A DNA stretch of 46,675 bases from Candidatus Acidulodesulfobacterium acidiphilum. Its GTDB lineage: Bacteria > SZUA-79 > Acidulodesulfobacterales > Acidulodesulfobacteraceae. Shown here in pieces: positions 1-46,675 of the stretch. The first letter of the stretch is position 1, and every line of letters starts with the position of its first letter. The translations under genes were made by a program, and so were the position numbers. The stretch covers positions 1-46,675 of the forward strand of contig SHMQ01000017.1 of assembly GCA_008534395.1 (NCBI GenBank). The letters run 5' to 3'. The notes below the pieces were generated by a model. That model made no database searches, was not told where the DNA came from, and was given only the letters and a program-made list of their open reading frames with translations.

Positions 1-843
1 TACGAGGAAACCTAATATTGCGACTTCCTTGGATTTTCCCGAAGCCAGAGAAAAGATTAATATCTTCCTTAAAAGAGCCGCCATCGCAAGACCTATAAAA
101 GCGCTTAACGCGAATTTATGCCCCTTCAGCTTTTTAACTTCTTCTTCAAGCAGTTCTCTTATTGCCCAAACGATTAACATAGCGCCGAGAATATCGACTA
201 CGGTGGATTCAAAAGCGCCGCCGCCGAAGGCGAATCTGTAGATTTCAAATAAGAACATCAGAAAAACCATAATAGTTGCAATTATTAAAGATATTACAAG
301 GGCAAGGTCAAGCATATAAGAAAACTTCGAACTGAATTTTATTATTTTAGTTTCAAATTTTGTAGACGCTATGTAAAATTTTCCTTCATTTATATATGAA
401 CTTATGATTATATCTAAATTAATATCTATTATTTTATTTACAGATTCAATTATTTCATTTCTTTTTTCGGAGGACTGAATGTTTTTTATAATAACTTTAT
501 GAATAAAATTTCTTATATAGTTCATTGTAGCGCTGACGTAATGCGAAGGCAATTTTATTTCAGAATGAACCTCTCCTATTCTTTTTAACTGCCTTAAATA
601 TTCATTGTCGTATTTTCCGGAAAAAAGATTGAGGAACCAGATTTTTAACTTCTCCCTGTGTCTTGTTCTTATTTCGTCGTTAGGAAGAAATTTGCTGAAA
701 TCGTCGAAGTTTGATATAAATGAATAAACGCCGGAAATAAATTCGTTTACATTTGAATTCATCAGCTCTTTTATTTGCGTTAAATTTGACGCGTCTCCGG
801 CGTCGAAAGAATAAATAAGCTTTATTTTATCAAGGGTTTCCAT
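1..843 (-). CDS. Globin-coupled sensor fused to a PsiE-like membrane domain (3' end outside window)
   Basis: The reading frame starts at ATG 843 and stays open for 281 codons to base 1, so the C-terminus is missing. Residues 1-160 look like a sensor globin (protoglobin/GCS family). The segment RIGEVHSEIKLP (88-99) matches the family pattern around the proximal haem histidine, here H93. From about residue 172 come hydrophobic segments ordered as in PsiE (PF06146): a first helix near 172-200, a second containing VVDILGAMLIVWAIRELL, a basic loop, and a third containing FIGLAMAALLRKILIF. The likely role is gas or redox sensing passed to a membrane domain of unknown function. The gene is divergent from the sulfide:quinone oxidoreductase across an AT-rich gap. 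The globin call is strong; the PsiE call rests on helix layout and loop pattern; the function is inferred. Confidence 0.8.
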   Translation of the reverse strand, partial: METLDKIKLIYSFDAGDASNLTQIKELMNSNVNEFISGVYSFISNFDDFSKFLPNDEIRTRHREKLKIWFLNLFSGKYDNEYLRQLKRIGEVHSEIKLPSHYVSATMNYIRNFIHKVIIKNIQSSEKRNEIIESVNKIIDINLDIIISSYINEGKFYIASTKFETKIIKFSSKFSYMLDLALVISLIIATIMVFLMFLFEIYRFAFGGGAFESTVVDILGAMLIVWAIRELLEEEVKKLKGHKFALSAFIGLAMAALLRKILIFSLASGKSKEVAILGFLV

Positions 844-1111
844 AGCGTTAATATAGATTAATCAATATTTTGATTTTATTAAATTTATAATTTATTCAAT
901 AAACCGGCAATGCGCGGTACGATAATAAAAATATGTTATATATGAATATATGATAATGCAAATATATATTTATAATTATATAGAAATATTTTTATATTTT
1001 TGCTATCATAAATATTATAAAACATATATATAAAATAATCTAATATTTTTTAAATTTTATTTTAAGATTTATTAATAAGTAAAAAATGAAGAAACGGGGG
1101 GATAAATTTAT
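844..1111. promoter_or_regulatory. AT-rich divergent intergenic region with an imperfect inverted repeat
   Basis: This gap separates the divergent globin-sensor and SQR genes and must hold both promoters. It is extremely A/T-rich from about 930 onward. TATGATA followed by GCAAA (949-962) is mirrored by TTTGC followed by TATCATA (999-1010), with a 2-nt offset in the left arm, which could be an operator. A G-run at about 1097-1103 is the probable ribosome binding site for SQR. No small ORF or RNA gene was recognised. Confidence 0.4.
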
Positions 1112-2551
1112 ATGGCTCGCATAGTAGTTTTGGGTTCTGGATTTGCCGGCAACACTGCGGCATTAAATTTAAAAAAAGCGCTGGGGCGTAAACATGAAGT
1201 TGTAGTAATATCGCCGAGAAAACATTTTTCTTATATCCCTTCATGGATATGGGTGGGAGTGGGTTCTATGAAGCCAGAAAAAACTCAGTTCGATCTTACG
1301 CCGGTATATGAAAAGTTTGACATAGAATTTAAAAACGGAGCGGCGGAAGAGATTCATCCGGACGACGTCGACCGATATGTAGTCGTAAAATACAACGACG
1401 GCAAAACGGAACAGGTAAAGTACGATTATTTAATAAACGCTACGGGTCCTAAGCTCAATTTTGCGGCTACGCCGGGACTTGGACCGGATGAAGGCTATTC
1501 TGATTCGGTCTGTAGTTTGCCTCATGCCGTTAAAACAAGGGATAATTTTTTGAAAGCGGTAGAAAAGATGAAAAAGGGCAAAAGGCAAAAGTTTGTCGTC
1601 GGTACTGGACATGGAACCGCCACCTGCCAAGGGGCCGCTTTTGAATATATACATAATTTAGAATTTGAAATTGCGAAGCGGGGACTTCGCAATATGGCGG
1701 ACATAACTTGGATATCCAACGAACCTACGCTGGGCGATTTCGGAGTCGGCGGAGTGGTAGTAAGAAGGAACGGAAACTTTATATCAGGCAAACTTTTTGC
1801 CGAGTCTACTTTTAGGGAAAAGGGCATTAAATGGGTGGACAGGGCGCACGTTAGAAACGTAAAAGAAGGCTCTTTAGATTACGTTAATATTGAAGGAAAA
1901 GAAGGGTCGCTCGATTTTGATTTTGCCATGCTGATTCCGCCGTTTGCCGGTATTTCCATCTCATACATAGATAAGGACGGCAGCGATATTAAAAGCCAAA
2001 TGTGCGTGCCTAGCGGTTTTATGAAAGTAGATGCCGATTATACCTCCGGCGCAAAACCTTTTGAGGAATGGAAAAATTCGGATTGGCCTAAAAAATACAA
2101 TAATTCTTTATATAAAAATATATTTGCGGCAGGAATAGCTTTTGCTCCCCCGCATCCGATAAGCAAGGCTTTTAAAGCGCCGGACGGTACTCTTATAGCT
2201 CCGAGTCCTCCCAGAACCGGCATGGCGTCTGGAATCATAGGCCATACGGTCGCCCTTTCCATTATCGATATGATAAAGAACGGAGCGGCAGAACCCACCT
2301 ATAGCGCATCGATGGCTGAATTCGGGGCAATATGTATAACCTCTATGGGCAAATCGATGACCGGCGGATCGGCCGCTTTATTGACTATGTATCCGGTAAT
2401 TCCAAATTACGATAAATATAAATTCGGCAGAAATTTAAATTACACTTTCGGAGATATAGGTCTTGCCGGACACTGGGTTAAATATATGCTTCATTATTTA
2501 TTTATCTGGAAAATGAAAGGAAAATTTTTATGGCAGTATATTCCCGACTAA
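1112..2551 (+). CDS. sqr: Sulfide:quinone oxidoreductase-like flavoprotein
   Basis: A 479-residue FAD enzyme of the sulfide:quinone oxidoreductase family, expected to oxidise sulfide to polysulfide or sulfur at the cytoplasmic membrane and pass electrons to quinone. The N-terminal dinucleotide-binding motif VLGSGFAGNTAA is at 6-17 and a second FAD-family motif, INATGPKL, at 108-115. Cysteines C134, C172 and C408 sit in contexts matching the three redox cysteines of Acidithiobacillus-type SQR (SVCSLPHA, TATCQGAAFEY, FGAICITSMG). The C-terminus (about 453-479) is hydrophobic and amphipathic, as in SQRs that attach to the membrane. A small ORF follows and may be cotranscribed. Flavocytochrome c sulfide dehydrogenase is related, but the cysteine pattern and tail favour SQR. 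Confidence 0.87.
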   Translation: MARIVVLGSGFAGNTAALNLKKALGRKHEVVVISPRKHFSYIPSWIWVGVGSMKPEKTQFDLTPVYEKFDIEFKNGAAEEIHPDDVDRYVVVKYNDGKTEQVKYDYLINATGPKLNFAATPGLGPDEGYSDSVCSLPHAVKTRDNFLKAVEKMKKGKRQKFVVGTGHGTATCQGAAFEYIHNLEFEIAKRGLRNMADITWISNEPTLGDFGVGGVVVRRNGNFISGKLFAESTFREKGIKWVDRAHVRNVKEGSLDYVNIEGKEGSLDFDFAMLIPPFAGISISYIDKDGSDIKSQMCVPSGFMKVDADYTSGAKPFEEWKNSDWPKKYNNSLYKNIFAAGIAFAPPHPISKAFKAPDGTLIAPSPPRTGMASGIIGHTVALSIIDMIKNGAAEPTYSASMAEFGAICITSMGKSMTGGSAALLTMYPVIPNYDKYKFGRNLNYTFGDIGLAGHWVKYMLHYLFIWKMKGKFLWQYIPD

Positions 2552-2646
2552 TGAAAATATTTGGAGAAATAAGCTATATTTAAGGATAAATTGCCGTATC
2601 TATTATGAAATATAAATGCAATATGAATAGGAGGATTATATTTATT

Positions 2647-2841
2647 ATGGAAAATAAAAAAGATGACGATTTAATGGAATACGTTCCTTACACGAGCGAT
2701 TCCAGATCTTTTATCGCGCCTACGCAATACACGCTTTTTACTAGATTGTTTATCCCTTGGCAGTTAATAAAATTTGCCCATTATAATATTAAGATGCTAA
2801 GAATTTTGTCTAAAGGACACGGCAGATTTATGGATGAATAA
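2647..2841 (+). CDS. Small uncharacterised protein downstream of SQR
   Basis: A 64-residue ORF beginning MENKKDDDLMEYVPYTSD. An upstream in-frame ATG at 2605 would add 14 residues, but AGGAGG at 2629-2634 lies between the two and favours ATG 2647. The N-terminal half is acidic; the C-terminal half (FTRLFIPWQLIKFAHYNIK) is aromatic, basic and amphipathic and could lie on a membrane surface. It begins about 95 bases after the SQR stop on the same strand, so cotranscription and a role beside SQR are plausible but unproven. No known family was recognised. Confidence 0.6.
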   Translation: MENKKDDDLMEYVPYTSDSRSFIAPTQYTLFTRLFIPWQLIKFAHYNIKMLRILSKGHGRFMDE

Positions 2842-2864
2842 AAAAAGATTAATTGCCGTATCGT

Positions 2865-2894
2865 TTGACAATTTTAGCCTTAAAATTATATAAT
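2865..2894 (+). promoter_or_regulatory. Consensus sigma70 promoter for thiE, probably leaderless
   Basis: A perfect -35 box TTGACA (2865-2870) and a perfect -10 box TATAAT (2889-2894) are separated by 18 bases. Only six bases (TAAAAA) lie between the -10 box and the thiE ATG at 2901, so the expected transcription start falls on or next to the A of the start codon. No Shine-Dalgarno sequence is visible. Confidence 0.7.
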
Positions 2895-2900
2895 TAAAAA

Positions 2901-3548
2901 ATGCCGAATACGGATGCTTCTTGGTTTAATTTTAATATATACTTAATAGGGGACAAAAATTTTTTTAATAACGACGAAGAGTATATTGACGCTCTCGATG
3001 AAGCTTTCGGCGCAGGTTTAAAAGCTTTTCAGCTCAGGCAGAAAGATGTTTCCGTACGCGATTTTATAAAAATTGGAGATAAGATAAGAGGCTTGATATT
3101 TAAAAAATATCCCGACGTTAAGTTTTTTGTTAACGAGAGGGCGGATGCCGCAGCAGTTCTTTCTGCAGACGGCGTACATCTAAATATTAACGCTCCGCCG
3201 ATTAAATCGGTTAAAGAAAAATTTAAAGGCTTAAAAATTTTTTATTCTTCTCACTCCATAGAAGATGCCGTCGATGCTGAAAAAAACGGAGCCGATTTTA
3301 TAACTTTCAGTCCCGTTTTTAAAACTAAAAAACAGGATTTTTTTCACGGCGCAGACGTTTTAAAAAAAGTTGTTAATGTCATGAAAATTCCGGTTTTTGC
3401 GCTCGGCGGCATAAACGAGTTTAATATACCGGAAATTAAAAAATCGGGATGCAGGTTTATTGCCATCCAATCTTCGCTGTTAAGTTTAAATAAAAAAGAT
3501 ATAGGCAAAAAAGTAAAAGCAATGATAAAGATTCTTAATGGAAAATAA
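2901..3548 (+). CDS. thiE: Thiamine phosphate synthase
   Basis: A 215-residue TIM-barrel protein of the ThiE/TenI family. ThiE joins hydroxymethylpyrimidine diphosphate to thiazole phosphate to form thiamine phosphate. Recognisable family segments are FQLRQKD (diphosphate-binding region), ADGVHLN, the SHSIEDAVDAEKNGADFITFSPVFKTK region and the phosphate-binding strand PVFALGGINE. The size is typical. TenI is a close relative, but position immediately before thiC (15-base gap) supports ThiE. Its start lies just after a consensus promoter, giving a probable leaderless mRNA. Confidence 0.87.
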   Translation: MPNTDASWFNFNIYLIGDKNFFNNDEEYIDALDEAFGAGLKAFQLRQKDVSVRDFIKIGDKIRGLIFKKYPDVKFFVNERADAAAVLSADGVHLNINAPPIKSVKEKFKGLKIFYSSHSIEDAVDAEKNGADFITFSPVFKTKKQDFFHGADVLKKVVNVMKIPVFALGGINEFNIPEIKKSGCRFIAIQSSLLSLNKKDIGKKVKAMIKILNGK

Positions 3549-3563
3549 GGTAAATTTAAAATT

Positions 3564-4871
3564 ATGAAATATATAAATCAGATATCTGCCGCAAGACAAA
3601 ATATTGTTACCGATGAAATGAAAGCGTGCGCTTTGGCAGAAGGAGTCGCTCCCGAAAAGATATGCGAAGACGTTATGAACGGTTTTACCGTCATAACGAA
3701 AAACAGATTAAGAGATATAAAGCCTCTTGCCGTAGGCAAAGATTTAAAAACTAAAGTAAATGCCAATATAGGTTCTTCCGGCGATAATCACGACATCGAA
3801 GAAGAGTTGGAAAAGTTAAATGCGGCAATAAAAAGCGGCGCTGACGCCGTTATGGATTTATCTACCGGCGGCAACATAGTAGAATTCAGGTTGTATATAT
3901 TAAAAAATTCGTCCGTTCCTATCGGTACGGTGCCTCTTTATGAAGCCTTTCAACCCGCGGTCGAAAAAGGTATCGTTAACCCTAATTCCCCTGATTTTAT
4001 TGACAAATTCGATCCCGAATACCTTTTCGACGTTATAGAAAGACAGTGCGAAGAAGGCGTGGATTTTATTACCGTCCACTGCGGCTTAACTTTAAAAGCT
4101 ATAAGTACGATGAATATGCAGACCAGGATTATGGGTATAGTATCAAGGGGCGGTTCGTTAATTGCGTCGTGGATGATAAGAAACAACAAAGAAAATCCTT
4201 TATATGAAAATTATGAAAGACTGCTTAAAATTGCCAAGAAAAACGACGTAGTTTTAAGCCTCGGCGACGGATTAAGACCGGGATGCCTGCATGACGCTAC
4301 CGATAGAGCCCAGATTACCGAATTAATTACGCTTGGAGAACTGCAGAAAAAAGCGCTCGAAGAAGGCGTTCAGGTAATGATAGAAGGGCCGGGGCACGTT
4401 CCTTTAAATCAGGTAGAAGAAAATATAAAATTAGAAAAAAGTTTATGCAACGGCGCTCCTTTTTATGTTTTAGGTCCGTTAGTTACGGATATTGCCCCCG
4501 GCTACGACCATATTACCAGCGCCATAGGCGGCGCGATAGCCGCCGGAGCGGGAGCCGATTTTCTGTGCTACGTCACCCCCGCCGAACATTTAAGGCTTCC
4601 TTCGGTATCGGACGTTAAAGAAGGCGTTATAGCCGCAAAGATTGCCGCCCATGCAGGCGATATAGCCAAAGGAATAAAGGGCGCAGCAAATTTTGATTTA
4701 GAGATGAGCAAAAATAGGCGGGCTATGAACTGGGAAAAACAGTACGAATGTGCTTTAGATCCCGAAAGAGCCAGAGAAATGAGAGCCTCCCTGCCCCTTA
4801 AAGACGATAAAGTGTGTTCTATGTGTTCTTCATACTGCTCTATAAAATTAAATTCTTCGTTTATTAAATAA
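3564..4871 (+). CDS. thiC: Phosphomethylpyrimidine synthase, short form
   Basis: A 435-residue ThiC, the radical SAM enzyme that rearranges aminoimidazole ribotide into hydroxymethylpyrimidine phosphate. Hallmarks are MDLSTGG, EGPGHVPLNQ, the TDIAPGYDHITSAIGGA block and YVTPAEHLRLP. The C-terminal cluster motif reads CSMCSSYC (C418, C421, C425), the CX2CX3C spacing of short clostridial or archaeal-type ThiC rather than the CX2CX4C of the roughly 630-residue enterobacterial form. It lies 15 bases after thiE and is presumably cotranscribed. No TPP riboswitch was recognised upstream. Confidence 0.96.
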   Translation: MKYINQISAARQNIVTDEMKACALAEGVAPEKICEDVMNGFTVITKNRLRDIKPLAVGKDLKTKVNANIGSSGDNHDIEEELEKLNAAIKSGADAVMDLSTGGNIVEFRLYILKNSSVPIGTVPLYEAFQPAVEKGIVNPNSPDFIDKFDPEYLFDVIERQCEEGVDFITVHCGLTLKAISTMNMQTRIMGIVSRGGSLIASWMIRNNKENPLYENYERLLKIAKKNDVVLSLGDGLRPGCLHDATDRAQITELITLGELQKKALEEGVQVMIEGPGHVPLNQVEENIKLEKSLCNGAPFYVLGPLVTDIAPGYDHITSAIGGAIAAGAGADFLCYVTPAEHLRLPSVSDVKEGVIAAKIAAHAGDIAKGIKGAANFDLEMSKNRRAMNWEKQYECALDPERAREMRASLPLKDDKVCSMCSSYCSIKLNSSFIK

Positions 4872-4923
4872 AATTCGTCGTTTATATTTAAGCGAGTTTA
4901 AATAATTTCGTCGTTTATTTTAA
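4851..4923. repeat. Three short direct repeats around the thiC stop and following gap
   Basis: An imperfect unit of about 18 bases, AATTCGTCGTTTATATTTAA-like, occurs at 4851-4868 (inside the thiC 3' end), 4872-4890 and 4905-4923. The shared core is TTCGTCGTTTAT, with one substitution in the first copy. It looks like local duplication of the gene end; a binding site upstream of the DUF815 gene is possible but nothing supports that directly. Confidence 0.5.
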
Positions 4924-4964
4924 ATTCATCTAAAAACAAAATAAAAAAATATTAATATATTATT

Positions 4965-5906
4965 ATGGATGAACTCCTTGAAGAAGTGCGCAATATTAAC
5001 GCTATTATATCGGAAGTTTATTTAAAACTTAAAGATAAATATAACGGCGGTAACGATGCGGATACGATTAGCGAACGCAGTATTATACGTTACGACGATA
5101 CGCTGTTAGATAAATCAGGTTCGTTTAAGTTTTTTAAGGTTAACGGCAGTTACATGCTTAAGCCTTTATCTGAAGCCAATCTTGAACATCCGCCTTCCGG
5201 ATATTCACTCTCCCTTTCGGATTTTATCGGAATCGACCAAATAATAAAAGAGGTTTTCAGGAATACTATGAAATTTGCTTCCGGCAAACCCGCCAATAAC
5301 GTTCTTTTGTGGGGCGACAGAGGAACGGGCAAGTCCTCGTTAATCAGGGCTATAGCAAAATCTTTCGGCGAACCTCCTTATATCGATAAAATTAAATTTA
5401 TAGAAGTAGTCGAAGATACGGCGGAAATGATATACGAATTAATTACAATTTTAAAGGCGAAATCATCACGATTTATATTGATTTTTGACGATATTGCTTA
5501 CGATGCCGATTCTATGTTCTATAAAAAGCTTAAATCTATGCTTGACGGCGGGCTTGACGAACTTCCCGAAAATATTATAATTTATGCGACTTCCAATAAA
5601 CGCCATCTTACCGCCGAAAAATTTAAAAAAGAAAATTTAAATTCCACTGAATTTATTCATCCGGAAGAAGAAGCGGAAGAAGGGCTTTCTTTAAGCGACA
5701 GATTCGGTCTGTCATATGGGCTTTACAGTTTCAGCCAGGATACGTTTTTAAAAATAGTCGAACTTTATATAAAGAAATACGGTATAAAAATATCTTCTCT
5801 CGATATGGACGAAATCAGAAAAAATGCTCTTAATTTTGCTTTAATTAAGGGTTCCAGATCGGGGAGGACGGCAAAACAGTTTGTAATTAACTTGATAAAA
5901 GATTAA
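4965..5906 (+). CDS. DUF815-family AAA+ ATPase
   Basis: A 313-residue P-loop ATPase. Walker A GDRGTGKSS lies near residue 117 and Walker B-like FILIFDDIAYD in the middle; IIIYATSNKRHL resembles the sensor I strand. The segments LSDRFGLSYGLYSFSQDTFL and GSRSGRTAKQF match the pattern of DUF815 (PF05673), a bacterial AAA+ family of unknown role. The first 100 residues are less conserved and probably form a helical recognition domain. It stands between thiC and the diguanylate cyclase with no shared function apparent. No Shine-Dalgarno sequence is visible before ATG 4965. Confidence 0.85.
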   Translation: MDELLEEVRNINAIISEVYLKLKDKYNGGNDADTISERSIIRYDDTLLDKSGSFKFFKVNGSYMLKPLSEANLEHPPSGYSLSLSDFIGIDQIIKEVFRNTMKFASGKPANNVLLWGDRGTGKSSLIRAIAKSFGEPPYIDKIKFIEVVEDTAEMIYELITILKAKSSRFILIFDDIAYDADSMFYKKLKSMLDGGLDELPENIIIYATSNKRHLTAEKFKKENLNSTEFIHPEEEAEEGLSLSDRFGLSYGLYSFSQDTFLKIVELYIKKYGIKISSLDMDEIRKNALNFALIKGSRSGRTAKQFVINLIKD

Positions 5907-5999
5907 AAAAAAATTGCTTGCAAATTTTTATAAAAGTTATAAAATCTTTAAATATATTATAAGTTAAATTAATATGAAAGAAACATATTAAAAAACAAC

Positions 6000-8321
6000 A
6001 TGTCTGAAATAAAATATTCCGTTAAATACAGGCCTAAGATGTCCATAAGGACAAAGCTTATTCTGTCTTTTTCGTTATCCATTTTAATACCTCTTATACT
6101 TTTATCCGTTGCAAACACTTATATTTTTAAAAATCAGACAAAAAAAGAAAATTTAAACAAAGTGCGTATAACGTTAAGCGGAGCGCAAAGGATTTACTAT
6201 TCTCAGGCAAACCGTCTAAAGAATGCTTTTTTGATAAGTTCTAACAACCCTTATCTGATAAAAGCGGTTATTGATAAAAATATATTTTTTCAAAATTCTT
6301 TAATTAAATCTTACAAAAAAGCTTTTAGTTTCGCCGACTATATAGGAATAACAGACGGCGAAGGCCATATAACGTCGTCTGTTACCGGAGACGGAAAAGG
6401 TCTTAAGCCGTCTTTAGACGGCATAATATTTAAAGCGTTCAGGACTGGTTTTCCTATCGTGAAGACCGCTATTATTAGAAAATCTACGCTTATCGATATG
6501 GGCATTAAACTGTCTAATGGCACTTCCAATATGTTTCTGGTAACCGTTGTACCTTTTATACACGACGGACGTACGGTCGGTTCCATATTCGGATTGATAA
6601 GCTTAAACAACAATGCGTATCTTCCCGAAACTATTTATAACGAGTATCATTTAAAAACCGCCGTATTTGCCTCTCTTTTTAACAGGCAGGTATGTTTAAG
6701 CACCCTGAAAATACCGGGGAATATTTTCGGCATAGGTTCAAGACTTCCCGAATATATTCACGAGAAGATTATGTCCGGCAAGGATTTTATAAAAGAGTTG
6801 AATTACAATGGAGAAACCGTTTTTGCCGCTTTTCATCCCATAAAAAATATAAAAGGAAAGACTATAGGTTCTATCGCGGTATTTATTTCTAACAGGCGCT
6901 ATGAAACGCTGTTCAGAAAAACGGCTGAATATGCTATATTTATAATATTTATAGGACTTTTAATATCTTTCGTTATATCTTACTTTGCCTCAAAAGACAC
7001 TTTAAATCCTATTTCCGCTTTAAGAACGGCAATTAAAGAATTTACTTCGGGCGATTTAAACACAAAGCTTATAATCGATACCAAAGACGAGTTTGAATCG
7101 ATAGGAAAAGGTTTTACGGAAATGGCCGCTACCGTTAAAGACAGAGAAGAAAGAATGGAGAAATATAATTTGTTTTCGGACTTTTTAGTCGGGTCTTTGG
7201 ATTTCGACAAGATAATATCTTCCACTTTAAATATTTTAGAAGAGTTGCTGAATATTTCTTCGGGAATAATTTATATATACAGTAAAAGCGGAAAATTTAA
7301 AGCAGGTAATTCTGAATCAGGCAATCATGAAGGCGATAATGAAAAATCGGATTTAAATAGCGGCGATAGCAGCAGTACGGACGACGATTTAACTTTGGAA
7401 AGCGCCGAAGAAGGCTATTTAATACCCTATCAATTTTACGGGATAAGAAAATTTATCGCAAATAAAATAAACGCTTACGAAGGAATGGCGGGACACTGCC
7501 TTAAAGACAGAAAAACGATATGGTTTCACGATATTCCGGAAAACGCTATGATTTTTAAGGAAAAGCTTATGGAAAGAGGAGGCGAAGGCATGGCTATAGA
7601 TTACGGTTTCTGTGAAGTGTTTCCGAAAGATATAGTTTGGCTTCCGCTTTATATAGGCGGCGTAAACGTGGGCGTACTGATGGTATCTTCTATTTACGGT
7701 TTTAAAAAAGAAGATATAGCGTTTTTAGAGCATGCCGTCAAAGAACTTTCCGTATCTTTGGATAATGCGAGGATTCACCGTAAAATTAACGAACTTTCTA
7801 TAACCGACGAACTTACAGGACTTTATAATAGACGAAAGATGGGCGAAGTTATAGAACTTGAATTTAATAAAGCAAAAAGATACGGAAACAGCTTGTCCGT
7901 TATGATTTTAGACATCGACCATTTTAAGCGTATTAACGATTTTTACGGACATAAAACCGGAGATACCGTCCTGTCTAAAATAGGCGGTATTTTAAACCGC
8001 AACATAAGAACTATAGACACTGCCGTCAGATACGGCGGCGAAGAATTCGTTATTATTTTACCTCAGACGGATTTTAACGGAGCCGTTATTTCAGCAAAGA
8101 AAATAAAAAATTTAATAAGAAAACAAAATTTTACCCAGATTCAAGGAGAAGTTACCGTCTCAATAGGAATAGCTTCTCTTCCCGACGATAATATTAATAC
8201 GGTTGACGATATTTTAAAAATAGCCGACGACTTTCTATACGAAGCCAAAAATAGCGGAAGAAACAGAATTATCGGCGAGCACGGCGGCAAAAAATTCGAG
8301 ATAACCGAAGATGAGCAATAA
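6000..8321 (+). CDS. Membrane sensor diguanylate cyclase (sensor-HAMP-GAF-GGDEF)
   Basis: A 773-residue protein predicted to make cyclic di-GMP. An N-terminal transmembrane helix (about 18-45) precedes an extracytoplasmic sensor region to about 300, resembling a double-Cache domain. A second helix (IFIIFIGLLISFVISYFA) follows, then a HAMP-like linker and a GAF-like domain at roughly 390-600. That domain holds a low-complexity insert rich in G, N, E, S and D. The C-terminal GGDEF domain is intact: signature GGEEF at 679-683 and the inhibitory site RTID at 670-673, five residues before it, so product inhibition is expected. No EAL domain is present. The last 11 bases overlap the start of the ROK kinase. 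Confidence 0.9.
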   Translation: MSEIKYSVKYRPKMSIRTKLILSFSLSILIPLILLSVANTYIFKNQTKKENLNKVRITLSGAQRIYYSQANRLKNAFLISSNNPYLIKAVIDKNIFFQNSLIKSYKKAFSFADYIGITDGEGHITSSVTGDGKGLKPSLDGIIFKAFRTGFPIVKTAIIRKSTLIDMGIKLSNGTSNMFLVTVVPFIHDGRTVGSIFGLISLNNNAYLPETIYNEYHLKTAVFASLFNRQVCLSTLKIPGNIFGIGSRLPEYIHEKIMSGKDFIKELNYNGETVFAAFHPIKNIKGKTIGSIAVFISNRRYETLFRKTAEYAIFIIFIGLLISFVISYFASKDTLNPISALRTAIKEFTSGDLNTKLIIDTKDEFESIGKGFTEMAATVKDREERMEKYNLFSDFLVGSLDFDKIISSTLNILEELLNISSGIIYIYSKSGKFKAGNSESGNHEGDNEKSDLNSGDSSSTDDDLTLESAEEGYLIPYQFYGIRKFIANKINAYEGMAGHCLKDRKTIWFHDIPENAMIFKEKLMERGGEGMAIDYGFCEVFPKDIVWLPLYIGGVNVGVLMVSSIYGFKKEDIAFLEHAVKELSVSLDNARIHRKINELSITDELTGLYNRRKMGEVIELEFNKAKRYGNSLSVMILDIDHFKRINDFYGHKTGDTVLSKIGGILNRNIRTIDTAVRYGGEEFVIILPQTDFNGAVISAKKIKNLIRKQNFTQIQGEVTVSIGIASLPDDNINTVDDILKIADDFLYEAKNSGRNRIIGEHGGKKFEITEDEQ

Positions 8322-9267
8322 TTCAATTTATACTGCAGGAGTAGATATAGGCGGCACTAATTTAAGATTAGGAATTTTCGGCGGCGGCGGCAAGCCGGAG
8401 TCTGACGTACGCATATTAATGCCGGAAGCAGCGGACGTCGATTTTATAATACGTAATATTAAGAAATTTTTATACGATAACAAAAAATATAACGTAAAAA
8501 CGCTTGGTATCGGCATAGCAGGTCAGATAGACGCCGAATCCGGAAACATAATTTTTTCTCCTAATTTAAACTGGCATAATGTTCCCCTTAAAAAGGGGCT
8601 TGAAGAAGAACTTGGATTAAATAATATATTAGTTGCAAACGATTTAGCCGCTATTACTTACGGGGAATGGAAATACGGAGCGGGAAAAGGCTTTAATAAT
8701 CTGATATGTATTTTTGTTGGGACAGGTATTGGTTCCGGTATAATTATAAACGGCGGTCTATATACAGGATGTTTTAATTCGGCAGGAGAGATAGGGCATA
8801 CAAGGATAGTTTCCGGCGGCAGAAAGTGTACCTGCGGCAATTATGGCTGTTTGGAGGCATATGCCGGCGGACACGGCATTGCGTCGATAGCCATAGAAAG
8901 AGCCTATGCAGACCGCCCTGCTTTTCAAGACGTCATAAACGAAAGCGGGGGCGTTATAGAATCTATAACCGCAAAATCTATAGCAAAAGCATATAAGGCA
9001 GGTTCTAAGGAAGCAGTCCGTTTAATTAAGGAAACAGGGGAATATCTTTCCGACGGCGTGGCAAGCGCAGTAAATTTATTAAGTCCTTGCGCCGTAATAC
9101 TAGGAGGGGGAGTTTTAGACGGAATTCCGGAACTATTCGACATAGTAAGAGCCGAAACGCTTAAAAGGTCTCTTAAAGCATCTTCGTCGAACCTTAAGAT
9201 ATTAAGATCCTCCTTAGGAGAATATGCCGGAATTATCGGCGCCGCCGCATTATCTTCATCCGTTTAG
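8311..9267 (+). CDS. ROK-family sugar kinase, probably glucokinase
   Basis: A 318-residue ROK kinase, expected to phosphorylate glucose or a related hexose with ATP. The N-terminal phosphate-binding motif is GVDIGGTNLRLG, D111 in VANDLAA is the expected catalytic base, and the family zinc site is complete: H163 (GEIGHTR), C173, C175 and C180 (CTCGNYGCLE). The ATP-binding motif near the end is CAVILGGGV. The start overlaps the diguanylate cyclase by 11 bases, so the two are probably translated from one message. The exact sugar cannot be read from the sequence; N-acetylmannosamine kinase is an alternative. Confidence 0.88.
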   Translation: MSNNSIYTAGVDIGGTNLRLGIFGGGGKPESDVRILMPEAADVDFIIRNIKKFLYDNKKYNVKTLGIGIAGQIDAESGNIIFSPNLNWHNVPLKKGLEEELGLNNILVANDLAAITYGEWKYGAGKGFNNLICIFVGTGIGSGIIINGGLYTGCFNSAGEIGHTRIVSGGRKCTCGNYGCLEAYAGGHGIASIAIERAYADRPAFQDVINESGGVIESITAKSIAKAYKAGSKEAVRLIKETGEYLSDGVASAVNLLSPCAVILGGGVLDGIPELFDIVRAETLKRSLKASSSNLKILRSSLGEYAGIIGAAALSSSV

Positions 9268-9297
9268 GATATTTTCATTGTATCAAATAAGAGACGG

Positions 9298-10725
9298 TTA
9301 GATATAAGCCTCTCTATCTTCATATGCAAGATTTTCAAAAGACGTATATTTGTCTATATAAGAAAGTTTAACTATGCCGGTAGGACCGTTTCTCTGTTTT
9401 CCTATTATTAATTCTGCAACGCCTTTATTTTCCGTATCTTTTTTGTAAACTTCCTCCCTGTAAACGAACATAATTAAATCCGCATCCTGTTCTATCGCTC
9501 CGGATTCCCTTAAATCCGCAAGCTGGGGTTTTCTGTCCTGCCTTGACTCCACCATTCTGTTTAACTGCGAAAGAGCAATTACCGGAATATTAAGCTCTTT
9601 TGCAAGGCCTTTTAACGAGCGCGATATTTCGGCTATAGCCTGCTCTCTCGATTCTATATTGTGTGAAGCCCGCATAAGCTGAAGATAATCGATTATAACT
9701 AATTCAATGTTTTTTTCTCTTTTTAACCTGCGCGTTTTAGCCCTAAGTTCTGTAACGGTTATTCCTGCGCTGTCGTCTATGTATATCGGTATGTCTTCAA
9801 GAATCTCAAGCGCTTTATGAATATTTTCAATGTCGGGGTTATGTATTTTGCCTCTGCGAAGAAAAGAAGAATCTATTTTTGCGGTCATTGCCAAAAGACG
9901 CGTTGCAAGCTGTTCCTTAGACATTTCCAAAGAGAAAAACGCCACCGGTATTTTTTTTACTGCTATATTTTTTGCTATGCAAAGAGAAAGAGCAGTTTTC
10001 CCCATAGAAGGTCTTCCCGCTATTATAATCAGATCGGACGGCTGAAATCCGTTGGTGTATTCGTCTAAATAGTTTAAACCGCTGTGAATACCGGTAATTA
10101 CGTCGTTGTCGCTTTTTTTTGAAGTAAGTTTTTTGAAGTAATCGATTATCAGCGGATAAACTTCCGCATAGTTTTTAGGCGCATCTTTTTGCGTAGCGTC
10201 AAAAATTGTTTTTTCCGTAAAATCTATAATATTTTCGATATCTTCGTTCTGCTCATAGCATTTCTGCCTGATTTTATTAGAAGCGTTAATAAGATTTCTT
10301 AACGTAGATTTTTCTTTTACTATTTTTGAATACTGCTCGATATTAAAAAGTCCAGCGGGCAGCTCAAAAAGAGACGTCAGGTAATTTCCGTAATTAAAGT
10401 CCGAAGAGTTGTCCGGCGAGTCCTGTTCTTTCTCTAAACTATGGAGAATAGTGATAATATCGATAGGCTCGTTTTTTTCGCTTAATTTAGATATAATCCG
10501 GAATATTTTTGCATTAACGCTGTCGTAAAAATCTTCCGGATTTATAATTCCTAAAACTGAATTTGCCTGAGAATTATCGATGAGTATTGCGGAAAGCAAA
10601 GCTTTTTCGGCATCTATGGAATTCGGCGGCACTATGTTTAAAATACCGTCTTTAGAAATGCCGCTATTCATAGAAGTTATTTGTTCACTTTGTTTTAACC
10701 TTTTTTTTCTTTCATTGTTCTGCAT
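9298..10725 (-). CDS. dnaB: Replicative DNA helicase DnaB
   Basis: A 475-residue DnaB, the ring helicase of the replication fork. The N-terminal domain starts near residue 31 (VPPNSIDAEKALLSAILID). The RecA-like core carries Walker A GRPSMGKTAL, the segment VAFFSLEMSKEQL, the DNA-binding/Walker B region LVIIDYLQLMR, LSQLNR and the ADLRESGAIEQDADLI block. No intein interrupts it. It is the last gene of the rpsF-rpsR-DUF2232-rplI-dnaB cluster and converges on the ROK kinase across 30 bases. Confidence 0.97.
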   Translation of the reverse strand: MQNNERKKRLKQSEQITSMNSGISKDGILNIVPPNSIDAEKALLSAILIDNSQANSVLGIINPEDFYDSVNAKIFRIISKLSEKNEPIDIITILHSLEKEQDSPDNSSDFNYGNYLTSLFELPAGLFNIEQYSKIVKEKSTLRNLINASNKIRQKCYEQNEDIENIIDFTEKTIFDATQKDAPKNYAEVYPLIIDYFKKLTSKKSDNDVITGIHSGLNYLDEYTNGFQPSDLIIIAGRPSMGKTALSLCIAKNIAVKKIPVAFFSLEMSKEQLATRLLAMTAKIDSSFLRRGKIHNPDIENIHKALEILEDIPIYIDDSAGITVTELRAKTRRLKREKNIELVIIDYLQLMRASHNIESREQAIAEISRSLKGLAKELNIPVIALSQLNRMVESRQDRKPQLADLRESGAIEQDADLIMFVYREEVYKKDTENKGVAELIIGKQRNGPTGIVKLSYIDKYTSFENLAYEDREAYI

Positions 10726-10775
10726 AATATAATAAAATCGGCGAAAACTAAATGAACGTTATAATGGCAATAATC

Positions 10776-11222
10776 TTAAACTTCCGGCACGACGTTAACT
10801 TTTACGTCTGCCGCAATATCTTTAGATAATTTTATTTTAACCGTTTGAACGCCAAGCTCTTTGATGGGGTTTTCGAGAGCGATTATTTTTCTGTCTATAT
10901 TAAAACCGGCTTCTTTCAGTTTATTTTCAATGTCCATAGAAGTAATACTGCCGAAAATTTTTTCGTTTTCTCCTACTTTAACGGGAATGGTAATATCCGC
11001 TTTCTCTAAATTATTTTTAATTTCGGTAAGTTCGGCGGCTATTTTGATTTTCTTTTTTTCTATTATTTTTTTCTCGTGTTCCACCGTTTTAATATTTGCG
11101 TTTGTTGCAGGTATTGCGAGATTTTTAGGCATTAAAAAATTTCTTGCGTAGCCGTCCGCAACATTAACGGTTTCCCCCATAAATCCTAAATTATGAACAT
11201 CTTCTTTAAGTATTACTTTCAT
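10776..11222 (-). CDS. rplI: Ribosomal protein bL9
   Basis: A 148-residue large-subunit protein that binds 23S rRNA. The N-terminal RNA-binding domain is classic ([20 protein letters not shown], then the [15 protein letters not shown] signature), followed by a long charged connecting helix and a C-terminal domain with [15 protein letters not shown]. Length is normal. An AAGGAGG ribosome binding site lies inside the end of the preceding DUF2232 gene, only 8 bases away. Confidence 0.97.
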
Positions 11223-11230
11223 GTTAAACG

Positions 11231-12247
11231 CTAAACCTCCTTCTTGTTAGTGTCTATTTTTCTAAAGTTAAACCACATATCGAAAATTCCGGTTAGTATA
11301 ATAAATATAATAAGCGGATTGCTGAAGATAAAAATTACTGCATATCCTAGTATTCTTAAAAAAACATTAATATTAAATTTTCCGAAAAAATAAGAAATAA
11401 TAGTTAATCCTTGAATTAAATAAACCGAAGAAGCTAATAAAATTATATTATATCCTATAAATTTAAATATTCCAACAGAAAAAATAGAAATTATTATTCC
11501 TGTTATAGGAACAAGCAAAAAATAGTCCGAAGACCTCCAAAGCAGTAAATTTTCTTTTAAACCGTAAAAAAATAAATTTGTTTTTTTTGAGATTTTTTTT
11601 AAAAAAACAAAACAAATCCATATGCTCATCCATGAAAAAATAATTAATATAGACGGTAGGAGGAATAGTATAATTTTTAACGTTTTTGAAATTAATGCCT
11701 GCATTTTTGCCGTCGTAAAATATTTCATTCCCATTTTCGCATATGTGTACATAAGTTTTTTAGTCATAAGGACGGAAAAAAAATTAACGGATTCAATTAT
11801 GTTTATGCCGTGATTATAAATATAAATCGCCGCTATCAAATAAAAAACAATAAATATCGCTAAAACCGGTATATAAATAGATTTTGCAATTTTATAGCCT
11901 TTTAAAATCAAAAAAGAAAAGAAAAACGGAATTGCTAAAAATACTAAAAATTGAATAAGTACCGTCGATATAAAAAAATTGCCGAATAATGCGTGATTCA
12001 AATAGCCGTGAAAAACGTCCGCCCCCGAATATATTAAAAAAATCATTCCCGCCGCGAATGAAAAAAAAATTGCGGCTGAAGAAAGCAAGCCTGCCGTCGA
12101 AAATAAAAGTATTACGGTAATTCCGTAATACAAGTAAAAAAAAGGATTTATAAAAGAGTATACTCCTTCGTTTATTGAATTTAATGTAAATAAAAACAAT
12201 AAAATCGAAAGGAGTACTGTTAAAATAATTTTTTTTGACGTTAACAT
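11231..12247 (-). CDS. DUF2232/YybS-like membrane protein
   Basis: A 338-residue protein with about eight hydrophobic helices and short loops. Membrane proteins of the DUF2232 (YybS) family often sit in ribosomal protein operons beside rpsR, rplI and dnaB, and position is the main reason for this call. The start codon overlaps the rpsR stop in TAATG, so translation is coupled. Its function is unknown; the fold resembles small-molecule transport or ECF S-component-like membrane proteins. It occupies the gap between S18 and L9. Confidence 0.75.
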
Positions 12248-12525
12248 TAAATATTAACGGAAGTGTAGGGCATTATCGAAACGGTTCTAGACATTTTTAT
12301 AGCCTTGGAAACTCTTCTCTGGTGATACGCGCAATTTCCGGTAATTCTTCTAGGCATAATTTTTCCTCTTTCCGAGACGAAATTTCTCATGAGCCTTGAA
12401 TCTTTGTAGTCTATTTTTAAACTTTCGTCGGCGCAGAATCTGCATATTTTCTTCCTGGTATATGTTCTGCGGGCAAAACCTGCTCCTGCCGGTTTAGAAC
12501 TTTTTTTATTTTGGAAATTATTCAT
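12247..12525 (-). CDS. rpsR: Ribosomal protein bS18
   Basis: A 92-residue small-subunit protein. The conserved core runs from [11 protein letters not shown] through [19 protein letters not shown] to the signature [20 protein letters not shown]. The pair C-x-x-C in CRFC plus the later cysteine and histidine (NCAYH) indicate a zinc-binding S18. The N-terminal 25 residues are basic and disordered. It overlaps the end of rpsF by 8 bases and touches the DUF2232 start in TAATG. Confidence 0.97.
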
Positions 12526-12901
12526 TAACGGCTTCCTCCATTATTTCCGCGTTTTCTTTTTTTGTTTCTATATCTTTAGTAAATACTACGGTTTGAAATC
12601 TTATGCATTCGTCCCAAATCCTTAAGTTTCTTTCGAGTTCTTTTATAAACGAACCTTTTGCGTTGAAGTGGATAAGTACGAACTTGCCTCTGTTTAACTT
12701 TTTAATGTCGTATGAAAGTTTTCTGGCGCCCCAGTCTTCAAAATTTATAAATTCGGCGCCGTTTTTAGACATAACGTCTTTTATTTTATCGATCAATTTA
12801 TTTAAACCCGATTCGTCGGTATCCGGATTTAAAATAATTAAGGTTTCGTATTTTTTTGAAAATTCGTGAACGATCTCTTTTAAAAAATTTTTCTTAGCCA
12901 A
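12518..12901 (-). CDS. rpsF: Ribosomal protein bS6 (TTG start)
   Basis: A 127-residue S6, partner of S18 in the 30S platform. The core pattern is [20 protein letters not shown], then [21 protein letters not shown] and [11 protein letters not shown]. The start is TTG at 12901, preceded at 9 bases by a strong AAGGAGG (12917 to 12911 on the minus strand). About 14 residues extend the N-terminus relative to common S6 proteins, and the C-terminus ends in an acidic tail. It is the first gene of the operon; ssb, often found between rpsF and rpsR, is absent. Confidence 0.95.
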
Positions 12902-12977
12902 TTATAAAACCCTCCTTAAAAGTCCTTTTATTATTTAAAATAAAAATTATAATATTTTAAAATAAAAATTGCAATAA

Positions 12978-14405
12978 TTAATTTTTGTTTTCCAGAAGCA
13001 ATGAATTTATATAAGTCATAGGGGTCGAAATATTTTTCATAGATTTTTTCAGTTTAAACATATGCGTAATCGGCATTTTTCCGGAAAGTATGTATTTGAT
13101 AATGAAAAAAATATCGTTTGCCCTTAAGTTTAAACTTTTATACGAAGTTTTATACAGATTTGAAAATTCTTTAAAAAAATCGTTCCTTGATAAGACGGTT
13201 TCTAAAACAGGATGGAACAGATCATAATAAGAATAGTTTTTAACGGTTAATTTATCCTTTAATTCGTTATAAAGTTTTGTTCCAGGAAGAGGCGTAAGTA
13301 CGGAGAATACAGGCACGCTTATCTTGAGCCTTTTAACGAAGCCCATCAATTTATTAAAATCCATCTTAGTGAAATCCGGAGAAACTATGAAAGAAGCGGT
13401 TACGGCGACATTCTGTTTTTTTGCAATATAGTATGCTTTTTCATTGTTTAGCGAAGAGTTGCTTTTATTTATACTGCTAAGTTTATCGTCGTCTATGCTT
13501 TCGAACCCGATAAAAATATTTGACAGCCCCATTTCTTTCCACTGCGATATAAGTTCGGGATGCTTGACTATCGTATCGCTCCTTGCCTGTATAGTATATA
13601 GTTTATATATTTTTTCTTTTTTTAAAAGTTCGGCTATTTTTTTTGCCCGTTTAACGTCGCTGAAGAAGTTATCGTCGGTGACAAGTATGTAATCTTCCTT
13701 AATTTCTTTTAATTCGGATACTACCCGCTCAGGCGATTTAGATCTGTAAGAGCCGCCGTAAAAATTCCAAACGCTGCAAAAATCGCATTTAAAGGGACAT
13801 CCCCTTGCCGTTTCTAAGCATGCCAGCGAAGTCCTGATGCCCAGATAGTATTTTTTTCTGAATTCCTCCGTAAGATGCCTTGCAAAGAAAGGAAGGTCGT
13901 CTATGTTTTTAAGAAGCGGTCTTTCCTGCGTTTTTATCTGATTGCCGTTTTCGTTGTATATTATGCCTTTAACGTTTGAAAGAGGCGTATTCGAAGAAAA
14001 TGCTCCGACGAGATCCCTAACGGTATATTCGCCTTCCCCTATTACTATAGCGTCTATTTCTTTAACGTTAAAATCGTAAGGATATACCGAAACGTGATGT
14101 CCGCCGACGAAAACGTAGCGGATTCCGAATTCGTTTTTCACCCGTTTTGCAAGTTCTATAGTCCTGTACACGTCAGGAGTAAACGAACATGAAAAACCGA
14201 CCGCATCCGGTTTAAAACTTTTTATTTTATCTTCTAAGTATTTGTCGGGGTCGTAATCTACGGCTCTTAAGTCTGCTATTTTAACTGTGTGCTCGTCTCT
14301 GAGAAGGCTTCCTCCTATGGCTTCTAATCCGGTAGGTTCTATTATAGATACGTTATTTAATCCTATAGTGCTTGTATTATTCGGCTGAATAAGCAATATT
14401 TTCAT
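12978..14405 (-). CDS. B12-binding radical SAM protein, HpnR-like
   Basis: A 475-residue class B radical SAM protein. Residues 1-135 form a cobalamin-binding Rossmann domain (MKILLIQPN, DAVGFSCSF, YVFVGGHHVSVYP, IDAIVIGEGE). The [4Fe-4S] motif is CPFKCDFC (C203, C207, C210). The downstream pattern FYGGSYRSKSPERVVSELKE, then MGLSNIFIGFESID and LTPLPGTKLYNE, resembles HpnR, the hopanoid C-3 methylase, as I remember that family. The expected chemistry is methyl transfer to an unactivated carbon using methylcobalamin and SAM. No other hopanoid gene is in the window, so the substrate is inferred; other lipid or secondary-metabolite methylases of this family are possible. Confidence 0.7.
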   Translation of the reverse strand: MKILLIQPNNTSTIGLNNVSIIEPTGLEAIGGSLLRDEHTVKIADLRAVDYDPDKYLEDKIKSFKPDAVGFSCSFTPDVYRTIELAKRVKNEFGIRYVFVGGHHVSVYPYDFNVKEIDAIVIGEGEYTVRDLVGAFSSNTPLSNVKGIIYNENGNQIKTQERPLLKNIDDLPFFARHLTEEFRKKYYLGIRTSLACLETARGCPFKCDFCSVWNFYGGSYRSKSPERVVSELKEIKEDYILVTDDNFFSDVKRAKKIAELLKKEKIYKLYTIQARSDTIVKHPELISQWKEMGLSNIFIGFESIDDDKLSSINKSNSSLNNEKAYYIAKKQNVAVTASFIVSPDFTKMDFNKLMGFVKRLKISVPVFSVLTPLPGTKLYNELKDKLTVKNYSYYDLFHPVLETVLSRNDFFKEFSNLYKTSYKSLNLRANDIFFIIKYILSGKMPITHMFKLKKSMKNISTPMTYINSLLLENKN

Positions 14406-14435
14406 ACTTTTTACCTCTACATCTAGATGATTAAT

Positions 14436-14451
14436 GTTAATTAAAATTAAC
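14436..14451. promoter_or_regulatory. Perfect short inverted repeat upstream of the radical SAM gene
   Basis: GTTAATT and AATTAAC are perfect inverted repeats separated by AA, about 31-46 bases before the start codon of the minus-strand radical SAM gene, where a promoter or operator would lie. The surrounding gap (14406-14553) has no other recognised element. AT-rich palindromes arise easily by chance, so this is weak. Confidence 0.3.
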
Positions 14452-14553
14452 GATAAATAAAAAATTTAATGCGGCGCATATCCGTGCAATTAATATCCAT
14501 CGGCATATATTATATAATGTAAGTATATCACATAATATAAATAAATATAAGTC

Positions 14554-15267
14554 TTAGAAAGAAAATTTATTAATATCGCCCAGCATTTCTTCCATACTTT
14601 TTTCGCCGGTTTCCGTTTTCGAACTTTCCTCTTTTTCCTCTTCACCGTCTTTTTTTTCTATTCCGCTATTTTTTAGAAAATCTGCAAGGTCGTAATTTTC
14701 GCCGGTTTTTTTTACTTCGGCGGTATTACCGGAAGAGTCCTCTTTAAGTTCCGCACTGCCCTTAATATAGGAGGAAGCGTCTATTTTTATCGGTTCTTCC
14801 GGTAAAGAAATCTCGAGTTTTTTTTCCGATTCCCTGTTTACTATATCAATATTAGTCTGCAGTAGATTTTTTAAAGAATTTACTATAATTATCCGCTTGT
14901 TTAACAGTTCCTCGATATTTTTGGCAATCTCGGCATATTTTTTGTTTGCGTCTTTTATTATGTTTTCGGATTCCGAAACCGCCCTGTTTTTTATAGATTC
15001 CGCTTCCATAATAGCCGCTTTCTTGATGTCGTTTGAAACCGACTGCACCATAAGTATTGCTTCGCTTATAGACTTGTCTTTTTCTTTGTAATCCGCAATC
15101 TCCTGATTTTTTTTGACGAGTTCTTCTTTCAGTCCGTAGTATTCTCCGTAAAGTTTTTCTAAATCCTTTGCTATTATTTCAAGAAAATTTTCGACTTCGG
15201 TTACGTCGTATCCTTTAATTTTTTTTGAAAACTTTTGCGATCTTATTTCTATTGGAGAAAGTTCCAT
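14554..15267 (-). CDS. DivIVA-domain protein
   Basis: A 237-residue cytoplasmic coiled-coil protein. The N-terminus (LSPIEIRSQKFSKKIKGYDV, then EVENFLEIIAKDLEKLY) is the DivIVA lipid-binding signature, including the conserved F and KGYD segments. A long coiled coil follows to about residue 150, then an acidic, low-complexity C-terminal tail rich in E, K and S ending in MLGDINKFSF, which may bind a partner. DivIVA proteins mark curved membrane and recruit division or polarity factors. It is followed by a YggT gene; DivIVA-YggT adjacency is common in division-related clusters. Confidence 0.85.
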   Translation of the reverse strand: MELSPIEIRSQKFSKKIKGYDVTEVENFLEIIAKDLEKLYGEYYGLKEELVKKNQEIADYKEKDKSISEAILMVQSVSNDIKKAAIMEAESIKNRAVSESENIIKDANKKYAEIAKNIEELLNKRIIIVNSLKNLLQTNIDIVNRESEKKLEISLPEEPIKIDASSYIKGSAELKEDSSGNTAEVKKTGENYDLADFLKNSGIEKKDGEEEKEESSKTETGEKSMEEMLGDINKFSF

Positions 15268-15332
15268 AATTTTAACTCCTGCGTTAAAATCGATTAATTA
15301 TATATAAATATATAAATATAAAAAGGTAAAAG

Positions 15333-15659
15333 TCAGCGCCTCAAAATTATAAACGGTATATTTTGCATAATATATCTGTATTCTATAAAATTTAGCAGCT
15401 GAGTTAAGGCTATTATTATTAGTATGACTATTAAAGGAGATAAATCGAAAGCAAAAGAAGAGCCTACGGGAAGTATTAGCCTTACTTTATTAAGTACCGG
15501 TTCGGTAATATCGTTAATGAAGCGGACTATGGGGTTATAAGGGTCGGGATTTACCCACGAAAGCAGGGCTTTAATAATGATTACCCACATATATATATAA
15601 AGAATATCTTTCGCGACATCTATAACGTCGGTTAAAAATTTAAGCAGCAATATATCCAT
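15333..15659 (-). CDS. YggT-family membrane protein
   Basis: A 108-residue protein with two hydrophobic regions. The loop between them, SWVNPDPYNPIVRFINDITEPVLNKVRLILP, is the hallmark of YggT proteins (PF02325), followed by the DLSPLIVILII helix. YggT proteins are linked to osmotic tolerance and cell division, but no biochemical role is settled. It is transcribed ahead of the DivIVA gene in the same direction with a 65-base gap, so they likely form an operon. Confidence 0.9.
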   Translation of the reverse strand: MDILLLKFLTDVIDVAKDILYIYMWVIIIKALLSWVNPDPYNPIVRFINDITEPVLNKVRLILPVGSSFAFDLSPLIVILIIIALTQLLNFIEYRYIMQNIPFIILRR

Positions 15660-15744
15660 AGTTTTAGTTTTAGTTTAATTAAATTTAATATATAATATAA
15701 CATAATTGAATGAGCATATACAAATTATATATAAATAAAAAGTT

Positions 15745-17547
15745 ATGACTAATGCGGAAATTGCCGAAATTTTCGAACATATAGCCGAAATACTGGAAAT
15801 TAAAGGCGAAAATCCTTTTAAAATAAGGGCATATTTAAATGCTTCGGCAGCAATAAGCAGGCTGGGAGAAAATTTATCCGATATTATTATAGAGGGAAAA
15901 AATTTAAATATCCCGGGTATCGGGAAAGACCTGCATCTTAAAATAAAAGAGCTTGTAGAAACGGGAAACCTTGCTTATTACGACGAACTTCTAAAATCGG
16001 TGCCGGACGGCTTATTCGAGCTTTTAAAAATAAGGGGATTAGGGCCTAAAAAGGCAATGCTTTTATATGAAAATTTTAATATTAAAAGCGCGGCCGATTT
16101 GGAAAATGCTTTAAAATTAGGCAAATTAAAAGATATCCATGGTTTCGGAGAAAAGTCTATAGAAAATTTAAAAAAATCTGTGGAAGAATTTAATATTTTT
16201 AAAACCAGATTCTTATATCCGGACGCTTTAAATCAAGCGCTAATGCTTGAATATTATCTTAAAAATACGCCGCAGAAAATTATATTGGATATTCAGACGG
16301 CTGGTTCCTTAAGAAGAAAAATGGAAACCGTCGGAGATATAGACATAGTGCTTTCCGTCGCCACAGGGAAAGAACAGCTGTTTTTCGAGAGGCTGTTTAA
16401 ATATCCGGAAATTTTAAGAACGGAATCTTCCGGAGAAACTAAAACAAGCATAATTTTAAGGAGCGGCATACGCGTCGATTTTAGGATAGTACCCCGCGAA
16501 GATTTCGTTTATGCCTTTCATCATTTTACCGGCTCCAAAATGCATAACGAAGAGTTGAGGTTGTTAGAAAAAGCTAACGGCTACAAGATAAACGAATACG
16601 GCATATTTAAAAGGAATAAAAACGAAGACTCCGGCGCGGATATTTCCGAAAGCAAAACAAATAAAATAGAAGTAAACGACGAAAGGGAATTTTACGGAGT
16701 TTTCGGGATGCAGTATATTCCGCCGGAATTAAGGGAAGGAGCGGGGGAACTCGATGCGGCGTTAAACGGCGGAATACCGGCTCTTATAGAAGAAAAAGAC
16801 CTGCGCGGAGTTTTTCATATTCATACTACTTATACCGACGGAAAAGAAAGTATGGAAGCTATGGTAGAAGAATGTATAAGACTCGGATACGAATACGCCG
16901 GCATCTCCGATCATTCGGTATCCGCCCATTATGCCAACGGGCTTTCCGCAGACGAACTTGAATCTCAAATCGAATATATCGACAGGCTTAATAAAAAATA
17001 TGCGGATAAAATTAAAATTTTTAAGGGCGTAGAATCGGACATTTTACCTGACGGCAATTTGGACTACGATGAAAAAACCCTGTCCAAACTCGATTTCGTC
17101 ATAGCATCCGTGCATTCTAATTTTAATATGACGGAATCTCTTATGACGGAAAGAATAGTTAAAGCAATTAAAAATCCTTACACGACTATGATAGGACATC
17201 TTACCGGCAGACTCCTTTTAGAAAGAAAAGAATATCCTTTAAATATAGGGCGGATTTTAGACTTCGCTTCCGAGTTTAAAACCGTTATAGAACTCAACGC
17301 TAATCCGAAAAGGCTGGATATCGACTGGAGGCATATAAAATCGGCTTTATCGAAAAACGTTATGCTTTCAATTAATCCGGACGCACACAAAACAGAAGGA
17401 ATACGCTTCGTTAACTACGGAATCGGTATAGCCAGAAAAGGCTGGGCAAAAAAATCGGATATTTTAAATACGGGGAGCGCTTCGGAAGTTTACGATATTT
17501 TAACGAGCATAAGGGATTTTAAAAAAAAGAAGGCGAAAATATTTTGA
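15745..17547 (+). CDS. polX: DNA polymerase/3'-5' exonuclease PolX
   Basis: A 600-residue family X polymerase with a C-terminal PHP exonuclease domain, for gap filling in base-excision repair. Order of parts: an N-terminal 8-kDa-like helical domain, helix-hairpin-helix segments (IPGIGKDLHLK, IRGLGPKKAMLLY), the nucleotidyl transfer site TVGDIDIVLS near residue 198 with the third aspartate in RVDFRIV, then PHP motifs FHIHTTYTDGK (about 357), GISDHS, ASVHSNF and NPDAHKTEG. It is slightly longer than the usual 570 residues because of a charged insert before the PHP domain. Its stop overlaps the TTG start of thiD. Confidence 0.95.
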   Translation: MTNAEIAEIFEHIAEILEIKGENPFKIRAYLNASAAISRLGENLSDIIIEGKNLNIPGIGKDLHLKIKELVETGNLAYYDELLKSVPDGLFELLKIRGLGPKKAMLLYENFNIKSAADLENALKLGKLKDIHGFGEKSIENLKKSVEEFNIFKTRFLYPDALNQALMLEYYLKNTPQKIILDIQTAGSLRRKMETVGDIDIVLSVATGKEQLFFERLFKYPEILRTESSGETKTSIILRSGIRVDFRIVPREDFVYAFHHFTGSKMHNEELRLLEKANGYKINEYGIFKRNKNEDSGADISESKTNKIEVNDEREFYGVFGMQYIPPELREGAGELDAALNGGIPALIEEKDLRGVFHIHTTYTDGKESMEAMVEECIRLGYEYAGISDHSVSAHYANGLSADELESQIEYIDRLNKKYADKIKIFKGVESDILPDGNLDYDEKTLSKLDFVIASVHSNFNMTESLMTERIVKAIKNPYTTMIGHLTGRLLLERKEYPLNIGRILDFASEFKTVIELNANPKRLDIDWRHIKSALSKNVMLSINPDAHKTEGIRFVNYGIGIARKGWAKKSDILNTGSASEVYDILTSIRDFKKKKAKIF

Positions 17548-18359
17548 CGTTAAAAATTTTATCCGTTGCAGGTTTTGACGGTTCCGGCGGAGCCGGTATA
17601 ACTTCCGATGCTAAGATTTTTTCTAAGCTTGGAATTTTCGGTTTATCCGCCGTTACGGCTATGACTGCCCAGAATCCCGATAAAATATATAAAATAGAAC
17701 GGGTTTCCGACGTTTTTTTTTCGGCGGAGCTGGAAGCCGTATTTGAATATTTTAAAGTAGATGCGGTAAAAACCGGTTTAATTTACGACGATAGACAGAG
17801 TTCTATGCTGTCCGGTTTCATAGATAAATACGGCGTAAAAATTTTAGTGGTCGATCCCGTATATGTTTCCACTTCCAACTCTATAATAGTGAATAAAAAC
17901 CGCTATCCCGATTTTTTAATACCTTTGTTTAAACATGCATCCGTAATCACGCCCAACGTTAAAGAAGCCGAACTTATTTCAGGAACGGAAATTAAAAACT
18001 TGGAAGAAATGAAAAATGCGGCAAAAATTATAAGAAAAAAATTTCCTGAAATTAAAAATATTTTAATTAAAGGTTCGCATATTAACGAAGAATCGGGAGA
18101 AAATGTTATAAAAAATTTACTTTTAAACTCAAAAAACGAATTTTATATATACGAAAGCAAAAGAATAAATATCGGAAAACAGGTGCATGGAACCGGATGC
18201 GCTTTTTCAGGCTGTATGGCGTCATATCTTGCTTTAGGAATAAAAATGGAATCCGCCGTCGCCGAAACGGAAAAATTTATTTCTAAAATTTTAAAAGATA
18301 TTAAAAAAATTCAGGATAACTCGCAGGAAAAAATAAATTATATTACGGGGAATATATAG
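17544..18359 (+). CDS. thiD: Hydroxymethylpyrimidine (phosphate) kinase (TTG start)
   Basis: A 271-residue ribokinase-fold enzyme that phosphorylates HMP and HMP phosphate, supplying the substrate of ThiE. The N-terminal signature is SVAGFDGSGGAGITSDAKIF followed by AVTAMTAQNP; VVDPVYVSTS, ITPNVKEAELI and the catalytic anion-hole region GKQVHGTGCAFSG are all present. The start is TTG 17544, overlapping the polX stop in TTGA, with an AAGAAGG-like ribosome binding site inside the polX end. The gene sits 13 kb from thiE-thiC. The gap after it holds a palindromic repeat. Confidence 0.93.
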   Translation: MTLKILSVAGFDGSGGAGITSDAKIFSKLGIFGLSAVTAMTAQNPDKIYKIERVSDVFFSAELEAVFEYFKVDAVKTGLIYDDRQSSMLSGFIDKYGVKILVVDPVYVSTSNSIIVNKNRYPDFLIPLFKHASVITPNVKEAELISGTEIKNLEEMKNAAKIIRKKFPEIKNILIKGSHINEESGENVIKNLLLNSKNEFYIYESKRINIGKQVHGTGCAFSGCMASYLALGIKMESAVAETEKFISKILKDIKKIQDNSQEKINYITGNI

Positions 18360-18360
18360 A

Positions 18361-18454
18361 AAAGAAAAAGGTGTCAGATTAATTTTACGCATTCGAAAAA
18401 GAACAATCAACGATAAAAGATTTTGCGTAAAATTAATCTGACACCTTTTTCTTT
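18361..18454. repeat. GGTGTCAG palindromic repeat, copy 1
   Basis: A perfect 31-bp inverted repeat: left arm 18361-18391 and right arm 18424-18454, around a 32-base loop. The arms contain AAAAAGGTGTCAGATTAA and end in TTTTACGCA. It lies between the convergent thiD and DsbA-like genes and is flanked by A and T runs, so it could act as a two-way terminator. The arm sequence recurs at about 21.9 kb and 24.5 kb, so it belongs to a dispersed family rather than being a gene-specific terminator. Confidence 0.9.
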
Positions 18455-18458
18455 ATTA

Positions 18459-19103
18459 TTATTGCAATGCTCCGTTAAGAATTTTAATCATTAACGGCAG
18501 AGGCTTATATCCCACTACTTTTTTATAAAGAATTAGTCCTCTGTATATATAAAAAGTCGGCGTTCCGGTTACTTTTGCGCTCATACCGGAATTTATATTG
18601 CTTTTAATAAGCCTTTTCGGCAGTCCGCTTTTAACGCAGGACTCTTCTTCAGACATATTGATTATTTTTCCTGCATGTATTTTAAGAAAATAATAAATAT
18701 CTCCTATACTGCTCCAAAAGTCTTGGTCTTTATAAAGAAGACTCCTTATGGGCATATACTTTCCTTGAAGAGCTGCACAGTCTGCATATTCCGCTCCTTT
18801 AAAGGCGTATTTGTGTATAAGGGTTAGAGGGAAATCCCTAAATTCCAAGTAAATTTTGCCGTTATTAATATAATGTTTTAATATGTAGGGAAAGTCGTAT
18901 TCTTCAAACTTTCTGCACCAGTAACACTGAAAATCAGTGTACGCAATAATAGTTACCGCGGCATTAGGATTTCCTATCTCCCTTGCGGCGTTTACTTTTT
19001 TGACAAAATTCCGGTATGACATCGCCTCGGCATAATTTTGCGCCGAAAAAGCAACTATCGCAAAGACGAAAACCGTTAAAAAAATTAGTTTAATTAAACG
19101 CAT
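18459..19103 (-). CDS. Exported DsbA-like thioredoxin-fold protein
   Basis: A 214-residue protein with an N-terminal signal peptide (about 1-27, hydrophobic stretch LIFLTVFVFAIVAFSA), so it acts outside the cytoplasm. The thioredoxin-like domain has the redox motif CYWC in YTDFQCYWCRKFEE and the cis-proline loop VTGTPTFYIYRG, matching the thioredoxin_4/DsbA group. Extra cysteines occur in ADCAAL and ESCVKSG. It probably oxidises or isomerises protein disulfides. It is transcribed after two rubredoxin genes on the same strand and converges on thiD across a palindromic repeat. Confidence 0.85.
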   Translation of the reverse strand: MRLIKLIFLTVFVFAIVAFSAQNYAEAMSYRNFVKKVNAAREIGNPNAAVTIIAYTDFQCYWCRKFEEYDFPYILKHYINNGKIYLEFRDFPLTLIHKYAFKGAEYADCAALQGKYMPIRSLLYKDQDFWSSIGDIYYFLKIHAGKIINMSEEESCVKSGLPKRLIKSNINSGMSAKVTGTPTFYIYRGLILYKKVVGYKPLPLMIKILNGALQ

Positions 19104-19165
19104 AACCTAATTTTATCATATTTATTAATAATGTCAATATCGCTATGCAATTTTGTAAATAAAAT

Positions 19166-19354
19166 TTAAGCGTTAAAATTATGAAAATGAGTTTTGTCTG
19201 CTCCGCATATGGGGCAGACCCAATCATCCGGCAGTTTTTCGAAAGGAGTTCCCGACTCAATGCCTCCTATAGAGTCGCCTACTTCTGGATCATATATATA
19301 TCCGCAAACATCGCACTGATACTTTGGTAAAGCAATTTCTTCATTTAAAGCCAT
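19166..19354 (-). CDS. Rubredoxin
   Basis: A 62-residue rubredoxin, a small electron carrier with one iron held by four cysteines. Both pairs are present: [14 protein letters not shown] and [14 protein letters not shown] few extra residues precede the usual start. AGGAGA sits just before the ATG. A second rubredoxin gene lies 40 bases upstream. Rubredoxins of this type often serve oxygen or peroxide reduction in anaerobes; the electron partner is not encoded here. Confidence 0.95.
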
Positions 19355-19394
19355 TAAAAATCTCCTATTTTAAACCTTAATTAATTAAATTATT

Positions 19395-19586
19395 TTATTT
19401 ATTTTTTACTTTGTCTATTTTTTTAAAATGAGTTTTATCTACTAAGCATATGGGACAGACCCAATCTTCGGGTATATCTTCGAAAGGCGTTCCCGGAGGT
19501 ATTCCGCTTTCCGGATCGCCTTTTTTGGGGTCGTAAATATAAGGACATGCTTCGCATATATATTTGTCTTTATTTTCATTGTCCAT
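19395..19586 (-). CDS. Rubredoxin, divergent second copy
   Basis: A 63-residue rubredoxin with both cysteine pairs: [14 protein letters not shown] and [13 protein letters not shown]. Two glycines that normally follow the cysteine pairs (CGYIYDP, CPxCG) are replaced by P and L, which should alter hydrogen bonding near the iron and could shift its potential. The spacing to the next copy (40 bases) and shared surrounding residues ([20 protein letters not shown]) point to tandem duplication followed by divergence. Confidence 0.92.
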
Positions 19587-19767
19587 AATTAGTCAATATC
19601 CAAATCCTAAAGAAATAAATCCGCTTCTTTTTAATTATATCAAATTAATTATTTTTTTAAAGTCTTTTAATTGGTATAATTGGTATAAGCAAAATAATTC
19701 TTAATAATTCAATCTTAACAATATTAATATAAATTAAAATTATTTATAATATAATAAGGAACAAAAA

Positions 19768-21873
19768 ATGGATATATTTAAGGAAACGCTGAAAACTTTA
19801 ATTATAAACGTTATTGAAGCCGAAAAAAAAATAGAAGTTTCAAAACCGCAAGCCGAAAAATTAATCAAAAATCCGCCCGACGATTCTTTCGGCGATTATT
19901 GTTTTGCCGCTTATTATTTGCAAAATTACGGATTTAAAGGCAAACCGGAAACGGCCGCCGCCGATTTATATAATTTATGTACCCGTCGTTTTAGTGAAAT
20001 AGCAGGTTTTTTCGACAGGATAGAAATAAAGGGAGCTTACGTTAATTTTTTTGTAAAAAGAGAAAAATTCGTTTCCGAAGTCGTTAAGGAAGTCATTGAT
20101 TTTGGTTCCGATTACGGCGGCGGCGTTACGGAAAAACCTCTGACCGTCGTCATAGATTTTTCGTCGCCTAACATAGCAAAACCATTTGGAGTAGGACACT
20201 TGCGTTCTACGGTAATAGGGATGAGTTTGTCGAAAATTTATGAATTTTACGGGCATAAAGTTATAAAGATAAATTATCTTGGAGATTTCGGAACCCAGTT
20301 CGGGAAACTTATTACGGCGTTTTGTCGTTACGGCGAGATAAATTTTTCCGAATTTGAAAAAGACCCCGTAAAAGTTTTATACGAGCTTTACGTCAGAATA
20401 CACAAAGACGAACAAACCGATTTAACCGTCGAAGAAGAGGCTAAAAACAGGTTTAAAACGCTTGAAGATTTTATGTCGGTAAATAAACGCAGTTTTGAAG
20501 AATATATCGGTGCAATAAACGGTTTAGACGGTACAATGTCGAAAAATATTAATAAAGGTTCGTCCGCAGAAGCCGATACATCCAATGCGTCAGAAAACAT
20601 AATGCTTTCCGAAGAAAATAAAAATTTTTTTTGCGGGACCGCGGAGGGGCAGTATAATTTATGGAAAATTTTTAGAAAACTAAGCATAGAAGAATTTAAA
20701 AGAATTTATCAATCTATAGGAATAGAGTTCGACTCGTATGAAGGAGAAGCCGAAAGCGCGGAATTTTCAAAAGATATTAAAGAAATTTTACTGGAAAGCG
20801 GCATAGCCGAAATAAGCGAAGGTGCAGTAATAGTGAATGTAAAAGGCGTTAAAGCGCCCGCCCTGATTGCTAAAAGCGACGGAACGTCCCTTTACCTTTC
20901 GAGGGATATAGTTACGGCGGTTTCTAGAATGGCAAAATATAATTTCGATAAGATGATTTACGTCGTAGGCTCCGAACAGGCCCTTCATTTCAGCCAGCTA
21001 TTCGGCATATTCGGCATATTGAAAGAAGACGCCGAGAAAATAAAAGACGGTAAAAACTTTAAATATTTTGCTTCTATGATAGACGGCAGGTTGGTTCATG
21101 TAAAGTTCGGCAGAATTATCGGCATGTCGACAAGAAAAGGCAATTTAGTTTTTCTGGAAGACTATATAGAAGAAGCGCGCCTTAAAGCTCAAGAAAAACT
21201 TGAAGAAAGACTGAAAATTTTAGAAGATAATCTTTCCGCCGAAATTAACGATGCAACCAAAAAACTGACTGAAGGAATGGAAGGAATAAGAGCGGCGACG
21301 GAAAACGGTGAAAAACAAGGTTTAATTAATGAACGAAAAAAAGAGCGAACCGAAACCGAAAAGAAGCAGATATATTTAACGTCTTTAAAAGTAGGCATAG
21401 GGGCGGTTATTTTTAACGATTTAAAAACAAGACGGACTACCGACGTAAATTTTAACTGGGATAACGTTTTGTCTTTCGAAGGTCAGACAGGACCTTATCT
21501 TCAATATACCGTTTCAAGAATAAACAGTCTTTTAAACAGACTTAGCGGAAATGAAACGAATTTAAAAAACGACGCTCAAAGTTTTTCGTTTTCAAAAAGC
21601 GATGCAGATTTTGACGATATTTTTTTGATAGCCAAACAAATTTATGGATTTAAGACGGCTCTTCATTCGGCGGTCGAGCAAAACGAGCCGTCGGTATTAA
21701 GCTCTTTTGCTTTAGACCTTGCTTCGCATTTTAACAAATATTATCAAAATTACAGGCTTATAGGCAGAGATTATAATTATTTAAAGCCTAGGATTGCAAT
21801 GTTGTCCTCTGTTAAAACGGTTTTAGTTTCCGTCTTGAATCTGTTGTGTATTCCGGTTTTAGAAAAAATGTAA
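19768..21873 (+). CDS. argS: Arginyl-tRNA synthetase, enlarged
   Basis: A 701-residue class I synthetase that charges tRNA-Arg. The HIGH-type motif is GVGH (141-144) in SSPNIAKPFGVGHLRST, the KMSKS loop is degenerate (GMSTRKG, about 452-458), and the segments INYLGDFGTQFGKL and FEGQTGPYLQYT are typical. Usual ArgS is 550-590 residues; this one carries two low-conservation inserts, at about 246-285 (rich in S, N, E) and about 475-534 (a predicted coiled coil rich in E and K). AAGGAAC precedes the ATG. A palindromic repeat follows the gene. Confidence 0.95.
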   Translation: MDIFKETLKTLIINVIEAEKKIEVSKPQAEKLIKNPPDDSFGDYCFAAYYLQNYGFKGKPETAAADLYNLCTRRFSEIAGFFDRIEIKGAYVNFFVKREKFVSEVVKEVIDFGSDYGGGVTEKPLTVVIDFSSPNIAKPFGVGHLRSTVIGMSLSKIYEFYGHKVIKINYLGDFGTQFGKLITAFCRYGEINFSEFEKDPVKVLYELYVRIHKDEQTDLTVEEEAKNRFKTLEDFMSVNKRSFEEYIGAINGLDGTMSKNINKGSSAEADTSNASENIMLSEENKNFFCGTAEGQYNLWKIFRKLSIEEFKRIYQSIGIEFDSYEGEAESAEFSKDIKEILLESGIAEISEGAVIVNVKGVKAPALIAKSDGTSLYLSRDIVTAVSRMAKYNFDKMIYVVGSEQALHFSQLFGIFGILKEDAEKIKDGKNFKYFASMIDGRLVHVKFGRIIGMSTRKGNLVFLEDYIEEARLKAQEKLEERLKILEDNLSAEINDATKKLTEGMEGIRAATENGEKQGLINERKKERTETEKKQIYLTSLKVGIGAVIFNDLKTRRTTDVNFNWDNVLSFEGQTGPYLQYTVSRINSLLNRLSGNETNLKNDAQSFSFSKSDADFDDIFLIAKQIYGFKTALHSAVEQNEPSVLSSFALDLASHFNKYYQNYRLIGRDYNYLKPRIAMLSSVKTVLVSVLNLLCIPVLEKM

Positions 21874-21888
21874 TTTTAAAAAAAGTGT

Positions 21889-22007
21889 CAAACAAAATAA
21901 TAGAAAAAGGTGTCAAGAAAAAGGTGTCAGATTTTATTTTACGCATATAAAAAAAGAAACAATTAAAGGTAAAATATTTTGCGTAAAATTAATCTGACAC
22001 CTTTTTC
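21889..22007. repeat. GGTGTCAG palindromic repeat, copy 2, with extra half-sites
   Basis: The main arms are 21917-21945 and 21980-22007, nearly complementary (one mismatch and a 1-base indel near the TTTT/TTAA step), with a 34-base loop similar to that of copy 1 (GAAACAATTAAAGGTAAAAT). Upstream of the left arm stand two further head-to-tail half-sites, AAGTGTCA (about 21893) and AAAAAGGTGTCA (about 21904-21915). The right arm ends only 15 bases before the ATG of the first ABC ATPase, whose leader lacks a Shine-Dalgarno sequence. Confidence 0.88.
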
Positions 22008-22022
22008 CGATGGTTTTTTTAT

Positions 22023-23048
22023 ATGGGCTTAGAGATAAATAACTTAACAGTCGAATTATGCGCGGGTAAAGACGAAAACGAGTGCATCAACGTGGTCGAT
22101 TCTATATTTTTATCGGTCGATGAAGGCGAAGTAGTATCTATAGTAGGCGAATCCGGCAGCGGTAAATCTTTTTTGGGCTTATCTATTTTAAAACTTAATC
22201 CGCAGGGCGTTTCAAAAATAGTTTCAGGAGAAATTAAAATAAAGTGTAAATCTCAGGATAGCGAGAAGGATATTTTAAAGCTTAAGCCCGACGAGTTAAC
22301 GGATGTGCGCGGTAAAATTATATCGATGATATTTCAGGATCCCAATACGTCTTTAAATCCCGTAATGAAAATAGGGGAGCAGATAACCGAAGCAATTTTA
22401 GTCCATAAAAAAATGTCAAAAAAAGAGGCAAAAGACATTGCCGTTAAATATTTAAATTATATGAATATAGACGGGCTTGCAAGATTTAATTCTTATCCAT
22501 ACGAGCTTTCCGGCGGCATGCGCCAGAGAGTTATGATAGCTATGGCTATGGTGCTTAATCCGTGTTTTTTGATAGCCGACGAGCCTACGACTGCTTTAGA
22601 CGTTACTACGTCGCTTCAGGTTTTAAAATTAATTAAAGAAATAAAAGAAAAATCCAACGTCGGTATTATTTTTATAACGCACGACCTTACCGTCGCAAGA
22701 AGCATTTCCGACAGGACTTACGTATTTTATGCAGGGCAGATAATGGAATCCGGCAACACCGAAAATATAATAAATAACCCCGCCCATCCATACACAATTT
22801 CTTTAATAAAAAGTATTCCTTCTCTTTCTCCGGATTACGTTCCGAAGCAGAAGCTTTTTAATATAAGCGGTTATTTGACCAAAGACGATTTTAAAAAAGG
22901 GAAGTGCAGATTTTATTCAAGATGTTTTAAAAGAGACGACGAATGTTTAAACGACATAGCTTTTAGAAATTTTATGGATTCCGAAAATGGAGTAAAATAT
23001 GGGCGCGGCATAAGATGTATTAAATTTAATGCCGGCGGCGCAAAATGA
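22023..23048 (+). CDS. Oligopeptide/dipeptide ABC transporter ATPase (OppD/DppD type)
   Basis: A 341-residue ABC ATPase. Walker [11 protein letters not shown]-loop [12 protein letters not shown], signature LSGGMRQRV, Walker [13 protein letters not shown] and the switch histidine FITHDL are intact. The C-terminal oligopeptide-transporter extension is present, with the cysteine cluster [14 protein letters not shown] and a later IRC, the iron-sulfur-type motif of DppD/OppD proteins. It should energise peptide uptake with the next gene. Permease and binding-protein genes are not in this window. No ribosome binding site is visible, and a palindromic repeat ends 15 bases before the start. Confidence 0.9.
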
Positions 23049-23869
23049 AATCAAATATGGAAAACAACGTAATTTTATCGGTTTCCGACATTTCCAAACA
23101 TTATAAGTATTATAAAACGCTATTCGATATAAAAAAGAACGTTATAAAAGCGGTTGACGGCGTTTCGTTCGATGTTTATAAAAATGAAATATTTGCAGTA
23201 GTCGGGGAAACCGGATGCGGAAAATCGACTCTTTCCAAGTTGATTTTAGGGCTGACCGAAAAAACTTCCGGCAAGATATATTTTAAAGGCGAAATTCTGG
23301 ATTATAAAAATAAAAAAAAAGATTTCAGGAAAAAGATACAGATACTTTTTCAAGATCCTTATTCGTCATTAAATCCTAAAAAGAAGATATATAAAATAAT
23401 ATCTTATCCTGCTGTCAGAAACGGCATTATAAAGAACAAAAAGAAAGACAGGATGGAATTTGCCGCAGAACAGCTTAGAATCGTCGGATTACCTGAAACA
23501 ATAGCTTTAAGCTATCCGCATATGCTTTCCGGCGGACAGAGGCAAAGAGTAGGAATAGCAAGATGCCTGTCGGTTCGTCCGGAACTGCTTATACTCGACG
23601 AGCCGGTGTCTGCTTTGGATGTTTCCGTTTCCGCCCAGATTTTAAATCTGCTGATGGATTTAAAAAACGAAACCGGTATGAGCTATATATTTATTACCCA
23701 CGATTTAAAATTGGTCAGGCACCTTGCAGACAGAGTATGCGTTATGTACGGCGGAAAAATAATGGAGATTGCAGGAACGGACGATTTTTTTAAAAATCCG
23801 TCGCATCCTTATTCTAAATCGCTTCTTGAATCTATGTCTTTTTTATCCTCTACTCGTCGGAATCTTTAA
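23045..23869 (+). CDS. Oligopeptide/dipeptide ABC transporter ATPase (OppF/DppF type), short
   Basis: A 274-residue ABC ATPase coupled to the previous gene by an ATGA overlap. Walker A GETGCGKST, Q-loop ILFQDPYSSLNP, signature LSGGQRQRV, Walker B LLILDEPVSALD and FITHDL are complete. It ends soon after the NPSHPYSKSLLESM segment and lacks the cysteine-containing extension usual in OppF. Its last 20 bases overlap the convergent DksA/TraR gene, which may explain the short end. MENN at residue 5 is an alternative start. Nickel or other small-solute uptake is possible as well as peptides. Confidence 0.88.
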   Translation: MKSNMENNVILSVSDISKHYKYYKTLFDIKKNVIKAVDGVSFDVYKNEIFAVVGETGCGKSTLSKLILGLTEKTSGKIYFKGEILDYKNKKKDFRKKIQILFQDPYSSLNPKKKIYKIISYPAVRNGIIKNKKKDRMEFAAEQLRIVGLPETIALSYPHMLSGGQRQRVGIARCLSVRPELLILDEPVSALDVSVSAQILNLLMDLKNETGMSYIFITHDLKLVRHLADRVCVMYGGKIMEIAGTDDFFKNPSHPYSKSLLESMSFLSSTRRNL

Positions 23870-24329
23870 ATGTGTCGTCGTCGTTTATTAAAGAAAGCGT
23901 ATTCAGGTGGTCGATATAATCTTCGTTTAACTGCTTCTTTTCTTCTTCTTCCGCTTTAGACTGACAGTTTATGCATAAGTTGGAATAAGGTATTATTTTT
24001 AATCTTTTCTTTGAAATAGGTTCGCCGCATTCGTCGCATATGCCGTATGTTCCTTCTTTAATTTTCAAAAGCGCATTGTCTATTTCCCTGACTTTTTTCC
24101 TTTCTCTGTCCCCAAGCATATACATAAGCTCCCGGTCCCTTTCGCTGGAAGCGATGTCGTAATTATCGCCGCGGTATTCCGTCGAGTCTTTTGAAGAACC
24201 TTCCTTTATGCCGGCATCTATTTCCTTAAAAATATCTTTTTTCATTTTTATTAGTACTTTTTTTGCCGATTCTATTTCTGCTTTTGAAAATGAGTGTTCG
24301 TCTTTATTTTCTTTATCCGTATTTTTCAT
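23850..24329 (-). CDS. DksA/TraR-family zinc-finger protein
   Basis: A 159-residue protein of the DksA/TraR family. A coiled-coil N-terminal half leads to a four-cysteine zinc finger: C98 and C101 (YGICDECGEPI) and C119, C122 (NLCINC). Family members bind the RNA polymerase secondary channel; DksA itself works with ppGpp to retune stable-RNA promoters. The acidic coiled-coil tip sequence of true DksA is not clear here, so a general stress or TraR-like role is safer. GGAGG precedes the ATG. The 3' end overlaps the convergent ABC ATPase gene by 20 bases. Confidence 0.88.
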   Translation of the reverse strand: MKNTDKENKDEHSFSKAEIESAKKVLIKMKKDIFKEIDAGIKEGSSKDSTEYRGDNYDIASSERDRELMYMLGDRERKKVREIDNALLKIKEGTYGICDECGEPISKKRLKIIPYSNLCINCQSKAEEEEKKQLNEDYIDHLNTLSLINDDDTFKDSDE

Positions 24330-24654
24330 AAACGATTCCTCCGATATTATTTGTCAAAAATGTGTGAATAGTATATATTTAATTAAATATAAATGCAAGA
24401 TTAAAACTTTAATACTGCAATAGAACAACAAAAACATTCCCTAATATGCTATAATGACTAAAAAAATATTTAATAAAAAGGTGTCGGATTAATTTGGAAA
24501 AAGGTGTCAGATTAATTTTACGCACATCTTTTATATTTCATTGTTTCTTTTTGTATGCGTAAAATAAAATCTGACACCTTTTTCCGTAAAATATTTTACT
24601 TGACAATAACACGGTTGCTGACACCTTTTTAATTTTTAGCGGGGGCGGCGCTTG
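24330..24654. other. Intergenic region between DksA/TraR gene and dgt, filled by a repeat
   Basis: This 325-base gap between divergent genes has no ORF of its own. The left part (24330-24470) is A/T-rich and should hold the promoter of the DksA/TraR gene. The right part is occupied by the composite palindromic repeat listed separately. TTGACA occurs at 24600-24605 inside the repeat-derived sequence, but no matching -10 box is at proper spacing. Confidence 0.6.
24474..24636. repeat. GGTGTCAG palindromic repeat, copy 3, nested composite
   Basis: The inner arms are 24497-24524 and 24556-24585, starting GAAAAAGGTGTCAG and ending CTGACACCTTTTTCC. The loop, read on the minus strand, matches that of copy 2 (AAAAAGAAACAAT), so this copy is inverted relative to it. 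Outer half-sites lie on both sides: AAAAAGGTGTCGGATTAATT at about 24475-24494 and TGCTGACACCTTTTTAATTT at about 24616-24635. It looks like one element inserted into another and ends about 20 bases before dgt. Confidence 0.87.
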
Positions 24655-26187
24655 ATGTTAGAAGAAAGAGTATTCGATTACGGATATGCCGATAAGGAAA
24701 AAAAGGAAAAAGGGATAAGGTCTCCTTTTCAAATCGACAGGGACAGGATAATACATTCCAGCGCGTTCAGAAGGATGAGGAATAAAACCCAGGTTTTCGG
24801 AGTTTTTACGCTGGATTATTACAGGACGAGACTTACGCATTCTCTGGAAGTATCGCAAATAGCAAGAGCATTAACGTCTATTTTGAATAAAAAATACGGT
24901 TTAAGTATAGATTTAGACCTTATAGAAGCCGTTTCGCTGGCCCACGATATTGGACACCCGCCTTTCGGGCATCTCGGCGAATATATTATAAACGAAGAGT
25001 TAAAGAAAGCTACGGACTGGAAACTAGGATTCGAAGCTAATGCCCAAAATATCAGGATACTTAATTTTCTCGAAAAAAAGTTTTACGATTCAAAAAACAA
25101 TAAAATATACGGAATTAATCCTTCTCTTAAGACCATAGACGGAATTTTAAAATATAAGATGCCATATTCCCTGTCCGATAAAAACAAGCATTTTATTTAC
25201 GACGACGATATATTTATACTCGAAAAACTCCACGGAAAAGATTTTGTAAATTATCTGAGTAAATATTCCCGTTTTTTTAACGATAAAAAAAATAAAACCG
25301 CCAAAGATAAATTTTTTGAATTTTCAAGATGCATTGAATGTCAGATATTAAACGCCGCCGACGATATCGCTTATGCCACGCACGACATAGAAGACGGGGT
25401 AGAATCTAAGCTCATAAATATAGGCGGGCATTTCAAAGTAAACAAATATCTTAGAGAAAGCGACCGCTTTTTGAAAGATTCTACCGAAACAATTAATACC
25501 ATGACCGAACGGGTCGATAATTTCTTTTTTAAATTAAGAAATATTTTTAATATTCCGGAAAACAAAAAATTTGAAAAAGGGACGTATTGCTCCGAAAATA
25601 TTAAGGGAATTAAACATAGCGAAACAGCCGATAAACAAGAAGCAAAAGACCGGACTATGCATCACATAAAAGTCAAGACCGATCTTAAGGAGTTTTTTTC
25701 TAACTATATTTCAAAGTTTATTTTAAATATAGATTTAGAAGAAAGAAAAGGAGGAGTTAAAAAATTAAAATCTAAATCGGATAATTTTTTACTCGATATG
25801 CCCTTAAACTATAACGACGATTCTTACAAATATTCGTTAATTTGGAAAAACGGCGTTGATTTGGAAATAAACGCCCTCAAGCAGATTTCCTACAGTCTCG
25901 TTATGGAAAACAGGGAAATTCTTCTAAACAGATATAAAGCCGAAAACATAATAAAAAAGCTTTATGCAGTTTTTTCCGATATTAATAATATTAAACTTTA
26001 TCCCGACGACTTTCAGGAACTTTACGAGTTTGGATTTTACGATTCTTTCGGAAAAGATAAAAACGGCAATCCCGCTTTCCAAATAATGTGCGCCGATTAC
26101 ATAAGCGGCATGACCGATATGTATGCGATGAAGCTTTATTCGTCGCTATTCGATGCAAGAAGTTTTGCGGACAGCCAGCATGCCTAA
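24655..26187 (+). CDS. dgt: dGTPase-like HD-domain triphosphohydrolase
   Basis: A 510-residue enzyme of the dGTP triphosphohydrolase family, which cleaves dNTPs to nucleoside and tripolyphosphate and so controls nucleotide pools. The metal-binding HD motifs are RLTHSLEVSQIAR, LAHDIGHPPFGHLGE and ADDIAYATHDIEDG. The family start IRSPFQIDRDRIIHSSAFRRM is present. ATG 24655 is chosen; TTG 24652, one codon earlier, is possible. A G-rich stretch (24641-24649) may act as ribosome binding site. The middle (about 290-390) is charged and less conserved. Confidence 0.92.
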   Translation: MLEERVFDYGYADKEKKEKGIRSPFQIDRDRIIHSSAFRRMRNKTQVFGVFTLDYYRTRLTHSLEVSQIARALTSILNKKYGLSIDLDLIEAVSLAHDIGHPPFGHLGEYIINEELKKATDWKLGFEANAQNIRILNFLEKKFYDSKNNKIYGINPSLKTIDGILKYKMPYSLSDKNKHFIYDDDIFILEKLHGKDFVNYLSKYSRFFNDKKNKTAKDKFFEFSRCIECQILNAADDIAYATHDIEDGVESKLINIGGHFKVNKYLRESDRFLKDSTETINTMTERVDNFFFKLRNIFNIPENKKFEKGTYCSENIKGIKHSETADKQEAKDRTMHHIKVKTDLKEFFSNYISKFILNIDLEERKGGVKKLKSKSDNFLLDMPLNYNDDSYKYSLIWKNGVDLEINALKQISYSLVMENREILLNRYKAENIIKKLYAVFSDINNIKLYPDDFQELYEFGFYDSFGKDKNGNPAFQIMCADYISGMTDMYAMKLYSSLFDARSFADSQHA

Positions 26188-26205
26188 TTTTGTTGTTTTA
26201 ATTTT

Positions 26206-26784
26206 TTAAAAAAGACTGTTTTCTACTAATTCGCATATAATATGGGCAATTAAAATGTGGTTTTCCTGAATTCTTGGAGTGTCTTTAGACGGAATTTTAA
26301 TAAGCAGGTCGCACATTCCGGGTTCCGCCATTTTTCCGCCGTCTCCGCCGGTAAAACCAATTATTTTCATGCCGATATTTTTTGCCGTATTAATTGCCGA
26401 TAGAATATTTTTGGAGTTGCCGGAAGTCGATATTCCCCAGAAGACGTCGCCTTTGCGTGCGTTTGCTTCGAGCTGGCGCGAAAAAACAACCGAAAAATCG
26501 TAATCGTTTGCTATAGCCGTGAGATTTGACGTATTAACCGTAAGGCTTTCCGCAGCAAGAGCCTTTCTTTCTTTGTAAAACCTCGAAACAAGCTCTGCCG
26601 CGATATGCTGGGCATCCGCCGCCGACCCGCCGTTTCCGGCGATAAAAACCTTTCCGCCCTTATCGTAAGCTGAAATAATGGTTTTTGATATATTTTCAAC
26701 TGTACTTAAAATCTCTTCATTATTAGAAGTAAGTTCTAATAACGCTATTGCTTCCGCAAATCTTTTTTCAATCGTATTTTTCAT
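26206..26784 (-). CDS. gmhA: Sedoheptulose 7-phosphate isomerase
   Basis: A 192-residue SIS-domain enzyme that converts sedoheptulose 7-phosphate to D-glycero-D-manno-heptose 7-phosphate, the first step to lipopolysaccharide core heptose. Signatures are FIAGNGGSAADAQHIAAELV, the phosphate-binding ISTSGNSKNI, IGFTGGDGGKM and the C-terminal IQENHILIAHIICE. AGGGG precedes the ATG. It is the last gene behind the restriction-modification cassette, 19 bases away, though functionally unrelated. Its presence supports a Gram-negative envelope. Confidence 0.95.
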   Translation of the reverse strand: MKNTIEKRFAEAIALLELTSNNEEILSTVENISKTIISAYDKGGKVFIAGNGGSAADAQHIAAELVSRFYKERKALAAESLTVNTSNLTAIANDYDFSVVFSRQLEANARKGDVFWGISTSGNSKNILSAINTAKNIGMKIIGFTGGDGGKMAEPGMCDLLIKIPSKDTPRIQENHILIAHIICELVENSLF

Positions 26785-26803
26785 TTAATGACCCCTTTTC
26801 AAC

Positions 26804-27580
26804 TTATTTTTTAATACATAGCCGCTTTTCGGCAATTTCGACGTATTTTTTTTCTTTTTCTATTCCAATCCACTTTCGGCCGAATCTTTGTGCAATAAAT
26901 GCGGTAGTTCCGCTTCCCAAAAAAGGGTCTAAAACTATATCTCCTTCTTTGGAGCAAGTAAGAATAATTCTTTTCAGCATTTCTTCGGGTTTCTGGGTAG
27001 GATGCAAAGCCTTTCCATCTATACTCCTAATGCGTTCCTTCCCCTGAACAAGCGGCATCTCCCATAAATCCCGCATTTGTTTTACCTTTCCGTCTTTTTG
27101 TTTTTCAGGATTTATTTCTTTTGCCGTCTCATAATTAAAAGTCCAACCTGAACCTTTAACCGCCCAGACAACAAATTCGGTTGAATGCGTAAATACCCTT
27201 TTCGTCATATTCGGCATTGCGTTGGTTTTATACCAAGTAATGATATTGTTAATCTTAAACTTAAGTCGCTTTAAAGTAATTATAATTTCTGCTAAATTGT
27301 GATAACTTGAAGCAACGTAAATCGAGCCGGACTTCTTTAAAACCTTGTAACAGCCTTTAATCCAATTTTCTGTAAATCTTAAATATTCCATATCGGGAAT
27401 CTTATCCCAATTTTCATTGACCATATTCCAGTCCCCGCCTGTTTTATTGCCAACCCATTTTAGAGCGTTACCGGACAGATTATAAGGGGGGTCTGCAAAA
27501 ATAAGGTCTATTGAATTTTCTTCTATAGCGTTGTTTAAAATCTCTATACAGTCGCCGTTGTAAATTATATTAAGTTTCAT
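26804..27580 (-). CDS. Site-specific DNA methyltransferase, beta class (N6-adenine or N4-cytosine)
   Basis: A 258-residue SAM-dependent DNA amino-methyltransferase. The catalytic motif IV DPPY (30-33) precedes the SAM-binding motif I region DPFLGSGTT (about 218-226), the order of beta-class enzymes; LHPTQKPEEML lies just before it. DPPY does not decide between adenine and N4-cytosine. It starts 6 bases after the AlwI-type nuclease gene and has no visible ribosome binding site, so translation is probably coupled. It likely protects one strand of an asymmetric site, with the RadC-methylase fusion protecting the other. Confidence 0.92.
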   Translation of the reverse strand: MKLNIIYNGDCIEILNNAIEENSIDLIFADPPYNLSGNALKWVGNKTGGDWNMVNENWDKIPDMEYLRFTENWIKGCYKVLKKSGSIYVASSYHNLAEIIITLKRLKFKINNIITWYKTNAMPNMTKRVFTHSTEFVVWAVKGSGWTFNYETAKEINPEKQKDGKVKQMRDLWEMPLVQGKERIRSIDGKALHPTQKPEEMLKRIILTCSKEGDIVLDPFLGSGTTAFIAQRFGRKWIGIEKEKKYVEIAEKRLCIKK

Positions 27581-27586
27581 AAAAGT

Positions 27587-29407
27587 CTAAGTTAAATTAA
27601 GGCTTTTTTTCCAAGAAGTAAGGATTTTCGGAATATATTTCAGCCATTGATCTGAATTAGGCATAGTTTCTGATTTTTCCAAGACATTGTTATATAAACG
27701 AAAGAGTTCATCGTGTTTCAAAAAATTTCCGTTTTGCTTAATCTCGATTAGTATTTTTAAAAGTTCTATAAAATTATCTATGGATAGAGGGATAATTTTT
27801 TGTTTTTTACCTTCATATTCATATTTTATTGCCATCCAGAAAGTGTTTATCGTATCACGATGTATTTTTGGGGCAATAAATAAACAAAAAGTATTTTTAT
27901 CATTATGTTTATTTTCAAAATCCCGCAGATGCCTCATCACAGGCTGTCCTTCGTAATACCATTGATTGCGTCCGGTTAACATCGTAACCTCGCAGATTGC
28001 GTTGTGTTGTCCGTAAAAACATTCAATATCCGGCATATTTCCGGGTGCGGTAAAGGTCGGCTCGTTATCGTCTCCTACCGGATAATTAGGTTTTATTTCT
28101 ATAGCATCATTTAAAGCGTTGAGTCCGAGTGAAATAAGTTTTTCAAGTAAAATAGACTTATTATCGGACTTGTTTATGTTTTTTAATTCTTCAATATATT
28201 TTTTAATTTGTTCGATTTCCTGTGATTTTAGATAATTTTCTTTTTCTTGAAGTTGTCTTCGATAAACTCTTAAATCGTCGATAATTTTTTTAATACTTTC
28301 TTTGTTCAATTTTTTTAAATCGGGAAATGATTTTCGAGGCAGTTTTAATCTTTTTTCAAGCGGTATTATTTCTTCTAACAATTTATTCGATATTTCGTAA
28401 AGTTCTTTTATGTTTTCCCATGGCAATTCCGGTTTAGAATTATCGGAGATATAGCCATGGTAATATTCTTTGGATTCAAAAATTTGAGATTTAGCGTTAT
28501 CCAAATTTAATAATTTGTTTATTTCGATGGATCTTCTAGGTTCCAAATCGATATAATAGCCTCCGCCTCTGATATAAATATAACGCGTAAGACGAAAATA
28601 TCTTATTGCGTTGTCTCCGTAATCTTTAAGATTATTTAATAATTTGTTTATTTCTTTATTACTCGAAGTTCCTAGGAATTCAGCTGCAAATTCACTTCGG
28701 TATTTATTAAAAATATCTATTTTTTGCTGATTACTTTTACCCTCAAGTTTTTTTCTAAGAGCAATAATTTTTTCCGCATATAGGTCTATATCTTTGTAAT
28801 TAATAAGGGCGGGGCATAATAAAGAGAATTCACTCCTGCCGATACCTTTTTCGCTTTTTCCTATCGCCGCATATTTCTCATTAACACGGCGGATAAGATG
28901 TAAAACTCCTATGAAAGGTTTTATATCGTATCCTTCTTTATAACTGTAGTCATCGCTGTCGGGATTAGGTATTTGCCATTTTAAAAAACTTTTAAAAAAT
29001 ATTTCTCCGATGTCGAATTGTTCATTTAAAAAAAGCTTTCCTAAATCGGTGATGACGATTTTTCCGTCTTTTATTATAGCGAACCCGAATTTTTTTAGCG
29101 GGTTTATGGATTGCCTGCCTCTCATCGGAGAGTCTTTATATTTTTTAGATTCGAATATTTCTTCTGCCTTATCGAAAGAAATATTTTTTTGAGGATTGTC
29201 TATTAAGTCGATGTTATTTTGAGATATTCCTTTGTAAAATTGATTGCTTCTGTAACCGTATAATCTTTCTTTGATAAGAAGAATCTGGTATTTTTTTTGA
29301 TTTTCGATGTTCCATTCATGATTTTCAAGCTGGTTTAAGACTTTTAAAAAGTCTCTTAATCTTTCAGGGTTTCTTAGGGTTGTAGTAATAGACCAAGGTT
29401 TTTTCAT
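27587..29407 (-). CDS. AlwI-family type II restriction endonuclease
   Basis: A 606-residue protein resembling the AlwI family (PF09491), which cut beside short asymmetric sites (AlwI itself recognises GGATC). The N-terminus MKKPWSITTTLRNPERLRDF and the MRGRQSINPLKKFGF region are family-like. A predicted coiled coil spans roughly 375-410. The probable PD-(D/E)XK nuclease core is PDIECFYGQHNAICEVTML, with D460 and E473 as metal ligands. It stands between two methyltransferase genes, 15 bases after the RadC fusion and 6 before the second methylase. The cut site cannot be read from sequence alone. Confidence 0.88.
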   Translation of the reverse strand: MKKPWSITTTLRNPERLRDFLKVLNQLENHEWNIENQKKYQILLIKERLYGYRSNQFYKGISQNNIDLIDNPQKNISFDKAEEIFESKKYKDSPMRGRQSINPLKKFGFAIIKDGKIVITDLGKLFLNEQFDIGEIFFKSFLKWQIPNPDSDDYSYKEGYDIKPFIGVLHLIRRVNEKYAAIGKSEKGIGRSEFSLLCPALINYKDIDLYAEKIIALRKKLEGKSNQQKIDIFNKYRSEFAAEFLGTSSNKEINKLLNNLKDYGDNAIRYFRLTRYIYIRGGGYYIDLEPRRSIEINKLLNLDNAKSQIFESKEYYHGYISDNSKPELPWENIKELYEISNKLLEEIIPLEKRLKLPRKSFPDLKKLNKESIKKIIDDLRVYRRQLQEKENYLKSQEIEQIKKYIEELKNINKSDNKSILLEKLISLGLNALNDAIEIKPNYPVGDDNEPTFTAPGNMPDIECFYGQHNAICEVTMLTGRNQWYYEGQPVMRHLRDFENKHNDKNTFCLFIAPKIHRDTINTFWMAIKYEYEGKKQKIIPLSIDNFIELLKILIEIKQNGNFLKHDELFRLYNNVLEKSETMPNSDQWLKYIPKILTSWKKSLNLT

Positions 29408-29422
29408 AAATTTATTGATTTT

Positions 29423-31279
29423 TTATTTTACTTTGCAGTAAAAAATTCTTTCAATGTTTCCTGTATCGAAGCTTTTACCCGTACTAAACGCTTTGAATTT
29501 TCGTTCAAAAATTTCTACACTGCCTTTATTTTCTAATGTTTGTATAATTTTATCGTCATTTATTCTTGCGTTAGAACGTCCGTCTTTCGATTCTTTGGTA
29601 TTATTGTATGATATCAGTATATGTTTGCAATCTGCGTTAATAATAAGATCTTCAAAAGCAAGTCCTGCATTTTTTAGACAGTATAGGCTTTTTATGTGCG
29701 ACCTGTCCATTTTTTTCGCTATGCCTTCAACTTTTGGTTTTTTCCATTCGGCTAAATTTTCCAAAAGATGATAAGCATCCGAATATTGGCGGGAATTGTA
29801 TGGAGGGTCAATATAAAGCACATCGCAGGAGATTTTTCTAATTAAAATATTTGCATTATTTTTATATACTTCATTATTTTCGTTATTCAAATAGTTTATA
29901 TAAGGCGTTAAAAGTTTCAAAGGTTGCAACATATCCATATTTTTACGAAATGCGTCGTAATGCCCAACCGTATTAGCGACTTTGTCAGCCGCATATATTA
30001 GAGAGCATATAAGTATATTTTTTTCGTCTTCATTTAAGGCTATTTTATCTATTTCTTCACGAATAGCCCCTATTTTTTTTGCGTTTTCTAATGAAAAATA
30101 AGTATTGCCGAAATTATTAGAAAAATAATTATCCTCATTTGCTTTTAAACTATTTAAATAGTCTATTTTTTCAGAAATATCAGTTTTAATTGTGTTAATT
30201 TCTAAAAAAGTTTTAAGACATACATAATTACTGGAAAGTATATCGTTAGAAATTATTTTGATCCCATGATTATTGAATCTTTCTCCTACAACGCCTGTGC
30301 CTGCAAAAATATCGCAAAATGATTCTATTGCACCGCATTTTTCTGAGACTATATCTTCTATAAAACCAAGCAATTTGTATTTGTTTCCAAGATATCTTCT
30401 ATTATGTAATCGGAAATAACCGGAAAGATTATTGGGTTTCGTCAGAGTATTTGTAAAATGAATTCCTGCAGCCTCATTCTTAACGTCGATATCATTTTTT
30501 TCTATACTGCTAAAATTATTTAAAGAATTAGTCTTTTCGCTTTCGAATAAATCAAATAAAGTCAGCTGGGCTCCTTCAGCAACATAACCGTCATATAACT
30601 TGTTTCTTACGCTGTTTCTTATTTTTTTATGAAAACTATAGTAATCCTTATCTCCTATTATAATAAAATCGAGTATCGGTATCCCTACTAATTCGCCGGC
30701 TTTAATAATTCTTTCCATTACTTCTTCGTCTTCTATGCTTGGCAAAGGGTTTCCGGTCGGATGATTATGCGCTATAATTATGCCGGCTGAATTTAATTGA
30801 ATCGCAGGATTAAAAACCTCTCTTGGGTGTATTAAACTCTTATCGATGGTGCCTATGCTTATAATTTCTTTTTTTATCAGTATATTTTTTGCGTTAAGAT
30901 AGAAACAAACTAAATATTCCTTTTTTTTATCTCTTAAATCGTAAGTCAGAGATAAAATGTCTTTATAATCATGGATAATAATTTCTTTCTGCGCATCTTC
31001 TTCATAAAACCTTTTAAATAACGAAATTGCCGAAACAATCTGCAAAGCTTTTGCCTGGCCGATTCCACTGATTGTTTTTAGTTCGTTTATTGTAACGTTG
31101 AGGAATTTATTGCCGTATTTTTTAATAATTTGCGATGCCAATTCCTGAACATTTTTTCCTTTTATGCCATTTCCGAGTATTATTGCTAAAAGGTCGGCTT
31201 TAGAAAGTGCTTCCGGTCCTTTTTTTATGAACTTTTCTCTTGGACGGTCGGATTTAGGCCGGTCTTTAATTTTTGCCAT
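29423..31279 (-). CDS. RadC domain fused to a D12-class DNA adenine methyltransferase
   Basis: One uninterrupted 618-residue ORF. Residues 1-226 are a full RadC (UPF0758) protein: an N-terminal helix-hairpin-helix part (ISGIGQAKALQ, 70-80) and a JAMM-type domain with H171, H173 and D184 in HNHPTGNPLPSIED, plus a candidate glutamate at E138. Residues 227-290 are a linker containing QLTLF (238-242). Residues 291-618 form a Dam/D12-type methylase with motif I FAGTG (325-329) and catalytic DPPY (491-494) in YIDPPYNSRQY. It is first in the restriction-modification cassette and lacks a visible ribosome binding site. The methylase role is solid; what RadC adds is unknown. Confidence 0.9.
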   Translation of the reverse strand: MAKIKDRPKSDRPREKFIKKGPEALSKADLLAIILGNGIKGKNVQELASQIIKKYGNKFLNVTINELKTISGIGQAKALQIVSAISLFKRFYEEDAQKEIIIHDYKDILSLTYDLRDKKKEYLVCFYLNAKNILIKKEIISIGTIDKSLIHPREVFNPAIQLNSAGIIIAHNHPTGNPLPSIEDEEVMERIIKAGELVGIPILDFIIIGDKDYYSFHKKIRNSVRNKLYDGYVAEGAQLTLFDLFESEKTNSLNNFSSIEKNDIDVKNEAAGIHFTNTLTKPNNLSGYFRLHNRRYLGNKYKLLGFIEDIVSEKCGAIESFCDIFAGTGVVGERFNNHGIKIISNDILSSNYVCLKTFLEINTIKTDISEKIDYLNSLKANEDNYFSNNFGNTYFSLENAKKIGAIREEIDKIALNEDEKNILICSLIYAADKVANTVGHYDAFRKNMDMLQPLKLLTPYINYLNNENNEVYKNNANILIRKISCDVLYIDPPYNSRQYSDAYHLLENLAEWKKPKVEGIAKKMDRSHIKSLYCLKNAGLAFEDLIINADCKHILISYNNTKESKDGRSNARINDDKIIQTLENKGSVEIFERKFKAFSTGKSFDTGNIERIFYCKVK

Positions 31280-31400
31280 ATTTAGATAATTTTACATTTA
31301 ATTTACAAATTATATTATATTTGTATATTATAATCTATTTAAAGGCAAATATAAATTTAAAATTTAGAAATAATTCATTGTTTCTGCTATTTTGTTAGTT

Positions 31401-31886
31401 TTATTTATTAATCTCTTCGTCGGCTTTAATTACCGAGTCCGCCATATCTTTTCTGTACTGTTTTAATTTTTCCGACAGGGCGTTATCCGATAAGGCAAGA
31501 ATCGATACTGCTAAAAGGGCGGCGTTGACGCAGCCGCTTTTGCCTATGGCGGTGGTCGCTACGGGTATACCGCCCGGCATTTGGACTATGGACATCAGGC
31601 TGTCTAATCCGTTGAGGGCGGAGGCGTTAAGCGGAACGCCTATTACCGGCAGGATAGTCATTGCGGCGACGACGCCGGGGAGGTGTGCGCTCATTCCTGC
31701 CGCGGCTATTATGACCTTTGCGCCCTTTTTTTCGGCAGATTCGACTAATTCCACCGTTCTTTTTAAAGTTCTGTGCGCCGACGATACATGCAGTTCGTAA
31801 GAAATTCCGAATTTTTTAAGCGTCTGCGCGGCGTTTTCTACATCGCCTAAATCGTTTTTAGAACCGGTCAATATCAAAACATCCAT
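31401..31886 (-). CDS. purE: N5-carboxyaminoimidazole ribonucleotide mutase
   Basis: A 161-residue class I PurE, which moves the carboxyl group of N5-CAIR to form CAIR in purine synthesis. Signatures are LILTGSKNDLGDVENA, SAHRTLKR, IAAAGMSAHLPGVVAA, PVIGVPLNAS, and GGIPVATTAIGKSG. The usual SGS at the N-terminus reads TGS, a mild change. GGGGGA precedes the ATG. It is the last purine gene before the restriction-modification cassette. Confidence 0.96.
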   Translation of the reverse strand: MDVLILTGSKNDLGDVENAAQTLKKFGISYELHVSSAHRTLKRTVELVESAEKKGAKVIIAAAGMSAHLPGVVAAMTILPVIGVPLNASALNGLDSLMSIVQMPGGIPVATTAIGKSGCVNAALLAVSILALSDNALSEKLKQYRKDMADSVIKADEEINK

Positions 31887-31921
31887 AAAGTCAATCCCCC
31901 TTTTATTTTTGTTTTTAATTA

Positions 31922-32809
31922 TTAATCGTATAAATTAAATATAGACAATTTTTTTAAAGTTTCGTCGGGGACGTCTTTTTTTGCCGTTACTACGGCTTGG
32001 CGCAACGACGAATTGCAGGAGCATAAGCCGCTTTTCGTAAAGTCTATTTTAGAGGCGGATTCTTTAATAATTTTCTTAGCTTTTTCAGCGTTTTCGAGGA
32101 GAATTTTAATAATCATATCGGCGGTAACGTTCTCTTCTTCTTCGTGCCAGCAGTCGTAATCCGTAGCCATAGCTATCGTCGCGTAACATAATTCGGCTTC
32201 TTTGGCGAACTTGGCTTCAGTGGCGTTAGTCATGCCTATGACGTCAAAACCGTTATTTTTATAAAAATAAGACTCCGCTTTCGTGGAAAATTGAGGTCCT
32301 TCAATGCATATATATGTGCCTCCTTCATGGCAGGCGACGTTAAGATTCTTACAGGATTCTATTAATATTTTGCGCAGATAAGGGCAGACGGGTTCCGCCA
32401 TCGAAACATGCGCTACTATGCCCCCGCCGAAAAAAGTACTTTTTCTATTTTTGGTAAAATCGAAAAATTGATCTACTATAACCATATCTCCCGGTTTTAT
32501 CTCTTTTTTAAGGCTGCCTACGGCGCTGACCGAAATAACTTTTTTTACTCCGGAAACTTTTAACGCATATATATTAGCGGCGTAATTTATTTCTGACGGC
32601 AAAATTCTATGTCCTTTTCCGTGTCTCGGCAAAAAAACTAATTTTTTACCTTTTATTTCACCGAATACCAGCTTGTCCGACGGGCTTCCGAAAGGAGTAT
32701 CTACCGATTCTTCCCTTACGTTAGTCAGCCCTTCCATTTGATATAATCCGCTTCCGCCTATTATTCCAAGAATATCCGTTTTGTTTTCCGAATTTTCTAC
32801 GTTTTTCAT
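31922..32809 (-). CDS. mtnP: S-methyl-5'-thioadenosine phosphorylase
   Basis: A 295-residue purine nucleoside phosphorylase family enzyme, expected to split methylthioadenosine into adenine and methylthioribose 1-phosphate. Motifs are [67 protein letters not shown] and [10 protein letters not shown]. The active-site residues SEI..N and TN..E fit MTA phosphorylase rather than inosine/guanosine enzymes. AGAGGT precedes the ATG. Placement between purE and purD suggests purine salvage linked to synthesis. Confidence 0.94.
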
Positions 32810-32863
32810 ATTTTTACCTCTTTCATTTTGTTATTTGGTTTGTTTATTTTCATCAAAAAAAAA

Positions 32864-33529
32864 TCAATTATTTTTAATAGAACACATAAGCCTTTTTTTG
32901 ATATTGTTTTCTCCTTCTCTGACGACTTCTATATTTTTACCGTTTTTAAGTAATCTTATTATAGTAGAAGAACCGCCTGTAAGCTCTCCGGCATTTATCG
33001 CTATAACATTTGCGCAATCTTTTTCGGGTATACCGGATAAAAACATTTTATTCAGTTCGTTAAAATCCGAAAAACTTTCTTTACCGGATGAATTTGCGCT
33101 CGTAGAAATTAGAGGAAAATCAATCATATCAAAAATTTTTTCTGCAAACGGATGAGGAGAAATTCTTGCGGCGCAAGAGTCTAAACCGCCGGTAAATAAG
33201 TAATTATTTAAAAGTATCTTTTTTTTTAATTTAAAGATAATCGTGAGAGGTCCAGGCCAAAATTTAGATATTAAATCTTCTTCAGGCCTCTTTAATTCCG
33301 CAATATCTACAAGCATTTTTAAATCTTTAACCAATATCGGAAGCGGTTTTTTAAAATCTCTGCCTTTAAAAGCGTATATTTTTTTTACCGCGTTGTCGTT
33401 CAAAGCGTTTCCGCCTATTGCGTAAGATGTTTCCGTCGGATATATTATTATGCCGGAATTCCGAAGATGCTCTTTGATTAAAACATATTCTTCATCAGTC
33501 AATGCGTTGAATTCATAAATTTTTACCAT
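32864..33529 (-). CDS. TsaC/Sua5/YrdC-family threonylcarbamoyl-AMP synthase
   Basis: A 221-residue YrdC-fold protein, expected to make threonylcarbamoyl-AMP for the t6A modification of tRNAs reading ANN codons. The N-terminal IIYPTETSYAIGGNA, the KGRDFKKPLPILV segment, FWPGPLTIIFK and PLISTSANSSGKES are family hallmarks. It lacks the C-terminal Sua5 extension, so it is the short TsaC/YrdC type. The start (GVKI-like MVKIYEF) has no ribosome binding site but follows a TATTATA sequence, so a short or absent leader is possible. Confidence 0.9.
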   Translation of the reverse strand: MVKIYEFNALTDEEYVLIKEHLRNSGIIIYPTETSYAIGGNALNDNAVKKIYAFKGRDFKKPLPILVKDLKMLVDIAELKRPEEDLISKFWPGPLTIIFKLKKKILLNNYLFTGGLDSCAARISPHPFAEKIFDMIDFPLISTSANSSGKESFSDFNELNKMFLSGIPEKDCANVIAINAGELTGGSSTIIRLLKNGKNIEVVREGENNIKKRLMCSIKNN

Positions 33530-33587
33530 ACTTTATTCTTTATAATATATGCTTTATTTAAAAATTTATATCTCTATTTGTTTCTAA

Positions 33588-34076
33588 TTATTTTTCTTCG
33601 TTTTTATGGTTTTCGACGTCTTCATGGGACGAAACTATGACGTAAACGCCGCAAAGAGTGATAAAAATCCCGACCCATCTCATTAAAGGAACCGGCTCGT
33701 CAAGCGTAATGGCGGCAAGTATCACAGTCAACAAGATGCCGATACTGACAAAAGGATATGCGACCGAAAGGTCGATTTTAGAAAGCGTTTTTATCCAAAA
33801 AAACATAGATATCAAATACAGGATTATTCCCGCTATAACAAACTTATTCATAAAAATAACAGTCAGTATTTTTACGGTTTTTATTATTAAAACATATTTT
33901 TTGTATTTTAACGGTTGCGCGGATAATGACGAAGCCGGGCTTTTACCGCTTAAACTTCCGGCAGCGTTTTTAATATTTATCATTCCGTATTTCATAGATA
34001 ACTGCGCAAAAACGCCGGTTAAAATACTTATTAAAATATTAAGTAGTACCTGAGGTTTGAATTTAATTAAATGCAT
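33588..34076 (-). CDS. SMR/EamA-like small membrane transporter
   Basis: A 162-residue protein with four hydrophobic segments, two of them in the C-terminal half (FVIAGIILYLISMFFWIKTL; SVAYPFVSIGILLTVILAA) and a final LMRWVGIFITLCGVYVIV. The segment LSKIDLSVAYPFVSIG followed by LDEPVPLMRW is like small multidrug resistance proteins and ArnE/ArnF-type lipid carriers. A 30-residue hydrophilic loop after the first helix is unusual. Substrate unknown; lipid-linked sugar or small amphipath export are both possible. Confidence 0.75.
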   Translation of the reverse strand: MHLIKFKPQVLLNILISILTGVFAQLSMKYGMINIKNAAGSLSGKSPASSLSAQPLKYKKYVLIIKTVKILTVIFMNKFVIAGIILYLISMFFWIKTLSKIDLSVAYPFVSIGILLTVILAAITLDEPVPLMRWVGIFITLCGVYVIVSSHEDVENHKNEEK

Positions 34077-34107
34077 AAATTATATCGCTTAGTTGTTGCT
34101 TAAAAAA

Positions 34108-35391
34108 TTAATTTAAAGCTTTACCTATATCTTTCCTGTAATATTTATCTTTAAAATCTATCTTTTCAGCAATATCGTAAACAGCTTTTATTATATCTTT
34201 TCCTTTCCCTTTTGCGCAGATGTTTAAAACTCTGCCGCCGTCGGTTGAGTATTTTCCGCCGTTTTTTTTTGTTCCTGCATGAAAAATATAGTATTCTATG
34301 CCGTTTTTATCGGTAAGTCCATTATTATTAAAATTTTTATCAAAAATTATTTCGTAACCCGTTTTATAATCTTTAGGGTAACCGCCGGAAGCAATAACGA
34401 GACATAAGGACTCGTTACCGTCGAAAACAAGGTTATAATCTTTTAAATTTTCGTTTATTACGCTTAAAAACAGTTCTATTATATCGGATTCAAGCCTTAT
34501 GAGTATGGCCTGAGTCTCAGGATCTCCGAATCTTACGTTAAATTCGAGGACGTAGATATCTTCGCCCTTTATAATTAGTCCTGCGTACAGTATTCCTTTA
34601 TATTTTATTCCTTCTTTTTTTAATCCTTCCAGCGTAGGTTCTATGACGTTTTTGTTTATTTTGTTAATTAAGTCTTCGGAAACATACGGGTTCGGCGTAA
34701 CGGCGCCCATGCCGCCGGTATTTTCTCCTGTATCTCCGTCTCCGATTTTTTTGTAATCCATGCTGGTAATTAACGGCTTATATGATATTCCGTCAGTAAC
34801 TATCATATAAGAAAGTTCAAACCCGTCTAAATAATCTTCTATAACGACCGTCTCTCCGCTTTTGCCGAATATTTTGTCGACAAATATGGATTTCAGTATT
34901 TTATCGGATTCCCCGGCATTTTTTGAAATGAAAACGCCTTTTCCTGCCGCAAGCCCGCTTGCTTTTATAACTAAAGGATGCGGCTTATTTTTGACGTAAT
35001 TTTCGGCTTCGCTTAAATCGTCGAAAGATTTGTATCCTGCCGTTTTTATATTATATTTTTTAAGAAAATCTTTAGAAAATTTTTTAGACGACTCTAAAAG
35101 CGCGGCTTTTTTGTCGGGTCCGAATATTTTAAGCCCTGCAGAAGTAAATTCATCGGCTATACCCATAGACAAAGGTATTTCTGGACCTACTACGGTTAAG
35201 TCTATTGTATTTTTTAAAGCAAAATCAAGAAGCCCTTTTATATCGTCCTGTTTAATAGGAACGTTAACCGCAACGGTTTCGGTCCCGCCGTTTCCGGGTG
35301 CGCAGTAAATTTCTGTTTCTATTTTTGATTTTTTAACGGCATAGGCTATGGCATTTTCCCTGCCGCCGGAACCGATTATTAATATTTTCAT
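34108..35391 (-). CDS. purD: Phosphoribosylamine-glycine ligase
   Basis: A 427-residue ATP-grasp enzyme, the second step of purine synthesis. Motifs are MKILIIGSGGRENAIAYAV, CAPGNGGTE, VVGPEIPLSMGIAD, KFSKDFLKKYNIKTAGY, VIKASGLAAGKGVF, GGMGAVTPNPYVSE and NVRFGDPETQAIL. The ATG at 35391 matches the family start; an in-frame ATG at 35412 would add MKMENNK. A GGAAAA sequence before 35391 is a weak ribosome binding site. It follows purH closely on the same strand. Confidence 0.95.
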   Translation of the reverse strand: MKILIIGSGGRENAIAYAVKKSKIETEIYCAPGNGGTETVAVNVPIKQDDIKGLLDFALKNTIDLTVVGPEIPLSMGIADEFTSAGLKIFGPDKKAALLESSKKFSKDFLKKYNIKTAGYKSFDDLSEAENYVKNKPHPLVIKASGLAAGKGVFISKNAGESDKILKSIFVDKIFGKSGETVVIEDYLDGFELSYMIVTDGISYKPLITSMDYKKIGDGDTGENTGGMGAVTPNPYVSEDLINKINKNVIEPTLEGLKKEGIKYKGILYAGLIIKGEDIYVLEFNVRFGDPETQAILIRLESDIIELFLSVINENLKDYNLVFDGNESLCLVIASGGYPKDYKTGYEIIFDKNFNNNGLTDKNGIEYYIFHAGTKKNGGKYSTDGGRVLNICAKGKGKDIIKAVYDIAEKIDFKDKYYRKDIGKALN

Positions 35392-35429
35392 TTTATTATT
35401 TTCCATTTTCAAAAAGAGAGCAGATTTAT

Positions 35430-37022
<1,593 letters not shown>

Positions 37023-37072
37023 AATAATTTAATACCTTTTTTTAAATTAATTTGATTTTAAAATATTATATA

Positions 37073-37109
37073 TAGTAGAATATATGAAAAAATTTATTAT
37101 ATTCTACTA
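37073..37109. promoter_or_regulatory. Perfect 12-bp inverted repeat between purH and a divergent lipoprotein gene
   Basis: TAGTAGAATATA (37073-37084) and its exact complement TATATTCTACTA (37098-37109) are separated by 13 bases. The site lies about 50 bases upstream of purH and about 62 bases upstream of the divergent lipoprotein start at 37171. Placement and symmetry fit an operator for a dimeric regulator; a cruciform or attenuator is the alternative. Confidence 0.55.
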
Positions 37110-37170
37110 ATTTTAATTATTTATTTCAATATAAATAATAATTTTATTGAGAGCGGGAGGAAGATATTTA

Positions 37171-37332
37171 ATGAAAAAAATAAAAATTGCGCTTCTTGCA
37201 TTTATACTTTTAGTCGCGATAAATTTTTTAAGCGGATGCGCGCTTTTGGTGGTAGGCGGACTTGCCGGGACCACCGGATATTTAGCGGCAAAGCAGGGGT
37301 ACGGCGTACAGTCTCCCGTTACAAAAAAGTAA
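37171..37332 (+). CDS. Tiny predicted lipoprotein
   Basis: A 53-residue ORF starting MKKIKIALLAFILLV. A lipobox LSGC places the lipidated cysteine at residue 23, leaving a mature peptide of 31 residues rich in glycine and alanine (LVVGGLAGTTGYLAAKQGYG). GGGAGGAAG (37155-37163) precedes the ATG at 8 bases, so the longer reading from TTG 37147, which contains this site, is rejected. The glycine-rich mature part resembles small envelope lipoproteins of the DUF3568 kind, but this is uncertain. Function unknown. Confidence 0.72.
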   Translation: MKKIKIALLAFILLVAINFLSGCALLVVGGLAGTTGYLAAKQGYGVQSPVTKK

Positions 37333-37441
37333 CAAAAGCAAATTTAACGGGGCGGTTTTTTACTGCAATTATTGCCTTAATCAAATTAAGTACGCCGCCG
37401 CCCGTTATTAATATTATTAATTAATTTAATGGAGTAATTTT

Positions 37442-38353
37442 ATGGCAATTACAGTTATAGGTTCTATAGCAATAGACGAAATTGAAACTCCTTTCGAAAA
37501 AACAGGAGATATTCTAGGGGGTTCGGCGACATATTTTTCTATGGCGGCATCGTTTTTAACCGACGTAAAAATTATAGGAACGGTCGGCAAAGATTTCGAC
37601 AAAAAACATTTAAACGTTTTTAAAGACAGATCTATAAATATTAAAAATATCAAGACAGAGGACGGCAAAACTTTCAGGTGGAAGGGCAGATACGGCTACG
37701 ATATGTCCGACCCCGAAACTATAATGACTGAACTCGGCGTATTTTCTTCATTTAAACCGGTTGTTCCTCATGATTCTAAAGACGATATGATATTTCTTGC
37801 AAATATAGATCCGGAAATACAGTTTGATGCGCTTAAACAGATGAGTTCTCCTAAACTTTCGGCTCTAGATACTATGAATTTTTGGATAGACGGTAAAAAA
37901 GAAAAACTTATAAATGTTCTTAAATTAACCGATATATTTATAATCAACGAATCCGAGGCAAGGCTTTTAACGGGTAAATCTTCAATTTTCGACTGCGCCG
38001 AAACTATTTTTAAATACGGCGCAAAGATATTGATTTTAAAAAGAGGAGCATACGGCGCCACGATGTTTTTTGAAAATAAATTTTTTATGGTTCCGGCGTA
38101 TCCTTTGGAAAACGTCGTAGATCCCACGGGAGCAGGCGATTCTTTTGCGGGCGGTTTTCTCGGCTATATGGATAATACTGGAGATATGTCGTTTGAAAAT
38201 CTTAAAAAAGCGCTCGTGTTCGGAAATATTATGGCTTCGTTTGCCGTAGAAGGTTTTTCCGTAAGCAGATTTTTGACTATACGGATGGACGAAATTAAAG
38301 AAAGATTTAAAAAATTCAGGGAAATGACTTATTTTGAGGAGCTTAACGTATAA
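37442..38353 (+). CDS. PfkB-family sugar or nucleoside kinase
   Basis: A 303-residue ribokinase-fold kinase. The N-terminal substrate-binding segment ILGGSATYFSMAAS and the C-terminal catalytic motif DPTGAGDSFAGGFLG (catalytic D in GAGD) are clear. The lid strand sequence (FRWKGRYGYDMSDPETIMTEL) and overall form fit a group of uncharacterised bacterial PfkB kinases. Substrate cannot be read; adenosine, ribose or another sugar are possible, and nearby purine genes make a nucleoside plausible. GGAG lies 7-8 bases before the ATG. Confidence 0.88.
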   Translation: MAITVIGSIAIDEIETPFEKTGDILGGSATYFSMAASFLTDVKIIGTVGKDFDKKHLNVFKDRSINIKNIKTEDGKTFRWKGRYGYDMSDPETIMTELGVFSSFKPVVPHDSKDDMIFLANIDPEIQFDALKQMSSPKLSALDTMNFWIDGKKEKLINVLKLTDIFIINESEARLLTGKSSIFDCAETIFKYGAKILILKRGAYGATMFFENKFFMVPAYPLENVVDPTGAGDSFAGGFLGYMDNTGDMSFENLKKALVFGNIMASFAVEGFSVSRFLTIRMDEIKERFKKFREMTYFEELNV

Positions 38354-38421
38354 ATCCTCTTGCATTTATAGTTTTATTTAATTAACCCTTTAATAATATT
38401 CTATTATTTATCTTATTTATT

Positions 38422-39219
38422 ATGGAATACATTGGTAAAAAAAGCTTTTTAAAGTTTGCAGTCTTATTATTAATTGCTGCGGTAATTTTTCCTTTGCTGT
38501 CCGGTTGCGGCATGTCGGCGGTTTCCAAAAAAAACAAACTTAAATCGAATCTTTATTATAGGCTCGGCGTAGGTTTTTATCATAACGGCAATTATATAAA
38601 AGCAATGCAGGAATTTATAAGGGCTAAAATGTTTTATTCGTATTCCGCTAAAAATTATAACGCCATAGGTATAATATATATGAAAACCGCCCGCGAGAAC
38701 AGAGCCGTAAAAAACTTTAAAAAAGCCGTAAAAATAAATCCTCAATTTTCGGATGCATATTATAATTTAGGTTTAATATACATAAAAAAGAAAAATTACA
38801 GGCAGGCAAAAATATATCTGAAAAAAGCATTAAAAAACCCTTTTTATAACAAACCTTACGAAAGTTATACGCAGCTTGCAAAAATTTATATAGCCGAAAA
38901 CAAAATTAAAAAAGCGAAAAAAATATTGACCGTGTCCATGCTTCTCGACAAAAATTATTTTTTAACTTATTATTATCTTGGAAAATGTATGCTTTTAGAA
39001 AACAATCTGCCGGCAGGGCTGTATTATTTTAAAAAAACATTAGATGCAAATATGTTTTTTATGCCTGCCAAATATTACGAAGGCTTGATATATTTTAAAC
39101 AAAAAAGATATAATAAAGCAAAATATATATTTTATTCGGTGTATGGTGCTGATAAAGCGGATAAATACGGCGTAGAATCTTTAAAATATATTAAGAAAAT
39201 CCTTATCTTGTTAAAATAA
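38422..39219 (+). CDS. TPR-repeat lipoprotein, PilF/PilW-like
   Basis: A 265-residue, very lysine-rich protein. An N-terminal hydrophobic segment ends in a lipobox (LLSGC, cysteine near residue 29), placing it in the envelope. About five tetratricopeptide repeats follow, e.g. YRLGVGFYHNGNYIKAMQEF, YNLGLIYIKKKNYRQAKIYL and YYEGLIYFKQKRYNKAKYIF. This layout and its place just before a RodZ-like gene (15-base gap) resemble PilF/PilW, the outer-membrane pilotin of type IV pilus secretins. No pilus genes are in the window, so the role is inferred. Confidence 0.78.
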   Translation: MEYIGKKSFLKFAVLLLIAAVIFPLLSGCGMSAVSKKNKLKSNLYYRLGVGFYHNGNYIKAMQEFIRAKMFYSYSAKNYNAIGIIYMKTARENRAVKNFKKAVKINPQFSDAYYNLGLIYIKKKNYRQAKIYLKKALKNPFYNKPYESYTQLAKIYIAENKIKKAKKILTVSMLLDKNYFLTYYYLGKCMLLENNLPAGLYYFKKTLDANMFFMPAKYYEGLIYFKQKRYNKAKYIFYSVYGADKADKYGVESLKYIKKILILLK

Positions 39220-39234
39220 AGCGGGTGCATATTT

Positions 39235-39987
39235 ATGGAAAATGAAGATTCCTATTATGAAACTGTCGGAGAATATCTAAGTACGAGCAGGAAGTCTTCA
39301 AGGCTTGGAATAGCGGAAGTTTCAAATATAACCAAAATAAATGCGTCTTATATAGAAGCAATAGAAAACGACGATTTTTCTTTGTTTTCTTCACCTCAGC
39401 TATTAAAAGGATATATAAAACTTCTTGCAAAAACCGTAAATGCCGATGAAAAAAAGGCCGTTTCTTTATTTGAATCGGAATTAAAAAGCAATTTTACCGG
39501 CAAAGCGGTCGAAGATATAGTCGGAGAAAAATTTAAAGAAGAAATAAAGAGATCACAGAGTTTCCGTAGAAAATTTTTATTCATATTATTCGGCGGAATT
39601 TTAATTATTATTTTGTCTTATGTTTCGTTAAAATTATACGGTTACATAAAAACATTAAGAGCCTCAGAGGCGCATAAAGTCTCTATGCCGCTTAATTCTC
39701 CGGCCGCCGTGAATCCTGTTAAAAAAAAACTTAAGAAATACGGCATACTGCTCAAAGGAAAAATAGTAAAAAAAACGTGGGTAGCGGTCAAAATAGACGA
39801 AAGGCATACAAAAACGTCCATGCTTTATCCCGAAGAGTCTAAGACTTGGAAAGCAGATAAGAGATTAAGGATTAAAATAGGAAACGCAGGCGGTATTATA
39901 TTGAATTATAACGGCAAAGATATCGGAAAGCCCGGCAAAGAAGGGCAGGTCGTAACTTTGTTTTTCCCGCCTAAAAAGAAAAAGTAG
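39235..39987 (+). CDS. RodZ-like cytoskeleton-associated membrane protein
   Basis: A 250-residue single-pass membrane protein. Residues 8-80 are a helix-turn-helix domain of the RodZ type (VGEYLSTSRKSSRLGIAEVS, SYIEAIENDDFSLF, KGYIKLLAKTV). A basic stretch and transmembrane helix (FLFILFGGILIIILSYVSL, about 115-135) follow, then a DUF4115-like beta domain (TWVAVKIDERHTKTSMLYPE to IILNYNGKDIGKPGKEG). In RodZ the HTH domain binds MreB and helps set rod shape. MreB genes are not in the window. The C-terminus ends in PPKKKK. Confidence 0.88.
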   Translation: MENEDSYYETVGEYLSTSRKSSRLGIAEVSNITKINASYIEAIENDDFSLFSSPQLLKGYIKLLAKTVNADEKKAVSLFESELKSNFTGKAVEDIVGEKFKEEIKRSQSFRRKFLFILFGGILIIILSYVSLKLYGYIKTLRASEAHKVSMPLNSPAAVNPVKKKLKKYGILLKGKIVKKTWVAVKIDERHTKTSMLYPEESKTWKADKRLRIKIGNAGGIILNYNGKDIGKPGKEGQVVTLFFPPKKKK

Positions 39988-40002
39988 CAGAAGACCGAAA
40001 TA

Positions 40003-40749
40003 TTATATCTTTTTCCTGCTTTTAGAGGCATAACCTATTTTATCGAATATAAAAGAAAGCATCAGTAATATTATTCCGATTGCCGATATAATAAGCGCAA
40101 GATAGTCATCCTCTATATTTATATTAAATCCCTGTAAACCCCAGTAAATTCCAAAACTCAATAGCAGAACGGATGCCAATCCTTTCATCCAGTGAGACGG
40201 TATTTTCTTAAAATATTTTCTTAAATAATAAACCGAAAGCAGTATAACTATGATTGAACTTAAGGCAAGAGCCGATATTACCGAAAGCCACTGTTTGTCC
40301 GTAACGGCAAAAGGGACTGCCACAACCGCTACTTCGAATGCTTCTATTATTACGGCATTTAGCGCAACGATGAAGGATTTGAAAGAGCATTTTTGATGTT
40401 TTACCATAGCGCTTTCAGCTTTTTTAAAAAGCGGTTTTTCTCCTATTTTTTTTGAAAAAGGAGTTAAATAGAATACAAAACTTATCAGTTTATAAGAAAA
40501 ATATAAACCGACCGCTAAAAGTATCCCGCCTATTATTAATTTGACTGTAGTTATAGGTACCGTTTTAATTATAGTTACTCCGCCTAAGAAAAGAATAAAC
40601 AGCGTTCCGACGAATCCTATCAGGGCGCCGGCTAACGCGCTGGAAAGCCCTATGTCTTCACCCACTATAAAAACTATAGCCGACACTTCGCTAAGTTCCA
40701 CTATTGCAACGGAAAATACGGCTATAAATATTAATATACTGAAATTCAT
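40003..40749 (-). CDS. COG4280-type membrane protein (GDT1/LysE-like)
   Basis: A 248-residue protein with about seven hydrophobic helices arranged as two similar halves. Each half starts with a glutamate-containing helix: AIVELSEVSAIVFIVG near residue 14 and AVIIEAFEVAVVAVPF near residue 135. This duplicated acidic motif, with LSSALAGALIGF after the first, is typical of COG4280 membrane proteins, distantly like GDT1 and LysE-superfamily cation transporters. Metal-ion transport is a reasonable guess only. It converges on the RodZ-like gene and is divergent from tusA. Confidence 0.7.
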   Translation of the reverse strand: MNFSILIFIAVFSVAIVELSEVSAIVFIVGEDIGLSSALAGALIGFVGTLFILFLGGVTIIKTVPITTVKLIIGGILLAVGLYFSYKLISFVFYLTPFSKKIGEKPLFKKAESAMVKHQKCSFKSFIVALNAVIIEAFEVAVVAVPFAVTDKQWLSVISALALSSIIVILLSVYYLRKYFKKIPSHWMKGLASVLLLSFGIYWGLQGFNINIEDDYLALIISAIGIILLMLSFIFDKIGYASKSRKKI

Positions 40750-40851
40750 AATATGTAAATTATACCAGAGTTTTAAAAAAATTGATATAAAAATCTTTAT
40801 TGACTTTTTTATCGTTAAGTAATAAGCTAAAAGAATCTAAGAATTATACAG

Positions 40852-40881
40852 TTGCATTTGTTTATTCAAGAGATGTATAAT
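40852..40881 (+). promoter_or_regulatory. Putative tusA promoter
   Basis: A perfect -10 box TATAAT (40876-40881) is preceded at 18 bases by TTGCAT (40852-40857), a weak -35 match. A strong ribosome binding site AAGGAGGT (40901-40908) follows 7 bases before the tusA ATG. The leader of about 27 bases contrasts with the leaderless arrangement at thiE. Confidence 0.5.
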
Positions 40882-40914
40882 TTTAATATTATTATTTATT
40901 AAGGAGGTTACATT

Positions 40915-41148
40915 ATGGCAGTATCGTCAAACAAAACACTTGATGCAAGCGGGTTATCATGCCCTCTTCCCATCGTCAAAACAAAAAAAGAAATCGACAC
41001 CATGTCTTCAGGACAGGTCCTTGAGGTAATATCGACCGATCCCGGTTCAAAAAACGACATGGCGGCTTGGTGCAACAGGACAGGAAATAAGCTGTTGGAA
41101 TCTTCGGAAGAAGGCGGAAAATTTAAATTTTACGTCCAGAAATCTTAA
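40915..41148 (+). CDS. tusA: TusA-family sulfur carrier protein
   Basis: A 77-residue sulfur-transfer protein of the TusA/SirA family. The active cysteine is in the motif LDASGLSCPLPIVKTKKEI (CPxP), near residue 19, where persulfide is carried; the rest is the usual two-layer fold with VLEVISTDPGSKNDMAAWCNRTGN. TusA proteins move sulfur for tRNA thiolation or for dissimilatory sulfur pathways. With an SQR in the same window, a role in sulfur oxidation is possible, but no dsr, hdr or rhodanese gene is nearby to prove it. Confidence 0.92.
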   Translation: MAVSSNKTLDASGLSCPLPIVKTKKEIDTMSSGQVLEVISTDPGSKNDMAAWCNRTGNKLLESSEEGGKFKFYVQKS

Positions 41149-41163
41149 GTATGCGTTTTAAGC

Positions 41164-41316
41164 CCCAAAAAGCGGCCTTTTAATAAAGCATTGCTTCAAT
41201 TTAAAAGCGTAATTGGGAGTCCGAGCATATAAATCAAAGTTTAATTTACGATTTATACCTATAGGCGGTTTTGCAATCCGCTTTTTAATATGGTACCGGA
41301 ATTCAATTCCGGTACC
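41164..41316. ncRNA. Multi-hairpin intergenic region, possible structured RNA
   Basis: Four stem-loops follow one another. (1) CCCAA 41164-41168 pairs with TTGGG 41213-41217, enclosing CTTTTAA 41177-41183 with TTAAAAG 41201-41207 and AAGCA/TGCTT around 41191. (2) TATAAATC 41228-41235 pairs with GATTTATA 41250-41257. (3) GCGG 41265-41268 pairs with CCGC 41278-41281, followed by T5. (4) GGTACCGGAATT 41292-41303 is a perfect 12-bp stem with AATTCCGGTACC 41305-41316. It may be a long tusA 3' UTR, a processed RNA or a tatC leader. No known RNA family was recognised. Confidence 0.4.
41265..41286 (+). terminator. Rho-independent terminator candidate after tusA
   Basis: A short GCGG/CCGC stem (41265-41281), extendable by one wobble and one A-T pair, is followed directly by TTTTT (41282-41286). 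The stem is only four strong pairs, so termination may be partial, and the perfect palindrome at 41292-41316 follows at once. Confidence 0.5.
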
Positions 41317-41396
41317 GTCACAATATTGATTATCCTGTTATTTCTCTTATTTTAAAACTTGCTTTTTTTGCTAAACGTTATAGTTATAGAAGATAG

Positions 41397-42269
41397 ATGC
41401 CGAATAAAAACAATAAAAATAAAGAACCTTCCAAACTTAACGAAGCAGGAAGAATGTCATTCGTCGAACATTTTTCCGAACTAAGAAAGAGGATTATTTA
41501 TGTATTTATAGCGATAATAATCTGCACGGGTTTTTCATGGCATTTATCTTATAAGGCTATAAATATTATAGAAACTCCTTTGGAAAAGCCGACATATATA
41601 ACATATTTTGCCGGATATGCAAAAAAAATTATAAAGAAAAAAATACCTTTCGTTTATTATTCGTTCGGATTAAATAAGACTCCTAAAAAATTTCAAAAAC
41701 ATATTCTGCACTATTCAAAACCGCTTGAGCCGTTTTTTATGCAGGTTAAGGTTTCTCTTATTCTGGGGCTTATGATTGCATTTCCTTTTATTCTGTTTGA
41801 GTTCTGGCAGTTTATAAAGCCGGGGCTTTTAAAAAAAGAAAGAATGTATCTTTTACCTTTTTTATTTTTCGGTACGCTTTTTTTTATTTCCGGCGTAATT
41901 TTTATGGTTTTTTATATATGGCCCGCAGTTATTAATTTTTCGTTAAGTTACCAGAGTCCGAATCTTTCGCCCTTAATAAACCTGACCCATTATATTAATT
42001 TTGCTCTGAGGCTTGGTCTTATATTCGGTTTAATATTTGAACTGCCGCTTATTTCCGCTCTGTTTTCCCTTGCAGGCATATTGAAGCCTAATTTTTTAAA
42101 AAAATACCGCAAATATGCGCTTCTTATAAGTCTTATAATAGCGGCATTTCATGCCGATATAGTAACTATGTTTTTTATAGCCGTGCCTCTTTACTCTATG
42201 TACGAAATCAGCATTCTTATATCTTCTTTTATATGGAGATTTAAAAAGCGGGACGGTTTAACCGCCTAA
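41397..42269 (+). CDS. tatC: Sec-independent protein translocase TatC
   Basis: A 290-residue TatC, the core of the twin-arginine pathway that exports folded proteins. The N-terminal signature MSFVEHFSELRKRIIYVFIA, with the key glutamate and arginines, is present, followed by six hydrophobic helices; KPLEPFFMQVKVSLILGLMIAFPF and FEFWQFIKPGLLKKER are strongly conserved. About 40 residues of periplasmic loop 1 are basic and longer than usual. tatA/tatB are not next to it. The ribosome binding site is weak. Confidence 0.95.
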   Translation: MPNKNNKNKEPSKLNEAGRMSFVEHFSELRKRIIYVFIAIIICTGFSWHLSYKAINIIETPLEKPTYITYFAGYAKKIIKKKIPFVYYSFGLNKTPKKFQKHILHYSKPLEPFFMQVKVSLILGLMIAFPFILFEFWQFIKPGLLKKERMYLLPFLFFGTLFFISGVIFMVFYIWPAVINFSLSYQSPNLSPLINLTHYINFALRLGLIFGLIFELPLISALFSLAGILKPNFLKKYRKYALLISLIIAAFHADIVTMFFIAVPLYSMYEISILISSFIWRFKKRDGLTA

Positions 42270-42289
42270 AATCTAACGCCTGTATATTG

Positions 42290-44215
42290 TTAGATAAAAT
42301 CGAGTATTTTTATATAGCCGTTAAATAGTTCAAATATTATGCCGTCCACCTTTATCGCATTCTCCGTACAGTTTATGCAGTTGTTTAAAATATCCCTTAT
42401 AGATTTTTGCCTGTTGAATACCATAGCCTTATGTTTCGCCGCATCTTTTTCCTTATCGAGAGAATTTCCAGAAATATTAAGCGTAAAATAGCAGTTTAAA
42501 TAACCCTTGTTTTTTGAATTTTTATTTTTGAATTCACGTCTGTTAATATCTAATAAATTAATATCTCTCAATAAAAATTTAGGCTGTTCGTTTAACGGTC
42601 CGCAGGGGGAAATTATTTTTATTATTTCCGGCAGTTCCCTGCCGGAAAGCAGTTCTATATTAATTTCTTCGTCATAGCAGTAAGACGATGCGGTTTTTTC
42701 CGCTTTGAGATCGCCGTTTGCCGTCTTATTATATTCGGAAGCGTTATTTACTACGGCGTCTATAAAATTTTCGATATCGGAGCCTTTTTTCAAAGTCAGT
42801 CCGCAAGCCATTTTATGTCCGCCGAATTTTATAAAAAAAGATTCGTATTGTTTTAAAAAAGCGTATATATCTATATCTCCGCATGACCTGGCGGAACCTA
42901 TATATACTTTTTCTTTGTAACCTGTGAGCAGTAAAACCGGTTTTTTGAAATAATCGGAAATCTTGGATGAAACAATACCTATTACTCCGGGGTGCCACGA
43001 TTCGCCTTTTAGCATAATTATGGGAAGCGATTTTTCCGATACTTTGGATTTTTCTTCTATTAAATTCATAGCTTCCGTAAAGCAAGCGTCTTCAAGCTGC
43101 TGCCTTTTTCTGTTAAAAGATTCAAGTTCCTGTGCAAGATTAAAAGCGGTTTTTTGGTCGTTTTGCGTTAAAAGTTCTACTGCTACGGCAGGGTCGCCTA
43201 CTCTGCCTGCCGCATTAATTTTCGGCGCGATTTTCCATGCTATGTCGGATTCGTTTACGTTATCAAAATGCAGACCGCATATACGTCTCAATTCTTTTAT
43301 ACCGGACCTGGGATTTTCATTTAATATCTGCAGTCCGTAACGGGTAAGAATTCTATTATCGCCATACATAGGAACTATATCCGCTACTATGCCGAGGCAG
43401 ACTATATCTAGATAATCTTTGAGGTTGGGATAACTGTCTAATAATTCTTCTTTTACTAAAATTTTTCTTATTGCGATTCCAAGGTTAAAGGCTATGCCGA
43501 CGCCCGGTAAAAATTTAAAAGGAAACTTATCTCCTTTTCGTTTTGGGTTTAATACGGCGAATGCAGGCGGAAGGATTTCTTCTTCTCCGTTTAAAGGCAC
43601 TTCATGGTGGTCGCATATTATTACGTCGATATTCTTGGAATTTGCATACGCAACCTCTTTAACGCCCGTTATTCCAAGGTCGACCGCTATAATCAGCGAC
43701 AGCGGTTTGCCGCCCTTATCGTTTATCTCGGAATATATTTCGTCTATCGGGTCTATACCGAGACCGTAGCCGTCTTTAATTCTGTCCGGAAGTTTATAAA
43801 AAACAGAACGATTATCGGTATCCGCATTTTTTTTTAATATTTTTTTTAATTCCCTTAGAAAAGAAACCAGAAAAGAAGTAGCCGTTATTCCGTCCACGTC
43901 GTAATCGCCGTATATGCAAATCGATTCGTCTTCCAAAAGCGCTTTTATAATGCGCTTAACGGCTTTATCCATATCGGATATAAGAAAAGGGTCGTTAAGA
44001 TATTTCAAAGAAGGGTTAAGATAATTATCTATAAAGCAGGATAAACTGATTTTTAAGATATCGCCGGAATCCACGTTTTCAAGGTTTTCTACTTTATAAA
44101 ACGGGTCGGAATTTAACTGGGAAATTATTCTTTTAGATATAAGCGAGGATGCGGTACTGCTCAAGTATAAAGGCAAATGTTCTTTTAAATATTTATATAC
44201 ATATTCTTTTTCCAT
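42290..44215 (-). CDS. recJ: Single-stranded DNA exonuclease RecJ
   Basis: A 641-residue 5'-3' ssDNA exonuclease for recombination and mismatch or base-excision repair. DHH-family motifs are IYGDYDVDGITATSFL, IAVDLGIT, ICDHHEVP, FLPGVGIAFNLG and WHPGVIGIVSSKI, with the DHHA1 motif SARSCGDIDIYAFL and KFGGHKMACGLTL. An OB-fold region closes the protein; a charged insert (NRREFKNKNSKNKGYLN and around) enlarges it. It converges on tatC and is transcribed after secDF. Confidence 0.95.
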   Translation of the reverse strand: MEKEYVYKYLKEHLPLYLSSTASSLISKRIISQLNSDPFYKVENLENVDSGDILKISLSCFIDNYLNPSLKYLNDPFLISDMDKAVKRIIKALLEDESICIYGDYDVDGITATSFLVSFLRELKKILKKNADTDNRSVFYKLPDRIKDGYGLGIDPIDEIYSEINDKGGKPLSLIIAVDLGITGVKEVAYANSKNIDVIICDHHEVPLNGEEEILPPAFAVLNPKRKGDKFPFKFLPGVGIAFNLGIAIRKILVKEELLDSYPNLKDYLDIVCLGIVADIVPMYGDNRILTRYGLQILNENPRSGIKELRRICGLHFDNVNESDIAWKIAPKINAAGRVGDPAVAVELLTQNDQKTAFNLAQELESFNRKRQQLEDACFTEAMNLIEEKSKVSEKSLPIIMLKGESWHPGVIGIVSSKISDYFKKPVLLLTGYKEKVYIGSARSCGDIDIYAFLKQYESFFIKFGGHKMACGLTLKKGSDIENFIDAVVNNASEYNKTANGDLKAEKTASSYCYDEEINIELLSGRELPEIIKIISPCGPLNEQPKFLLRDINLLDINRREFKNKNSKNKGYLNCYFTLNISGNSLDKEKDAAKHKAMVFNRQKSIRDILNNCINCTENAIKVDGIIFELFNGYIKILDFI

Positions 44216-44249
44216 ATTTTAATTTAATGATTTTTATATACGGCCGCTT

Positions 44250-45161
44250 TTATTTATAATGTTTCTCGTTTAAAATAACCATAATAGGGCTTGCTATAAA
44301 TATCGACGAATAAGTTCCTATTAAAACCCCAAGAAGCAAAGTGAAGGCAAAATCGTGAAGAACTATGCCTCCGAGGAAAAAAAGGGACAATACGACCAAT
44401 ACCACGGTAAGAGAAGTAACCACCGTTCTGGTCAAAACTTGATTTATACTTATATTAACCAGACCTTTTAAATCTATATGTTTTGCCTTTTCGGTTTCTA
44501 TTTTTAGATTTTCCCTAATTCTGTCGAATACGACCACTTTGTCGGTAAGGGAATATCCTGCAACCGTAAGCACCGCAGTTATGACGAGAAGAGTTATCTC
44601 TTTCTGAAAGATAAAAATAACTCCCAGTAAAGCAAGTACGTCGTGTGCAAGACCTATAGCCGCAGCCAAACCGAATCTGAATTCAAAACGCCAAGTTATA
44701 TATAATATTATGGCAATAATAGCTATGACAACGGCAATAACGGCGTCTTTAGCAAGTTTTTTACCGACGGAAGGACCTATCATTTCGCTGCTGACCACTT
44801 TTGGAGGATTTTCCTTGAAAGATTTTTTTATCACTTTTTTAATTTTTGCGGTATATGCATTCAAATCTTTTGCCATAGCTTTAGTCTGTATTATAATATC
44901 ATTCTTTCCTTTGATTTTAACGATTTTAACGTCTTTAAAACCTGCGGGAATCAAGACTTTTCTCACGGACGAAATTGATATTTTATGTTTAAATGCGAGC
45001 TGCATAGATAAACCGCCGGTGAAATCTATTCCTATCCTTGCGGTGCCGGCTATCATGCTTATTATCTCAATAATGCCGAATATCACCAGAATGGACGAAA
45101 GAACAAAAGAATATTTTCTTTTGCCTATAAAATTGTAATGCGTATTTTTTATAAATTCCAA
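44250..45161 (-). CDS. secF: Protein translocase subunit SecF
   Basis: A 303-residue SecF, partner of SecD in using the proton gradient to drive late steps of protein export. The first periplasmic motif GIDFTGGLSMQL is near residue 45; the conserved membrane block VVIAIIAIILYITWRFEFRFGLAAAIGLAHD and GYSLTDKVVVFDRIRENL, then LTRTVVTSLTVVLVVLSLFFLGG, are complete. Six membrane helices are expected. It is 32 bases after secD in one operon. Confidence 0.96.
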   Translation of the reverse strand: MEFIKNTHYNFIGKRKYSFVLSSILVIFGIIEIISMIAGTARIGIDFTGGLSMQLAFKHKISISSVRKVLIPAGFKDVKIVKIKGKNDIIIQTKAMAKDLNAYTAKIKKVIKKSFKENPPKVVSSEMIGPSVGKKLAKDAVIAVVIAIIAIILYITWRFEFRFGLAAAIGLAHDVLALLGVIFIFQKEITLLVITAVLTVAGYSLTDKVVVFDRIRENLKIETEKAKHIDLKGLVNISINQVLTRTVVTSLTVVLVVLSLFFLGGIVLHDFAFTLLLGVLIGTYSSIFIASPIMVILNEKHYK

Positions 45162-45193
45162 TTTTTACTCCTTTCCGTTTTTATTTATAATCG

Positions 45194-46675
45194 TTAGATA
45201 CTTAATTTCTTAAGTTCTTTTTTGTTAGAAATTATATCGAATATAACCTTCGTACCAACTAATGAAGTGAAAAGATTTATGAGTATGCCCAAAGAAAGCG
45301 TTACCGCAAAACCTTTTACAGGACCGGAACCGAAATAGAAAAGAACAGCGGCGGTAATAAGAGCGGTGACGTGAGAATCCAATATGGTAAAAAAAGCTTT
45401 GTTATATCCGTTTTCTATAGCTATTACGACCGGTTTACCTTCTCTTAATTCTTCCCTTATTCTTTCGAATATAAGAACGTTTGAATCGACAGACATACCG
45501 ATGGTAAGTATAATACCCGCAATACCCGGCAGGGTAAGCGTCGCCCCGAAAAGCGAAAGGGCAGCCATAAGAAAAAGAACGTTTTCCAATAATGCGAAAT
45601 CGGCAATTAAGCCTGAAAATTTATAATAAAATACCATAAACAGAATAACAAGTATGGTACCGACTATAGCCGCAAGTATTCCGTCGTGAATAGAGTCTGC
45701 TCCAAGAGTAGGTCCGACGGTATTATTTTGTATTATTTTTACAGGAGCGGGAAGTGCGCCGGAACGTAAAGCTATTGCAAGATTATCCGCCTGCGCTATA
45801 GTAAAATGCCCCGAAATGGAAGCATTGCCTCCAAGTATAGGTTCTTCTATTACCGGTGCCGAAATAACGTTACGGTCTAATATAATCGCAAGCCTTTTTC
45901 CCGTATATTTTGTAGTAATTTTGGCGAAAAGCTGCGTTCCCGCAGAATTTAAAGAAACTCCCACTTCTGGCTGGTTATACTGATTCATCTGGACGTTTGC
46001 GCTTGAAATAGCTGAACCGTCCATAAGTACCGTTTTCTTTAAAAGATAAGGTATTTTTGTAGTTTTGTGGCTGTACTTATTATATTTTATATGATATAAG
46101 ATTTCGTCGCCTTTGGGTATTTTACCGTTCAATGCTTTTACTATATTGTGTTTGTCGTCGACTAATTTAAAAGTAAGCCTTGCCGTTTTTCCTATTAATT
46201 TAATAGCCTGTTTGACGTTTTTAACTCCGGGCAGTTCCACGACTATTAAATTTTTTCCCTGCCTTGCTATTTTAGGAGCGACGAGTCCGAACTGGTCGAT
46301 CCTGTTTCTCATTACTTCCACGGCTCCGCTAACCGCTTCTTTTTTATACAAAGAAAGCGCCGACGGTTTAAAACTGATTATATCGTTAGATAAATTTAAC
46401 GAAACATGGTGATTTTTAATATATCTTTTAAGAGCGGATAAGCCGGATTTATTCTTAAGAATACTGCCGCTTAATACTATATAATTATTTTTGAAAGTTA
46501 AATCGGATGTTTTTTCAATCTTTTTTGCTTCGACGAAAGATTTTATGTCGGCATAATCTTTGTATAATTTTTCTTTCACGGCTTTTCCGGTTTCTACTTT
46601 TTCTACTAGATAAACGCCTCCCTGGAGATCCAGTCCAAGATGCATTTCGGCGTTGCCTATTACCGCTTTCCACCA
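45194..46675 (-). CDS. secD: Protein translocase subunit SecD (5' end outside window)
   Basis: At least 493 codons are open to the right edge. An ATG at 46645 exists, but the frame continues upstream of it (WWKAVIGNAEMHLGLDLQGG), and SecD normally has a first transmembrane helix before the LGLDLQGG motif, so the true start lies beyond the window. Motifs present are LGLDLQGGVYLVEKVE, VEVMRNRIDQFGLVAPKI, VELPGVKNVKQA, the ILGGNASISG region, and the membrane block GIAGIILTIGMSVDSNVLIFERIREELREGK. The membrane helices carry the conserved aspartate in SVDSNVLI. Confidence 0.96.
   Translation of the reverse strand, partial: WWKAVIGNAEMHLGLDLQGGVYLVEKVETGKAVKEKLYKDYADIKSFVEAKKIEKTSDLTFKNNYIVLSGSILKNKSGLSALKRYIKNHHVSLNLSNDIISFKPSALSLYKKEAVSGAVEVMRNRIDQFGLVAPKIARQGKNLIVVELPGVKNVKQAIKLIGKTARLTFKLVDDKHNIVKALNGKIPKGDEILYHIKYNKYSHKTTKIPYLLKKTVLMDGSAISSANVQMNQYNQPEVGVSLNSAGTQLFAKITTKYTGKRLAIILDRNVISAPVIEEPILGGNASISGHFTIAQADNLAIALRSGALPAPVKIIQNNTVGPTLGADSIHDGILAAIVGTILVILFMVFYYKFSGLIADFALLENVLFLMAALSLFGATLTLPGIAGIILTIGMSVDSNVLIFERIREELREGKPVVIAIENGYNKAFFTILDSHVTALITAAVLFYFGSGPVKGFAVTLSLGILINLFTSLVGTKVIFDIISNKKELKKLSI

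Follow-up and report, generated by a model that had tools for sequence, protein, structure and literature searches.

The window, by which we mean the whole stretch of DNA analyzed here (46,675 nucleotides from Candidatus Acidulodesulfobacterium acidiphilum), contains a three-gene cassette on the minus strand, flanked by purE and gmhA. The genes were found in the order RadC-D12 fusion (M1), AlwI-type nuclease (R), and CcrM-like methylase (M2), with R lying within 15 bases of M1 and M2 within 6 bases of R. Positions and supporting matches are given in Table 1, together with restriction-modification genes found downstream of RadC at other loci.

Table 1 Features of the fusion cassette (window positions) and restriction-modification genes downstream of RadC at other loci (locus, with positions of the stretch that holds RadC and its neighbor in parentheses)
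Feature	Position	Strand	Evidence
RadC-D12 fusion gene, 618 codons, very probable modification subunit M1	29423..31279	minus	Pfam, NCBIfam, PADLOC, sequence
RadC half, residues 1-219	30623..31279	minus	NCBIfam TIGR00608 and NF000642 above cut-off
UPF0758_N / helix-hairpin-helix region, residues 4-78	31046..31270	minus	Pfam PF20582
JAMM site H171-x-H173-x10-D184	30728..30769	minus	invariant in 10/10 fusions; aligned to 2QLC
QLTLFDLF, residues 238-245, putative sliding-clamp binding motif in linker	30545..30568	minus	motif conservation, consensus
D12 adenine methylase half, residues 289-618	29426..30415	minus	Pfam PF02086; PADLOC PDLC03373
Methylase motif FAGTG, residues 325-329	30293..30307	minus	sequence; conserved in alignment
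Methylase motif DPPY, residues 491-494	29798..29809	minus	sequence; conserved in fusions
AlwI-family endonuclease R, 606 codons	27587..29407	minus	Pfam PF09491 5.8e-82; PADLOC PDLC03393
CcrM-like N6/N4 methylase M2, 258 codons	26804..27580	minus	Pfam PF01555 1.9e-60
Type I HsdM downstream of RadC	L250 (3579-6277), L254, L262, L272
Type I HsdR downstream of RadC	L265, L266
Type III-like Mod downstream of RadC	L148 (505-2875)
Type II/III-like methylase downstream of RadC	L251
N6 methylase with HSDR_N domain downstream of RadC	L245 (4012-6713)

The M1 gene begins with ATG and has no internal stops; the plus strand over the same interval (29423-31279) has many. A sequence-only reading of this DNA had described, at exactly these coordinates and with the strand left unstated, a single open reading frame of 618 codons holding a whole RadC and a whole methylase. 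Searches with Pfam, NCBIfam, and PADLOC bore out that description, all of the residues and motifs that it named (H171, H173, D184, FAGTG, and DPPY) were found, and no stop separates the two domains. The domain E-values ruled out a chance open reading frame.

For the N-terminal half, the NCBIfam RadC match spans residues 12-219 above cut-off, and the Pfam RadC/JAB match spans residues 107-218 (2.5e-37). Because UPF0758_N and JAB both scored above their curated cut-offs, this half was assigned to RadC, present here as a domain of a 618-residue fusion and not as the ordinary free-standing protein. The JAMM residues E138, H171, H173, and D184 are all present, and the solved RadC domain 2QLC aligns with the JAB half through the HxH and D positions. 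The C-terminal half matched MethyltransfD12 at residues 296-530 (Pfam, 9e-36), and residues 289-617 matched the PADLOC type II methylase PDLC03373 from end to end (368 bits). FAGTG precedes DPPY, which is the alpha order and agrees with assignment to the D12 (alpha-class) methylases; the DPPY position reads DTPY in two Firmicute relatives. Among solved structures there was no match to a profile of the D12 half, and an AlphaFold model of the fusion made from five close sequences had a mean pLDDT of 43.

R covers the whole PF09491 profile (3-441 of 441) and matches the PADLOC nicking/type II endonuclease model PDLC03393 at 451 bits. M2 resembles the CcrM model yet scores below the CcrM cut-off, and by Pfam the two methylases of the cassette are of different classes. 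AlwI-family type IIS systems recognize an asymmetric site of 5 bases and cut outside it. They use one methylase per strand (PMC9799307). We conclude that M1 is very probably the modification subunit of an AlwI-family type IIS system. The words GAGTC, GGATC, and GCATC were not depleted in the window, a result that decides nothing about the recognition site, and GACGC was scarce there, as many words could be.

Two kinds of neighboring gene were also recorded. A dGTPase-family gene lies two genes from the cassette (window 24652-26187; TIGR01353 above cut-off); it resembles the anti-phage dGTPase model at a score below that cut-off, and such a gene also adjoins the cassette at loci L003 and L005. 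A LexA-like gene stands directly upstream of the D12 cassette at L093 2690-3385 (G144) and L095 4166-4804 (G211), in two phyla and with 50% mutual identity, which suggests damage-linked control in those genomes.

The fusion was found in a total of ten genomes from four phyla. Apart from the window's genome, five members of its genus and one member of a sister genus carry it at 94 to 70% identity, and the G024 copy is truncated at about residue 594 by the end of its contig. When 386 genomes were searched with the D12 half, full fusions with D12 identities of 68-70% were recovered from G142, G245, and G144, members of three further small phyla. Downstream of the fusion, G142 and G245 have the nuclease and M2 in unchanged order, and in G144 the nuclease start alone is readable near a contig end. 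Thus the arrangement that the sequence-only reading had proposed to look for, the same domain order adjoining an AlwI-type nuclease, recurs in four phyla together with shared cassette genes; the two halves are not always separate genes, and some close relatives do lack RadC. At least some of the carriers are metagenome-assembled genomes; independent assemblies show the same join, and the occurrence of the fusion in nine further genomes ruled out an assembly or annotation artefact.

In the window's genome the fusion is the sole RadC. A RadC domain of any kind was detected in 8 of 30 genomes examined from the phylum, and in no genus member that lacks the fusion. RadC here is therefore part of the cassette and not a housekeeping gene, and the idea of a core gene fused by accident was rejected for this phylum on the same count. 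Two other long RadC frames (L044 and L049) have a different N-terminal extension, common to one family, that is not a methylase.

Between fusions, dN/dS was approximately 0.1 for RadC, 0.07 for D12, and 0.3 for the linker. The HxHP, PS, and D elements of the JAMM site were invariant across the ten fusions, and the glutamate was Glu in nine and Asp in one (G245). The fused RadC halves formed one clade (100/98), which was recovered in a second RadC tree. In the D12 tree, the fused sequences enclose two unfused ones, G369 and the viral contig L099, and a topology with the fused D12 halves as one clade was rejected (p-AU 0.0185). Because the RadC halves form one clade and these two unfused sequences lie within the fused D12 group, the best fit to the trees is apparently a single fusion, after which RadC was lost at least twice.

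The state of the cassette differed among genomes. RadC-D12 is intact in both G015, in which an in-frame deletion has left R short of about 230 residues from its middle, and G001, in which R and M2 are fused down to one 151-codon remnant. In G369 the R reading frame is broken and RadC is absent, D12 and M2 being retained, and in G014 a mere scrap of D12 is left between purE and gmhA. Loci at such stages of decay include L005 7882-9021 (nuclease with an in-frame internal deletion), L012 3400-3855 (nuclease and M2 joined by deletion), and L018 1501-1695 (D12 scrap). These observations indicate that M1 can outlive R: RadC-D12 persists for some time without a working nuclease, or the losses are recent. 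Because RadC-D12 is intact beside a broken nuclease in G001 and G015, and G369 is without RadC, we conclude that the methylase can do without RadC and that RadC is not simply a regulator of the nuclease.

All ten fusions contain the motif Q[LY][TNS]LFD about 15-20 residues past the JAB domain, in a linker that otherwise varies in sequence and length. Three fusions have Tyr at position 2 of the motif, and three (G015, G016, and G024) have QLNLF; the window has QLTLF at residues 238-242. QLxLF is the high-affinity consensus for binding to the bacterial sliding clamp, and QLNLF is the clamp motif of Escherichia coli Pol V (PMC11139829). The N-terminal extension of G211, a close D12 relative that lacks RadC, still contains QLSLFD; the motif is thus tied to the methylase and not to RadC. 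Other D12 domains, those of Enterococcus (QLELF), prophage L103 (QLSLF), and the distant viral L149 (QLSLF) and L156 (QLNLF), are likewise preceded by QLxLF, and the strict motif was present in 3 of 22 viral N-extensions, when shuffles gave an expectation of 0.0085. A QLxLF-like motif directly before the D12 domain was also noted in L027; L103, L149, L156, and L027 are all without RadC. From this conservation it is on balance probable that the linker docks M1 on the sliding clamp. No restriction-modification methylase with a QLxLF-type motif was described in the literature searched.

Free RadC genes were examined in 60 genomic regions around RadC genes, mostly picked by similarity to the fused RadC, plus the viral L148 and the type I locus of G024. 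For 9 of 55 free RadC genes, the next downstream gene on the same strand was a methylase or restriction gene, mostly −4 to +13 bases away. The same was true of 1 of 193 other genes in these regions (Fisher p = 6e-6), and of 1 of 55 genes on the upstream side of RadC (p = 0.016 for downstream vs. upstream). When the three loci whose proteins had served as queries were dropped, the Fisher p was 4e-4. The 16% adjacency is not a family-wide rate, because the sample leans toward relatives of the fused RadC. L268, which has a DPPY-like motif, reads as lysyl-tRNA-synthetase-like; it was rejected as a restriction-modification locus and left out of the adjacency counts.

In some loci the RadC and restriction-modification genes overlap by 4 bases. 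At L263 the genes downstream of RadC are a DISARM DrmD-like helicase and a methylase, and Fic-family genes lie near RadC at L250 2443-3582, L253 2676-3755, and L246 5091-6233, two of these three loci also having a restriction-modification methylase. G024 has a second RadC, fused to the C-terminal third of a type I methylase (L020 643-2166; the same gene is L030 8522-10045), with an HsdS-like gene, a fragmented hsdR, and an AAA ATPase weakly similar to MADS3 as neighbors. Because the linked RadCs are scattered over the RadC tree (in which L268 is mislabeled as linked), the association with restriction-modification genes seems to have arisen repeatedly. We found no description of it in the largely open-access literature searched.

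The tie between RadC and modification or restriction that the sequence-only reading had drawn is thus supported by the fusion in four phyla, the shared cassette genes, and the free RadC genes that precede restriction-modification genes. The particular roles that it suggested for RadC (nicking, processing, or regulating the nuclease) gained no such support, and G001, G015, and G369 speak against RadC as simply a regulator of the nuclease.

The account that we prefer, with a probability of roughly 0.35, is that M1 of this type IIS system docks on the sliding clamp and that RadC serves it as an accessory enzyme at the replication fork. The D12 half is predicted to methylate adenine on one strand of an asymmetric site and M2 to methylate the other strand, and the nuclease, judging from its family, would cut or nick unmethylated DNA. 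QLTLFDLF, on the strength of its conservation, may place M1 on the clamp; so docked, M1 would follow the fork and re-methylate hemimethylated DNA before it could be attacked by the nuclease of the host itself. RadC, on the same arm, may be a metal-dependent enzyme acting there on DNA that is branched, nicked, or broken, the weakest step of the account, and would limit damage from self-restriction or fork collapse. Consistent with the whole account, both halves are constrained, all JAMM residues are kept, the fused RadCs form one clade, the cassette is shared, and the linker motif is conserved. Against it, RadC has been lost from the relatives G369 and L099 and is therefore dispensable to the methylase, three fusions have Tyr at the second position of the linker motif, and the part of RadC in DNA repair is itself disputed (PMC5512222, PMC11981726). 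A role for RadC itself as a fork-processing accessory that lowers the cost of the nuclease fits its position, its conservation, and its repeated operon link, and we advance it tentatively. A pure safety role against self-restriction does not predict that RadC-D12 persists with a broken R in G001 and G015, unless the breaks are recent.

RadC might instead be a DNA-binding or regulatory head and not an enzyme, with a role in fixing M1 to DNA or in controlling the operon. The D12 methylases of Staphylococcus, Enterococcus, Lactococcus, and prophage L103 begin with about 60-70 residues that look helix-turn-helix-like by eye from their sequences; this stretch precedes the motif and the D12 domain, in the same slot as RadC, and other D12 relatives have other heads or none. 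However, the whole JAMM site is strongly constrained, more than a mere anchor needs, and a free RadC beside restriction-modification genes cannot be the head of a methylase; we regard this explanation as possible and doubtful. It is rather unlikely that RadC is a passenger that travels with mobile and defense genes and came to be linked to the methylase with no coupling of function. Mobile elements commonly carry RadC (PMC5512222, PMC12458937), this D12 group has undergone at least two RadC losses, and the tail of the G024 RadC-HsdM fusion looks like a decay product; but RadC is constrained nearly as strongly as D12, the product of one ancient fusion has persisted in four phyla, and restriction-modification genes are strongly biased to the downstream side of RadC.

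Two enzymatic roles of other kinds were weighed. RadC has been proposed from its fusions to be a nuclease or nucleic-acid processor (PMC5512222, PMC3482391), and the fusion could on that basis be a combined modification and cleavage subunit, in which RadC cuts the unmodified, hemimethylated, or marked DNA found by the methylase. RadC-D12 is indeed intact where the AlwI-type R is broken. In the literature searched, however, no nuclease activity of RadC has been established, structure comparison shows no similarity of a RadC-like domain to nucleases (PMC11981726), some close D12 relatives are missing RadC, and free RadC genes are found in operons already equipped with a nuclease; an extra restriction nuclease is therefore unlikely. 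The resemblance of the RadC-like domain of DinG to metalloproteases in structure (PMC11981726), and the fact that the characterized JAMM relatives are peptidases, would suit a protease acting on a protein of the cassette or host, for example by removing the nuclease or releasing the methylase. Such a protease is very improbable, since RadC has no groove for a ubiquitin tail (PMC5512222) and accompanies unrelated types of restriction-modification gene with no obvious common substrate.

Returning to the fork accessory account, it may be extended, as a speculative proposal, to RadC as a dedicated partner that recurs in restriction-modification operons and in related defense operons based on methylation. 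Recruited to the clamp with the methylase, RadC would process forks or breaks where the nuclease of the cell itself meets hemimethylated or unmethylated sites, as a built-in safety device, and RadC-D12 would lock the two functions together. Clamp docking, if true, would keep the methylase in the wake of the fork, the place at which hemimethylated sites form, and the motif, if real, would show how modification enzymes of this kind keep up with replication. The wider association of RadC with restriction-modification genes, if confirmed over all genomes, would be a more important point than the fusion. RadC is widespread and has no agreed function, and the fusion and operon links narrow the search for one to the replication forks of cells with restriction systems.

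The cassette itself is a known AlwI-family type IIS system, and its RadC-methylase subunit is without an earlier description in the literature searched. With the RadC family (UPF0758; TIGR00608) the fusion shares complete UPF0758_N and JAB domains and all JAMM residues; it differs in having 618 residues rather than about 225, in being joined to a methylase, and in forming a separate clade in both RadC trees. The polyvalent proteins of conjugative elements (PMC5512222) and RadC-like DinG (PMC11981726) also combine a RadC module with a DNA-acting enzyme, whereas here the partner is a restriction-modification methylase, the cassette is chromosomal, and RadC is complete, including its N-terminal region. 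Carriage by phage or conjugative elements, which marks polyvalent proteins, does not describe a chromosomal site between purE and gmhA; the fusion was absent from the 72,556 plasmid records and 50,697 phage records searched, and from the viral contigs searched in non-exhaustive scans from a few seed peptides. Like Pol V UmuC, Pol IV, Hda, and other sliding-clamp binders, the fusion has a QLxLF-type motif in a variable arm, its binding being putative. The closest likeness in gene content is to AlwI, PleI, MlyI, BstNBI, SfaNI-like, and the other AlwI-family type IIS systems (PF09491), which agree with the cassette in genes and order and likewise combine an AlwI-family nuclease with two methylases; Firmicute plasmid systems with a D12 methylase beside an AlwI nuclease are also related. 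The second methylase of the cassette is CcrM-like and separate, whereas 700-residue methylases of the same phylum (G003, G009, G011, and G001) seem to have two D12-like domains in one chain. M1 of the cassette also departs from the AlwI-family systems in its N-terminal RadC.
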